Assembly: GCA_020152595.1 (NCBI GenBank)
Contig: JAIGNY010001477.1
Location: 538,501 to 602,500, forward strand
Length of the DNA: 64,000 nt
DNA from: Chiridota heheva
Taxonomy: Eukaryota; Echinodermata; Holothuroidea; Apodida; Chiridotidae
Reading direction: 5' to 3'
In this document: piece by piece, positions 1 through 64,000 of the stretch
Position numbering within the stretch: position 1 is the stretch's first letter
How the letters are laid out: each line of letters starts with the position of its first letter
The notes under the pieces: generated by a model
The model's database searches: none
The model's input: only the letters and a program-made list of their open reading frames with translations
Told to the model about the DNA's origin: nothing
Made by a program: the position numbers and the translations under genes

Positions 1-1
1 A

Positions 2-230
2 ACCTACCCTGAGGCCAGGAAACAATTCCTCGCTTCCCTTAACTCCAAGCCTTCCTACTCAAACGTAGTCTCCTCTAACTCTAATTCCGCCCCCAAACAC
101 AACTAACACAACAAAAACTAACTCCCATGCCCAAACCGACCTCACCTGGCTCTTCTTACCTAGTCCTAAGCCCATCACCATTTCCAACAACCCAATCACA
201 CCCAATACCCACACCACCTCCACCTCCACT
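2..230 (+). pseudogene. LINE family A ORF1 (gag-like) C-terminal remnant
   Basis: Read from base 2, the frame gives TYPEARKQFLASLNSK followed by SYSNVVSS. This resembles the end of gag-like ORF1 proteins of I/Jockey-type LINEs, where a similar PEAR/SYA-VV stretch follows the zinc knuckles. The frame soon hits a stop and the following DNA is Pro/Ser/Thr/Asn-rich low-complexity coding-like sequence. The zinc knuckles, if present, lie before the window. The assignment rests on motif resemblance and on position upstream of the endonuclease. Confidence 0.5.
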
Positions 231-454
231 TCTCTCCTCAACCCCCTTCCTACTCTAAAGCCCCTACCGCCCCTACACCAACTCCACTAATACCTTCATA
301 CATCAAGCTAAAACCAGCCAAGCAAACAACCAACAAACCAACAAATCAACCAGCAAACAACCAACCAAAAACAACCAATCAACAAACAACCTATCAACAA
401 ACAACCAATCAACAAACAACCCACCTCCCAAACCCACACTGAAGAGAGTATGGA

Positions 455-1190
455 TTGTTCGACACGAACACACCGATCATACTTCTCGCCCAATTTTCAA
501 AAACAATCGCTCCCAAAGAAACAAATCCAAAGAAAAAAAGCTTAACTCAGACCCAGCAGATCTTCCTCCAGATAACCCCCGCCTCCTTTATGGCATACAC
601 CACAATCAATTACAATAACACCCACAACATCATACAATGGAACATTAGGAGCCTTAAGGCCAATTCTGAAGAAATCGACCTTCTGGCCTCCACCTTCAAC
701 CCGGTCGTCTTCTGCCTACAAGAAACTTTCTTGAAAACCACCGACCATTACTCCCTTAACAACTTTGCTTGCTATCACAAACATCAAGTGGATGCTGACA
801 GGGCCTGTGGTGGCGTCTCCATTCTCGTTAGACACGATATCCAACACAGCCCTGTTCGTGTGCACACCGACCTTCAGGCCATCTGTATTTCTATCTCCTC
901 CACAAAACTTTCACTCTCTGCAATATCTATCTCCTCCCAACACCAACATTCAACCAACCAGCCTTAACAACCTCATCTCTCAGCTTCCCACCCCTTCATC
1001 CTTCTTGGTGACTTCAACGCTCACAACCCTCTGTGGGGCTCTAATACCACCACCCCTAGAGGCAAGTTCATCGAAAACGCTCTCCGTCAGCACAGCCTGT
1101 CCTTACTGAACACTAACTCCCGACCTACCTTCATCCTGCCACAGGCTCTCTCACCTGTATTGACCTGTCTATCTGTTCCCTAACCTCCTC
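455..1190 (+). pseudogene. LINE family A endonuclease domain, frameshifted
   Basis: The first part is open from 455 to 967 and contains NIIQWNIRSLKANSEEIDLL and then VVFCLQETFL, which match the N-terminal catalytic blocks of APE-like LINE endonucleases (QWN..., QET). A frameshift near 960 moves the continuation to another frame, where ILLGDFNAHNPLWGS and then FIENALRQHSLSLLNT are readable. The GDFNAH block carries the conserved Asp/Asn pair. The domain is therefore recognisable over its length but cannot be translated as one protein. It nicks target DNA in active relatives. Confidence 0.85.
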
Positions 1191-2089
1191 CTTGACTTTA
1201 GTTGAGAGTCACTGCTGACCTCTGTGGTAGTGATCATTACCCTCTTCTTATACACTCCAATCTTCAAATCCCCACTGAGCACACCCCAACTGGAACCTCG
1301 ACAAGGCTGACTGGTCCTTTTGAAACCCTCTGTGACTCACACCTCTCCCCCCATCTTCTCGAGGATGAGGATCCCATGTCTAACTTCAGTAATATCCTTA
1401 TCAACATCGCCACCTGCTCAATTCCCAAAACCTCCAAACCCCCAAATCATCCCCCAACCCCTGGTTCTCAGATGACTGCAAAACCGCCATCAAGAACAGG
1501 AAAAGAACCTCAGGAACTTTAAAACTAACCCGACCACCCATAACCTTAACCTCTTTCGCATCAGCCGTGCAAGGCCAGACGCACTATCAGGACAGTAAAA
1601 CCAACACTTGGAACAACTTTATCTCTTCTCTCACCACCAACACCCCACTAAGAAGATTTGGAGAATGGTTAACAGCTTCCACGGCAGAGTAGGCAAATCT
1701 TCCATCTCCCATCTCTCTTGGAATGGAGACCTTCTCACCGCAAAAAAGACATCGTTGACCACCTGCCGCCTCTTTCAGCAACATCTCGGCCTCGACCAAC
1801 TACTCCAATGCTTTTAAAATCAAAAAGCTTGCGATGAAGCCCGGAGAATCACTTTTCCTCTGACAACTCCAAAGCTACAACACCTCTCTCACCCTTTCTG
1901 AATTAAACCAAGCCATCAGCGGACGCTGGCTGCACCTCCAAGGGCCCAGATAACATCCCCTATCAGTTTCTGAAACACCTCCCCATCAAAGCCACCACTA
2001 CCCTACTCACCATCTTCAACCACATTTGGTCCTCACACTCCTTTCCCCTATCTGGAGGACAGCTATTGTCATCCCGTCCTTAAACCGGG

Positions 2090-2870
2090 AAGGATAGCAC
2101 CGACCCCACCAGCTACCGACCCATCGCCCTTACTTGCTGTCTCTGTAAAATTATGGAAAAGATCATTAATCAGAGACTAAACTGGTTCCTCGAGACCAAC
2201 AGAATCCTCTCTCCTCACCAAAGCGGCTTCCAAAACGCGTCGCAATACCCTTGACCAGTTAATTACGCCGACACCGCTATCTGGGAATCCTTTGCAAAAA
2301 GGAACACCTCATTGCCATATTTTTTGACCTCGAGAAAGCTTTCGACACTACTTGGAAATACGGCATTACCGGAAACTTCACACCATTGGCCTCAGAGGCC
2401 ACCTCCCCATCTTTATTCAAAACTTCCTCTCACCCAGGCAGTTCCAAGTTCAGATTGGCCACACCCTCTCCAAGCCCCCCCCAAGAAGAGGGCGCCCCCA
2501 AGGCAGCATCCTCCCCCACTCTCTTCAACCTGAGCATTAATGACATCGGGAATGACCTTGGCCCCAGCATCAAACGTACCTCTCGTGGATGACTTCACCA
2601 TCTTCTACTCCTCCCCTAGCTTTCCTATTGTTGAAAATAGGCTTCAAACCAGCCTCAATCAGCTGCAAGTCTGGAGCAACAATAACGGTTTTAGATTCTC
2701 CAAAGACAAGACAGTCTGCATGCACTTTTGTCATTTCAACAACCTCCACCCCAACCCGAACTTTGTGCTCAATGGGAATCGCATCCCTAAAGTTGAAAAC
2801 ACAAAGTTCCTTGGTCTAACTCTAGACCCCAAGCTCACCTACAAGCCCACATCACCAACCTGAAACTAAA
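2090..2870 (+). pseudogene. LINE family A reverse transcriptase, multiply broken
   Basis: Separate frames show the reverse transcriptase blocks in order: TSYRPIALTCCLCKIMEKII near 2105-2165, FFDLEKAFDTTW at about 2320-2355 (first catalytic Asp), QGSILPHS near 2500 and VDDF at 2585-2596 (catalytic Asp pair), then NTKFLGLTLDPKLTY near 2797-2845. The spacing is that of LINE RTs. Frame changes between every two or three blocks show several old indels. In an active element this enzyme carries out target-primed reverse transcription. Confidence 0.88.
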
Positions 2871-3459
2871 ATGCAATAGCTCCTCAACCTCCTCCGACTG
2901 CTCTCCAACACTACTTGGGAGCGAACGCTATGCTCTCCTCAAAATTTTCAGGCTCACCATTCGTGCCAAGCTTGACTATGGCAGTATTGTTTACTGTGTC
3001 GCTCACAACTCATACCTCAACCACATTAACACCATCCAAAATGAAGCCCTCAGGCTTTGTCTAGGAGCCTACAGGACCTCCCCAATCACTAGCCTTCATG
3101 TTGAAGCCAACGAACCCCCTTTCTACTTAGATGTAAAAAAGCTTAGCCTCTCCTATGCTTTTAGAGTCCTCACCAACACCCAGAACCCTGTTTACAACCT
3201 CATTAGGTACCTCAATTTCTCCTCCCTCTTTGATAGGACTAAAACCCTATCGCCCCCTTCAGCTTACGATTAAATCAGACCTCTTTCAACTTGGCATCAA
3301 CCCGCCACTCTCGGCACCTATTCCTGGCCCACTTTTCCGCCTTGGGCCACCCCCTTCCTTCTGTCCACCTCGACCTCTCCACTTATAACAAAACTCAAAC
3401 TCACCTAATCTCTTCATCAATCTCCACAACCAAATCAAAGACCAACTCTCAAATTACAC

Positions 3460-3840
3460 CTCCATCTATACTGATGGCTCCAAGGAAGGCAACAAGACAG
3501 CTGCTGCTGCCATCATCCAAGACATCACCCTCAGTAGCAGACTTCCTGACCACTCATCCATCTTTTCAGCCGAGGCTAAGGCCATTCTCCTCGCCCTCAA
3601 CTTTATTGAGTACTCTCCTCTTAGTCACTTTGCCATTTTCTCTGACTCAAAGGCTGTTCTTACTTCATTACTCAATCTTAAATGGGATAACCTCACCTGC
3701 CACCTCCTCCTCCTCCGGAAACTCTTTTCTCCCACCCTCTGCAGGAAAAGTGTTCTTTTCTTCTGGATACCCAGCCATGTTGGCATCCCTGGCAATGACA
3801 GGGCTGATACAGCCGCTAAGCTTGCCCTTAACCTCCTCCC
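3460..3840 (+). pseudogene. LINE family A RNase H domain
   Basis: One frame reads YTDGSKEGNKTAAAAI (3467 on), FSAEAKAILLALNF, FAIFSDSKAVLTSLL and FFWIPSHVGIPGNDRADTA (about 3758-3815). These carry the RNase H catalytic set D, E, D and the late D of GNDRAD. An RNase H domain after the RT is known only for some LINE clades (I, Ingi, R1, LOA, Tad1 and part of Jockey). A C-terminal tail with LRIGHTHLTHSHLL follows near 4020-4060, which in these clades precedes a Cys-rich HILL.CP-type motif. Confidence 0.88.
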
Positions 3841-4470
3841 TTCCCCTTTTCCCAAAACCCTCTCTGACATCAAACCGCTTATCGCTTCTCTTGTTCGTGA
3901 CCGCTGGCAAACCTTATGGAACTTCCAAATTGATAACAAACTCCATGTTATCCAGCCCACAATCGATCAAATCCACCATCAACAACCTTTCTCGATCGAC
4001 AACGTTCATATTACCCGTCTTAGAATTGGTCACACCCACCTCACTCACTCCCACCTCCTTATTGGTTCCCCCAACCCCTCTGTAACAATTGCCACTGCAT
4101 CCTTACAATCCAACACGTTCTCCTTGCTTGCCCCCTGTACAACCTTCCCAGAGCTTCTCTCGCTCCCCACAACTCAATTGCTGAGTTCTTCCAAAAGATC
4201 CTCCAGATAAAATAGTCTCCTTCCTTCAGCATGCATCCCTCTACAACCATATTTAATCCTCCTCTTCCACCCCCTCTCTACTCTGTTTTTAGTTTTACCC
4301 ATGCACCTCCTCTCTCGATCACAGCTTTCTGGCTTTTGTTCTTGAATTTCTCTCATTCTTCCCCTGGTCTCTTTCCTTACTACCTCTAAAATGATCTGAC
4401 CTCTCAGGCACAATTTGACCTTCGTTGTCGTGGTGCCGTTAAGACCTCATCAAACAAACAAACAAACAAA

Positions 4471-5084
4471 ATGATTTAAAACAAAAATCTTCATTTTCAC
4501 TAATCCTGATAATAATTCAAGCATTGTCAATAAAGTTAAGTAGGCCAAAATTGCCATAAAATATACTGCACGTGTTCACACACACAGCAAGTCTGTAATA
4601 CCTCGCGCTCGAGATATCCAGAGGTGCCTAAGACATGAGCAGTTTGGATTTAATGTGGGAATCCCCTTGAATTTTGTGTGGCCCACTCAATGATTCTTTC
4701 ACGTGGAATGTAATAAAAAAGTTAGTACGGTATCCCCATGACCTTATTAGGAGTTACAGCGTGGCTGTGAGCGAAAGATTTGCACATGGACCAGTCAGTG
4801 TTTGGGAGATATGTACTGTGATTCGATAGTGAATGGATATAGGCGGAAATTTCTTGTGTCTGTAGTTGATCTTATGTTATGTTATTAAGCACTAGCATGG
4901 GCCTTCCTTATGAGCGCAAGCTAGCTGCGTTCCATCCATTCCCATGTACCGTGGAAATGTTTAGTGTTATGCATATGGACCCCGGATGAAATGTGAAGGC
5001 AATAACTTAGTGGGTAAAGATCGACACAAGAAGAAAAAGGTTGGTTAGATGGTTTCGTGAATTTATTCAAACTATAAAAAAAAA
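4471..5084. other. No gene seen
   Basis: Between the LINE tail and the next dispersed repeat, six-frame reading shows no open frame with recognisable protein character, and I see no RNA gene. Base composition is mixed AT-rich. Confidence 0.6.
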
Positions 5085-5745
5085 CATAAAATTGAAATAA
5101 TATTCATTTACATGGAGCATGATATCTAAACGGATAATAGAACAAACGGGCAGGTAAACGGATAATAGAACAAACGGTTGGTAAATGGATAACCCTAGTC
5201 TATGGCCAGGTACATAAGTTTGCTGTTTAACTACTTCTGAGTTTGATTGTCTTTGAATTTTGAAAACAGCATGTGTAGTTTTCACGTTATGAGTGATTAA
5301 AGTTTGAACACTTTTAAATAAATAATGTGATGTATGAACAGGAAAACACCTCAAAATGCTTTTGTTTTTCTTGATATTTTTTGTTCTTAATTTAAAACCT
5401 TGAAAATTATTCCAAAATACTTTCTCCAGATTGAGGTTGGTTGGGGTCATGATAATGATCACATCCTCATCAGAATTATCTTCCCTGTTTGAAAGAGAAA
5501 TGACAGGGGGTTAGAAAACTAATGGATTTATATAAGAAATTATATACCATTCATACATCACAAGAGTAACACACAAATTTGCATATTTGCACAAACATCT
5601 TCAAAAAGCTGTAAAATGGCCAATTATAACCGATTGTGATTTTTTTTTGTTGCTTTCTTTATGTTTCTTAGTGGGTTTTAAATAAATTTAGCTAATGTTG
5701 CCTCTACCTGTCCATATACTTTTAAATTAATGTCACAAGCATATT
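5085..5745 (+). repeat. Dispersed repeat B, copy 1
   Basis: This stretch is clearly related to 38150-39190: both contain ATGTATGAACAGGAAAACAC, then AAATGCTT, a TGAGGTTGGTTGG block, an AGAGAAATG-CAG-GGGTTA block, a TTCATACATCA block and AAAAGCTGTAAAATGGCCAA. Order and spacing are kept. A reverse-orientation piece of the same family is at 24950-25230 and a + piece at 46170-46740. It has no recognisable coding capacity. The class is unknown. Copy 1 lacks the TTAA mini-elements found inside the copy at 38150, so it serves as an empty-site comparison. Confidence 0.7.
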
Positions 5746-5754
5746 GATAGCATC

Positions 5755-5975
5755 AATTTGTGCCAGTTCTTAAATGGAGTACTTACTGTAAGTCTATTAA
5801 GCAAGTTTGTGTTTTGTGTCGTGATATGAAAGAGGATTTTAAAAGGGAAGAAAAAATTATGATCAAGAAACAACTAAGATATCGTACTCTGTTAATAAGA
5901 TATTCATTCATGTTTAAAGTTGTCTCATGTGTAGACATGGCTATTGTGTGAAGGCTCGTGTAGAAGGTCGGCACC
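5755..5975 (+). repeat. Fragment of TTAA MITE family K
   Basis: The block around 5825-5960, with GATATGAAAGAGGATTTTAAAAGGGAAG followed by an AAGAAACAACTAAGATAT-TCTGTTAA-type block and then GTGTAGACATGGCTATTGTG, parallels the left arm of the family K element at 43093. Termini are degraded. The short open frame in it is a repeat passenger, since similar frames occur in other copies. Confidence 0.45.
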
Positions 5976-6138
5976 GGGACTTCAATTTCCCAAAATTGTA
6001 TTTCCAAGAAATTTAATGTAACTTTAAAATTTATTAATTGAATTTAAAGTTACAACTGGACTCAAAACTTATATTCTCTTATATATTCTATCATATAGAA
6101 TATAATATATTCTATTATATTATATTCTCCTATAATTT

Positions 6139-6530
6139 CCCATTTGCATTGGTTCAAAGTACAGTCACGAATCAGGTTTAGGCTTTATGTTCATCTTCTC
6201 AAAATTCTCCATGGTCTTGCACCAATTTATCTGTCTGAATTAATTCATCTGTATGTCCCAAATCCCAGACTTAGGTCTGCCTCTAATGGCCCACTGATAA
6301 GGAGACAGTATGGCAGCAAACATGTTAGTCGTTACAACTTTGCTGTCACTGGATCATCTCTCTGGAATGAGCTGCCTGTCCACATCAGATCTGCAAGTGA
6401 CATTATCAATTTCAAGAAGCAATTGAAAACACACCTTTTTACCCAATAATGTAAAGCGCTTAGTTTTGTTCTCAATGTAAGCGCTATATAAGCATCTACA
6501 TAATAATAATATTATGTTATGTTATGTTCA
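6139..6530 (+). mobile_element. L2/CR1-like LINE, 5'-truncated 3' end
   Basis: An open frame (about 6140-6449) reads HWFKVQSRIRFRLYVHLLK, LHGLAPIYLSEL, LRSAS and then SSLWNELPVHIRSA, ending KKQLKTHLF. This is the characteristic C-terminal tail after the RT of L2/CR1-group LINEs. It is followed by AAGCGCTTAG and AAGCGCTATATAAGC, a 3' UTR signature of the same group, and by an ATAATA/TTATG microsatellite tail. Only the last hundred or so codons are present, as expected of 5' truncation. The frame is intact, so the insertion may be fairly young. Confidence 0.88.
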
Positions 6531-7025
6531 GTCTTAATTCAAGTTTGCATTTCTGGTATTTGATATACACCGCTTAAACCAGAAGTCTCTGTTGTACTGA
6601 AATGTTGATTTGCATCTACCTAAAATGTTTTATGAAAAGAGGATTTTAAAAGGGATACAAATCATGATAAAAAAAACAAAAAAACATATCTTATTCTGTT
6701 AAGATATATCAAATCATGTTTTAAAGTTGTTAAACATTGAAATTGTATGTAAAAATACATTTTTGTGCATGAATGCCTATTCGCCCATTTTTCAGAAATG
6801 CTAAATCATTGGCATCTTATATTCGATTACCATGTACATAGTAAAGAGCGGTAATAATATTCTTCATAAAACTTCAAACCTCTTTGGCCTTTGTTCATTT
6901 CCGGTGCCCAACAGGCATACATGCAGTATAAGTCTGAATTCAGCGCATTTCTGGTATTTCATGTACACCGCTTAAATCCGAAGTCGCTTCTGCTTTCAAT
7001 GTTTTGCTTCGCATCTCCCGAGGGG
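6529..7025 (+). repeat. Direct repeat pair, about 90 bp, 400 bp apart
   Basis: The sequences at about 6529-6618 and 6931-7020 share TTTCTGGTATTT, TACACCGCTTAAA, GAAGTC and a CAATGTT/AAATGTT-TTGC-CGCATCT block. The stretch between them has no open frame of note. They may be solo ends of one element or a local duplication. Confidence 0.55.
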
Positions 7026-7633
7026 ATTTAAATCTTTTGCAGACAACTTAATTATTTGTTATGAGCTAGAAAACATTTATGCCCGGACACCGCGAGCATT
7101 TTAACATTTATTGAAGAGGTTTGAAGTAGATCATGCAGACTGTGAAGTCACTCGCTGGAAATTTTTAAGAAAATTAATTTTCTTCAAGAGTCTTAGGTGG
7201 ATTTGACTCACATGTACAGCATGTGTGAATGATGAGATGTACATGCAGCTCTGATTACATGTTGAATCTTTTGCCAGATGCTATTTTCTTTTGTTATGCG
7301 TGTATGTATGCAGTAGATAGCTGAACCAGAATATTTTGCAGGTGGAAAGAGAGGAGGGACCATGCCACACAAGAGGGGATGTTAAATGCCAATAGCATAA
7401 CAAGACTACGTTTACCCCATACAATATTTATTTATGGGGACAGTGGGGTATGGGCAGCGCTGAACATTCTCAAGGTGTCCCCATGCCCTCTGTAGTGCTA
7501 CCACTGACTATGTAATTTTATCTGTTACATGTACATGACATATAATTCTTTGTAGTACTCATAACTCACAGTATGACACAGTGTACCACAATGCAGTACT
7601 GTATATCCACACCATTTGGAGCTACAGTTTCTT
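7026..7633. other. No gene seen
   Basis: AT-rich unique-looking DNA without a recognisable coding frame, RNA gene or tandem repeat. Confidence 0.6.
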
Positions 7634-8112
7634 TCTTAAAATCCTTTTTGTCATTGTCACCCCCATACGTCTCGGTCACTTCTCTCTCACTCACTCTCAT
7701 CTCCTTTCTGACTCCCCTTCCCTTCTCTGCCCCACCTGCAACACCAAACTCTCCATCAAGCATATCCTCTTAACCTGTCCCCTATACCTGAACTCCAGGT
7801 CTCTTCTCACCCACCTCAATCTTGGATCTATTTAAAAAAACAATGCTTCCTCCCAATGTTATCAACTTCCTCTGCAACAACAACCTATTCCATATCTAAT
7901 CTTCCTTTTCTTCCCTTCTACACCTAACCTTACACACCCCTCTCTTTTCACCTTAATTTTTCTCCCAAATTCACCTATTTTCCCCCTTTTCTCTTTCTCA
8001 ATCCTCCATCTCCTCTCTGCCCTAACTCTTACTCCTTAATTTTTTAACACCCTTTTGGTACATTTGACTCTGGCTTTCGTGGTGCCATTAAACAACAACA
8101 AACCAAACCAAA
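7634..8112 (+). mobile_element. LINE family B 3' end, 5'-truncated
   Basis: The frame at 7640-7835 reads IRLGHFSLTHSHLL, then LLCPTCNTKLSIKHILLTCP, the Cys-rich motif that follows RNase H in I/Jockey-type LINEs. It ends in a pyrimidine-rich 3' UTR and the tail GTGCCATTAAACAACAAC with AAACCAAACC repeats. It is related to, but distinct from, family A (different tail). Other copies of this 3' end are at 46370-46517 and 63745-64000. Confidence 0.85.
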
Positions 8113-8162
8113 ATTCTTTTCTTCAGATTTGTTTATCTGCAGTATCTGTGTTGTTGACAATT

Positions 8163-9083
8163 AGTGTTTGCACCGGGTCCAAAAATCGGACCGGGTACCC
8201 GACCTGCATTATCGGCCGGGTATCCGATGTACCGAAAAAGCATTTTTAATATTTTTCGCGGAAGTAGTATATGTGTTAAAATCTAACAGTGTACCTTGTA
8301 AAATCTTGTGATATTTCTTGTTCTTCAATCGTCCTTTGTTTTTTGTGAATACAGAAACAGGATACAAATGTTGCTTGTCTCTTTTATTTACCCGTCTCCA
8401 TAAAATACTGTGAAATAATGATATACGCACTTTTTCCAAATTTCACGGGACGAGTCACTTGGTATTCTTGAATATTAATATTAATATTAATACACGATTC
8501 CACCCCATTAACGCTATGCTGGGAAATACTGACTGATTCCACGATTCTGTTACGTGCACGTTTAGTAACACATAACAATTTCATTTAAACACAACTTGTG
8601 ATTGGTTCATAATAGGTGGTACAATTTTTTTTAGCAAATAGCTGACACGCTTTTAAAACAGTTTGGTAATGTACAACCGCAATATATATTTTCTACAGCA
8701 TACTACATACACTGCTTGTTGCGCACTGGTTTGGATATTTTTTTTTTTTACAGCGAAGTTTAGAGAGTAAAGTTTTGCACTATTAGTACATGTAGTACTA
8801 CTAGCGTACAATATGTTGTAGCCACATCGCTCGTTCAACATCTTTTCTGCAATCTGTGACAATATTGTGTGATCGTTTTATTGTATTGCGTTGAAATAGA
8901 AAGGAAACATACACTTTTTGATTCTTGTAAGTTAAAATTTATTCTTTTTAACATACAATTCTGAAACAGAAAGAATCTGCAATTGGTAATATTATGAAAA
9001 TCCATACCCGGGTTGTATTTTCGGAACCGGGTAACAACACAATTGGTAGATACCCAAATATTTTGGGTACCCGTGTAAACACT
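8163..9083. mobile_element. Non-autonomous inverted-repeat element with GTGTTTGCAC ends
   Basis: The left end AGTGTTTGCACCGGGTCC and the reverse complement of the right end, AGTGTTTACACGGGTACCC, are an imperfect terminal inverted repeat. Repeated ACCGGGTA-like blocks occur inside each end, while the middle is AT-rich. If the ends are placed at GTGTTT, both sides carry TA, which would be a 2-bp target duplication. No transposase frame is present, so the element is a MITE-like derivative. The class (mariner-like by TA, or hAT-like by GC-rich subterminal repeats) is open. Confidence 0.65.
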
Positions 9084-9108
9084 ATTGAAAATATATATAT
9101 TTGCGTCC

Positions 9109-11343
9109 ATGTACCCAGTGAGATGTATGTACCATCTCCCTGATGCACCTATATGTACCGAGGGCGATGTGTGTACCATCTCCCTGATGCACCTATATGT
9201 ACCCAAGGAGATGTGTGTACCATTTCCCTGATGTACCTATATGTACCCAGGGAGATGTATGTACCATCTCCCTGATGCACCTATATGTACCCAGAGAGAT
9301 GTATGTACCATCTCCCTGATGCACCTACATGTACCCAGGGCGATGTATGTACCATCTCCCTGATGCACCTATATGTACCTAGGGCGATGTATGTACCATC
9401 TCCCTGATGCACCTATATGTACCCAGGGCGATGTATGTACCATTTCCCTGATGCACCATCCCCTGATGCACCATCTCCCTGATGCACCTATATGTACCCA
9501 GGGCGATGTATGTACCATCTCCCTGATACACTTATATGTACCCAGGGACATGTGTGTACCATCTTCCTGATGCACCTATATGTACCCAGGAAGATGTATG
9601 TACCATCTCCCTGATGTATCTATCTGTACCCAGGGAGATGTATGTACCATCTCCCTGATACACCTATATGTACCCAGGGAGATGTATGTACCATCTCCCT
9701 GATGCACCTATATGTGCCCAGGGAGATGTATGTACCATCTCCCTGATGCACCTATATGTACCCAGGGTGATGTATGTACCATCTCCCTGATGCACCTATA
9801 TGTACCTAGGGCAATGTATGTACCATCTCCCTGATGCACCTATATGTACCCAGGGTGATGTATGTACCATCTCCCTGATGCACCCATATGTACCCAGGGT
9901 GATGTATGTACCATCTCCCTGATGCACCTATATGTACCCAGGGAGATGTATGTACCATCTCCCTGATGCACCTATATGTGCCCAGGGAGATGTATGTACC
10001 ATCTCCCTGATGCACCTATATGTACCCAGGGTGATGTATGTACCATCTCCCTGATGCACCTATATGTGCCCAGGGAGATGTATGTACCATCTCCCTGATG
10101 CACCTATATGTACCTAGGGAGATGTATGTACCATCTCCCTGATGCACCTATATGTACCCTGGGTGATGTATGTACCATCTCCCTGATGCACCTATATGTA
10201 CCCAGGGTGATGTATGTACCATCTCCCTGATGCACCTATATGTACCCAGGGAGATGTATGTACCATCTCCCTGATGCACCTACATGACCCCAGGGAGATG
10301 TATGTACCATCTCCCTTATATCCTATATGTACCCAGGGAGATGTATGTACCATCTCCCTGATGCACCTATCTGTACCCAGGGAGATGTATGTACCATCTC
10401 CCTGATGCACCTATATATACCCAGGGAGATGTATGTACCATCTCCCTGATGCACCTATATGTACCCAGGGAGATGTATGTTCCATCTCCCTGATGCACCT
10501 ATATGTACCTAGGGAGATGTATGTACCATCTCCCTGATGCACCTATATGTACCCAGGGTGATGTATGTACCATCTCCCTGATGCACCTATATGTACCCAG
10601 GGAGATGTATGTACCATCTCCCTAATGCACCTATATGTACCCAGGGTGATATATGTACCATCTCCCTGATGCACCTATATGTGCCTAGGGAGATGTATGT
10701 ACCATCTCCCTGATGCACCTATATGTACCCAGGGTGATGTATGTACCATCTCCCTGATGCACCTATATGTACCCAGGGTGATGTATGTACCATCTCCCTG
10801 ATGCACCTATATGTACCCAGGGTGATGTATGTACCATCTCCCTGATGCACCTATATGTACCCAGGGAGATGTATGTACCATCTCCCTGATGTAGCTATAT
10901 GTACCCAGGGAGATGTATGTACCATCTCCCTGATGCACCTATATGTACCCAGGATGATGTATGTACCATCTCCCTGATGCACCTATATGTACCCAGGGAG
11001 ATGTATGTACCATCTCGCTGATGTACCTATATGTACCCAGGGAGATGTATGTACCATCTCCCTGATGCACCTATATGTACCCAGGGTGATGTATGTACCA
11101 TCTCCCTGATGCACCTATATGTACCCAGGGTGATGTATGTACCATCTCCCTGATGCACCTATATGTACCCAAGGTGATGTATGTACCATCTCCCTGATGC
11201 ACCTATATGTGCCTAGGGAGATGTATGTACTATCTCCCTGATGCACCTATATGTACCCAGGGTGATGTATGTACCATCTCCCTGATGCACCTATATGTAC
11301 CCAGGGAGATGTACAGTATGTACCATCTCCCTGATGCACCTAT
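9109..11343 (+). repeat. 44-bp minisatellite, about 51 units, hairpin-forming
   Basis: The unit is ATGTATGTACCATCTCCCTG followed by ATGCACCTATATGTACCCAG and GGAG (44 bp), repeated head to tail without spacers. Each boundary holds CAGGGAGATG-TATGTAC-CATCTCCCTG, a perfect 10-bp inverted repeat with a 7-base loop. The CATCTCCCTG arm is nearly invariant, while the fifth-sixth bases of the other arm vary (GGGAG, GGGTG or GGGCG). GGGCG units cluster near the left end (9160-9510). Short frames through it on both strands arise only because the unit is poor in stops. Confidence 0.95.
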
Positions 11344-11655
11344 TCCACAATACATACTGTGGGTCTAAAATTGTCAAAAATTGGTATGTTACTTTCGTGC
11401 AAAATTTTTCCTTTACTGCCTGACAGATTTTTTTATTTTTTTTATACGAATAGAGATTCTTAATGGCTACCACCATCCCTGGTTAACCTACAGGCGTACA
11501 TACAGTATGATGTATTGTTGATGTCTGTATATTCACAGCTACAGTATAGTGTATGGGATGTGGTTACCAATTTTTTTCTCACTGTATTTATCTGTAAAAG
11601 ATGTGAATTCCAAATGAAATCCCATCAAACCTCCAGGGCTTATAGAACTGTTGCT
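11344..11655. other. No gene seen
   Basis: Right flank of the 44-bp array. It is AT-rich, with no recognisable frame, repeat or RNA. Confidence 0.6.
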
Positions 11656-11915
11656 TATATACCGGCTTTCATGGTGCTAAGTGGATAAGAGTACTTGACT
11701 CTCCTGGATGGGACACAAGTCCATCGCAGGTTAACTCCCCAGCCGAAACTGGTACTCATTTGCGGCTTGATGAACTACAGCAAATGGGATCAAGTGTCTT
11801 GCCCAAGGACACAGCACAGCACCCTGGCTGAGGTGCAATCCCGGTACCTTTGAGTACGAGTAACGTGACTGATGCCTCAACCACTGTGCAACTACACTCC
11901 CCCATATGTGAAATG
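11656..11915 (-). mobile_element. tRNA-type SINE
   Basis: On the minus strand the sequence starts near 11910 with GTGTAGTTGCACAGTGGTTG and AGGCATCAGTCACG, then GGTACCGGGATTGCACC. These resemble the Pol III A and B boxes of a tRNA-derived head. The body carries TGTCCTTGGGCAAGACACTT and later GCGATGGACTTGTGTCCCATCC, sequence types widespread in SINEs of marine animals. Length is about 250 bp. The open frame on this strand is a passenger, not a gene. Confidence 0.75.
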
Positions 11916-12440
11916 AACGAATCATTTTTCCACTGTACCTATCAGACCAACAGACACAATCTTTATGCTCAAAGCCACAGTACAGTACTGTGTACTCAAG
12001 TCATCCGATTTCCTGAATTAGGAATCACATGTGAAAGGATCATTAGCGCTGTATGACAAGTGTTGGTGAATAGAATAACAAAGTACTATAATGTATTATG
12101 CACAGTGTGTACAGTTTACAAGTTGTGTTTTGCTTTGAATAATGCACTGTAGGTTTTATGGTGATTTAAGTAAATACGTTGTCCAGATTGTTGATAATAA
12201 TGACAAAAACCATTTTTATGAGGTCCATGGCCCTGATTATCTAACTATATCAACAAATGTGTGGAAGGTCAGCGATGGGTGATGACCTTGAGGACTGATC
12301 AAAATGGCTGGCTGGATAATGTTTGCATTGGGACAAAAATAGTGTTTGGTATCTATTAAAGTATATCATTGGAGGACAAGTAAGATACTAAAAATACTGT
12401 ATAATTTCATGACAATTATGTATTGAAAGATGGAAATTGT
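11916..12440. other. No gene seen
   Basis: AT-rich DNA with no convincing frame. A TACAGTAC-rich patch lies near 11975-12000. Confidence 0.55.
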
Positions 12441-12830
12441 TTTTAAAGGAATTTTTCCATGAATTTCTTTTTCATATATGATAGAGGACTATTAGATCAA
12501 CAAATTGATGTGAAGCCCATGTTTGATATCTAATCTCGTTTAGGAGTTACTGCTCTTTTAAGTTTTCACACATTGCAAAGTGACCGTTTAGTGTTAAATG
12601 TGTCAAAAAGTGTAAAATTGCAGATCCTAGATAATTCTTAATGTTTTTCTATAAAATGATTTTTCATTTTTTTTTTTATTTAGATTGTAAGATACATGTG
12701 CAGATGGGCAAAGCATTTTTTTTACAGTGCATGTTTTACCCATCTCAATAAATAAACAAAAAATGCTTCCAGTAATTTAGGAAAGGCAATTAATTTTTAA
12801 AGAAAAACAAACATCGCACTGTACTAAGCA
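12441..12830 (+). repeat. Fragment of MITE family E (AAAGGAAT ends)
   Basis: The left end TTTTTAAAGGAATTTTTCCATG with ATATATGATAGAGGACTATTA matches the terminal arm of family E (40350-41475). The block at 12700-12800, CAGATGGGCAAAGCA followed by GTGCATGTTTTACCCATCTC, matches 41135-41185. No protein is encoded. Confidence 0.55.
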
Positions 12831-12834
12831 CCCA

Positions 12835-13945
12835 CTGTTTTGCACTGGTTGGTTTCCAAAACCAAGATATCAGGAAAATTTTGAGTTTTTACCCGTAATG
12901 TAAACAAGCTTTGAACATTAAGTGCATTACAGTAACTATAACTGCAGTGTACTGCACTGTTATATGATAGCTGCTAACAATGTTTGTATCACAGTATTTT
13001 CTGTATATAATGTTGAAAATGATAACAGGGACATTGATCAAAAAAAAGTATTAATAAACTTTAGAGTTGTTTGTGTATAAAGTGATTTTATATGCCCCAT
13101 TTGCCCCTCAAATAATGCAGATTTTATCCCTTTGTCAGTCTAGGTCCAAAGAGGTCCTGATTTTCCAGGGCAGTCACGTAAAAAAAGTTGTGAAAAAGGC
13201 CATGTCGACAGGCCATCTATATGCCCTTATTTGCTGACGATTTCTGATTTATAGTGATGATTTCAATTTTCTTTCATATAAAAAGAAAAGTAATTTGTCG
13301 GATAGTTGTAAAACTGATAAATTAAGCCTCTAAATACATCATCTTATGGTGTAATGCTAGCCATTGTATACTTGATCAGTGATCAGTACAGTTGTTGCTG
13401 ATTTGTATATAATGTATGGCGGGATAATCTTACAGTTCAGATCCCACCCACTTGATATTCAACATTTCTTTGAAACATTAACCATAGCCAGGCAGTGGCT
13501 TCTATTTAAAAAAAAATAAAAAATAGTTTAACCCAAAAAATCCTCATAAATCATGCATACCTCTGTTATTTTTTAAGTTCAATAATCATTCTTGCTATGC
13601 TTTTACTTTACATAGGCCCCGTTTGTGCATCGCTGTGGCATTTTCTATTATAATTAAGCCACCAAAGGTTCCCGCCCTATAGCCTTATATGGTTGTATTT
13701 GCCTTCTTCAATGCGCTATAAAACTGCATGAATTACAGGAGTGTTATAAGGCAGAAAAGAAAATGCTTGTAATGAAAAGTAGTGTCCCACTCTCCACTAA
13801 AATCATATTTTTTTCATCAAAATGAAAAATAAATAAATAATAGTGTATCACATCCAATCTCTGTATGGATAATATGATACGTGATTTGAATACATTGTAT
13901 TGCGTACTTAAACCTGACCTTGTTTCAGCAAGGAGCTATGAAAAC
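12835..13945 (+). repeat. Dispersed repeat C, copy 1
   Basis: The same sequence occurs in reverse orientation at 59915-60985. Shared blocks include CAGTCACGTAAAAAAAGTTG, GTCGACAGGCCA, the CCATTTGCCCCTCAAAT block, TAGTGTCCCACTC and CAAGGAGCTATGAAAAC. About 1.1 kb is shared. No transposase or RT frame is visible, so it is a non-autonomous element or an eroded transposon of unknown class. Confidence 0.7.
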
Positions 13946-15559
13946 AACACATGCCACGCACCCAAGCAAAAGCAATTCTTTAGCACTCTGCAGAAAAGTT
14001 CAACATTGATTTAAAACATTTAACAATGATAAACAATATTTTTGGTCACTCAGAATCTTATAAAACAGCAAAACACATTTGTAGTTGAACATTCTGTTTG
14101 TTCTTTTAACTTGTGAAACGATATACAGAGCGGAATGCAGAGATATTATTATTAATTTATGCATACATGTACCAACATGCTATCACCTAACGGTCTGCAA
14201 AAAACATATATAAACTCGCTCTACTTCAAACCAATAAACTCATTTCAGGCAGGCACGTAGCCAGAAATTTTAAGGGAAGGGGGGGGAGGGGGAACAGCTG
14301 ACTTTTATGAAAAATAATTTCCACCTGAGTGAACTATATATAAAGCGAAAAAACTCAGAAGCATAACTGTTACAATGATTCTAAAAAACTTCCCCCCAAA
14401 AATTCAGCAAGGGCTACCCCCTTGAACCTGACTCATTTGAGCTTGTACTCCAAGCGAATAAACACCTGGTAAATGGGTCAATTACATACAAGACTGGATT
14501 GGAACAGAAGATTCCATCGCTCGTAGGCTACTACTATGAGTAAATGTAATTACAGGAGAACTGACAAACTTTTTCAAACAAAATGCATGAAATCTTTCAT
14601 TCTTTTTAAATCTGAACAATTTTGACTGGGACTGTTCTTAAAAGGTTTATTATACACATGAAAATGAGATGAAGGGGAATGAATACATACTTTTTGAGGG
14701 AATGAATGGTTGTTTTCACTTGCGACCTCATTGTGTAATGTGAATCATACCAGCTTGGTTTGATTCACAAACCAAGCTGGTGATAGCATAGGGATAACTT
14801 GTCTTCGTTTACAGTGCATTAATGTTATTCCATAACGATCATGCAACTAATTCACCCTTTAAATCCTTGCTACAGCTATTTATAGGGACGGTTTTTCCCT
14901 GGCATAAGCTGCTAAATTCAAACTAAATAAAACTTTCGAAAATGATACGACAACCCTTAAAAACTTATTTATTCATTAATCATGTTACTATGACAATACA
15001 TGAATCTAGGGTCATTCATGCAAAGTTTTATTTGTATCCAGGGGCCCTTATACACATTGAATAATGTGTTATAATTTGTACTAGCCTTATACAGTACATG
15101 CATTTGGGCAGTCAGTATAGTAGGGTGTGAATTCGTAACTGGTCTCGTAATACTTGGCTTGCGATTTGCGATATATTTGTCGGGATTTATAATGGATTCT
15201 CAAGTATTTTAAAAACAAACGACTCTGGAGAGAATTGACATGACTTCAAATAAAGGGATTATAAAGGAATGAAGGTAAATTTGTTGTGGTGGGGGAAATA
15301 TTAGTCCGGAAAGAAGACGCAAATGCATAGCATCATTGAACCTGTTATTACAGGTATATTATGACTATTTATTCCAAACATTCTCAATCGTATTTATTGA
15401 TTGAATCTGCATAAATGTCACATATTTTCACAAATATATTAAAAGATTATACAAAAAACATGTTGACACAAAACAGGAACTTTCTTTTCATTTAATTAAA
15501 ACAGATTTTTACTTTATTTTGACTACTTTTTGTAGTGACTTGGTTATTTTGGTACTTCC
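13946..15559. other. No gene seen
   Basis: AT-rich DNA. It contains a short G-rich tract (14275-14295) next to GTAGCCAGAAATTT, a motif also present as the end of an inverted-repeat element at 61780-62174, and the hairpin at 14749-14781. No coding frame is recognisable. Confidence 0.55.
14749..14781. repeat. Perfect 13-bp hairpin
   Basis: ACCAGCTTGGTTT, a 7-base spacer GATTCAC, then AAACCAAGCTGGT form a perfect inverted repeat. TGAATCA just outside and TGATTCA inside offer an alternative pairing. It does not lie at the end of any recognised gene. Confidence 0.75.
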
Positions 15560-15838
15560 TGTTTTGGATAAAATATGAATCAGACCAAAACCGCAGTTTT
15601 GCGAAATGGTTTTAGTTACATAAGCAGTAGACCGTGCAAGCTTACACTGCACACTGCAAGGTCATGTTTCAACACAATGGTGAGATACTGTATTTAGATG
15701 CAATAACTCCTAAACTTAAATAAGCTGCATGTATCAACAAACTTTTTGACCAATTTGTTTCTTTTGTAGCCCTCTATTTTATATACATGAAGATGAAAAT
15801 TAATGGGAATATTCCTTTAAGATTTTATTTTTTATTTA
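15560..15838 (+). repeat. MITE family E arm
   Basis: GCAAGGTCATGTTTCAACAC, a TTTGTTTCTTTTGTAG-CCTCTATT block and the end GGGAATATTCCTTTAA parallel the right arm of the copy at 41240-41475. Confidence 0.55.
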
Positions 15839-16110
15839 CCACATTTAAAGGATTAGTTTAGGGGTCAATCAAGTCCATCTTTTAAAGGATTAGTTCAGGG
15901 GTCAAGCAAGTCCATCTTTTAAAGGATTAGTTTAGGGGTCAAGCAAGTCCATCTTTTAAAGAATTAGTTCAGGGGTCAAGCAAGTTCATCTTTTAAAGGA
16001 TTAGTTAAGGGGTCAAGCATGTCCCATTTTTTAAAAGATTACTTCAGGGATCAGCAAGTCCTTTTTTTAAAGGATAAGTTGGTCAAGCAAGTCTATCTTT
16101 TATGAATGAA
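15839..16110 (+). repeat. 37-bp tandem repeat, about 7 units
   Basis: The unit AAAGGATTAGTTTAGGGGTC + AAGCAAGTCCATCTTTT is repeated head to tail with a few substitutions. The unit is the terminal part of MITE family K (AGGATTAG...TCAAGCA-GTCCATC), so the array is an amplified transposon end lying directly at the left end of the family K copy that follows. Confidence 0.85.
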
Positions 16111-17130
16111 GACTTCAAAAGAAACAAAATGGTGCAGGAATCATTTAAAAATCTTATTCTGTTTAGCAGATATCCAAGTTTAAAGTTTGATATCATTTGT
16201 GTAGAAACGACTGAAATCAGACTAGTTGTGATGTCATAGCCTTAAATTCCTCAAAGTCTTTTTTATGTATTCTATCATATTTTGTCCTGTGATTTTGTGG
16301 CTTCAACCATTAGATACATGTATGTCAGGAAAGTAGCGAAACAGAATCTTGTAAGGATAATATAATTAACCAACTGACTGCCTGAAGGAAGTTGGAGGTT
16401 AAAAAATTGGAAAAGGAAAAGTATTAATATATTTTCTTTGAAATACATTAACAATTGTGACAAACATCCATAGTAGACTTTCTATACCAATCATTTCTGC
16501 ACAGATAAGACTTATCCAAGCTTTAAACTTACTTACTTTATTGGAATAAGAAGTTTGATATCATTTGTGTAGAAATGTCTAAAATCAGACTAGTTGTGAT
16601 GTCATAGCGTTAGATTCCTCAAAGCCTTGATTTATTCTATCATATTTTGTCCTGTGATTTTGTGGCTTAAAAACCATTAGATACATGTATGTCTGGGAAG
16701 TAGCAAAACAGAATCTTGTAAGGATAATATAATTAACTACCTGACTACCTGAAGGAAGTTGGAGGTTAAAAAAATTGGAAAAGGAAAAATATAAATATAT
16801 TTTCTTTAAAATACATTAACAATTGTTAAGAATGTGAGGATAAGGCCACCAACCTTTCATAGTAGACTATACCAATCATTTCTGTACAGATAAGACTTAT
16901 CTTAGCTTTAAACTTACTCTCCTCACCGGAATAAGAAAAGTCCTTTTTCATATAAGATGAACACGCAGGACCACTGCACTAACCCTTTAATATCTCCTTA
17001 ATGGAATAATATTTTGAACGGTGTCTTTACCATTTTGTTTCTTTTAAAGTCCTCTTTCTTATAAGATGAACATGCTGGATCACTGAACTAACCCTTTAAT
17101 ATCTCCCTAAGGAAATAAGATTTTTGAATG
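16083..17130 (+). mobile_element. MITE family K, composite copy with duplicated core
   Basis: The left arm (TCAAGCAAGTC...AAAAGAAACAAAATGG...AATCTTATTCTGTT) leads to a core with AAATCAGACTAGTTGTGATG, TTTTGTCCTGTGATTTTGTGG and ACATTAACAATTGT. The core then repeats as a direct copy from about 16549 to 16930 at high identity. Inverted right arms (CCATTTTGTTTCTTTTAAAG, ATAAGATGAACATGC, CTAACCCTTTAA) close it twice. No transposase is present. Related complete copies are at 43093-43671 and 63083-63595. Confidence 0.65.
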
Positions 17131-17989
17131 CTACATTACTTTGATTTATTTGAAATGAAAAAGAGAATTGAAAAAAGCCTAAAAATGTTATTATAGGCAA
17201 ATCATCAATCACATTTTCAAGGAAAGGGATTTGGAATTAGACAAAAGTTTAAGTAATTGACACCCTTTCATGACCTCATTTTTTAGGTCAAAGATCATGG
17301 TGGTACATGTTTCCTATTTCTTCAATTGATATTTCTTTTCAAACATTTTGGTATTTCCCAAAAGATCTTTTTTATCAACAAATTTTGTGATTGAAAAACA
17401 TGATGGATTCACAGGAGGGCATGAGTTCACATTGATGGGGGTATAAAGAGTTGAAAGGGTTGCCGAGAATTTATTGGCATCGGTAATTGGTGGTCGGTAA
17501 CGAATATAGCGACAAAATATTGGCAAGGTGGATGCCCTGCTGTGTTATGATACATGCTTGTAGGGCATCCATAGATTTGTTAGATTAGGAAGGTAGTGTT
17601 GTTGTATTTAACAGTTGCGTGTAAGTGTTCAAGTCATTGTGCAGACATTGTACAGTAGGTAATCAGGTGACATTGGAAGTCATTAAATGATAATTATAGC
17701 TTGTTGGCAAACATGGGATCTATGATCGTTTAGCGCAAATTCGCGGTAGAATGGAGTGAATTTAATGAGTGACATGTAGACAATAAAATCAAATAAACAC
17801 TTACTAGTTTACACTACTGAGTTTTTGCTCGATTTAAAACGGATTTTTTTCAAGGAATTTGTGGACAAAGATTTCATATATTCTTCATCGTCACAAAGAT
17901 GAAGAATTTGTTTCTTGGCAGTGGTGCTTTTAACTGTGATGATAGTTTTAATTTGATGCGTAAGATCCAGTTTTAATCTTCAAGTTTAG
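17131..17989. other. No gene seen
   Basis: AT-rich DNA without recognisable frames or repeats. Confidence 0.55.
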
Positions 17990-18405
17990 ATTATTTTTTG
18001 TTGGAAAGAAAAGTTCATGATAAATGAGTTTAAAATCTTCATACAGTAGTTGTGAGTTTTAAGTTTGAAGTTAAGTGAAAATTTGTTAAAGAGAAAATTT
18101 CATTTTAAGAGTTTGATATTTGATACATTAGTTCTGGGAGTTTTGATGTTGAAGTTGAGATAAATTTTTATTGGAGAGAAAATTTCAATGTAAAGGAGTT
18201 TGAAATCTTCAAAGTTGGGAACTTGGGAGTTTTGATTTTTATGATCAAATGAATTTTTGTTTGGAGAGAAATTTTCCTTGTAAAGGAGTTTCAACATAGT
18301 TTAAAATCTTTGTAGTTGGGAGTTTAACTTTGAAGTGAAGATAAGGTTTTGTTGGAGAGAAAATTTAAAAAGTTTTATATCTTTGTAGGTGGAAGTTGTG
18401 ACTTT
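17990..18405 (+). repeat. Divergent ~85-bp tandem repeat, about 5 units
   Basis: Blocks of GGAGAGAAAATTTC/GGAAAGAAAAGTTC, AAAGGAGTTT, AAATCTTC and GTTGGGAGTTTTGA recur at about 18010, 18091, 18173, 18259 and 18353. Unit length drifts between about 80 and 95 bp. Confidence 0.7.
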
Positions 18406-18654
18406 TTTCAACAAAGGAGCCAAATTCTTTTGTGATTCCACTCATCTGTAAAATTAAGTTTCTTTATCAGTGGCATATTCAGCTTTCGGTGCCAGGGGGG
18501 CAAACAGTAATTAGTGAAAAAAAGGCTGTACAGTATATCAAGTCGGGTATAGGAAGCTGAGGGGAGGCAAAAAAACTGCCCCTGGTGAGATTTCACCTTC
18601 CCGGGCATGCTTTCTCCTTGGGAAGTAAAATTTAACATAAAATTGAAAAAAATG

Positions 18655-18800
18655 AAGGTAAATTTTGGTCAAATTATTGGAAATTTTGGTCAAATTATTG
18701 GAAATTTTGTCAAATTAATATAAATTTCATGTAAAATTATTAGTAATTTTGGTAAAATTATTGAAATTTTGAAATTTTGAAAGATTATTGGAAATTTTGG
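18655..18800 (+). repeat. 21-bp AT-rich tandem repeat
   Basis: AAATTTTGGTCAAATTATTGG and degenerate variants recur about six times. Confidence 0.75.
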
Positions 18801-19535
18801 TAAAATTTGGCAACATTTCAATTGAAGAAAATTTCCCAAACATAAAAAAAAAAGCCCGAAAATGAAAGAGTGATGAAAATTAAAGAAATTTGGGTGATGT
18901 TTAACCCTATATGATCTTTTTTTACAATTAATTTCCTGAATATGTACTATAGCATATTGTATACTGGTATATCCCGCTACATTTCATTAACGGAATTTCA
19001 AAGTTGCCCCCCTGACTCCCCCCACTGAATATGCCATTGTTCTTGATTCAATATCATGAGGAAGTGTATGCCTGAATGAAATTGATGAAGAATGTTACTG
19101 ATTTTGTACTTGGAATTGTCTTGTTTTTATAGTAGACTTTGCAGCAGTGTGGAATGTTGTTCTAAATGTTATTCTGAATGCCAATGTTCAATTTCCAGAG
19201 TGCAGGGGACTGTATTAACAGTTTTATGATGTTATGGCGATGAAATCTTGCTTTCAGTTTATTTATTGTTGAGAAATGATCACAGTGTCTGTTTTCATTT
19301 GGAGCAAGGAAAGCAAACTTCTTGGCACAATTACAGGGTGCTTTTAAAGTTATGGCTGAAAAGTTTTAAGTCTGTAACAGTAGTGAGTCTTTTTCTTGTA
19401 ATTTTCAATTTGTGTACAATTGACAGTAACATCTCTCAGTGCTGTATATACTCCGTAAAGCATGACACTTTGAAAGGGTAACAGGAAATATTGTTCAAAA
19501 TTAAGAGTTTAATTTTTTGATAAATTATGTGGGTT
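18801..19535. other. No gene seen
   Basis: AT-rich DNA. The 77-codon frame at 19248-19481 has no recognisable motif and ordinary AT-driven composition. Confidence 0.55.
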
Positions 19536-19810
19536 TAAATACCAGTTGAAAGCAATGGTCCAAATACCAGTTGAAAGCAATGATCCAAATACCAGTTGCA
19601 AGCAATGATCCAAATACCAGTTGAAAGCAATGGTCCAAATACCAGTTGAAAGCAATGGTCCAAATACCAGTTGGAAGCAATGATCCAAATACCAGTTGAA
19701 AGCAATGATCCAAATACCAGTTGAAAGCAATGATCCAAATACCAGTTGAAAGCAATGATCCAAATACCAGTTGAAAGCTACGGTCCTAATACCAGTTGAA
19801 AGCATTGGTC
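19536..19810 (+). repeat. 25-bp minisatellite, 11 units
   Basis: The unit AAATACCAGTTGAAAGCAAT + GATCC repeats 11 times with almost no change apart from GATCC/GGTCC alternation and isolated substitutions. Minus-strand frames through it (98 codons and shorter) are shadows of the repeat. Confidence 0.93.
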
Positions 19811-21026
19811 ATTTTGGCGTGGTTTTAAAAGTGGAGTGATGATCGTTATTTAGTCGGCACTGTACTGTATGTTCAATTTACAGCTTGGAATATTGCGATG
19901 AATAATCCCTCACATTGTCAACTGACCAGTATTATACCATTTTTCTGCAAGACCATGCATAGAGTTTGCCTTTTCACTCTAAAATGTTGCTTTTGGAGTT
20001 TAGCAATATAATAAATGTTATATTTTACAGTTCCTTGAGCACTAATGAACATTGTAACTGTCACCAAATTTTAGGCCAAAGATGTTGTTTTTATCTCACA
20101 TGTTTTTCTCACTGACGAAATAGGACGTACCTTGTACAATTCTCATATACTGATCCATAGCTACAGACGCATAGTTTTTAGTTTTTCAGGAAACTAAAAA
20201 GTAATTTTGGAGAACAATTTTAGCAAGTTTCTAAGATTTTTGTTGGAATGGAATTGTTCTGGCTTTTAGCTACAGTACAAGAAACAGGAACTGTACATGC
20301 CTCAAAAGTAGGCCATATTTTTATACTTAATTACGAAGCACATGTTCTATAACCATGAACTGTTGTCTTCCGTCAACGAGCCCCTTGCAGAGCCCCAAGG
20401 GATTCACCGGATTTCTGCAGAGCTACCATGTTTATACAGGTGATATGTTAAGTTATTGCACTGGGCATTGGTGCGTCGTGGTAGTGGCGCTACGTGTTGT
20501 GGTATTACGTAAATGCGTGTTCTACAAGGTTGAAGGGAGACAGGGCCTCCCGTCGGCAAGTGTAGTGAAGGATGTGTTTCCGTAGAAAATGGATGTGATA
20601 TGATGTGGCTTGGATGTAAATATTAAAAATAGGGAATTATGTACAGTAATAACAGTGGATATGAAACCTTGATTAAAAATGCCTTTGATTAGCAGAGACG
20701 ATTTGTACGTAATAGTTTTTAGAGGCATATGCATACTTATTGTTTTAGAGACCATCGTTACCCCAGCTTCTATTAATTGGTTAATGCACTTGAAAACAGT
20801 ACCTACAAACTATTTGAATTGGAATTGTGGAGTACACACAATCCACGTTTCTGAGAATCATAAATTGAATCACGTAAATCATTTTCATCGGTCCAAAGGT
20901 GGTGAAAATTAGATTGTTTTCGATGGAGAGCTCAGCTATAATTACATATCTATAGCATTTAAAGAAGTGACAACATTTTGAAAGATTAATATGAATATTT
21001 TAGAGTTCAATCAAATTTTCATTCTC
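19811..21026. other. No gene seen
   Basis: Mixed unique-looking DNA. Frames at 20355-20585 and 20679-20912 carry no recognisable domain, and I see no splice-consistent exon. Confidence 0.5.
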
Positions 21027-21380
21027 GAGGTTCGGAGTTGACGTACCGTATACGAGCTGGTACGGTTTTGCCAAGTTGGAGGGGAAACTTTATCATAACA
21101 GTCAATGGAATATTTTTTATGAATACTTGTGTCGCCTCAGCCAGTCAGCGAAAATTAATGGTACTCATATATGTTGGAAACTAGTATTTAATACACAACA
21201 TTTGTGAAGAAAAATCAATTCTGTCCAGTATTTGTTGAAAAATGAAAAAAAAAAAGGTTTTTCTCCTATTGACTGCAATAATAACTGACTGTTTGTTTTC
21301 CCCTTTGACTGAAGTTTGAGATCGTCAAAAAAGCATTGTTACGTCGCTGTCCACCACAACATTCCCGGATGTCCGACCTC
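21027..21380. mobile_element. MITE family G, copy 1
   Basis: The sequence begins GAGGTTCGGAGTTGACGTACC and ends GGATGTCCGACCTC; ends and subterminal ACGTAC/TTACGTCG blocks are inverted. Nearly the same sequence, also on this strand, is at 31012-31369, sharing TACTTGTGTCGCCTCAGCCA, GTCAGCGAAAA, ATCAATTCTGTCCAG and GATCGTCAAAAAAGCATTG. No protein is encoded. Confidence 0.75.
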
Positions 21381-22488
21381 AAAAATTGTCTGAAGGTGGA
21401 TGCCATTGTGGTTGTTGTACTCTAGATCTACCCTGGAGCAAAATGTGTGTTGTGTATTGGGTTGGGGAGAGGGAATTAATACCCAGTGTGTGTTACTAGA
21501 ATTGATATAGCCACAATACTGTTGCTAAGATTTTTTTTCATTGAAAACTTCTCTAAGTTGCAGATGTCCCATGGCTGCACGGCTGGATGTGTGTGTGTGT
21601 GTGTGGAGGCCAGGGGGCGGGGAAGGGGGCATATACCACAGCAATGTTTGATGAAAACCTAATTACCAGTGCTATTATTTGGGTTCTTGTATCTCTGAGA
21701 GGTGTCCCTTCCTACTTTACACTCTTGCTGTATTCTTGCATGACAACCAGGGACTCTCAAAAATAATTCACTAATATACAAAAGTTTAGTACTGCTTTAA
21801 GTAAAGTTTGGTAGTACAGTATATCTGTTATTCTGTTCCCACTGAATATTGCCCTTCGTCCTTTAAAACCCCACTCAAATGACAACATGGTAAGCAAAAA
21901 ATGACCTAAAAGGATCTTCAATCATACATACCTGTAGGTGTTGGAAGGGAGATACATGGGTGCCGGAAGGAACTTGGGAAAATGGGTCAGAAAATCAAGT
22001 GAGGGCACTTTTTTTGTCAGTAATTGAAGTGCATTTTTCATTTTCAAGAAGGGGCACTTTTATCAGTTGAAGAAAAAGTGAAGGGGTACGTGTTTCCTGC
22101 TCCCGGTTTTTAACTTTCTACACATGGTTTGACCCATCCCACTTTTTCCAAATGTATACTTTTATATGGTGATGTTTTGTATCTTAGCATAATTTTCCAA
22201 CCTCTGCCCCCCTCGTAATTTTGATATCGTTCCCACTTTCGGTAGGCATCTTCTGCATACAGGTTTGAGATTGGGGAGCCAGGACCAATGTTGGCAATTG
22301 CCCATTGGGCAAATAGGTAAAAGGCCTACTTTTGAAAATTGCTGCTTAGAAAAGTATTGGGGGCCATGTCCCCCTCCCACTATGGCCCTCGGTGTTGGGC
22401 CTGTGGTATTATGACATACTTCTACTTTATGTACTATGTAGGATTTGTGAGTGACTTGATATCTATTTGTTTTCAAGCTTCAAGAATG
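21381..22488. other. No gene seen; short (GT)n
   Basis: A short (GT)n tract is at about 21587-21604 followed by a G-rich stretch. Otherwise there is no recognisable gene or RNA. Confidence 0.55.
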
Positions 22489-23475
22489 ACTTTCAAAAAG
22501 GCACCTCCTGCCCCATTTTGCCCTCAACTTTCAAAAGGGCACCTCCTGCCCAGGTCTGCCCTCAACTTTCAAAAGGGCACCCTCTGCCCAGGTCTGCCCT
22601 CAACTTTCAAAAAAGCACCTCCTGCCCAGGTCTACCCTCAACTTTCAAATGGGCACCTCCTGCCCAGGTCTGCCCTCAATTTTCAAAAAGGCACCTCCTG
22701 CCCAGGTCTGCCCTCAACTTTCAAAAGGGCACCTCCTGCCCCGGTCTACCCTCAACTTCCAAATGGGCACCTCTTGCCCAGGTCTGCCCTCAACTTTCAA
22801 ATGGGCACCTCCTGCCCAGGTCTGCCCTCAACTTTCAAAAGGGCACCCTCTGCCCAGGTCTGCCCTCAACTTTCAAAAAGGCACCTCCTGCCCAGGTCTA
22901 CCCTCAACTTTCAAAAGGGCACCTCCTGCCCCGGTCTACCCTCAACTTCCAAATGGGCACCTCTTGCCCAGGTCTGCCCTCAACTTTCAAAAAAGCACCT
23001 CCTGCCCAGGTCTGCCCTCTAATTCCAAATGGGCAACTCTTGCCCAGGTCTGCCCTCAACTTTCAAATGGGCACCTCTTGCCCAGGTCTGCCCTCAACTT
23101 CCAAATGGGCACCTCTTGCCCAGGTCTGCCCTCAACTTTCAAATGGGCACCTGCCCAGGTCTGCCCTCAACTTCCAAATGGGCACCTCCTGCCCTGGTCT
23201 ACCCTCAACTTCCAAATGGGCACCTCTTGCCCAGGTCTGCCCTCAACTTTCAAATGGGCACCTCCTGCCCAGGTCTGCCCTCAACTTTCAAAAGGGCACC
23301 TCCTGCCCCAGTCTGCCCTTAACTTTTAAATGGGCACCTCCTGTCCTTGTCTGCCCTCAACTTTTAGAAGGGCACCTCCTGCCCCGGTCTGCCCTCAACT
23401 TTCAAAAGGGCACTTTCAAAAGGGCACCTTCTGCCCTGGTCTGCCCTCAACTTTTAAAAGGGCACCTCCTGCCCC
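22489..23475 (+). repeat. 38-bp minisatellite, about 26 units
   Basis: The unit AAAAGGGCACCTCCTGCCCA + GGTCTGCCCTCAACTTTC (38 bp) repeats without spacers and ends in a poly-C tract at 23472-23484. Variation is mostly AAAAGGGC/AAATGGGC and CTCCTGCCC/CTCTTGCCC. Because 38 is not divisible by three and the unit lacks stops in all three forward frames, long frames run through it (the longest is 22467-23648), each cycling through the three readings every 114 bases. GGGCA-CCTCC-TGCCC in each unit can form a small hairpin. I see no evidence that it is translated. Confidence 0.93.
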
Positions 23476-24029
23476 CCCCCCCCTTCATCCCCCTTACTTT
23501 AGATTCTCCTTGCCCCAGTGGTTCTAACGTTGCTGTATGTTTAACACTTTACTGTAACATTCCAGGTCACAAATTCAGGCTTCCAACTGCCATCAAAGTT
23601 TTATCATCCATTTTCCAGAAAGTAACAAACCTTTTTGTAAAAAATTAATGCACTCTCTTTTCAAATATCAAAGTTTATCATGGCTCCGGAAAAAAAAGAA
23701 GATTATATTATACTGCTAAATCGACTGGTTTTGCTTTCCTTCGTAATTATATTATTGAAGCTCTTGTTTCAATCGTAAATAGATACGTGAGATCTCCAAG
23801 AAGTGTAGAATGTCAAGTTTATTGATATGGAGCCACCTTCCCTGTCAGGTTAACTTGAAACTGTTCCTCTTTCTATTGAAATCTGTAGTGGGATTAGTAT
23901 AGCAATAGCGAAAGTTAGACAGGGCATCGATTCTGGCAGATACTGGCATTGATTCCTATGGAGTAAATCAGATTAATCCTATTGTGTCCCGTCTTGAGAT
24001 GAGATCTATTTTTGTTTTTAATGTACATG
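23476..24029. other. No gene seen
   Basis: AT-rich flank of the 38-bp array, with no recognisable gene. Confidence 0.55.
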
Positions 24030-24840
24030 GATGGTAATGCTGCTAACGATTAGCAATAATTGCTCGCAACTCTTCAAAAACATTCAGTAAAGCTTAAAAC
24101 GATTAATCACGAACATTCAGGTGGCCTTGTGCGCATTTTAAAAACTAAACTGGGCTTACTGGGTTATGTATGGTCTGTAAATAAATTAATTTGTAACAGC
24201 TCCATATTTTAAGGGAAGTGACACTTTAGCAGTGCAAGTAGCGTCCAATATTGGAAACAGTTCTTGCTGATATTTTATTTCTACACCTGTTTGAAGGTTA
24301 TCTAAACCCAGGATATTTATTTTCAACTAGTTTTATCAGCCTGTACAGGTAATTTTAAGCCATGATATCGGTGAGAATCTTGGCCTGTTTCTTTTCGAAA
24401 ATGCATTGTCAATTTGTGTGGGAACAAGACCAGTACCACGAAAATGTTAATAATTCTTATTGAAGACTTGTCAATTGTATGACTCAACCCTATACCCCGG
24501 CAATGTCAGTCAAAGGTGAGTCATTGACATATGAAATAGTGATTCTCATGTGCATCATTGTACCAAATTGTCAGTCACCAGAGTGACTCTGGGGTGGGTC
24601 AATTTATTCAGACCCATTGACTTTGTACAGAGGTGATTCATTTGGGGCAAGTTATTTCACAAAAAATGTCAGTCACCTAAGTGACTGAGGGGTGCATCAA
24701 TGTACTTACATGTTTTGTCAACCCACTTTGGTGCAAAGACTCACCTTGTCCGGGGTGTATGGGTGAGTCACAATTGACAAGTGCATTAGTCTGATCTTTG
24801 GGTGAATCTTGGTTGCAATTAATTGCTAAACACCTCGCAA
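24030..24840 (-). mobile_element. hAT-like element D, copy interrupted by a MITE
   Basis: This is the reverse-orientation relative of 33529-34023. Shared blocks include the GCGAGCAATTAATC-type end (here GATTAGCAATAATTGCTCGC), AAGTGACACTTTAGCAGTGC, TACACCTGTTTGAAG, AAACCCAGGAT and TGAGAATCTT. The relation breaks at 24466-24782, where an inverted-repeat element sits, and seems to resume after it. The ends are eroded and no transposase is visible. Confidence 0.55.
24466..24782. mobile_element. Inverted-repeat MITE with ACTTGTCAATTGT ends
   Basis: The left end ACTTGTCAATTGTATGACTC and the reverse complement of the right end, ACTTGTCAATTGTGACTCAC, match over about 37 bp including ACCCCGG. Inside are two similar small palindromes, GTCAGTCACCAGAGTGACT and GTCAGTCACCTAAGTGACTG. 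It lies within the hAT-like copy. No clear target duplication was found. Confidence 0.68.
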
Positions 24841-24949
24841 AGTTTGGCGATGAAATGATAGGTGAATTATTTGCAAGGCAATAGCACTAATGGACAGGTA
24901 TTAGCTAAATTGATTTAAAATCAACTAAGAACATGAAGAAGGCAAGAAA

Positions 24950-25230
24950 ATAAATCAAAATCAGTTAACAATTGGGCATTTTACAGTTGTTTGAAGATTT
25001 TTTGTGAAATATGCAAATTTTTGTGTTCCTCTTGTGATGTATGAACAGGAGATAGTCTCTGGTTTCTAATAAAGAGGATTTGATCTAACCACGCCCCCAG
25101 CCAACCTCAAGCTGGAGAAGGCAGTTTGAACATTTTCAAGGTCTGAAAAAAATATTGGAAGAATTATTAAGAAAAGCAAAAGTTTTTTTAGTTGCGTTTC
25201 CATGGTAAAATTGTCTAATTTCACATGAAT
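24950..25230 (-). repeat. Dispersed repeat B, reverse fragment
   Basis: ATTGGGCATTTTACAG, TTTGTGATGTATGAACAGG-like and CCAACCTCAAGCTGGAGAAG blocks are the reverse complement of blocks in 5400-5640. Confidence 0.55.
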
Positions 25231-25559
25231 TACAGGGAGGTATATGAGATTTGTATACCTTGACGGGGATTGGAGGGAAAGAGGGTCGGGAGGGAAGGGG
25301 GAGGCTATGGGCCTGCACTACACTGCAACACAGATATAACATTCTCCAAAGCTAAATGCATCTGCCTGTATAATTTGGTTGTCAGATGCTGTAATGTTAT
25401 GTTTGCACAGGAAAAGTAATGATACTTACAAATTTTATTTTACCGTATATGATTGCATTTCCAAGGAAATTGTAAAACTATCTGTCAAGAAATATTTGCA
25501 TTATAACGATGTTGGTTGTCATCTTCGTTATGCAACATAACATGAAAGGGGCTAAGTTG
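25231..25559. other. No gene seen
   Basis: Mixed DNA with a GA-rich patch near 25270-25300. No recognisable gene. Confidence 0.5.
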
Positions 25560-25950
25560 TTTCCGTGGAAGTTGCTTGCATCATTTAAAGATGTGTTACC
25601 CTTGGAGCTTTGGTTAAAGATATATGGATGTCAGTAATTAGAATTTTAAAATTCTGAATAAAGGTGTAAATAATCTTGTAACGAAAAATCGCGACAGAAA
25701 TCATATTAATGTAGTGAATACATCTTTATGTACTTTCCCTCTTTGGCAATTAATTTACTTTTCATTGCACAATTACATGAGGGACGTTTTTAGAGCACAT
25801 ATTTACCACATACACAGTTGTTTGCTCAAGAAATCTATGAAAAAAAATAGATAATAATTTTCCCCAGCAAATTCCCAATTTTCCTTCTGTTTTAACAGCT
25901 GGAACTGTTGATTTTTTTGCAGCTCCTTGAATGTGTAGTGGGATCAAAAG
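25560..25950 (+). repeat. Dispersed repeat B, distal part
   Basis: The AATCGCGACAGAAAT, TTCATTGCACAATTACATG and TTTTAGAGCACATATTTACC blocks recur in the same order at 29560-29835 and 39190-39400. Confidence 0.65.
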
Positions 25951-26454
25951 CTAAATTGCTTAAAAATCTATTAAAATCCTTCATATAACAAAACATTTTA
26001 CAAAAAATGGATTAAACAGTGATCATTTGACATTTTAAATCTTAGGCAGCATTTTATTTCATGAAAATTTTGTGATGTATTTGCAGGGCAACCTTGGCAT
26101 TTTCTTTTGTAAAATCTTTGTGTATTGAACATCTATCATAATTCTCTGAAGTGATGCAGCAAATTCTGACTAAAAATGTTTTTGCCATAGCGCCATTCTA
26201 GCAGGAATAGACTTCCTTTTTTTTTACAGTGACTACGATGAAAGAAAGAAATCGAAAGAATTTGTACTATTGCGTCTCAATTTTCTACTTAATTTCATTT
26301 ACTTACTAGTAAATGACATACTGCATACGTTTTTCTCGTCCCTGTTAGTATTATTTGCACTTTAAGTAGTATGTTCAACTCATCTCCCTTAACCAACAGC
26401 CATGCAGGTGGCAAGTGATGAAGTTTAAAGGAGACATAAAGTCTGGTATAATCA
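25951..26454. other. No gene seen
   Basis: AT-rich DNA with no recognisable gene or RNA. Confidence 0.55.
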
Positions 26455-26600
26455 TATATTTTATATATATTATAGATATTATTATCATTATTATTATTAT
26501 TGTTATTGTTATTATTATTGTTATTGTTAATATTAATATTAATATAGATATTGATATTATTATTAATATTATTATTATTTATTATTATCTCATATGATAG
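26455..26600. repeat. (ATT)n microsatellite
   Basis: A run of ATT/ATTGTT/ATTAAT triplets. The Asn- or Ile-rich frames it creates are artefacts. Confidence 0.9.
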
Positions 26601-26682
26601 AGGATACAATTCTAAACCTACCACCAAAAACAGCAAGTCCAAATCTTATTCCTATTTCAAGTTATCCATGTTTGAAGTCGAC

Positions 26683-27028
26683 ACATGGGAGCTGCCATTT
26701 TGTTCAATTTTGTAAGTAAATCTTGTACATAATGATGTAATTTCCTCCAAAAGAAACATAAGGATTACAATGTTGTTCAGCATTTCTTTATAAATGTGAT
26801 TTAAAGTTTTTATTCCAAAATTATGTAACAAAAAAGTTTAAATAGTATGATTTATTAATGTACCCAAAATTGTCCTTGACCCTTACAAAAGAAAAACAAT
26901 TTTTCATAAGCTTGAAAACTTGAGGTAGATTATAAAGAAAAAGGCATTCCAACATCCTGGTAGGATGACAACACCATGTTCAAAATCAAAATGGCGGGTT
27001 CCTAAAATAAAAATGGCAGCTCCCATGT
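26683..27028. mobile_element. Inverted-repeat MITE with ACATGGGAGCTGCC ends
   Basis: ACATGGGAGCTGCCATTTT at 26683-26701 is the exact reverse complement of AAAATGGCAGCTCCCATGT at 27010-27028, giving a perfect 19-bp terminal inverted repeat around 346 bp of non-coding AT-rich DNA. No target duplication is obvious. Confidence 0.75.
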
Positions 27029-27156
27029 AGTACTATGTACATGTAGTAGCATTACATTTTTGATAAGTACAAAAAAAAAATGTGTTTAGATTGGTTCAGA
27101 AGGTATGAAACTTAGTAGAAGCTTTGTTATTTTGAATTCTATCATATGAAATAAGA

Positions 27157-27164
27157 ATTATGTC
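27157..27164. repeat. Target duplication of hAT-like element, left
   Basis: ATTATGTC; the identical partner is at 29193-29200. Confidence 0.88.
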
Positions 27165-29192
27165 TAGGGTGTACTGGATCCAAATTTTTGGATCTGGCTG
27201 GAACTGGATTTGGCCGGATCTTAGATGAAATCCAGCTGGACCGGATTTTTCCCTTACAAAAAAGGATATCATTAACAAAATGAAATTAGGCAAAGGGAGA
27301 ATATCTAAGGTGAAGTTGGTCAATCTCCAAACTCTGAAAGTTGTTCCTTTTCTTCTTTACATATTCACGCCCACTTGGATTTATGAATATATAATGAGCA
27401 TGTATTTATGCCCATTTGGATTTTATGAATATATAATGAGCAGGTATTCACGCCCATTCGGATTTATGAATATATAATGAGTTTAAACGTGTCATTTGCT
27501 GGTGATGATTTCATGGTCAAGGTATGTATAAATGATGGTCATTTTTGCAAAACTTTTAGTTAAAAGTTGAATAATTATGTTCATTGGTGTTTCAAACTTA
27601 TCATTGATTGAAAAAAGGATGAAATTTACAGACAAAACGAACGTCACAAAACTGAAAACATTACCTTATGAATTTCTCCCATTTGACTATGTGATGTAAA
27701 ATTTCCTTTTAAATATCTTTCAAATAATATTTAATCTTAAAACCTGCCAAACCAGTCAGGAGCACGGCAAATACAGACCCACTGTATTCCTAGGCCAGCG
27801 TAATTATGTGCTACTGCTATTGGTGTATACATATCACCTGACAACAACACCCAGATTGATATGCAAATAATGGACTACACATACCCACATGGAGTCATGA
27901 TATAACATATGCGCCTATCCTACACTCAGTGAAAAGAATAATAGGCTATTATGACCATGATGAACTCAGGATTTTAAGTTAAATCTATAATCTAGATGAA
28001 TTTATTATGTAAATTAATTGAAGAATATGAGAGTGATATTCCTGAAAATAGATTACTGAATTAGGCTCAAAAATAATAAATAAACTCAAAAATAAAAAAT
28101 AAGAAATTCAGAATCATGCATGGGAAGGAAAAAAAAAAAAAAAAAAAACTTAATAAGGTCTACTGCTAAACGATGCAGTTTGAACTACAAATCAAAATTG
28201 AAATCAGTCTTGGGTCAATGTTAGGCTCTAATGTTATTATTAAATTTTCTCCAAATTAAACCTTTTTAGTTAGAAATTACCATTTATAGTATGATATACG
28301 TCCACTAGTAAAGTAACACTATAGGCCCACAATAGACTCCTCGGAAACGATGAAAAACATAATTTTTGGGACAAATGCACACTTTTGGATCTGCTTTTAA
28401 ACCCGTAAACGTTTTCGTAACAAACTGTTTTTGATATCAAAATGTGGGGCATCTTATAATCTTTTCCAATAAGCTTCACTTAAATTTCAAATTTTGTCAA
28501 ACCAGTCAGGAGCACGGCAAGTTTTAACCTATTTTTTTAAATTGATGAAAATAAATTTTCTCTATGGGGGCAAAATTACCCAATAAACAGACAAAAAATA
28601 AATAAATCTAAAAGCTGTTATTTTTTAAAGATTAACACAATAACAAACCCAGGGCTTCTTCAAAAACAACCCTGCTCTGAACGGAATTCATTTTACGGCC
28701 CCGCTAAAGTTGGGGTACTTATTCCAAAATGAAATTGCAATTCGTCAAAAATAAGTGGGTGGGCGGGGCTTGTCTCAAAGAGAATGATGTCATATGCCTC
28801 ATTAACTTAAGTTTGGGGATGACTGAAGTATATAATTTGTCAGAAGGTGTAACGTCCCTGTCATATGACTGAGTGGTGTACAGTTTAACTACGTTATCTA
28901 AAAAACATAAGTAATATCTGCGACAAAATTTATGGAATGATTGCTTGATACAGGTAATTGTGTTTGTTTAAATATTACGTTATACCTCCTTTGAACTTTC
29001 TGCAAAAGTCACATTTAAAAGAGCTTACGTATTAAGAAAGAAAGCAAATTAGTGGGTTGTAAAGAAATTACAATTAATTACAGTAATTATACATCTGCCT
29101 AAAAAAAGAGTCAAGCAAATCCGGCCGGACCGGATTATTTGTGACTATCCAGCTGGATAGTCTGGCTGGACCGGATATCCGGTACATCCCTA
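27165..29192. mobile_element. hAT-like element, non-autonomous, 2.0 kb
   Basis: The left end TAGGGTGTACTGGATCC and the reverse complement of the right end, TAGGGATGTACCGGATATCC, are hAT-type termini. Both ends carry clustered CCGGA/TCCGG subterminal motifs. The element is flanked by the perfect 8-bp direct repeat ATTATGTC (27157-27164 and 29193-29200), the target duplication length known for hAT transposons. No transposase frame is visible in the 2028 bp, so it depends on a partner elsewhere. Inside, an exact 23-bp direct repeat occurs 750 bp apart. Confidence 0.88.
27748..28520 (+). repeat. Segment bounded by an exact 23-bp direct repeat
   Basis: CAAACCAGTCAGGAGCACGG + CAA occurs at 27748-27770 and 28498-28520, inside the hAT-like element. 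The interval has no frame of note and ends in ordinary AT-rich DNA. It could be a nested insertion with a long target duplication, or a short internal duplication. Confidence 0.7.
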
Positions 29193-29200
29193 ATTATGTC
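29193..29200. repeat. Target duplication of hAT-like element, right
   Basis: ATTATGTC; the identical partner is at 27157-27164. Confidence 0.88.
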
Positions 29201-29559
29201 AAGACTGTATTTCTCTTTGAAATGGTTCTTGAGCTCTTTGTATGTGACCAGATGTGTTGATCACTTCTTATTGAGTGTTGACACCTTGCATAGATGCAGT
29301 AGCTATGTTTTAATATGTCGGCTGATTTTGTTTCAAGCTCTGTACTGCTTTGTTTCAATATAGTGTCATGTGCAACATCCACAGAATTTAGTATGCTATG
29401 AATAGAATATAAAGGGATGTAAATCACTTTTAAAGGTATTTGGGCAGTTACATTATTTTTGTTTTTTACCGTCAATGAATAGGACATAAAAGTTTGAGGT
29501 ATAAAAGTCTTAAGTTTGAAAATAACATACTTAGTTTTCAAGATTTTTTGACTTGACAA
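29201..29559. other. No gene seen
   Basis: The 121-codon minus-strand frame here has no recognisable motif and low-complexity hydrophobic/Lys composition. I treat it as chance. Confidence 0.5.
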
Positions 29560-29835
29560 ACAACATAAATTTCTGATGTACAGTATTTACAGGAAGAGTT
29601 GAAATTAAGTTCAAAATTTCCCACTGTTCTGAATAAGTTTTCAAGAATCTTTCCATAAAAAATTGCGACAGAAATATATGAAATATAATTTAATGTTCTT
29701 CTCATGGCACAATTACACGGGGATATTTTTAGAGCACATATTTAGCGGATATACTATACTGTTGTTTACTCACGAAATGTAAAAAGAAAAATGTCTTACC
29801 GTGAATTCCCGGTTTTCCCAATGGCTACATTTCAA
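29560..29835 (+). repeat. Dispersed repeat B, distal fragment
   Basis: AAAATTGCGACAGAAAT, GGCACAATTACACGGGGAT and TTTAGAGCACATATTTA match 39245-39372 and 25680-25810. Confidence 0.65.
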
Positions 29836-29968
29836 TATAATCAGCTACTCCCCATCAAAACATGGTGGCATAAGTTTAGAAAGAAAAAGGATTTAATGAT
29901 AGAGTGGGCTGCCAATGCATACATCATTAATTTGCATTTTAAGATTACGTCCCATTACTAGATTTCAT

Positions 29969-30172
29969 AAGTGAACGCCGGCGTGATGGTAACGTCACTT
30001 CTGGTTTTCAATTTCCTTATTGATTGCGAGAAATCTGCGATGTTATCGATCACACATCTAGTGGACCGACCATAGGGGCCTACATGTGTGATTGATAGCA
30101 TCACAGATTTCTCACTATCAATAGGGAAATTTGAAAACTGGAAATGATGTTAACAATATGGCGGCGTGCACT
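29969..30172. mobile_element. Foldback MITE, about 88-bp arms
   Basis: The left arm (AAGTGAACGCCGGCG ... GGTTTTCAATTTCC ... GAGAAATCTGCGATG ... GATCACACA) is the near reverse complement of the right arm (TGTGTGATTGATAGCATCAC ... AGATTTCTCACTATCAATAG ... GGAAATTTGAAAACTGG ... GGCGTGCACTT). The loop is about 28 bases. The whole element is about 204 bp and non-coding. Confidence 0.8.
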
Positions 30173-30287
30173 TCTGAATGTATCTATGAGATGATATCTT
30201 TCCTTTAATGGGTTTTCAAGCAGTTTTAAGTTGTGTCCCCTGGTGCCTAGATCTTTCTTTGAAAGGTAAAAGAATAACTTCTTTTAA

Positions 30288-30816
30288 AGAGGCGATATCG
30301 TCATATGTGCACAATATTTAGAATTCCTTTCAAATTTTTTGATTGGTTGAAATTTTGCTGCGCGATTCGTTGTCTCGTATTGCAAGGTATATAGTTATTT
30401 AAAACGCCTTGAAGGTCATCACACGAGATAGCCCAGATGGTTGTGGCGATCGCAAGTAACGTTTTTTTTCAAATCATGTCGTGAGTTCGAGCCCCGGTAT
30501 TTTGACTTTTGCTTTCATCTTCTTCTTTTTTTTTCTCAGTAATTTTCATTTGGTGACTATCATTGTAGTATTATAATACTAAAATTTAAATTTCGCTTTC
30601 TGACAAAAAAGCATTGAAAAAAAACAAATAAGTTTTTCGTCACTAACGTAATGCGCTGTGTATGTAATTCTGCACACACAACGTACATGCTAGTGTCTGG
30701 CTGTACTGTGAGGTACAAACAGACAGAGGATCGGATCTTGCCTTCACAACCGGAAGTGACGTCAAAATATAGTATCCCCCATTTTTACCGTATTTTAAAA
30801 AGACGAGCCTCCCTCT
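30288..30816. mobile_element. Candidate TTAA-flanked MITE with AGAGG ends
   Basis: TTAA at 30284-30287 is followed by AGAGGCGATATCGTC. At the other end GACGAGCCTCCCTCT is followed by TTAA at 30817-30820. The ends pair at 10 of 15 positions. The interval holds the tRNA-like segment at 30405-30505. This is weaker evidence than for the other TTAA elements, because the inverted repeat is short. Confidence 0.45.
30405..30505 (+). repeat. tRNA-like (SINE-type) segment
   Basis: GATAGCCCAGATGGTTGTGG resembles a Pol III A box with its D-arm, and GAGTTCGAGCCCCGG, 55 bases later, matches a B box (GGTTCGANNCC type). The T stem does not pair and the anticodon arm is degraded by a poly-T run, so this is not a working tRNA gene. 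It is either a SINE head or a tRNA pseudogene. Pyrimidine-rich sequence follows. Confidence 0.5.
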
Positions 30817-31011
30817 TTAATTCAAATTGTAGATGTGCACTAGGTACTGTGTATGGATGGACAGGTAGCAACATTATATTTAGCAGAAAGAGCTCTAAAT
30901 TCTTAAATGAATAATCTTGAAATTAACTGATTTTGAAGTAATCTTTTGCTATTTTTAATAGTGCTGTCATTATATGACCTACATATGGATTATTGTGGGA
31001 AAGATATTCTC

Positions 31012-31369
31012 GAGGTCGGAAAGACGTAACTGTGTACGGGCTCAGTACTGTTTTGCTAAGTTGGAGGGAAAACTTTATCATTACGGTCAAATGGGATGAT
31101 TTTTATGAATACTTGTGTCGCCTCAGCCAGTCAGCGAAAACTAATGGTACTTGTATATGTTGGAAACTATTATCTAATATACAACATATTTGAAGAAAAA
31201 TCAATTCTGTCCAGGATTTGTTAAAAAATGATAAAAAATATGTTTTTCTTCCATTGACTGCTTTAATAACTGACTTTTAGTTTTCCCCTTTGACTTAAGT
31301 TTGAGATCGTCAAAAAAGCATTGTTACGTTGTCGTGCACCAACCACTACATTCTCAGATGTCCGACCTC
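31012..31369. mobile_element. MITE family G, copy 2
   Basis: The ends GAGGTCGGAAAGACGTAAC and GTTACGTTGTCGTG...TCCGACCTC are inverted copies of each other (GAGGTCGGA and ACGTAAC blocks). The body matches 21027-21380 at high identity in the same orientation, 10 kb away. Confidence 0.75.
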
Positions 31370-32864
31370 CATAATCAATAAATATCGAGATGTTTTTCAA
31401 GAAAACTGACTCAAAACACATTGTTAATATCACTACTTCTTTTATGTATACATGACTGCATTGATGAAAAAATGATTTCTATATAGCAGATGACTTGATC
31501 GCATGACTTATGTTCTAGATTTCATCATGCATAACATGCACATGTTTGGTAATTCAGCCAACATGAACATGAGCGATCAAGTGGGAGGCATGTTCTGGGA
31601 CAAATTTGTATTGTTTTTGCGAACTTATATCAGACCATGCCAGTGAGGGGTGACGGAGCTTGATTTTTAATTAGATTTTTCATGTTTCGCGATATTTTTG
31701 CACGTTTTTAAAGTTGATTCAGAAACGATCATGGCCTAAACTTGACTTTCAGATTTACTTGCGTAACGTTAGTACCATAACGTATGAAGTAGCCTAGTTG
31801 CGCAAAAGATTTATAGTTCTATATTTAGACTTTGGTATGATATGTGCTAAGAGGTATATTTTATATCGCAATAATCGACATAGAGTATCATGACAGCACT
31901 AATTTCTATGGTTTGTAGAATGTAACCTTATTTTCTTCCACTTCAGCTCACATTGTTGGTGCCTGTCCATGGCTTACTTCTCTTGCTTTGAGTTACCACT
32001 AGTAAAAGCTTTTAAGATTTTGTGATATTCCAAATAAACCATTAATTGATCGGAGAAATTTGTGATATACAGTAGTAGAGGGCAGCTCATGATCTTTATG
32101 CAAATCCTTTTTTTAATTTTTTATTGGAGTAGCTTCAGTACATAACATGTCCAAAGTCCAATATTACAGTGAACGTAAAAAGTGGATTTATATTGAGAGA
32201 CAAATGGTTTAACTCCAGAGCACTAAGACTGATGCCTTTGGTGCTGTTGCTATAGTGATATGTACTTTCTCCGGGTGTTGAAAATCTCCAGTGCAATGGC
32301 AATGTGCTGCATACATGCATTATTTATTCGTGTTACAACACACCCTCTGTTAGGATACAGTAGCTTTCAAATTGCTTTTGTTCGATTGCCGTAAAGAAAT
32401 ATGGGAGAAAAATTGTCATAGTACCATTTTATGATCAAATATGAGATTTTATTGACATGCAATGTCGCAAAATTTGTGATGTACAGTGTGAATAGGGAAA
32501 TGCAACTTTATTAAGTGGTGCTTCTCTGCTAAAGTATGAAGACGAACGGGACAACAGCTCTGAAATTTGTTATATTTATTTATTTTATTTCTTTCCTGAA
32601 TGCTAATAAGAATATTTTTCTTAGATGTTGATAGGAGTATACTGTACAGTGGCTAAGATTATTAAAAAGTTTCAGTTCTCCTCGGAGTCATTTAAAATGT
32701 GGAAAAGTAGAAGATTGAAAAGACTATTAATAGATTTATATATTAAAAATGGATAGGTATGTACATATATGCATAACACATTTGCATAAAACTTGTGTAT
32801 ATATAAAGCAGCAATTATTTTGCTGTTTTCAGTGTTAAAAACTAACTTGAATATCTTCTCAACG
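31370..32864. other. No gene seen
   Basis: AT-rich, unique-looking DNA. No frame, RNA or tandem array is recognisable. Confidence 0.55.
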
Positions 32865-33250
32865 GAATAAGTTTTTTGATTATTTTTATCACCATTTTGT
32901 TTGTTTTAAAGTCCTCTTTTATGTAAGAAAAACTTGCTTGACCACTGGACTAGCCTCAGATTCCTCAGTCTATGTATTCTATCATATTTTGTCCTGCAAT
33001 TTTGTGGCTTAAAAACCATGGGATATGTCAAAAAAGTAGTCAAATTGAAGCTTATTTTTATAACATACACCTAAAGAAAGTTTGAGAAAAAATCATTTAA
33101 AAAGTAAACAATTTAACTAAACTTTCTTTAAAATACATTAACAATTGTGGGGATGTGAGGATAAAGACGCCGACTTTCCATAGTAGACTTATTGTACTAC
33201 ACCAGTCAATTCTTCACAGATAAGGAAGGCATCTTTAAACTTAAATATCT
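32865..33250 (-). repeat. MITE family K, partial copy
   Basis: CACCATTTTGTTTGTTTTAA, AGTCCTCTTTTATGTAAG, GTTGACC-like/GACCACTGGACTAG, TATTCTATCATATTTTGTCC, AAATACATTAACAATTGTG and CCATAGTAGACTT are family K blocks in the order of the copy at 16600-16950. Confidence 0.6.
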
Positions 33251-33528
33251 CCTTAAGTGGCCATTAAGTCCGTGATGCAGTGCAAGGACAGGATGCTTTT
33301 AATATTAAGGAAAGAAAAACTTACTTTCGGAGAAGCCTTGCAATTATCATCAGGCTCAGATATATATAATAAGAGCAATGTGATACTGCTCAAGCTATGG
33401 TTTCAACTCATGAGGAAGTGAAATTTTACTTTCCTTTTAATCTTTGTCGTCAAGATGATCATAAAATGATATTTAATCACCTTGGGCATGTTCTCACTTA
33501 TCTCCGGTCTCCGGATCGTGATCCCCAG

Positions 33529-34023
33529 TAGTGCTGTTGATTTGCGATTAATTCACACTAATCGTTTAATCACCAAAATTTCACATGCGTTTGAATGCAC
33601 TTAATCATAACATCAAGCTTCAGATAAAAAGTTATGAAATGGACCAATTAACTGATACAGTTCTCACACAAATATGACCATGCATTTTTGGAAAACAAAT
33701 AGACTAAGATTCTCACCAAAATGCAAATTTCATGTCATGATCCTGGGTTTAGAAGATCTTCAAACAGGTATAGAAATAAAATAGCAAAAAGAATATTGCT
33801 GATATTGGCACTTACTTGCACTGCCAAAGTGTCACTTTCCTGGTACATCCTATTTTAGTTTTTGAAGTATGCTAATAATTAGTTGAATTCATAGTTCTGC
33901 CTATGGTTCTAGCTCGTACACTAGGCCACCTGTATGGCATGTTTGCGATTAATTACTTTAAAGTGTTACTAAACGTTTTTGAAGTGTTGCGAGCGATTAA
34001 TCGCTAATTGTAAACATCACTAA
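33529..34023. mobile_element. hAT-like element D with 8-bp target duplication
   Basis: The left end TAGTGCTGTTGATTTGCGAT and the reverse complement of the right end, TAGTGATGTTTACAATTAGC (then GATTAATCG), form a terminal inverted repeat of the TAGTG type known in hAT MITEs. ATCCCCAG flanks both sides (33521-33528 and 34024-34031, allowing one extra A at the right end). It is 495 bp and non-coding. Confidence 0.75.
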
Positions 34024-34195
34024 ATCCCCAGATGATAACCTTGCCCGATGAAGTAAAAAAAAAAAAAAAAATCATGTTCGCGATTAATTACTTTAAAGTT
34101 TTACTAAACGTTTTTGAAGTGTTGCGAGCAATTAATCACTAATTGTAAAGATCACTAAATCCCCAGGTGATGACCTAGGTTGATGAAGTAAAAAC
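33936..34195 (+). repeat. Tandem duplication of the hAT right end and flank
   Basis: A unit of about 137 bp (GCGATTAATTACTTTAAAGT...TCACTAAATCCCCAG...TGATGAAGTAAAAA) occurs twice, separated by a poly-A run at 34055-34070. The second copy includes the terminal repeat, the target-duplication sequence and adjoining flank, so the duplication happened after insertion. Confidence 0.8.
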
Positions 34196-34461
34196 CAAAC
34201 ATTTTCAATGTGTTCGCACTTGAGTGCCAGCGTGTTATCAGATCCACCGCAGACGATCTGGTAGCTTGCATGAGTGAACCTAGAGTCAAAAAACGGGTCA
34301 TTGAAAAACCCGTGAAAACAACAAGAGCAGGTTTATTAAATAAACAAGTTGACAGGATATTGCGTAACTAAAGCGATTGCAGGCCATCGATCTGGGTTCA
34401 CACATGTTTTGACATTCTCATTGGTGGTTCTGATCGACTGCTTCAGATCACGACCCTACAA

Positions 34462-34604
34462 GATCAGGTGACTGTAATCAGATCAGGTGACTGTAATCAG
34501 ATCAGGTGACTGTAATCAGATCAGGTGACTGTAATCAGATCAGGTGACTGTATTTAGATCAGGTGACTGTAATCAGATCAGGTGACTGTAATCAGATCAG
34601 GTGA
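34462..34604 (+). repeat. 19-bp minisatellite, 7.5 units, one E-box each
   Basis: GATCAGGTGACTGTAATCA repeats with starts at 34462, 34481, 34500, 34519, 34538, 34557, 34576 and 34595. Only one unit (TATTTA for TAATCA) differs. Each unit has CAGGTG, the E-box form bound by Snail/ZEB and E-protein type factors in animals. Whether it is regulatory is unknown. Confidence 0.95.
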
Positions 34605-36124
34605 GCATTTTCATGGTGGCGGATCTGATCGTGTGCATTGGATCTTATCACGAGCTTGGATTCAAGCGAGAATGCATTTAGCGCTTGCTATGAAGCACTT
34701 TGGTCAAATCTTCTACCTGGTAAATACGACTTCATTGTGACAAGGTGGTTAGCGAATAAAGGAAACATATGTGGCATGGTTACACAGTTTCACATTCATT
34801 GTTCATGGCAAGAAATTAAACAGATCTCTGAAATTACAGAAAGAAGCTCGAAATTTTCAACCCTTCCAAAACAGAAAGAAAGTTAGAAATTAACTTGAAG
34901 AAGAAAAAAATAGTCAGAAACTAAAAATTAAAGAGAGAATTGCTTGATCACACTTACGCAGCAGTAATTGTTTGGCTGGTGGGTGAATGTGCAAATAATT
35001 CCACCAATCAGAAATGTGGGATTTTGTGGTATTGTCATTTCCACGCTAATCCATCATTCTGTAAATAATTATTTAATCATTTATCTCAAATCTTGTATAA
35101 TGTACTAGTTTCTGTTTTATATTTGAGTTTCCATTGACTTGACATGATAAAAAAGAAAAGCATGATGTTCACCTGCATTTCGATTTGAATGCCAATATTC
35201 GATAGACCTTAAAGGTTTGATGACATCTAGAGGCAACTTACGCTTAGATAATTCAAAATATAAAATGGACCATTAATACAGCAAAAACTCACATCAAAAT
35301 CAGTTAAAAACTGACCATTTTAGAACATTTTCAAGTTGTTGGTCTTATTGCGCAATAATTTGTGACATATATAAAACATGTCTTTAATTATTTAAGTAAT
35401 TCTTTGTTTTTTTAATCTTCTCTAAAATATATTTTGAAAGTCAATATCCGGTTCCATCTAGATATTTTAAGACTTGATTATACCCCTATGGCAACAGGTA
35501 ACCAGCAAGAAAGAAATCAAAACTTGAAGAACATATTGAAAGAATGATTTAATTTAAGGATGTCGAGCTGTGTTCCTCTGATGACATCACAAGGTTTGAC
35601 TGATTTTTAAAATCTTGAAAATTTGATTGAACATAACTGAAAAATGCACAAGCTTTTTAAAGATTATAGGGCATTATACGAAGAATTTAATGTGGAAAAT
35701 GCTACATGTCACAAGATCTTTAACATTGTTTAGCATCACAAGGACTTAAAGAAAACAATCGCAATTGAATTTGTCTCCATATTAATATTATTCAGCAATG
35801 TGCCATATTGATTACGTTTAATGCTGGCAGTGGCTTTCCATAATGAGTCTACCTGACGCAAGAGAGCGTTGAAATCACGGCAGTGTTACTTGGCAGTATT
35901 TTGATCGCTACCTCACCAACAACGCCTGATATATACATGTAGAAGAACAATATATAAGGTGCAAAAGAACAGCCAGAAAAAACAAGATTTTGAGAAGAGT
36001 AATATAAAGCGTTGTTTCCCCTTGAGAAAATATTCAGATTATTACATTTTGAAGCTTTTCATAAAAAATTGAAGAAATTGAATCATCAGGAAATGATATC
36101 AGTGTCCTTGTAAAAATAATTGAT
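34605..36124. other. No gene seen
   Basis: AT-rich DNA. The 82-codon frame at 34638-34886 has no recognisable domain and no clear splice context. Confidence 0.5.
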
Positions 36125-36745
36125 TTTTTTCCATAAAGGAGTATTCCCATGATTTTTGTAAAATTTTATTTGAAAGAGCATACTTTTAGAGCCAATTTGG
36201 TACAAAAAAAGTTGATATCATATTCCGTTCAGGAGATATGGATTTTTAAAGATTTCCCAATTGCATTTTAAAGTTTTTGTACAGTATGATGAATTTGGGT
36301 TTGATGATATCATAGAGGCAATTCTATTGCTAATGTTTATGTATTTCTTTGAATGTTAATTGGTTGTTTCTGTATGATTAGAAACCAATTTTTTAAAAAC
36401 TTATTGAAGTAGGTATATTTGGCAATGTATATAAATACCTAACTTCCATAATATTTGGCAATGTATATAAATATCTAACTTTCATCAATTTATTTTTCTA
36501 GCAGGTTTTACTAATAAAAGAGGATAATATATTTTAATGAAATACATATCTTTGTGGGAGAATGTGTTGCTGTGATGTCATACTGAGCCTTTTCCTATCG
36601 TTTATTGGCATTTTGTGTGAACCTTAAAATTTAAATATCTCCTGGTAGGAATAACATATGAAAATGATTTTTGTACTAAATTTTTCTACAATTTTTCTCT
36701 TATGAAAGGTTACGAAAAAACATGGGAATATTCTTTTAATATTTT
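36125..36745. mobile_element. MITE family E copy
   Basis: AAAGGAGTATTCCCATGATT at the left end and CATGGGAATATTCTTTTAA at the right end are inverted copies. Both arms continue with a TTTTGTA-AAATTTT-type block, GATATCAT-like sequence and a GATGATATCATAGAGGC/GTGATGTCATAC block. A short internal direct repeat (TTTGGCAATGTATATAAATA) lies at 36418-36470. Confidence 0.65.
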
Positions 36746-36885
36746 TATTGCTTGAAAATAAATGAATTATTTTAACTAAAAATAATTTCAAAGAATTTTT
36801 AATTGTACTGTAAAGTCTGTAATGTCTTTATTAGCTAATGTACTTCATTTACTGATACTGTACAGCACTAGATTTTTTTATTTAA

Positions 36886-37464
36886 AGGAGCACTATACCA
36901 AAAAGTAAGGGCGCTTGTTTTTGTGAATTTCACAGATACTATTTACAACAGCTCAATAACTTCATGCCTCCATAGCCCACAGGTGATGTGAGGGCAAAGG
37001 TCACTTGAATATTCATAAACCGTATTTTCTCTAATAAATGCCCCCGGGGCGTTGCATTTGGAAAACAGGGGGGCGTTTATTCGAGGGTAAAGTATGAAGA
37101 AAAAAATGTAACTTACAAAAGAATGGCAATTTCTTTTAGGCCTATGATATTAGTTTCTTCAAGCGATTTTTGTGTTTTTAGCATTATTGTGCAAGGATTA
37201 TTAATGGAATATACTCTTTGCATATTTTCCACTTGGTTACGTTCGACTTACAGCCTTTTCAAGTCACATTCGGTAAGTTAAACGACGTTGTTACATCCTG
37301 AAAGTATGAAAAATGACGGGGGGGCGTTTATTACAGGGGGGGGCGTTTATTGGAGAAAATACGGTAAATCAGAAAATTGCTATACCATTGCATGCTAGAT
37401 AAGTATTTGATTTTTTTGGGGACCCTCTAAGAATACGCTCTCATTTATCTTGTCTAGTGCTCCT
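36886..37464. mobile_element. TTAA-flanked MITE with AGGAGCACTA ends (host of a nested MITE)
   Basis: TTAA at 36882-36885 is followed by AGGAGCACTA. TAGTGCTCCT is followed by TTAA at 37465-37468. The terminal 10 bp are perfect inverted repeats and the flanks are identical TTAA. A second MITE lies inside at 37019-37365. No protein is encoded. Confidence 0.8.
37019..37365. mobile_element. Nested MITE with CCGTATTTTCTC ends
   Basis: ACCGTATTTTCTCTAATAAA at the left and the reverse complement of the right end, ACCGTATTTTCTCCAATAAA (then CGCCCCCCC), match over about 28 bp with one mismatch in the part quoted. G-rich GGGGGGCGTTTATT blocks recur inside. The right side has TA after CGG. The left side has AA, so a TA target duplication is possible if one base changed. 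It splits the TTAA element around it, so it is the younger insertion. Confidence 0.82.
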
Positions 37465-37656
37465 TTAATTTCAATTTCTTGAAAATCATAGGAGCACTCT
37501 GCCCAAATGTTTGGACGCATTTTTCATGAGTCTCAAAAATATTTTAATATACTTTCCGTGTACATGATGGTACCGAAAATTGTTAATACGAATGTTAAAA
37601 TCAACAATATTTTTTATAAAGAATTCTTACATATTTCATTTTTCAGTGACACAAGT

Positions 37657-37664
37657 ATCAAAAG
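37657..37664. repeat. Target duplication of foldback element, left
   Basis: ATCAAAAG; the identical partner is at 38020-38027. Confidence 0.85.
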
Positions 37665-38019
37665 GGTATCGGCCCACTGGTTTGAAGGCCTGATAGTCCG
37701 AAGGTTCACTAGTCAGTAGGTTCACTAGTCCGAAGGCCCAAAAGTCCCGAAGGCCCAAAAGAAAGTCCAATAGTCCGAAGTTTCAATAGTCCGAAGGTTT
37801 ACCCTAACACTAACCTTAACATTTGAGATAGTGAGCTTTTGGACTAGTAAACCTTCAGACTATCAGACCTTCGGACTAGTGGGCCTTTTCTTTTGGTCTA
37901 TTGAACCTTTAGACTAGTGGGCCTTTATTTTAGACTATTAAACCTTCAGACTAGTAAGCCTTTATTTCAGACTATTGAACCTTCAGACTAATGGGCCTTC
38001 AGACCAGTGGGCGGACACC
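37665..38019. mobile_element. Foldback transposon with 8-bp target duplication
   Basis: The left end GGTATCGGCCCACTGGTTTG + AAGGCC and the reverse complement of the right end, GGTGTCCGCCCACTGGTCTG + AAGGCC, match at 22 of 26 positions. The interior is two opposed blocks of short repeats built from TAGTCCGAAGGTTCACTAGTC on the left and GACTAGTGGGCCTT/GACTATTGAACCTTCA on the right, meeting at a loop near 37797-37830. A perfect 8-bp direct repeat ATCAAAAG flanks the element. No transposase is present. The class is unassigned; an 8-bp duplication fits hAT or Merlin. Confidence 0.88.
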
Positions 38020-38027
38020 ATCAAAAG
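38020..38027. repeat. Target duplication of foldback element, right
   Basis: ATCAAAAG; the identical partner is at 37657-37664. Confidence 0.85.
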
Positions 38028-38330
38028 TGCATGTGTTATTTCAAATTTCCTATGATTGACTTGATATTTATTTTTTTTTTCTGCGAAGTCCTCATTGTAT
38101 AAAATGGACTTGCTTGACCACTGAACGAATCCTTTAAGGTTTTGTGACCCATTGAGGTGACCATAACATTGTGAGCCTTTTAGCGACTTCCACCAGTATA
38201 CCAAACTACTACATTAGTTGTCCTTGTCTGTGGATGATCCAAGACTTTTCTGTTCAACCACTGACTGAAAAGTCTTGAGTTTAATAAATAAATAGTCTTG
38301 AATTTTGATAATAGCATGCATGGTTTTTAA

Positions 38331-38667
38331 CCCCTTGAGCGCTAGAATCGGATAATCTGCAGCTTCCCCTGCTTGTACATCTATGTATCTAGCGCTCTGG
38401 TTTAGTGCTAGAATCGGATAATTCACAGCTTCCCCTGCTTGTACATCTATGTTTCTAGCACTCAAGTTGAGCGCTAGAATCGGATAATTCACAGCTTTCC
38501 CTGCTTGTACATCTATGTTTCTAGCACTCAAGTTGATCGCTAGAATCGGATAATCTGCAGCTTCCCCTGCTTGTACATCTATGTTTCTAGCACTCAAGTT
38601 GAGCGCTAGAATCGGATTATCTGCAGCTTCTGCTGCCCGTACTTATACTTACTAGCGCTCAAGGGGG
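38331..38667. mobile_element. TTAA|CCCC element with interior expanded to five 66-bp units
   Basis: Flanked by TTAA (38327-38330 and 38668-38671), it starts CCCCTTGAGCGCTAG and ends CTAGCGCTCAAGGGGG, a terminal inverted repeat of about 15 bp. TTAA duplications with CCC termini are typical of piggyBac-type elements. The interior is five units, each with GCGCTAGAATCGG at 38339, 38405, 38471, 38537 and 38603, exactly 66 bp apart. Unit boundaries read TTTCTAGCACTCAAGTTGA, so every unit has its own inverted ends. As 66 is divisible by three, a minus-strand frame stays open through it; I regard that as a by-product. Confidence 0.85.
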
Positions 38668-38671
38668 TTAA

Positions 38672-38745
38672 CCCCTTAAGCGCTAGAATCGGATAATCTG
38701 CAGCTTCCCCTGCCCGTATATATACGTTTCTAGCACTCAAGGGGG
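38672..38745. mobile_element. Single-unit TTAA|CCCC mini-element, 74 bp
   Basis: Between the shared TTAA at 38668-38671 and TTAA at 38746-38749 lies one unit of the same sequence: CCCCTTAAGCGCTAGAATCG at the left and TTTCTAGCACTCAAGGGGG at the right. It is among the shortest possible forms of such an element and shows that the five-unit neighbour is an internally amplified version. Confidence 0.85.
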
Positions 38746-39408
38746 TTAAGTTCTGAGTAATCAAAGTTCAAAATTTAAAAAAAAATGTAATGTATGAACA
38801 GGAAAACACCCCAAAATGCTTGTTTTCTTTATATTTCTTCCCATCATTTCAGACCTTGAAAATGTTCAAAATACCTTCTTGAGGTTGGTTGGTGGTACAG
38901 TATGTCAGTGATCAGTCCTCTACATCAAATCTTCTTCTTTTTTTCGAAGAGAAATGGCAGAGGGTTAAAAACCAATGAATTTATATTAGAAAATAGAGAC
39001 TTTGTCCTGTTCATACATCAAAAAGTAGCACAAACATTTGCATATTGGAACAACAATCTTAAAAAGCTGTAAAATGGCCAATTTTTAACTGATTTTTATG
39101 ATTTTTGTTTCTTTTATGTGTTTTAGTGGACTTCAAACAAATCAATTTAGCTAATGTTGCATCTAGTTGTCCATTTACATTTAATTGCAGTGACGGAGTT
39201 GGAATTAATTATGAAATTTCCCATGGTTTTGAGTAAAGGTGTCGAAAATCTTCCCCGAAAAATTGCGACAGAAATGTTGTGAATACATCTCTATATACTT
39301 CCCTCTTACGCAATTTAATGTACTTTTCATCGCACAATTACACGGGGGGGATGTCTTAGAGCACATATTTCCCACATATACTTTTAATCATGAAATCTAA
39401 AAAAATTA

Positions 39409-39419
39409 ATATGCAATGA

Positions 39420-39453
<34 letters not shown>

Positions 39454-39509
39454 GGTGGTGGTGGTGGTGGTGGTGGCTGGTGGCTGGTGGCTGGTGGTGG
39501 TGGTGGTGG

Positions 39510-39553
<44 letters not shown>

Positions 39554-39560
39554 GCTGCTG
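39409..39560. repeat. (ATG)n / (GTG)n microsatellite
   Basis: Blocks of ATG, GTG, CTGGTGG and again ATG triplets. A poly-His frame on the minus strand and poly-Met/Val frames on the plus strand are artefacts. It lies about 195 bp upstream of the first PIX exon found. Confidence 0.95.
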
Positions 39561-39754
39561 CTGATATGATGACGACGACGATGCTGATGATTTTTTCTTC
39601 TGATTCCTGATTTTATCGCAGTTATAACTGCAGGAACCATTTTTTTTACCAGTTCTGAGCTATTGTTGGCTCTAGTGGTCCGTATACCTTTACTTGCAGT
39701 GATATACAGTACAGTACTTCCAGATTCAACAGGTTTCTTTCCATCTTGTTGCAG

Positions 39755-39831
39755 GTCCCGGAAGCCCAGTCAAGTCTGCAAGCAATAAAGAAAATACTAA
39801 TACAGAAGAGAAGAATGAATACCAAGATCAG
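39755..39831 (+). CDS. PIX-type RhoGEF, exon before the DH domain
   Basis: This 77-bp exon follows a polypyrimidine tract and CAG (39752-39754) and ends at CAG|GTATGG. The first two bases finish a codon begun upstream; then 25 codons read PGSPVKSASNKENTNTEEKN and EYQDQ, ending on a codon boundary. Joined in phase to the next exon it gives NEYQDQ-VVQNMVETEKEY, which lines up residue for residue with the linker/DH junction of vertebrate PIX proteins (Tyr, then V-V, Q-N, E-T-E, E-Y). The Ser/Lys/Glu-rich linker is expected between SH3 and DH. A human ortholog would be ARHGEF7 or ARHGEF6; I cannot tell which. Confidence 0.78.
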
Positions 39832-40349
39832 GTATGGTCTCCCAATCGGGAGATTTTTGTCATAACCCACAATTCATCTTTCCAAATTCAAATCTTTTCA
39901 AAGAAATACATAACAATAAAATAGGTTTAAGCCAAAGGTAGGAAAAATGCATGTGAAATATTCTAATTTTATTGGTGCAAGAGAACCATTAAATCATTTT
40001 CTTTATTTTTACCAGTACAAATTTGAGTTTCACCAGAGAATTTTTTTAAATTCATTTCAATAGTTTCTGAAGAGCAGATTTCAACGTTATAGTCGCCAGC
40101 AAAAGCTCAAATTTTGCAGAAATATTCATTTCATTATCGTTTGCACAGTTTACAACTTTAGAATCACAGAATTTGAAAAGCAAAAAAATATAACGGATGA
40201 ACTTATTACCAACAGTTTGAATAATTATGGTCACTGCGCATGTTTCGATCTTCCACTTGTAAGATCTCTTAATTGGGAGTATGTACGTTAATATAGCCAA
40301 AATAAATTATTGTAGTTTCTGATTAATTATTCTTCAACTCTTGGTCGTT
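39832..40349. other. Intron, no other gene seen
   Basis: Start of the 10.7-kb PIX intron. It is AT-rich, and short minus-strand frames have no recognisable motif. Confidence 0.55.
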
Positions 40350-41475
40350 TATTTAAGGAATATTGAACATAAAGTTCCATGTCTATGGTACTGTAGACCA
40401 ATAAATAAACAAATTAATCTAAAAAAATAAATAATTTGATGTCTTATTTCGTTAATGGAGTTTAGGATACAAAAAAAAAAAATGACTTGTACAAAGCAAA
40501 CCGCATGTAAATCTACCAGAGGAAAAGCTCCTCGCAAGCAATTGCATTTCAAAGATTTCACCAGTGTATTTGTTAAAAAGCAACCTTGCAATATAAAATG
40601 TGATGTCATAAAGGCAGATCAAAGATAAAAAAAAATTAAAAAAATTCTTTCTATAAAATTATTATTTTTTTCAATTTAAATTAAATTCTTAATAACATGA
40701 GTAGACGGGCAAAATATGATTTAGAAAAGTGCATGTTAAACCCTCACAGTCCACCACATCATCCTTGTCTTCCCCCTGTACAACCTTCCCAGAACTTCCC
40801 TCACCCCTCACAACTCCATAGCCGAGCTCATCCAGAAAAACCTTCGGATGAAATTATCTCCTTCCTTCATCATGCCTCCCTCTACAACCATATTTAGTTC
40901 TACTCTCCCACCCTACCTACTTTTGCTTTTTTAGCACCCCAACACTTCCTCTCTTGATCCCAGCTTCCTGGCTTTTAGTCCCCGTGTTTCTCTCAGTCTC
41001 CCCCTATTTTCTTTCTTTCCTACCTCTGGAATGATCTAACCTCTCAGGCACAATTTGATCCTCGCTGTCATGGTGCCGGTAAGCCCTTCATCAAACAAAC
41101 AAACAAACATTTATAGTGCAAGGGTTCATGAGCAGGTGGGCAAAGCCTGTTCTTGCAAAGTGCATGTTATTTCCCCATCTCAATAATTAAGCATAAGCTG
41201 TTTCCAATCAATTTAGAAAGAGGCAATTATTTTGCAAAGAAATACGTAAACATTTGTATTGGAACTGCAATCATGACATCACATTGTACACAGCAAGGTC
41301 ACTTTTCAACCAGGGTGTTATCATTTAGACTTGCGCAATCTTTGAAATGCAATAAATTTTAGATGGAAAAAGATATCAACATGATTTTTCCGCCAGTTTG
41401 TTTCTTTGATAGTCCTCTATCATAGTTATGAAAATAAAAAATCGGCAGGAATATTCCTTTAAGAAGGACTTGTAC
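40350..41475. mobile_element. MITE family E, long-armed copy split by a LINE
   Basis: The left arm starts TTAAGGAATATTGAAC, and the right arm ends GGAATATTCCTTTAA. Read inward from each end, both arms carry a TTTGAAATGCAAT/AATTGC-type block, a CAAGGT-ACTTTT/AAGGTTGCTTTTTAAC block and ATGACATCACATT, so the arms are long inverted repeats of some 270 bp. A family A LINE tail sits in the middle (40733-41108). Confidence 0.6.
40733..41108 (+). mobile_element. LINE family A, 3' end only
   Basis: CCCTGTACAACCTTCCCAGA, CTCCCTCTACAACCATATTT and TGACCTCTCAGGCACAATTT-type blocks match 4133-4420, and the copy ends in AACAAACAAACAAAC. It is heavily 5' truncated. A diverged ~43-bp sequence ending AAGTGCATGTTA occurs on both sides (about 40695-40736 and 41128-41170). 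It may be part of the host element rather than a target duplication. Confidence 0.85.
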
Positions 41476-41795
41476 TTTATGATTGTATAAAAGAAGGATT
41501 TCAGCTTCATAATTAAGCACTTACAGTAGCTGCTCACAAACTCATTTTAAGGTAGCATGTAACAGGACAGTTCATTTCACGTTGATGGCATTATTTAATA
41601 TTAATGATGTCCTACTATTGTCGAAGCAAATGAACAACACTGTTATCCAGCATGTATACTATGGAAGTTATGCTCCACTTACAGATCTTTGGAAAAGTAG
41701 AGACAAAATAACCTTTCAACTGCTTAAAAATCAAGTAAAAACAAAGAAAATAGCAAAAATTTATGTTATAAAGATTGTTTTAAAATTTACGAAAG
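41476..41795. other. Intron, no gene seen
   Basis: The 116-codon frame starting at 41582 runs into the inverted repeat that follows and has no domain character. Confidence 0.5.
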
Positions 41796-41955
41796 GGTTA
41801 ATTCATAGTGCGCTATGTTTTCGGCACAGGATAATGCATACACGCTGGGCAGAGATTAAGCGATGCAAGCCTGAGTGCATACAGCATCATCTCTGCCCTG
41901 CTCCTATACATTATCCTGTGCTGAAAATATAGCACACTATGAATTAACCTTTCCA
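41796..41955. mobile_element. Foldback MITE, about 65-bp arms
   Basis: GGGTTAATTCATAGTGCGCT ... CGGCACAGGATAATG ... GGGCAGAGAT pairs with ATCTCTGCCC ... CATTATCCTGTGCTG ... AGCACACTATGAATTAACC. The arms are about 65-70 bp with a loop of about 20. A related GGTTAATTGACC stretch near 42425 may be a decayed second end. Confidence 0.78.
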
Positions 41956-42895
41956 GGTTTCCAAATAGTCCACTCCCACCATAGCAACGCGGTAACTATG
42001 TGGGGCAAACAAACCTCAAATCCGCAATCGTGCATTACCAATTGCGTTGACATTTAGATGTTTGTGAGGCCTGTCGCAAGCTTTGATTCATTTATGGCAC
42101 TTCTCCGGATTTTTAGAGTTTTTAGCAAAAAAGGATAAACAAAATTCAGTTTGCTATCTGTTCTTGACAGCAATCAGATTTACAAAGCCCGCAGCGGGCC
42201 CTTAAGCACAATTTTTGTTTACCATTTTACCTTCACTCAGTCTGTGTGTGCAGAAATTTGTTTTGTACAGTAAGTTGCATTGACTACTTGAGCGCGCACA
42301 CTTAGCTAGCTGTACTGTACCAGGACAGTGTAGGATGTTTGCCCCCACGTAGTTATGCAGATTTTGTTGCTAGGCAAATTCATAGAGTGATTGGTTAAAA
42401 CAAGCTGTCAATCATCAAACCCAGAAAGGTTAATTGACCCTGTTCATATATATTAACTATTTTTCTTATCAACAATTGCAAAAATTTGGGATGAACATTT
42501 GAAAAATACACAAATTATTACTTTTGGAATAATTTGTTTAAGATCATGACAATATTAACACGCGTAGTGTTATCGCATGTCGTGTAAAAATACGCACATT
42601 GAACATTGCATGAGAACAATGGAAAATTTAGATGCACTGCCAAGACATGTAGTGTGTGTGCATGGTTTGATATGCATATACATTCAGCACAGATAATCAA
42701 TGGATTCTTTCAATGCAATAAGTATATAGAGTATTATGAACATTTGTTAGCGTCTGAATTTCTAAGACGTAAATGAAAAAAAAAAATGAATGGGTATTTC
42801 TATCTATTTTCTTATGTAAATATTTATTAATGTACAGCAATTGTATGAAGCACACTACACTAGGTGATTCTGATAAAAAAGTTTAATTCTAACCA
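41956..42895. other. Intron, no gene seen
   Basis: AT-rich, with GCAGCGGGC-type GC patches. No recognisable gene or RNA. Confidence 0.5.
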
Positions 42896-43023
42896 CACCC
42901 CCAAGCTACTCTTCATCCCCCACCCCCCGCCTCATCCCCACCCCCGCCTCATCCCCCACCCCCACCTCATCCCCACCCCCGCCTCATCCCCCTCCTCATC
43001 CCCCCATCTCCACCCCCACCCCC
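42896..43023. repeat. C-rich minisatellite, G4-capable on the minus strand
   Basis: A ~17-bp unit CCCCACCCCCGCCTCAT is repeated imperfectly about 7 times. The minus strand therefore carries many GGGG/GGGGG runs at short spacing, a sequence type able to form G-quadruplexes. Confidence 0.9.
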
Positions 43024-43092
43024 AATTGAATAGGAAGAAAAGACAACTTTGGAAGAATTCGATTAAGGGAAGAAGAATTGTCTTCTAGTTAA

Positions 43093-43671
43093 AGGATTAG
43101 ATCAGTGGTCAAGCATGTCCATCTTATATGAAAGAGGACTTAAAAAGAAACAAAATAGTGAAGAAAGCATTTAAAAATCTTATTCTGTTAAGGAGATATT
43201 CCAGTCTAAAGCTCTTTCTTATCTGTGTGGAAATGACTGGTGTAGTAAGTCTACTGTGGAAGGTCGGTGCTCTCTTCCTCACATTCCTAATAATTGTTAA
43301 TGTATTCTAAAGAAAATTGAAGTCCTTTTTTTCAATTTTTCAATTTTTTTCCCTCATAGTTTCTTCGGGGGGTAAATTACAGTTAAATTACCCTTTCTAG
43401 ATTCTGTTTTACTACTTTCTGGACACGTTTGGTTTTTAAGCCTCAAAATCGCAGCAGAAAAAATAATAGAGTACATAAATACTATGCGGAATTTGAGGCT
43501 GTGATGTCACAACTAGTCTGATTTTAGTCGTTTCTACACAAATGATACCAAACTTTTATTTGAAATTTCTCCTTAACAGAATAAGATTTTTGAATGTTTT
43601 CTTCACCATTTTGTTTCTTTTGAAGTCCTCTTTCATATAAGATGGACTTGGTTGACCATTGAACTAATCCT
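43093..43671. mobile_element. MITE family K, complete copy with TTAA flanks
   Basis: TTAA (43089-43092) is followed by AGGATTAGATCAGTGGTCAA; at the other end TTGACCATTGAACTAATCCT is followed by TTAA (43672-43675). The arms (about 125 bp) share TCCATCTTATATGAAAGAGG, AAAAGAAACAAAATAGTGA and AAAATCTTATTCTGTTAAG in inverted form. The centre carries AATCGCAGCAG and a CTAGTCTGATTTTAGTCGTT block. No transposase is present; small hydrophobic frames recur among copies but vary in frame. A second right arm is duplicated just outside (43676-43790). Confidence 0.82.
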
Positions 43672-43974
43672 TTAATATCTCTTAACGGAATAAGATTTTG
43701 GAATGTTTTCTTAACCATTTTGTTTCTTTTGAAGTCCTCTTTCATATAAGATTGACTTGGTTAATCCCTATACTAATCCTCTAAGACACATAAAAAGTGT
43801 ATGCCCTTTTCTGTATGGAAAGATAAGAGAATTTATGTAGCTGCCTTAAATGTATGTTCCACTTGTATATTTTTGTAAATTGTTTCGTATCACATACACC
43901 AAATTGACAGTGGGAAGGAAGCGCTTCAATAAAGTTAGCTTGTTGGCAATCGAAGATGATTAGCCATGTCTGAT

Positions 43975-45035
43975 GTATTTTACTTAAAGATGTTCGAGAT
44001 TTTGTGATGACCCAAGTCTGATGACAGAATTTCAACATTGCCGTGACAGTCAGGTAGAAATGATTCTGAACTGGGGCAAACAATAATTGGCATGTGACAT
44101 TAGGAATGTTTAGCATCACTTAATGTTGACAATGTGCACTTATGTTCTATGAGTAAGTCTATCAATAATTCTTGAATGTCAAAACTCATCGCTGGGTCAG
44201 CTGTACTATGATATATCATGTTTTCACATGTGTTTGCATTCAATATTAATGTACTTTCTCTGTTTCTGTGTCATGGATTGCCAGAAAGCATTCAAGATTT
44301 TAATAGAAATGGCACACATGTGTCACCGTTGTCATGCTAGTATTGACATCACAACCCTTCCTATAACAAAAAAGTATTTTACCTTAATATGTTAGAGACT
44401 GTGATTACCCAAGTCTGATGATGTCATACACACAGCATTAAAATTGCTGTGAAGATCTTAAGAGCACATTAGGAGGTAGAAATGATTCCGAACTGGGGCA
44501 AACGATAATTGACATGTGACGTTAGGAATGTTTAGCGTAACTTACTATTGACAACGTGCACTATGTGTTGAATGAGTAAATCAATCGATAATACTTGAAT
44601 GTCAAATCTCATTTTTGCTTCAGCTTCAGTAGCAGTACTACATGTATGATATATTTTCATGTTTTTAGATAGTGAGTGTCAGGCTAGTATGACATCACAA
44701 CCTCACCTACACCAGTCTTTTGTACTTTACTTGAATAAGCTGTCCCAAGATTTTATGATCAGATGATTAAAGCAGAGTCCAATGCTGTTAAGCATGTCTA
44801 TTTTGTACAAAAGAATTCAAAAGATGAAAATAGGAAGAAAAAAAGCATTGATAAATTATTTTCCATAATTGAATTATTTAGTAATTCAAGTCTAAATCAG
44901 ATATACAGTATAAAGAATTAAAAACATTTTAGCCTAGTAGTGACATCACAGCCTCACCTACAGTACCTCTGAAGTCTTTTGTATTTTACTTAAATATGCT
45001 TTCCAAGATTTTGGGGCCAGATGAGTAAATCATTG
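43975..45035 (+). repeat. Cluster of direct repeats, ~260-350 bp units
   Basis: 43985-44240 and 44390-44665 share GTAGAAATGATTC, GAACTGGGGCAAAC, GGAATGTTTAGC and TTGAATGTCAAA. A TGACATCACAACC...CTACA...TTTTGTACTTTACTT... block recurs near 44340, 44680 and 44940. About three to four diverged units are present. Function unknown; it is intronic. Confidence 0.65.
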
Positions 45036-46169
45036 TCTAGTACAGTTACTACAGTAACCCTTGATAGTTATTAGTACCAGCCAAACTTATTTTGAGAAGA
45101 AAAAAAATGTGTTCATTTAGTATAAAAAAAAAAATGAATTTTAAGTTTCTTGAAAGTAGCATGATATACTGTAGGTATGAATTTCAATCACTTATGGAAC
45201 AAATTTGCAGTTTTGTCTTCTGAAACTGAAAACAAAAAATTGACTCCTCAATGTTCAAACTTATTTCTCCTATCCTCTGAAACAATGTATGATGATCGAT
45301 TCGGGATGTTATTGCTTTGCTGAATTTTTGGTAAAAATATCTCAATGTTTTTAGGGGTTTGATATCAGGGGGTTGTGGGACAAACCTTTGTCATGGGGTC
45401 AAGGGGCTTACCTTAGGGCAAAGGGGCCCACTCTAGGGGCAAAGTCATAAGTAAGGGTCCGGGGATGAAGTCCCAAAAAAACCTCACATTTTCCAAGTTT
45501 TGGATGCCCCAAAAAGACTCTGAATGTGTGCAATACACAGGTTTCTTAAGTACTAAATTTGCACCTCAATCAGTATATGGTACGATCTAATATAGCAGCA
45601 TATAATTTTCCAATTCACCCCCTTCCCATTAAAAAGGTCAAAAATAGCCATTTTGGACACAAAAAAAAAAAAAAAATTGGAGGGTCCCCATGCCCCCTCC
45701 CCTTGTTGGCACAAATGGTTTTCGTCAATTTGAACGTTCCGCTACTGACCCAAAGTTTAGCCACTGTGTGTTTAACATTCCTAATTACCCAGCAGGTGTA
45801 CCAGCATAACGTAAAATGTCTGATCGTCATATTAAACCTAAAAAATATAATTATTTTTAGAATTGCACAATTTAAAGTATGAGTCATTTAATGAGTAAAA
45901 ATGGAGTTTAATTAACAATTGGTTAATGTAATAATTTTGTCAAACTTTGCTAAGGTGGGTTATATCAGGGGTGGTTGAAATTTGGTTCACTCACTATTCA
46001 CCACAATTACGTCACTGATTGTTAAAGGTCTAGAGATTAGATTAAAGAGATTTTTAGCCCACGAGAAAGAGCATTAAATTCTAAACGCAAGTCTTGCAAC
46101 GCAACACATCTTGTTAATAGCACGTATAGTTTTTTAATTATGACTGATTGAAATTTTAGCGATCTGCAG
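45036..46169. other. Intron, no gene seen
   Basis: It includes a G-rich patch with AGGGG-CAAAG repeats at 45350-45460 and a poly-A run at 45660-45675. No gene is recognisable. Confidence 0.5.
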
Positions 46170-46745
46170 TGAATGCATAATTTATGTTCTATTTGTGATG
46201 TATGACCAGGCGGGTAGCTGAAAAGCTTTATGTAATTCTTTATATTTTCTTCCTAAATTTCAATTCCTGAAAATGATGACAAAGTCTATTCCTGGTAGAT
46301 TTTGGTTAAGGGTATTGTCAACACTTAAAAGTGTTTGATTAAAGTTCCTTTCCATTTTTCACTTTCCTTTTTTTTTTCTTCCTTTCTCCTTTCCATTTCC
46401 CATCTCTCTCTGCTCTAATTCTTGCACCTTAGATTTTTAACACCCTCTTGGCACATTTCACTCTTGACTGTCGCAGTGCCATTAAACATCAACGAACCAA
46501 CTAAACCAAACCATTTTTCACAAATGTGTGAATTAGCAATTAAAAAACAAAAGGGTTTATGTAAGGGAATAGGAACTTTCACCCTGTCATACAAGAGGAA
46601 CAAAAATTTGTATATTTCGGCCTGAAAATTCAAAATGCTCTAAAATGGCCAATTTTTAAGTGATTTGGATGAATTGTTTTTGGGCTATTATCATCATTTT
46701 TGATTGGTTTTAAGGCAATTTAGCATAAGATGCTGCTACACGTCC
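46170..46745 (+). repeat. Dispersed repeat B copy holding a LINE tail
   Basis: GTGATGTATGACCAGGCGGG, TGAAAATGATGACAAAG and AATGCTCTAAAATGGCCAAT match repeat B blocks. The alignment is interrupted by the LINE family B tail at 46370-46517. Confidence 0.6.
46370..46517 (+). mobile_element. LINE family B, extreme 3' end
   Basis: TCTCTCTGCTCTAATTCTTG, TTTTTAACACCCTCTTGGCA and GCAGTGCCATTAAACATCAA match 8000-8095. It ends in the AACCAAACC tail. Only about 150 bp remain. Confidence 0.75.
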
Positions 46746-46924
46746 ATACACCCTTAAGAAATAAGAATACGATGTTACTCTTCCAGAGTAGACTTCATAG
46801 ACCAGTCACTTTCAAACAGATTTCTCCCCATCTTTTAAAGTTGATGTCTCCATGTACGTGTTGCAACTTCTATATTAATTCAAAAAGCTTTATAATCTCC
46901 GCAGAATATTTTGGACATTTTTGA

Positions 46925-47400
46925 AACAATTCAATTCAATTTATTGGTAAACTGGGCCATCGGCCCTTGACACATACAGAACGTAATACAACAAACAAGT
47001 GATATACAGTAACAATTGAGGGTATGCAATCCATATAACAAAATCCCAAATGTGAAAAACAATAGACTGATAAATGGTGGCATGATGTTAATCGGCAACA
47101 TGATTATCACAGGCTTTCATGGCATATTTGATAAAAAGATACAGTAAATGACAGGTATGCTTGGAATCTGTAATCAAAATATTTTGAACTTCAGCCTGTC
47201 TGGGTGCATTATGTAGTACTGCAGCGGTAAAAACCTCTTACGAATAATCGATAAGAATGGGCAGACAAGAAGAAAATGGTGTTCATCATCTCTGACATTC
47301 ATATTACAATATATACAAACCCTTATAAGGTATGAGTTATTGCTGCTCAAAGTTTGAGAAATTTGCATAATTTCATGCCTCAACATGCAATTTTAATTGC
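46925..47400 (-). mobile_element. LINE 3' end, minus strand
   Basis: On the minus strand the frame at 47386-47174 reads VCIYCNMNVRDDEHHFLLVC and then PFLSIIRKRFLP, the CxxC...E/DHFLLxCP motif found at the C-terminus of several LINE proteins. It is followed by a 3' UTR and ends in AATTGAATTGAATTG. The element is 5' truncated. The clade is not assigned with certainty (CR1/L2 group suspected). Confidence 0.75.
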
Positions 47401-47798
47401 AAATTTTGTAGTGATTGAATGGGTGAACAGCTCAAAATCCATTACGTAAATATTCGATTATCTTAGTCCCTGAAAATGATGAAAAAGGCTCTTCCTGCTG
47501 AAATTAAACTTGAATTTGACTTTGTAAAGATTAAAAAACTTGATCAGATATTGCTGCATCCCAAATTCATAGAATTTAAACATTAAAAAAAATATGAAAA
47601 TCACCAGGTAGTCTTTTTTCAACTGTTTATATTAAGGACTTAAAATTCATTTTTTTTTAAATTGTTAGTGTTAGACGCATGTTGATCAAAAAGTTTGCCT
47701 TTTACATGATTTTTAATCAATGTAGCTAACATTGCCTGAACACGTCCGTATAATGGAGCTATCAACTGAATGTCCATACATAGCCTTTGACAGAACAA
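47401..47798. other. Intron, no gene seen
   Basis: AT-rich, without recognisable features. Confidence 0.5.
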
Positions 47799-48323
47799 CA
47801 GGGGTCGTAATTTAAGTTTTTTCGGCACTGTTTCATGGAACAGTATTTTCTCAAATAATACTGTTCCGAATCAGATTTCACTGTTCCAACTTTCTCATTG
47901 ATAACAAACAGACAAATTCTGTTATATCTTCAAAATGGGTTTAATTTACAGGTGGTTTATTGGTCAGTATATGCAAATAGGTATGTCAGTTATTAGTATT
48001 TACATGGTGTAGCATCCAGTCATACACATGTACAGTAAGCAGCCTTGCATATGTGTATTCATCATTAATTGTTCTGACAATTGCAGGCAAGGTGGACAAA
48101 AAAAAAAATATATATAATATTTTTCTTACTTTAAGAAATTATTTTTATGATAAATCTTATTTGAGAACATGCAAATTTTAAAGTAAAAATCATGTTGTTG
48201 ATCATTGATGCTACATGCTTGTAAAAAAAAGCACTGTTCCACTGGAACAGTGATGTTTGAAAATTCACTGTTCCTGCATAAAAAGCACTGTTCTACTTAG
48301 AACAGCGGTAAATTCGGCCCCTG
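47799..48323. mobile_element. MITE with CAGGGG ends and internal ACTGTTCC palindromes
   Basis: The left end CAGGGGTCGTAATTTA and the reverse complement of the right end, CAGGGGCCGAATTTACC, are inverted repeats of the CAGGG type common in hAT elements. AACAA abuts both ends, shorter than a standard hAT duplication. Inside both ends are copies of a palindrome such as CACTGTTCCACTGGAACAGT. It is 525 bp and non-coding. Confidence 0.72.
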
Positions 48324-48402
48324 AACAAGATAAAGTGAAATCTCTACAAGTTTTTTAAATTTTTGATATCATGATTCATTGAAGCCACTTTCTTCTTTGT
48401 GG

Positions 48403-49525
48403 TGGCGATGTCGTGCATATTAATGAGTAGACAGGGCTGCATGTTTGTATTGTTTCATATTTGGTGTAATTATCTTGTTAGCTAGTGTGTACATGTTCAT
48501 GGTACATAACTATTTAATTTCATTAATATGCATTGTGGGCGGGGCTTTACATGATTTTGGTGAAAGAGCTTGTAAACATACCCAAGACCAATATGCTGAA
48601 TTCAGGTCATATGTGGTACACAGTCCATTGACCACATATGTGCCCTATTGTTGTTAGTGACGATTCATGCATATTAATGAGTAGGCAGAGCTAATGTTAA
48701 TATGCTCATATTCTAACAGCAAATTTACTTAAGAACAATACACTGGATTCAGGTCATATATGGTACACAGATAGCCCATTGACCACATAAGTGCCCTATT
48801 TTTGTTACAAATGATTCATGCATATTAATGAGTAGGCGGAGCTATAAAATGCTCATATTCTAACAGCAAATTCACTCAAGAACAATACACTGGATTCGGG
48901 TCATATGTGGTACACAGATAGCCCATTGCCCACATATGTGCCCTATTTTTGTTAGTAATGATTCATGCATATTAATGAGTAGGCGGAGCTATAAAATGCT
49001 CATATTCTAACAGCAAATTCACTCAAGAACGATACACTGGATTCAGGTCATATGTTGTACACAGATAGCCCATTGACCACATATGTGCCCTATTCTTGTT
49101 AGTGACGATTCATGCATATTAATGAGTAGGCGGAGCTAATGTTAATATGCTCTTATTCTAACAGCAAACACTCAAGAACGATACACTAGATTCAGGTCAT
49201 ATGTGGTACACAGATATCCCATTGACCACATATGTGCTCTATTGTTGTTAGTGACGATTCATGCATATTAATGAGTAGGCAGAGCTCATGTTAAAATACT
49301 CATATTCTAACAGCAAACACTTAAGAACGATACTCTGAGTTGGGTCATATGTGGTACACAGATAGCCCATTGATAACATACTGTATGTGCCCTATTGTTG
49401 TTAGTGGCAATTAATGCACATTAATGAGTAGGAGGAGCTAATGGTAAAATGCTCATTCTAACAGCACATCTGTTTTGTTTCATTTTTGGAATAAATATGT
49501 TGTTAATTAGCAAGTGTGTGCCTGT
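48403..49525 (+). repeat. ~150-bp satellite, six regular units inside a larger element
   Basis: ATTCATGCATATTAATGAGTAGG (or close variants) recurs at 48663, 48814, 48961, 49108, 49257 and 49410, spacings 147-153 bp. Each unit holds the inverted repeat CATATGTGGT...ACCACATATG and ends GTGCCCTATTNTTGTT. The first and last units are followed by related GTTTCAT-TTTGG...TTGTTA-CTAGTGTGTACATGTTCATGG-type sequence, so an original ~250-bp element seems to have had its 150-bp part amplified. Confidence 0.9.
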
Positions 49526-49646
49526 TAATGGGATAAAATGGTTGAAATTATTTTATTGTAAGATTCCATTCTTGTGAGTACCGTGAGTCATTTTGTTGTT
49601 GTTGTTATTTCGAGTCCATTGTGTAATCAAATTTTGTTTACAAGCA

Positions 49647-50166
49647 GGAATATTGCCATGGATTTTTATTTTTTTATATATTTTAATTGGAAACAAAGTG
49701 GTGAAAAAAACTATGTTAACATCTCATTCCATTTCAAAGTTATGAAATTTTAAAGTAGTTTTGAATTTGGACAAAAGTGACTGATTGGCAACATCTGTGA
49801 TGTCATAGAGACAATTTCAACAAAACGTCTTTTGTATTTCTTTAAAAATGATTTGCAAGTTTTTTTGTAAATTATATATTCCACCCTATCTTTATAATAA
49901 ACCAAAAATGCTGTTTGATAATGTCAAAAAAGGAATGATTAAATTGATAAGAAATACATAAGAACTGTGCTGGAATTGCCTTGATGACATCATTAAGCTG
50001 AAGGACATATACTATACGAGGTGTTTTTAAGAACATTTTTCTACTCTTTAAATTGTTATAACTTGTAAACGGAGTAAGATATTAACATATTTTTTTTTCA
50101 CCACTTTGTTTCTACAAATTTTTCTCTATCATATAAGAAAAAATGAAAATCCATCGGAATATTCCT
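49647..50166. mobile_element. MITE family E copy near exon 2
   Basis: The left end AGGAATATTGCCATGGATTT and the reverse complement of the right end, AGGAATATTCCGATGGATTT, are inverted. Arms continue with the GAAACAAAGTGGTGAAAAAA block. TTAA follows the right end only. Confidence 0.72.
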
Positions 50167-50568
50167 TTAAAACTTAAAATCCATATTGTGCGTCAGAACC
50201 TTTGGTTTTCTGATTATTCGTAATAACTAAAATACTCTTGCAAATTGTCAAGCAACCATGTGTCTCCTCTTTTATGGTTATACGTGAAAGCTGTAAATGG
50301 ATTATGTAGTAAATGGATTATAAAAGAAATTCCTCCATATCATCACTCGCTGTCATCGTCAAGGTGACAAAATGGAATTTTTAGATACAGATCACCACAG
50401 GGGAGTTCCAGATGCATAACATATTTTTTTTCAGCCATTGAAATGCAAAACTGAAAACAATTATCTGCTCATCTTTTATTGTAATATTAGATTGATGTAA
50501 TTTTTTTCCTCAAGATGTTTAGTTTTCTCGGATAAATTTGTTTTTTTCCCTTCGTTACTTTCTTGTAG

Positions 50569-50663
50569 GTTGTTCAGAACATGGTAGAGACGGAGAAGGA
50601 ATATTGTAAAGAACTTGGAAGTCTCCTTATAACGTATCTCAAACCTCTAATGACGGCAAGAGT
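50569..50663 (+). CDS. PIX-type RhoGEF, first DH-domain exon
   Basis: This 95-bp exon follows TTTCTTGTAG and ends before GTAAGT (50664). It reads VVQNMVETEKEYCKELGSLL and ITYLKPLMTAR, plus two bases of a split Val codon. This is the first conserved helix (CR1) of the DH domain, with the Glu of ETE that in RhoGEFs contacts switch 1 of the GTPase. Continuity is shown by the GT|A split codon completed by the next exon. The domain activates Rac1/Cdc42-type GTPases by nucleotide exchange in known PIX proteins, which act at focal adhesions and synapses with GIT and PAK partners. Confidence 0.9.
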
Positions 50664-50958
50664 GTAAGTTATTTAAAAAAATGATGTTATATGAGTTATT
50701 TTATAATATATTATATTATGTTCTGTTATATTATATTAGTATATTATATTGTATTATATCAGTTTGTGGTATAACGTATCTCAAAACTGACAGCAAGAGT
50801 AAGTTATTGAAAAATAATGTTATATGAGTTATATTATATATTATATTATGTTGTTATATTATATTAATATAATTATATTATATTATATTATATTATATTA
50901 TATTATATATTATATTATTTCATTTTATTTTATTTTATATTATGGGTAGAAGGGGGTC
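50664..50958. repeat. TATAT/TTATA microsatellite with partial exon-flank duplication
   Basis: (TATTATAT)n runs fill 50695-50760 and 50825-50942. ATAACGTATCTCAAA and GACAGCAAGAGTAAGTTATT at 50771-50809 repeat the exon 2 end and donor region (50630-50672), so the exon end has been duplicated into the intron in degraded form. Confidence 0.75.
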
Positions 50959-51293
50959 CTAGAATTCCAGCTGACAATTTAAATCATTGTTGTTCAGATC
51001 CCCCTGGGATAGCAATAATGCTTTTATAGTGAAACTACTAAATTTTTGGGTGAACGCGATGACAAAAATGGGACAAATAAATACACCGACACCTGCGTTT
51101 ACAAGCAAAACCAAAACATGTTCTCGGTAATCAATATCGAAAATCATACATACATTTGGACCAGATACACGAAATGTTAAACCTGGTGGCCTATCGTTAA
51201 CTTAAAATTAAATCATCCCACGGTAAAATATAAATATCAAGTGTCTAAAATACCATCACCAGAGATCACAAACTGTGGGAACCTTCTTTTTGA
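50959..51293. other. Intron, no gene seen
   Basis: Unique-looking DNA of slightly higher GC content. The 62-codon minus-strand frame has no recognised motif. Confidence 0.5.
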
Positions 51294-51489
51294 ATGCCTA
51301 GTACATCTCAGGAAAGTACATCTCAAGAAAAACACTCAATAATTGAAAAGCTGCAATCGTGGAACCAGTCCAGCCAGCCAGTCGACGAGCGAAGGATGAT
51401 TGGCAGGTCACGCTTTGTTTACATCAAGAAGCACAGCAGCATGAGTCACTTTAGGAGAACCCGAAAGTACAGCTACAGTACGTCACAGG
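51294..51489 (+). other. Unrecognised 65-codon frame split by a LINE
   Basis: An open frame begins MPSTSQESTSQEKHSIIEKL and is Ser/Gln- then Arg/Lys-rich. It is cut at 51490 by a family A LINE. After the LINE (53147 on), the same strand carries the IDESQQNKIQE-coding array and a frame ending IIGQSVVEIFTNKTLSREVD. These may be pieces of one old element or gene. I recognise no family, and the composition is compatible with chance. Confidence 0.3.
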
Positions 51490-53146
51490 AACACTAAGTT
51501 CCTGGGTTTAACCCTAGACCCCAAACTCTCCTACAAACAACACATCACCAATTTGAAACAGAAATGCAACAGCTCCCCCAACATTCTCCGACTCCTCTCC
51601 AACACCACTTGGGGTGCGAACCCCAAGCTCTCCTCAAAATCTTCAGGCTCACCATTCATGCCAAGCTCGACTACGGCAATATTATATATTGTGCTGCTCA
51701 CAACTCTTACCTCAACACCATCCAAAATGAAGCCCTCAGGCTTTGTCTGGGTGCCTACAGGACCTTCCCTATTACAAGCCTTCTCGTTGAAGCCAACGAA
51801 CCCCCCTTTCTGCCAAGGTGTAGAAAGCTTAGCCTTTCCTACGCTTTTAGAGCCCTTAACCAACACTTAAAACCCTGTTTACAACCTCATTAGGTATCCC
51901 AATTTCTCCACCCTCTTTGATAGAACTAAAACCCTATCCCCTTCTTTCAATTTACGCATCAAACCAGACCTACACCATCTCAGCATCAACCCTGCTTCTC
52001 TTGGCACCTTCTCCTGGCCCACTTTTCCTCCCTGGGCCACCCTTCTGTCCACCTGGGCCTCTCCACTCATTACAAAACCCAAACCCACCCTAACCTCTTC
52101 ATCAATCTCCACAACCAAATCAAAGACCAACTCTCAAACTACACCTCCAACTATAATGATGGCTCCAAGGAAGACAACAAGACAGCTGCTGCTGCCGTCA
52201 TTCAATACATCACCCTCAGTAGCAGGCTTCCCAACCACTCGTCCATCTTCTCGGCCGAGGCCAAGGCCATCCTCCTCGCCCTCAACTTTATTGAGTACTC
52301 CCCGCTCAACCACTTTGCCATCTTCTCCGACTCCAAGGCTGTCCTTACTTCTTTACTCAATCTTAAATGCGATAATCCCACATCCCACCTCCTCTTCCGT
52401 AAACTCCTCCCTCCCCCTCCTTTCCGGAAATGTATTCTTTTCTTCTGGATACCCAGTCATGTTAACATCCCTGGCAATGACAGAGCTGATGCAGCCACCA
52501 AGCTTGCCCTCAACCTCCCCCTACTCCCTTTCCCAAAACACTTTCTGACATCAAACCGCTTATCGCTTCCCTTGTTCGTGACCGCTGGCAAACCTCATGG
52601 GACTCCCAAATTGATAACAAACTCCACATCATCCAGCCCACCATTCCGGTCAAACCCACCATCCACAATCTCTCCCATGCCGACAACGTTCACATTACCC
52701 GCCTTAGAATAGGTCACACCCACCTCACTCACTCCCACCTCCTTATTGGCTCCTCCCAACCCTCTGTAACAATTGCCATTGCACCCTCACAGTCCACCAT
52801 GTCCTCCTTGCTTGCTCCTTGTACATACTTCCCAGAGCTTCCCTCGCTCCCCACAACTCAATAGCTGAGCTCTTCCAGAAAAACCCTCTGGATAAAAATA
52901 TCTCCTTCCTTTATCATACTTCCCTCTACAAACATATTTAGTCTTCCTCTCCCACCTCCTCCCTCTACTTTCACCCCTTTTTTCACCCATGCACTCCCTC
53001 TCTCGATCCCAGCTTTCTGGCTTTTAGTCCTCTTGTTTCTCTCAATCTCCTATTTTCTTTTCTTCTTACCTCTGGAATGATCTAACCTCTCAGGCACAAT
53101 TTGACCCTTGCTGTTGTGCCGTGAAGCCATCATTAAACAAACAAAC
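51490..53146 (+). mobile_element. LINE family A, 5'-truncated RT-end plus RNase H copy
   Basis: Homology to 1-4470 begins at AACAC-AAGTTCCT (2798 in the first copy) and runs to the tail AACAAACAAAC at 53137-53146. Readable pieces include LRLCLGAYRTFPITSLLVEA (51564-51893 frame), FAIFSDSKAVLTSLLN and FFWIPSHVNIPGNDRADAA. The YTDGS motif has become YNDGS. GTCACAGG occurs just before the 5' junction (51482-51489) and again 9 bases after the tail (53155-53162), a possible target duplication with filler. Frameshifts make it a pseudogene. Confidence 0.88.
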
Positions 53147-53251
53147 AGGAGCAAGTCACAGGCATATGTCACACAGATAAGGGGCAAAGAAGTTGGTATG
53201 ATGGACAGTTTATTTGGAAATAGAAATAGTCTTTGGGATATTTAACGGGAA

Positions 53252-54640
53252 AATACAGGAACGTACGGTACCTTATTGATGAAAGTCAGCAGAACAAAAT
53301 ACAGGAACGTACGTACCTTATTGATGAAAGTCAGGAGAACAAAATACAGGAACTTATTGATGAAAGTCAGCAGAACAAAATACAGGGAACGGTACCTTAT
53401 TGATGAAAGTCAGCAGAACAAAATACAGGAACGTACGTACCTTATTGATGAAAGTCAGGAGAACAAAATACAGGAACTTATTGATGAAAGTCAGCAGAAC
53501 AAAATACAGGAACGTACGGTACCTTATTGATGAAAGTCAGCAGAACAAAATACAGGAACGTACGTACCTTATTGATGAAAGTCAGGAGAACAAAATACAG
53601 GAACTTATTGATGAAAGTCAGCAGAACAAAATACAGGAACGTACGGTACCTTATTGATGAAAGTCAGCAGAACAAAATACAGGAGCGTCGTACCTTATTG
53701 ATGAAAGTCAGCAGAACAAAATACAGGAACTTATTGATGAAAGTCAGCAGAACAAAATACAGGAGCGTCACGGTACCTTATTGATGAAAGTCAGCAGAAC
53801 AAAATACAGAGCGTCGTACCTTATTGATGAAAGTCAGGAGAACAAAATACAGGAACTTATTGATGAAAGTCAGCAGAACAAAATACAGGAGCGTCACGGT
53901 ACCTTATTGATGAAAGTCAGCAGAACAAAATACAGGAGCGTCGTACCTTATTGATGAAAGTCAGGAGAACAAAATACAGGAACTTATTGATGAAAGTCAG
54001 CAGAACAAAATACAGGAAGCGTCACGGTACCTTATTGATGAAAGTCAGCAGAACAAAATACAGGAACGTACGTACCTTATTGATGAAAGTCAGCAGAACA
54101 AAATACAGGAACTTATTGATGAAAGTCAGCAGAACAAAATACAGGAACGTACGGTACCTTATTGATGAAAGTCAGCAGAACAAAATACAGGAACGTACGT
54201 ACCTTATTGATGAAAGTCAGGAGAACAAAATACAGGAACTTATTGATGAAAGTCAGCAGAACAAAATACAGGAACGTACGGTACCTTATTGATGAAAGTC
54301 AGCAGAACAAAATACAGGAGCGTCATTTACCTTATTGATGAAAGTCAGGAGAACAAAATACAGGAACTTATTGATGAAAGTCAGCAGAACAAAATACAGC
54401 GTCACGGTACCTTATTGATGAAACAGAACAAAATACAGGAGCGCGTGCCTTATTGATGAAAGTCAGCAGAACAAAATACAGGAACTTATTGATGAAAGTC
54501 AGCAGAACAAAATACAGGAACGTACGTACCTTATTGATGAAAGTCAGGAGAACAAAATACAGGAACTTATTGATGAAAGTCAGCAGAACAAAATACAGGA
54601 ACGTACGGTACCTTATTGATGAAAGTCAGCAGAACAAAAT
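53252..54640 (+). repeat. 36/45/46-bp minisatellite with 127-bp higher-order repeat
   Basis: The basic unit CTTATTGATGAAAGTCAGCA + GAACAAAATACAGGAA (36 bp) alternates with forms extended by CGTACGTAC or CGTACGGTAC. Three kinds follow in fixed order, the middle one with GTCAGGAG instead of GTCAGCAG, giving a 127-bp higher-order unit (starts near 53400, 53527 and 53654). Later units carry GAGCGTC variants. Translated, the 36-bp form reads LIDESQQNKIQE, a possible amphipathic helix, but frame changes at the extended forms break any long protein. Confidence 0.93.
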
Positions 54641-55059
54641 CATTGGACAGTCTGTTGTGGAGATTTTCACAAACAAAACGTTATCTCGCGAAGTTGATGA
54701 AGAATAAACTTGAAGTAAAATGTCAATACACTCACTGAATAGTCACAAAAAGCTTCATCACAATTCAAGAGTTTTACAAATCAATTTTCATTTACAGGAA
54801 CAAATTAAAGTATTCTTCAAAGTTATGACTGAACTACTAGTAATGTACAAGTACGACGCAATTAATATCACACATGATTTTTAGTGACTCGCAATTAACT
54901 TCACTGTGAAATACATCAGTTATTCCAACGCAACATTGCAAATAACACAAAACAAGAGTAGAACTGTTGGTAAAGTAACCTATTGTTCCACCGAACTAAG
55001 AATTATCACAAAAATATTATCAAATAGATCATTTTGTCGGGCTTAAGATATTTACAGCC
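54641..55059. other. Intron, no gene seen
   Basis: The frame from the array ends at 54707. The rest is AT-rich without recognisable features. Confidence 0.5.
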
Positions 55060-55610
55060 TCCATCTTGCCTCATATCATTTATGCAGTCCTAGTTTGGTA
55101 CCATTTTTTAAAAGTAAAAGATAAAGTAGAATTAAAAGTTTCTATTGTGCCAATAAATTTTGTTTAGACCGTGTTTTACTTATAAGTAAAGTAAACGATG
55201 CAGCAAAGAAAGAATTTGACAGACTTGCTCAAAACATATTTCCAACTAAAGACCACCCATTAAATCTAGAAATAACATCCATGGGCAATAACACAAATTA
55301 TAATCTGAGAAACCCAGCCACCATCCCAAGTTTTAGAACAACAGTTTTTAAAAATGTATTTGTATATAAAGCTGTAATTTGTATACATTTTGGTATTTTA
55401 GAGCCCTTATTATAACCCTTGTTAACTAATCATTTTGCATTCATTTTCATATCTTTAATTGTTTTATAGTCACATTTTCTACATTATTTCCTTTCGTTTA
55501 CTTTTTATTTATTTATTTAGTTGTATTGTATATTATTGTATTATTGTATTTTCCTATTTATAAATTGTACATAATTTATACTGGAAATCATTAAGATAAA
55601 TAAATGAAAA
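55060..55610 (+). mobile_element. LINE 3' end, 5'-truncated and eroded
   Basis: One frame reads ILPHIIYAVLVWYHFLKVKD, and another, after a frameshift, VNDAAKKEFDRLAQNIFPTK and DHPLNL, then NPATIPSFRTTVFKNVFVY. This is the layout of the region after the RT in CR1/RTE-like LINEs (L-PH-LYA--VW, D--KKHFE-L--NI, HPL, LR-S--IP-FRT). It ends in an AT-rich 3' UTR with ATAAATAAATGAAAATTAA. Confidence 0.7.
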
Positions 55611-56149
55611 TTAAGCTCCCATTGCTCAATACACATCCTATCTCAATAGTTGCCAACAATGAAAAGACAAGAGAAAATAGGTAGCCAAAACCTTGTGGAG
55701 AGGCAGAATATTTGTGGTTTCTTTCCAAAACGAGTGGATGGAAAAAGGGAGTGGATGGAAAAAGGGAGTGGATGGAAAAAGGAAGTGGATGGAAAAATGG
55801 AGTGGATAGAAAAAGGGATGAAATTGGTTAGAATAGGGTACCGTCATACCATAGTTTGGTAGAGGAACAATAATTGGTCGGGATCTCAAAATCATGATTA
55901 AATGGAGTAGCAAAACAGGACACTGGGATACAGGTTAAATGGACAATTTGAATGTCATTTAAATAATTTCAACTATAAAAATTGAGGGCAGGTCCACTCA
56001 AAGTGAGGGCAGCCTTATATACAAACAAAAATTAGGTGAACATTGGGCACAGCCTCAATGAATTTGAGGGCAGCCTAACTGAAAATTGGGGGCAGCAAAA
56101 CTAAAAAGTGAGGGCAAGATAACTAAAAGAGGGAGCCATAACCACTTTG
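55611..56149. repeat. 17-bp GA-rich tandem repeat in plain intron DNA
   Basis: At 55731-55822 the unit GAGTGGATGGAAAAAGG is present about five times. At 55980-56125, GAGGGCAG-type blocks (GTGAGGGCAGC, TTGAGGGCAG) recur at ~20-40 bp spacing. No gene is seen. Confidence 0.7.
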
Positions 56150-56325
56150 TTACACTATATTATATTATATCATATATTATATTATACTATACTATCTTAT
56201 CCTATATTATATATTATATTATATTATATCTATTATATTATGTTATTTTATGTTATGTTATGTATTATATTGTGTTATGTTGTGTTATGTTATATATTAT
56301 ATTATATTATATATAATTATATATC
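56150..56325. repeat. TATAT/TTATG microsatellite
   Basis: An irregular run of TATTATA and GTTATGTTAT. Confidence 0.9.
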
Positions 56326-56953
56326 ATAAGGACTTATAGTTCATATTTTTGTTAACCAATAGTGTCTGAATTGACAGATATTATCTCTGTAGATAAATGG
56401 GTAACTGCAAAAATTAAATTTCATTTGATATCAGAAATAATGTGATAAAAATCTTGATTGTAATTTGTCTTGAAAGTTTGAAATTTGCTTTTATATTTAG
56501 ATTAAAGTAAACAAAAAACAAAACAAGTAGGATTGTTGTGATTTTTGCTTCTAACGTATGTATCTATTGTGACTTGGAAATCAATCAATCAATCAATCAA
56601 TCAGTCAATCAATCAATCACTGACATTATAGAGCGTCAAAAACCAAAAAGAATTTGCACTTTGCGCTGTTCAACTTGCAAATACACTCACTGGTAAACAC
56701 TATTGCACGTACTGTACAAAAGCAGAATAAAGGGAAATGAGTTATTGATGGTAGGCAACTTGAAAAAGATGTTGTTCTAGATAATGTTTTTGTTTTTTTA
56801 ATGTTGAGCTTCAACATCATTGATGTTCTGGTTTTAAATTTAGAAGATAATTGGCAAGTTTGATGTGATCAGGCAGAAGCAGAGTATTTAACCAACAATT
56901 TTTATGGGATATTGATAGGTTTGTGTTTAATATACGTTTTTCTCTACACACAG
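56326..56953. other. Intron with (CAAT)n, no other gene seen
   Basis: A (CAAT)n run is at 56580-56620. The rest leads to the exon 3 acceptor (polypyrimidine tract, then CACACAG at 56947-56953). Confidence 0.55.
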
Positions 56954-57172
56954 ATTACCAGCTGACGATCATGCAACTCTCTGCGGCAACTTTGAAGAAC
57001 TATTGGCATATCAACAGAGCTTTCTGACAAACTTGGAAGATATATCCAAGATGGAAGGAAAGCGGAAAAGAGTGGGGGCTTGCTTCATCAAAGCAGCTGC
57101 GCAATTTAAAGACGTTTACTCAAATTACAGTGCAAATCATCCTAGGGCTGCTACGGTACTCACAAAACAAAA
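56954..57172 (+). CDS. PIX-type RhoGEF, central DH-domain exon
   Basis: This 219-bp exon lies between CACACAG and GTAAGT. Its first base finishes the Val codon; then it reads LPADDHATLCGNFEELLAYQ, QSFLTNLEDISKMEGKRKR, VGACFIKAAAQFKDVYSNYS and ANHPRAATVLTKQ, and it leaves two bases of an Asn codon. It matches the middle DH helices of PIX: the GN-EE block, the Q---L--LE block, the RVG-CF block and Y--Y-ANHP-A--VLT. The VGACF and YSNYSANHP stretches support the PIX subfamily rather than another RhoGEF. Confidence 0.93.
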
Positions 57173-57249
57173 GTAAGTTTTAAATGGATAGTGACAACCT
57201 TATTTTGACCGTGCTTGGTTGTTCTCAGATGGAGCTTTAAAGGTTCCTG

Positions 57250-58356
57250 GAGATCCCATTTTAGACAGTGCACCCATGTTTGAAAGTGCACCCATGTTAG
57301 AAAGTGCACCCATGTTTGAAAGTGCACCCATTTTAGAAAGTATGCCCGTGCTGGAAAGTGTGCCCATGTTGGAAAGTGCGCCTATGTTGGAAAGTGTGCC
57401 CATGCTGGAAAGTGCGCCCATGCTGGAAAGTGTGCCCATGCTGGAAAGTGCGCCCATGCTGGAAAGTGCGCCCATGCTGGAAAGTGCGCCCATGCTGAAT
57501 AGTGCGGCCATGTTGGAAAGTGCACCCATGCTGGAAAGTGCGCCCATGCTGGAAAGTGCGCCCATGCTGGAAGGTGCGCCCATGCTTGGAAAGTGAGCCC
57601 ATGCTGGAAAGTGCGCTCATGCTGGAAAGTGCGCTCATGCCTGAAAGTGCGCCCATGCTGGAAAGTGCGCCCATGCTGGAAAGTGCTCCAATTTTAAAAA
57701 GTGTGCCCATGTTGGAAATTGTGCCCATGTTGGAAAGTGTGCCCATGTTGGAAAGTGTGCCCATGTTGGAAAGTGCGCCCATGCTGGAAAGTGCGCCCAT
57801 GCTGAATAGTGCGCCCATGCTGGAAAGTGCGCCCATGCTGGAAAGTGCGCCCATGCTGGAAAGTGCGCCTATGCTGGAAAGTGCGCCCATGCTGGAAAGT
57901 GTGCCCATGTTTGAAATTGTGCCAATGTTGGAAAGTGTGCCCATGTTGGAAAGTGTGCCCATGTTGGAAAGTGCGCCCATGCTGGAAAGTGCGCCCATGC
58001 TGAATAGTGCGCCCATGCTGGCGCCCATGCTGGAAAGTGCGCCCATGCTGGAAAGTGCGCCCATGCTGGAAAGTGCGCCCATGCTGGAAAGTGCGCCAAT
58101 GCTGGAAAGTGCGCCCATGCTGGAAAGTGCGCCCATGCTGGAAGGTGCGCCCATGCTTGGAAAGTGCGCCCATGCTGGAAAGTGCGCCCATGCTGGAAGG
58201 TGCGCCCATGCTTGGAAAGTGAGCCCATGCTGGAAAGTGCGCCCATGCTGGAAAGTACGCCCATGCTGGAAAGTGTGCCCATGCTGGAAAGTGCGCCCAT
58301 GCTGGAAAGTGCGCCCATGCTGGAAAGTGCATCCATGCTGGAAAGTGCACCCATTG
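57250..58356 (+). repeat. 18-bp intronic minisatellite, about 61 units
   Basis: The unit CCCATGCTGGAAAGTGCG repeats for 1.1 kb, starting about 80 bp after the exon 3 donor and ending about 185 bp before exon 4. Units at both ends have diverged (TTTGAAAGTGCACC at the left). A block of 11 units is duplicated: 57703 on and 57901 on share the same order of variants (ATTGTGCCC, then three TTGGAAAGTG forms, then CTGAATAGTG) 198 bp apart. As 18 is divisible by three, all six frames stay open for long stretches (PMLESA on plus, MGALSS on minus); these are not taken as genes. Confidence 0.95.
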
Positions 58357-58539
58357 AAACTTAAAAAATCATGTGAAGTAGAATAGGTTTTGTTCATAAT
58401 TCAAATTTAATGTATTTGAAGAGTGAAAAAATTGACTCACACAATAGGAATGGTATACATTACTTCTATTATTTTTTTCTCTCTCTTGTCTGTAAGTTTG
58501 GCTTGTTTTTTTTACCATTCTCTCATTTATCCCCTACAG

Positions 58540-58669
58540 TGAAGAAATCGGTAGGTTTATGGAGAGCAAAGGGTCCACCCTACTCGCACTAACGATGGGT
58601 TTAAGCAGTCCCTTCAGACGGATGGAGAGATATCCCAACGATCTCAAGGAACTCGAGAGACACACAGCG
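58540..58669 (+). CDS. PIX-type RhoGEF, DH-domain CR3 exon
   Basis: This 130-bp exon follows TCCCCTACAG and stops at GCG|GTAGGT. The first base completes Asn; the exon reads EEIGRFMESKGSTLLALTMG, LSSPFRRMERYPNDLKELER and HTA. The L-T-GLS-PF-R---YP--LKELERH block is the long conserved C-terminal helix region of DH domains (CR3) in the PIX form. The SKG-STLLAL loop appears a few residues shorter than in vertebrate PIX. It ends on a codon boundary. Confidence 0.94.
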
Positions 58670-59232
58670 GTAGGTGTTTGAAAAACCAAATCACTGTAGA
58701 AAAATATTCAAAAAGATGGTAATAATCGGTTTTATTTCATTAAAAAGAAAGATCCTGCTTTGTGTAAGAATGTGTTTTGAAGTATCTTTTGATATATTTG
58801 TGAAAATATGTGATATTTATGCAGATGAAATTAATAATACGATTGAGAAATGAGAATGCTTGGAAATGCATAGTCATGTATATTAAATGTACCTGTAATA
58901 ACAGGCTCGAATCCGCTCGATAATATCTTTTTGTGTCTTCTTTCTGGGCTAATATTTCCACGAACACAACAACTGTACCTGCATTTTTTTATAATCCCGT
59001 TTATTTTAAGTCTTTAGCATTCTCTGCCGAGTCCGTTTGTCTTGTAAAATACTTTGTTAATCCATTATAAATCCTGGCCATAACAATATCGCAAATCACA
59101 AGACCATTCACTCATAAATTCACAACCAACCCCGTCCTACATGCACTGTACAAGACTACATTTACTTCAATTTACAACACATTGTGTATGGGGCACGACG
59201 GCCCCTGGATATGAAACTTGTAAATGAATATC
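58670..59232. other. Intron, no other gene seen
   Basis: AT-rich up to the LINE insertion that follows. The 75-codon minus-strand frame is not recognised. Confidence 0.55.
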
Positions 59233-59241
59233 ATGACTCAC
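59233..59241. repeat. LINE target duplication, left
   Basis: ATGACTCAC; the identical partner is at 59771-59779. Confidence 0.88.
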
Positions 59242-59770
59242 ATTTCCAAAAACCCTTTCTGACATCAAACCGCTTATCGCTTCCCTTGTTCGTGACCGCT
59301 GGCAAACCTCATGGGACTCCCACATTATTAACAAACTCCACGTCATCCAGCCCACCATTTCGATCAAACCCACCATCAACAACCTTTCTCACACAATTGC
59401 CATTGCACCCTTACAGTCCATCACGTTCATCTTGTTTGCCCCCTGTACAACCGTCCCAGAGCTTCTCTCGCTCCCCACAACTATATTGCGGAGTTCTTCC
59501 AGGAAAACCCTCCGGATAAAATGATCTTCTTCCTTTATCATGTTTCCCTCTACAACCATATTTAGTCCTCCTCTCCCCCTCCTGCTCACTTCTGTATTTT
59601 TCTCTTTACCCATGCAACTCATCTCTCGATCCCAGCTTTCTGACTGTTAGTTCTTGTATTTCTCTTATTCTCCCTGTTTTCTTTCCTTCCTACCTCTAGA
59701 ATGATCTGACCTCTCAGGCACAATTTGACCCTTGTTGTGATGCCGTTAAGCTCTCCTCAAACAAACAAAC
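59242..59770 (+). mobile_element. LINE family A insertion with clear target duplication
   Basis: Homology to 3850-4470 begins at CCAAAAACCCTTTCTGACAT and ends in AACAAACAAAC. A deletion inside (near 59393) removes sequence equivalent to about 4003-4084 of the first copy. ATGACTCAC occurs directly before (59233-59241) and directly after (59771-59779), a 9-bp target duplication. This fixes the ends of the insertion and the tail unit of the family. Confidence 0.93.
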
Positions 59771-59779
59771 ATGACTCAC
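59771..59779. repeat. LINE target duplication, right
   Basis: ATGACTCAC; the identical partner is at 59233-59241. Confidence 0.88.
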
Positions 59780-59914
59780 GAGTGACCAAAAATATTGCTT
59801 ATCATAGTTAAATGTTTAAAATCAATATAGAACTAAAAATCTTATCTGTAGAGTGCCGAAGAATTGATTTTACTTGGGTGTGTGTGTGCGGCCTGTGCTG
59901 TAAAAATGAAATGT

Positions 59915-60985
59915 TTTCATAGCTCCTTGCTAAAACAAACTCCGGTTTAAGTACGGAATACAATTAATTCAGTTTAATTTTCAATCCTGATGTATTCAAA
60001 TCACGTATCATATTATTCGTATGGAGTTTGCAGGTAATACACTCTTTTTTTTTTCCATTTTGATGAAGAAAATATGAATTTGGTGGGGAGTGGGACACTA
60101 CTTTTCATTAGCGGGCATTTTCTTTTCTGTGCACTCCCATTCGCTTAGTTTTGGCGAATACCATGTAAGGCAATTTGTTCCTCTTGGTGGCTCTAATATA
60201 ATTGAAAATGCCACCACGATGCACAAACTCCAGCACAAACAGGGCCAATTTAAAGTAAAAGTATAGCAAGAATGATTATTGAACTGGAAAAAAAAATAAC
60301 AGAGAGGTATGCATGATTAATGATTTTCTTATTTTTGGCGAACTTTAGAGCCATGACCTGGCCATACTTAATGTTTCAAAGAAATGTTGAGTATCAAGTC
60401 GATGGGATCTCAACTAAGATTTTTCCGCTGTAGGCTATATGCAAATGAGCAACAATTGTACTGCATGATCAGGTACATGATGGCCAGCATTGCATCGTAA
60501 GATGACACTTAATTTGCATGTGTTTTACAGCTATCCAACAAATTTCTTTTCTTTTTACATGAAAGAAAATTGAAATCATCACTATGAATAGAAATCGTGA
60601 GCATATAAGGGCATAAAGGTGGCCTGTCGACACAGCCTTTTTCATAACTTTTTTACGTGACTGGGCTCGGGACATCAGGAACTTTTTAATGCCTTTCGGA
60701 CCTAGACTGACAAATGGGTAAAGTCGGCATCATTTGAGGGGCAAATGGGGTAATAAAATCACTTTACACACAAACAACATTGAAGATTACGAATACATTT
60801 TATTTATCAATGTCTCCGTTATCATTTTTAATATTTTTTATAGAAAATACTTTGATACAAACATCTTTAGCTGCTATCATATTACAGTGCACTTTATGTT
60901 CAGGGCTTAATTATATTATGGGTAAAAACAAGTGGTTTTCTGGTTAAAACCGGTTTTTGTTTTGGAAACCGACCAGTTTCCTATC
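59915..60985 (-). repeat. Dispersed repeat C, copy 2
   Basis: Reverse-orientation match to 12835-13945, with ATAGCTCCTTGC, AGTGGGACACTACTTTTCAT, GGTGGCCTGTCGACA, TTTTTTACGTGACTGG and TTTGAGGGGCAAATGGGG as clear anchor blocks. Non-coding. Confidence 0.7.
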
Positions 60986-61686
60986 AGTGTAAAATTTGTT
61001 CCTTAACCCCTTACTCTACCACACGGCGAATAATATTCCCGTTTTCAAACCACCTTTTTCTAAAAATAAAGTTCTGTATGAGAAATCTTAGTATACTTTA
61101 AAAGCACTCAAATATTTCCTTCACTAACTGTAACTTTTTAATAAAAATTTCACCTTTGCGTAAATAAATGACTACATAGTATAGTAGTTATCAACGCATA
61201 CTAGGTTTTTTGACTAAAATTATTCTTAGTGTTTCTTATCTTTTCCTTCTAGCTAAAAATTGTAGACTATCATCATTGAAAAAGAAATTTGATAAATAAT
61301 CTAAATATGTAACACAAAACTCTTGTTTTCAATATTCACAAGAAATTCTACTCGTGCAAAGATTATTTGATGACTGAATTTAGCCCAAAATTGCTTAATT
61401 TACTTATATTTGTCCAGTTTTTCCTAATTTTGCTTTCATTACTCAGAAGATGAATACCTTGGCTTCCACTAAAACCAAACCTGTAATAAAAGGCAAGTTG
61501 TCAAAATTCATGTCAAAAAGTTAAGGAAATTTGGCTCACATTTTTCAAATCCCTGGTACAGGAAGGGTTCTGGGGTTAATATTCAGGCCGACCATGCTAC
61601 AAGGATTGATTATATTTAACATTAACCTGTAACTTCACCATTTGAGCACACATAATTAATCATGTTTTGTTTTTGCTTTTTTCCAG
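60986..61686. other. Intron, no gene seen
   Basis: AT-rich, ending in the polypyrimidine tract TTTTGTTTTTGCTTTTTTCC before exon 5. Confidence 0.55.
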
Positions 61687-61746
61687 GCGGATCATCCCGA
61701 TAGAATAGATGTCACAACTGCAATGTCTGTATATAAAGATGTATAT
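61687..61746 (+). CDS. PIX-type RhoGEF, short DH-domain exon
   Basis: This 60-bp exon lies between TTTTTTCCAG and GTAAGT, in phase 0 at both ends. It reads ADHPDRIDVTTAMSVYKDVY. It continues the final DH helix: -HTDR-D---S---FK-type residues follow KELERH in known PIX proteins, and here HPDR.D...AMS.YKD is at the same place. Identification is by position, phase and these residues, since the exon is short. Confidence 0.88.
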
Positions 61747-61779
61747 GTAAGTATCATTCAATAGAGAATATATTATTAC

Positions 61780-62174
61780 AGGGATATAGCCAGTGGGAGC
61801 AGTCACTTGTCCCCTCCTAACCCCCCCTTCCCTCCCCCCTTACCTGACCTTTTGCTGAGTATCAATTTTTTGGACAGCTATATGAATTACTGTAGCAGTT
61901 TAATTATGGCATTTATGGACTTCTGTGCAAATTAGTTAATTTTCTGGAAATCACAGTCCCCTGATTTCAAACCCTTCAAAAAACTGAAAAAAAAAAAAAA
62001 AGGTAAGCCAATTTTTGTGTGAAATTTTTTGAAATATTTTAGGCAAAGATAGTTTAGCCCTCCCTCCCAGTAAAGATAAGTCCTGTAAGTGTATGATTAG
62101 ATAATCTCATTTTTCACAGAGTTCACTTTCCCTCTACCCCTCCTTCCCCTTCAAATTTCTGGCTACGTCCTAGT
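61780..62174. mobile_element. Inverted-repeat element with TAGCCAG ends in intron 5
   Basis: The left end CAGGGATATAGCCAGTGGGA and the reverse complement of the right end, CACTAGGACGTAGCCAGAAA, share a degraded terminal repeat. TTATTA occurs next to both ends. The left and right interiors contain CCCCTCC-rich blocks. The GTAGCCAGAAATTT motif is also seen at 14256. Confidence 0.55.
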
Positions 62175-62459
62175 GTTATTATATGTAAATTATTCATAAA
62201 AATGAAAATAGAAATAGAGTATATAGAGGCATAATTAGCCCACACCAACAAAAATTCAAAGGTTGTTTTACTTTCACCCCACGGGCCCACTCAAATTGAG
62301 ATTTTGGGACCCCTGAGCAATCTAATCCGACTGCGATATGTTTGTTTTAGGGCCAAGTTCACCACGGCCTCCAGGACTCTTGTTGCGCCACTGCTATTTG
62401 CCCCACTTGCCAAAGAAGTGCTTTGTGCCTTACCCCTGAATTTCGTTTTACTTCTTTAG
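62175..62459. other. Intron, no other gene seen
   Basis: Ends in TTTCGTTTTACTTCTTTAG before exon 6. Confidence 0.6.
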
Positions 62460-62540
62460 AACCATTGCCAGAGACTGCGGAGACAGAAAGAAATACAGTT
62501 GGATATAATGACAGGAACAGTACATGAATGGGAGGGAGAA
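62460..62540 (+). CDS. PIX-type RhoGEF, last DH-domain exon in the window
   Basis: This 81-bp exon lies between TTCTTTAG and GTAAGT, in phase 0 at both ends. It reads NHCQRLRRQKEIQLDIMTGT and VHEWEGE. It matches the end of the PIX DH helix and the DH-PH linker: R-RKE-(E/Q)LQI-T--(I/V)--WEGD/E. The conserved Trp-Glu-Gly marks the start of the PH domain region, whose exons must lie beyond the window. The gene is therefore partial at both ends here, about 220 residues in all, with no stop or frameshift in any of the six exons. Confidence 0.93.
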
Positions 62541-63082
62541 GTAAGTATGCACCTGGGTTTTGGGCCCCATGAGGAGCAGGAGTACCTTTCCTGGAGGGCT
62601 GGAGGGCAAGAGTACCTTGCCTTGGGTTAAGGTACCTTTCCTGCAGCAAGAGTTCCTTGCTGGGGTGGGGGGAGGGGGGAAAAAGTACCTTTGCTGGAGG
62701 GCAAGAGTACTTTGCAGTGGGTAAGAGTACCTTTCCCCCAGCAAGAGAACTTGCTGGGGCGGCAGAGGGGGCATGGTTTGCCAGAAGGGGTGCTGATGAC
62801 CTTTTTTAAGCCATTTGGAAACCTTTTCAGTGCCTTTCTTGGCCAAAAGTTATCATTCAATTTTTCTGAAATTTTTTCAGACTTAGGGGAATCATTATCC
62901 TGCTCCCCTTTATCTTCTAAATATCACTATAGTTTTGGATTATTACATAGTATCATTATAGTATAAGTAATATGAAGTAGAAAGTAAGTTGTCGCTTTTT
63001 CCGATGTACATATTAATTGCATGTTAGATGCATTTTGCATTGATGAAATAAGCCTAAACCGAAAGCAGGAAAAGGAAATTAA
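62541..63082. repeat. GAGTACCTT-rich imperfect repeat in intron DNA
   Basis: At 62570-62760 GCAAGAGTACCTTTCCTGCA-like blocks (AGAGTACCTT, GGAGGGCAAGAGT, TTGCTGGGG) recur every 20-35 bp with G-rich spacers. Frames on both strands through it are not recognised as genes. Confidence 0.65.
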
Positions 63083-63595
63083 AGGATTAGTTCCGTGGTC
63101 AAACAAGTTATCTTATGTGAAAGAGAACTTTAAAAGAAACAAAGTGGTGATATTTAAAGCCGTCTGTGTAGAAGTGATTGGTGTAGTACAACTACTATGG
63201 ATGATTGTCGCCCTCATCCTCATATTCTTGACAATTGTTAATGTATTTTAAAGAAAATATATTTAAAACTTTTACTATTTGAATTATTTTACTCAAACTT
63301 TCTTCAGGTGTTATATTATAATTACTCTTACTAAATTCTGTTTGACTATTTATCTGTCATATCCAATGGTGTTAAGCCACAAAATCACAGGAATAAATAT
63401 GATAGACAAAAAGACTTGCGGAATCTGAGGGTGTGACGTCACAACTAGTCTGATTTTAGTTGTTTCTACACAACTGATAGCAAACTTTAAACTTAGATAT
63501 CTCCTTAACAGAATAAGATTATTGAATGCTTTCTTCATCATTTTGTTTCATTTGAAGTCGTCTTTTTATATGGACTCGGTTGACCTCTAAACCAT
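63083..63595. mobile_element. MITE family K, second near-complete copy
   Basis: TTAA (63079-63082) is followed by AGGATTAGTTCCGTGGTCAA. The right arm (CATCATTTTGTTTCATTTG ... GACTCGGTTGACC) ends in a decayed terminus next to TTAA (63596-63599). The centre carries CACAAAATCACAGG and CTAGTCTGATTTTAGTTGTT blocks, as in 43093-43671. It is 513 bp and without a transposase. Confidence 0.75.
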
Positions 63596-63744
63596 TTAAA
63601 ATCTATTAAATGTTTTTTTATGTGAAATTGAAAAATAAACCCAGATTAATGACCTGCTATGTGTGTATTGGCATGAAAGGTATAGTCTTACAATTAAATG
63701 ACTATAAATTGGCTTCCTCTTTCGTATTCCTACCTACATTGCGT
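63596..63744. other. No gene seen
   Basis: Short AT-rich spacer between the MITE and the LINE tail. Confidence 0.5.
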
Positions 63745-64000
63745 TACTTCAGTACAAACAGTAAAACTCCTATAATCACAAAGCTAGTAACAAACTTTTC
63801 ACCGTCAAACCCAAAGTCGGGACCAACACCCCCTGCACAATCGCAATCACAGGGAAGACATTGTTGTCATCCCGCATCCGCCACGGTCACTCCTCTCTCA
63901 CCCACTTCCATCTCCTTTGCGGCTCCCCTGCCCCTCTCTGTCCCACCTACAACACTGAACTCCATCAAGCATATCCTCTCAACGTGTCCCCTATACCTAA
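63745..64000 (+). mobile_element. LINE family B, partial, running off the window
   Basis: One frame reads SSLTHFHLLCGSPAPLCPTY, matching the family B copy at 7660-7760 (FSLTHSHLL-DSP-LLCPTC). The second Cys of CPTC has become Tyr, and a frameshift follows. The 3' end is beyond base 64000. The left junction is approximate. Confidence 0.75.

Follow-up and report, generated by a model that had tools for sequence, protein, structure and literature searches.

A 415-bp non-coding insertion lies at positions 38331-38745 of the 64,000-nucleotide stretch of the Chiridota heheva genome analysed here (contig JAIGNY010001477.1; the whole stretch is called the window below). With its borders included (38327-38749), it has the layout TTAA / element 1 / TTAA / element 2 / TTAA (Table 1). 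An earlier note, made from the letters of the window alone, had described five units at 66-bp spacing joined at a common TTAA to a 74-bp element of one unit, and this description is accurate; the fifth unit measures 65 bp. The unit starts of element 1 are spaced by exactly 66 bp, and Tandem Repeats Finder independently called the same period (38335-38630). Each unit corresponds to a small element minus its outermost bases, with inverted ends of about 15 bp (CTTGAGCGCTAGAA / TTTCTAGCACTCAAG) flanking about 36 bp. Pairwise identity among the window units ranges from 76 to 95%; units 1-4 have CTGCTTGTACATC in common, and unit 5 and element 2 retain the common CTGCCCGTA. The note had also stated that every internal unit boundary keeps inverted ends. 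This is true of three of the four, which read CTCAAG-TTGA(G/T) (hyphen at the boundary), whereas the first reads CTCTGG-TTTAG and has CTAGCGC, not CTAGCAC.

Table 1. Coordinates of the insertion, its units and the repeat that holds it (window positions)
Feature	Positions	Strand	Remarks
Target site duplication, left copy, TTAA	38327..38330	.	window copy of the joined flanks splits at query 1-181 / 178-582; the 4-nt overlap is TTAA
Element 1, five-unit chain, CCCC...GGGGG	38331..38667	+	337 bp, CCCCTTGAGCGCTAG...CTAGCGCTCAAGGGGG
Unit 1	38335..38400	+	66 bp; closest of 141 compared units is unit 4
Unit 2	38401..38466	+	66 bp
Unit 3	38467..38532	+	66 bp; 63/66 bases same as unit 2
Unit 4	38533..38598	+	66 bp
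Unit 5	38599..38663	+	65 bp; CTGCCCGTA (consensus type) vs CTGCTTGTA in units 1-4
TTAA common to elements 1 and 2, joint GGGG-TTAA-CCCC	38668..38671	.	
Element 2, single unit	38672..38745	+	74 bp; 94-95% identity to L014 and L017 units
Sixth unit (within element 2)	38676..38741		
Target site duplication, right copy, TTAA	38746..38749	.	
Older dispersed host repeat holding the insertion	38231..39150	+	span of the joined query in the match, which need not coincide with the repeat ends
Insert-free copy of the same host repeat	5253..5444	+	limits by alignment; TCAC at the TTAA position

The end sequences are concentrated in the insertion. With up to three mismatches, CTTRAGCGCTAGAAT has 12 matches in the window (11 in the insertion and one at 4884) against 1.8 expected, and none of 100 shuffles reaches 12; TTAACCCCTTRAGCGC has five (four in the insertion) against 0.5 expected, a number reached by none of 100 shuffles. 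As a single strand, element 2 with its TTAAs folds with a z-score of -3.2 (2 of 200 shuffles as good). A 142-codon frame spans the array on the minus strand (38214-38642) and is presumably a by-product of the 66-bp period. A tRNA-derived element was considered and rejected, because the window is without a tRNA. The possibility that the arrays exist because of a structured or self-cleaving RNA was likewise rejected: no Rfam family reaches its gathering score in the window, and of just eight matches with E values up to 1 in five of the 28 loci described below, none attains its gathering score. Elsewhere in the window, the stretches 443-4210 and 51445-52712 resemble by eye the remains of two related non-LTR retrotransposon copies, with an endonuclease domain match (PF03372) at 443-964 and RNase H matches (PF00075) at 3389-4207 and 51930-52709. 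Long tandem arrays at 9109-11343, 22489-23413, 53250-54640 and 57267-58354 have periods of 44/132, 38, 36/127 and 18 bp, respectively; in the 38-bp and 18-bp arrays, reading frames stay open for as many as 397 and 355 codons, perhaps as a by-product of the repeats.

The repeat that received the insertion is very common (3741 first-look candidates genome-wide, with 74-80% identity among scored places). The joined window flanks were matched at 40 other scored places among these candidates, and 38 of them run continuously through the insertion point; the matches at the remaining two start or lie past it. The earlier note had pointed to a related repeat in the window that lacks the insertion, which the alignment confirms, but the site there is TCAC and not TTAA. 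Across this copy and 20 further uninterrupted ones, the site reads TCAA in 11, TTAA in 2 and otherwise in 8. Since TTAA is found in just 2 of these 21 relatives, the site either had TTAA or had to gain it before insertion. Two further loci, L011 with six units and L018 with four, sit in repeats with uninterrupted relatives, several of which have TTAA at the exact point. The empty sites for the window, L011 and L018 imply that whole chains lie between duplicated TTAAs: at these three loci, the chain as a whole is found between one TTAA pair.

How widespread are such chains? Following a search that the earlier note had proposed, we looked for the same termini throughout the 1.1-Gb assembly (3744 contigs) and tabulated units per locus. 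The whole region as query gave 54 matches on 28 contigs, from each of which one stretch was fetched, and element 2 as sole query gave 134 matches, all on the same 28 contigs. A unit profile counted 171 units at these 28 loci, partial units included (27, 25, 18, 14, 10, 7, 7, 6, 6, 6, 6, 4, 4, 4, 4, 3, 3, 3, 2, 2, 2 and 2 units, and six loci with one). Head-to-tail chains of 2-27 units make up 22 of the 28, with a single orientation of units within each locus, and the longest extends over about 2.3 kb. Among the six single-unit loci, four (L031, L033, L034 and L035) are damaged or have a remnant after the unit. The exact end TTAACCCCTTRAGYGCTAG occurs at 67 places genome-wide, with none in the control, and only one of these is new (on contig C3161, scraps only). 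A pattern taken from the interior, without the ends, has 121 matches (control 0), of which the 100 least divergent were listed, all at the 28 loci. These counts are lower bounds. The loci were found with a six-unit query that scored the best candidates only; this scoring and the 21 more divergent interior matches outside the list mean that single or divergent copies may be under-counted. The 13-base end TTAACCCCTTGAG occurs at 106 places against 16 in the control; among the 100 of the 106 that were listed, 11 are isolated places on other contigs and 13 belong to a small array on contig C2496, about the level of chance. In that array (C2496:969933-970689), the 13 listed places are mostly 21 bp or multiples thereof apart, and what it has in common with the element end is those 13 bases. 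The element pattern has no match in IMG/VR contigs. One of the chains, the 18-unit L021 (contig C867), is a divergent subtype with a period of mostly 91-92 bp, joints such as GGGGTTTAAATGTTGACCC and 0.715 identity to other loci.

TTAA is present at the expected offset at 18 of 24 complete left ends and 19 of 25 complete right ends, and at both ends in 13 of 21 cases, against a chance of 3.9% per end; the six left and six right ends that are missing an exact TTAA are assumed to have decayed. Taken with the 67 exact places and the three empty sites, the TTAA at most outer edges upholds the note's reading of a TTAA-duplicating, CCCC-ended, piggyBac-like mini-element, and loci beyond the window do exist with flanks that mostly have TTAA. 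We give almost no credence to an ordinary minisatellite or satellite formed without transposition; it would account for tandem, homogenised units, but not for TTAA at both edges far above chance, for precise TTAA-flanked empty sites at three loci or for dispersed single units with the same ends. The bases outside the TTAA vary between loci. Flank likenesses between loci, judged by eye, occur at differing offsets, and the loci are therefore not copies of one larger repeat. A larger repeat that carries arrays, as described for oyster Helentrons (PMC7492417), was rejected on these grounds. The note's picture of an element whose interior became an array has to be corrected: each 66-bp unit is a whole element minus its joint, and whole-element chains are the commonest form found (22 of 28 loci).

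To which type of transposon might the element belong? MITEs of the piggyBac/TTAA type have been defined by inverted ends of 12-19 bp with a CC[C/T]T motif (PMC2872659). The element duplicates TTAA, is short and non-coding (74-bp unit) and has imperfect inverted ends of about 15 bp, which start CCCC-TTGAG, with CCCC rather than CCCT; the ends of CMITE family III are likewise reported as CCCC (PMC2872659). We call the element piggyBac-like and assign it to no named family. Kolobok, another superfamily that duplicates TTAA, would fit the duplication, and Xenopus and KolobokP offer precedents for amplification, in that the MITE Xmix, assigned to Kolobok, has an amplified internal segment and KolobokP forms multimers (PMC6004289, PMC9587614). 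A Kolobok-type element is nonetheless very unlikely, because Kolobok ends are given as 5'-RR...YY-3' (PMC9587614), whereas those found here are 5'-CC...GG-3'. The genome holds 117 matches above cut-off to the piggyBac DDE domain PF13843, some of them pieces of one gene, and five lie in frames of 588-681 codons without interruption. Two of the 12 transposase places read, L067 and L070, show clear inverted ends next to TTAA (CCCTTTCCTGCCC and CCCTTTCATGCAT, both 14 of 16), and L071 has a doubtful pair, with TTAA-CCCT on both sides and unlike continuations. TTAACCCC is in none of the 12 stretches, and TTAACCCCTTGAG lies beside a transposase match at none of the 100 of 106 places listed. The autonomous partner with the same termini that the note had proposed to look for did not turn up in the 12 stretches, but this is a weak test, since no more than two or three of the stretches show a recognisable end pair.

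Adjacent units are separated by 143 joints altogether, of which 13 adjoin partial units and were set apart, leaving 130 to be classified. The commonest form is GGG-TTAACATGTTAA-CCCC, which gives a period of 85 bp, and a perfect palindrome of 42 nt is centred on this joint where the end variants match. Fifty joints at 13 loci fit TTARCATGYTAA, and 35 more at 11 loci have CATG; the rest comprise 14 of the form TTAA-N-TTAA without CATG, 20 with one TTAA, eight of 4 nt or fewer and three others. A CATG joint is found in 16 of the 22 chains, L011 and L018 among them, and exact TTAACATGTTAA occurs 38 times in 11 loci. The count of 16 omits L023, whose CATG lies in a 403-bp gap; no CATG joint occurs in L022, L027, L030, L032 or the window. 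Outside the outer TTAA, by comparison, the adjoining 4-mer is CATG at just 3 of 39 ends (L017, L027 and L033; at L033 another unit remnant follows).

Some joints are confined to single loci. Inside element 1 they measure 0-4 nt, and a genome-wide search for the zero-length 66-bp joint with up to three mismatches returned seven matches, all of them the four window joints read on both strands, with none elsewhere and none in the control. Four of the eight joints of 4 nt or fewer lie outside the window, in L015 (two), L017 and L019, and their sequences are unlike the window's CTCAAG-TTGAG. It is the 66-bp period alone that looks local to the window. L009 has a unit type of its own, 77 bp long, and part of the left flank of L010 reappears within the chain there, a trace of local duplication. 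Conceivably, replication slippage or unequal exchange enlarged every chain in situ, between the two TTAA copies of a single insertion, as has been inferred for the CMITE arrays. The locus-specific joints at the window and L009, the flank piece inside L010, the homogenisation within loci and the TTAA shared by elements 1 and 2 would all be explained in this way. As the only cause, growth in place is nevertheless improbable, because it accounts for growth and not for the origin of a common joint: the CATG spacer recurs at 16 unrelated loci, although each locus tends to have other 4-mers beside its outer TTAA. The same spacer is hardly to be expected from growth at unrelated sites, and the joint was thus probably inherited. 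It follows that the chain form is probably older than the window insertion. An inherited joint requires either that chains, dimers at least, were moved, or that joints which had moved were added by recombination. We prefer movement by the outer ends, with growth in place retained as a part of the explanation.

Among 141 of the 171 units, those that are near complete, identity averages 0.891 within a locus and 0.795 between loci. It is higher at home than outside for 17 of 19 loci, the exceptions being L023 and L025, whose units resemble outside units more than one another. The nearest unit lies at the same locus for 91 of 133 units, against a mean of 11.7 and a maximum of 24 in 500 shuffles. 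Interiors are nearly as conserved as ends (0.875 and 0.889). Had chains moved whole, their first units might be the most alike across loci, which is not observed: with L021 (the divergent type) and loci of fewer than three units left out, first-first minus first-inner identity is +0.001 (28 of 55 locus pairs above zero). Last units are slightly more alike across loci (+0.011; 71 of 105 pairs above zero). Alike end units, considered as a proof of chain movement, are thus weak or absent.

With this test so weak, recombination keeps about a fifth of the weight. On that account, transposition involved single elements to begin with, and each locus acquired its chain afterwards through homologous recombination with circles or other copies that held the CATG joint. 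A route by circles has been proposed for KolobokP (PMC9587614), and it would combine shared joints with locus-specific flanks without any movement of chains. The existence of single-unit loci and the lack of clear likeness between end units across loci are in keeping with it. We consider it unlikely, however, because it requires a second event at most loci, and because single-unit loci are just 6 of 28, four of them damaged or followed by a remnant. The reading that we hold to be probable is that a small, non-autonomous piggyBac-type element with a 74-bp unit exists mostly as head-to-tail chains, each of them inserted as one unit.

How might such chains have arisen and spread? We envision an ancestral dimer, formed by two elements that ended up at adjacent TTAAs with CATG between them. 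A piggyBac-type transposase would then have moved dimers or longer chains by way of their outermost ends, and it is this use of the outermost ends that would leave unrelated loci with the TTAACATGTTAA joint in common, but not the flanks. After landing, slippage or unequal exchange may have altered the number of units and homogenised the chains, perhaps helped by the palindromic joints. In the window, a short chain would have been inserted first, and the central palindrome of one joint would then have been lost, leaving CTCAAG-TTGAG and a period of 66 bp; this unit would have multiplied locally, with element 2 staying near the common form. That the window joint lost its palindrome and that the unit multiplied there afterwards is the probable course of events. 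The note had left the choice between end-to-end joining of elements and slippage inside the element; the uniqueness of the 66-bp joint now favours a deletion together with slippage or unequal exchange over joining end to end. Nor need transposon ends be seeding a satellite afresh here, as the note had suggested, given that the TTAACATGTTAA joint is common to unrelated loci. The longest chain, at about 2.3 kb, is short for a satellite.

The joint between elements 1 and 2 may have come about by collapse of TTAACATGTTAA to TTAA or by a second insertion. Two independent insertions, the second into the TTAA that flanked the first, would be compatible with the movement of chains. They are expected to leave exactly GGGG-TTAA-CCCC, and autointegration of piggyBac into TTAA motifs of its own construct has been reported (PMC3952818). 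Yet the common joint, which is the most frequent one, would yield the same sequence save for one G if TTAACATG were lost from between its two TTAAs, and we regard the second insertion as a possible but doubtful event.

Corals and other animals are already known to have similar chains. The first case, according to its authors, is that of Acropora, from which tandem arrays of whole piggyBac-type MITEs were described in 2010 (PMC2872659). These CMITEs are piggyBac/TTAA MITEs of about 100 bp with CCC(C/T) ends, some in whole-element tandem arrays with like spacers, and the Acropora genome, like that of C. heheva, has piggyBac-like transposons (PMC2872659). CMITE interiors are reported to be well conserved (PMC2872659), as they are here, and whole elements stand in tandem at 22 of our 28 loci. 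The printed CMITE interior has no similarity to ours (its local alignment score is 13.0, the mean of 500 shuffles is 13.1, and 265 of them do as well). The two families also differ in other respects. According to the report, arrays were found in some of 7 and 12 short multi-element WGS entries, with about 1600 copies estimated in one species (PMC2872659), whereas chains predominate here; a single spacer, TTAACATGTTAA, is common to several loci, unlike what is described there; and its authors infer slippage (PMC2872659), whereas the shared spacer points to chain movement as well.

Multimers within one target duplication are also described for KolobokP, with unequal crossover or circles proposed and small deletions at inner joints (PMC9587614). 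KolobokP has a Kolobok transposase and a coding interior, its direct repeats measure about 450 or 660 bp, and Kolobok ends are RR...YY (PMC9587614), whereas the present element has a non-coding 74-bp unit with CC...GG ends and no such long direct repeats. The Xenopus MITE Xmix/Xstir targets TTAA and carries tandem repeats (PMC12628747 and PMC6004289, both on Hikosaka and Kawahara 2004), but that MITE, which is assigned to Kolobok, has amplified an internal segment, whereas here whole elements are repeated with their ends. In miDNA4, also from Xenopus, the number of tandem units is variable (PMC12628747, on Scalvenzi and Pollet); this MITE is of the Tc1/mariner type and is thought to have captured an internal repeat (PMC12628747). 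Routes from MITE to satellite are listed in a 2025 review (PMC12628747), and tandem MITEs derived from hAT elements are reported from cod (PMC12368964). In the open-licence PMC literature, consulted mostly as titles and abstracts, we found no report of piggyBac-type MITE chains with one joint across loci, which is not proof of absence; one of the element's end sequences is present in 658 papers, and the 20 of these that were listed look unrelated by title.

The conversion of transposons into tandem repeats has often been argued from few arrays. A single family with 28 loci of 1 to 27 units, with shared as well as locus-specific joints and with empty sites, allows the movement of chains to be weighed against growth in place. 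Going further, we might speculate that the chain is the normal mobile form, a MITE kept multimeric because its paired inner ends (with matching end variants, the 42-nt palindrome around TTAACATGTTAA) aid end pairing, excision or amplification; transposition itself would then spread ready-made arrays able to start satellites; we put this forward tentatively, as a rather unlikely extension. If our preferred explanation is true, a TTAA-duplicating, piggyBac-like route carries tandem arrays to new sites.
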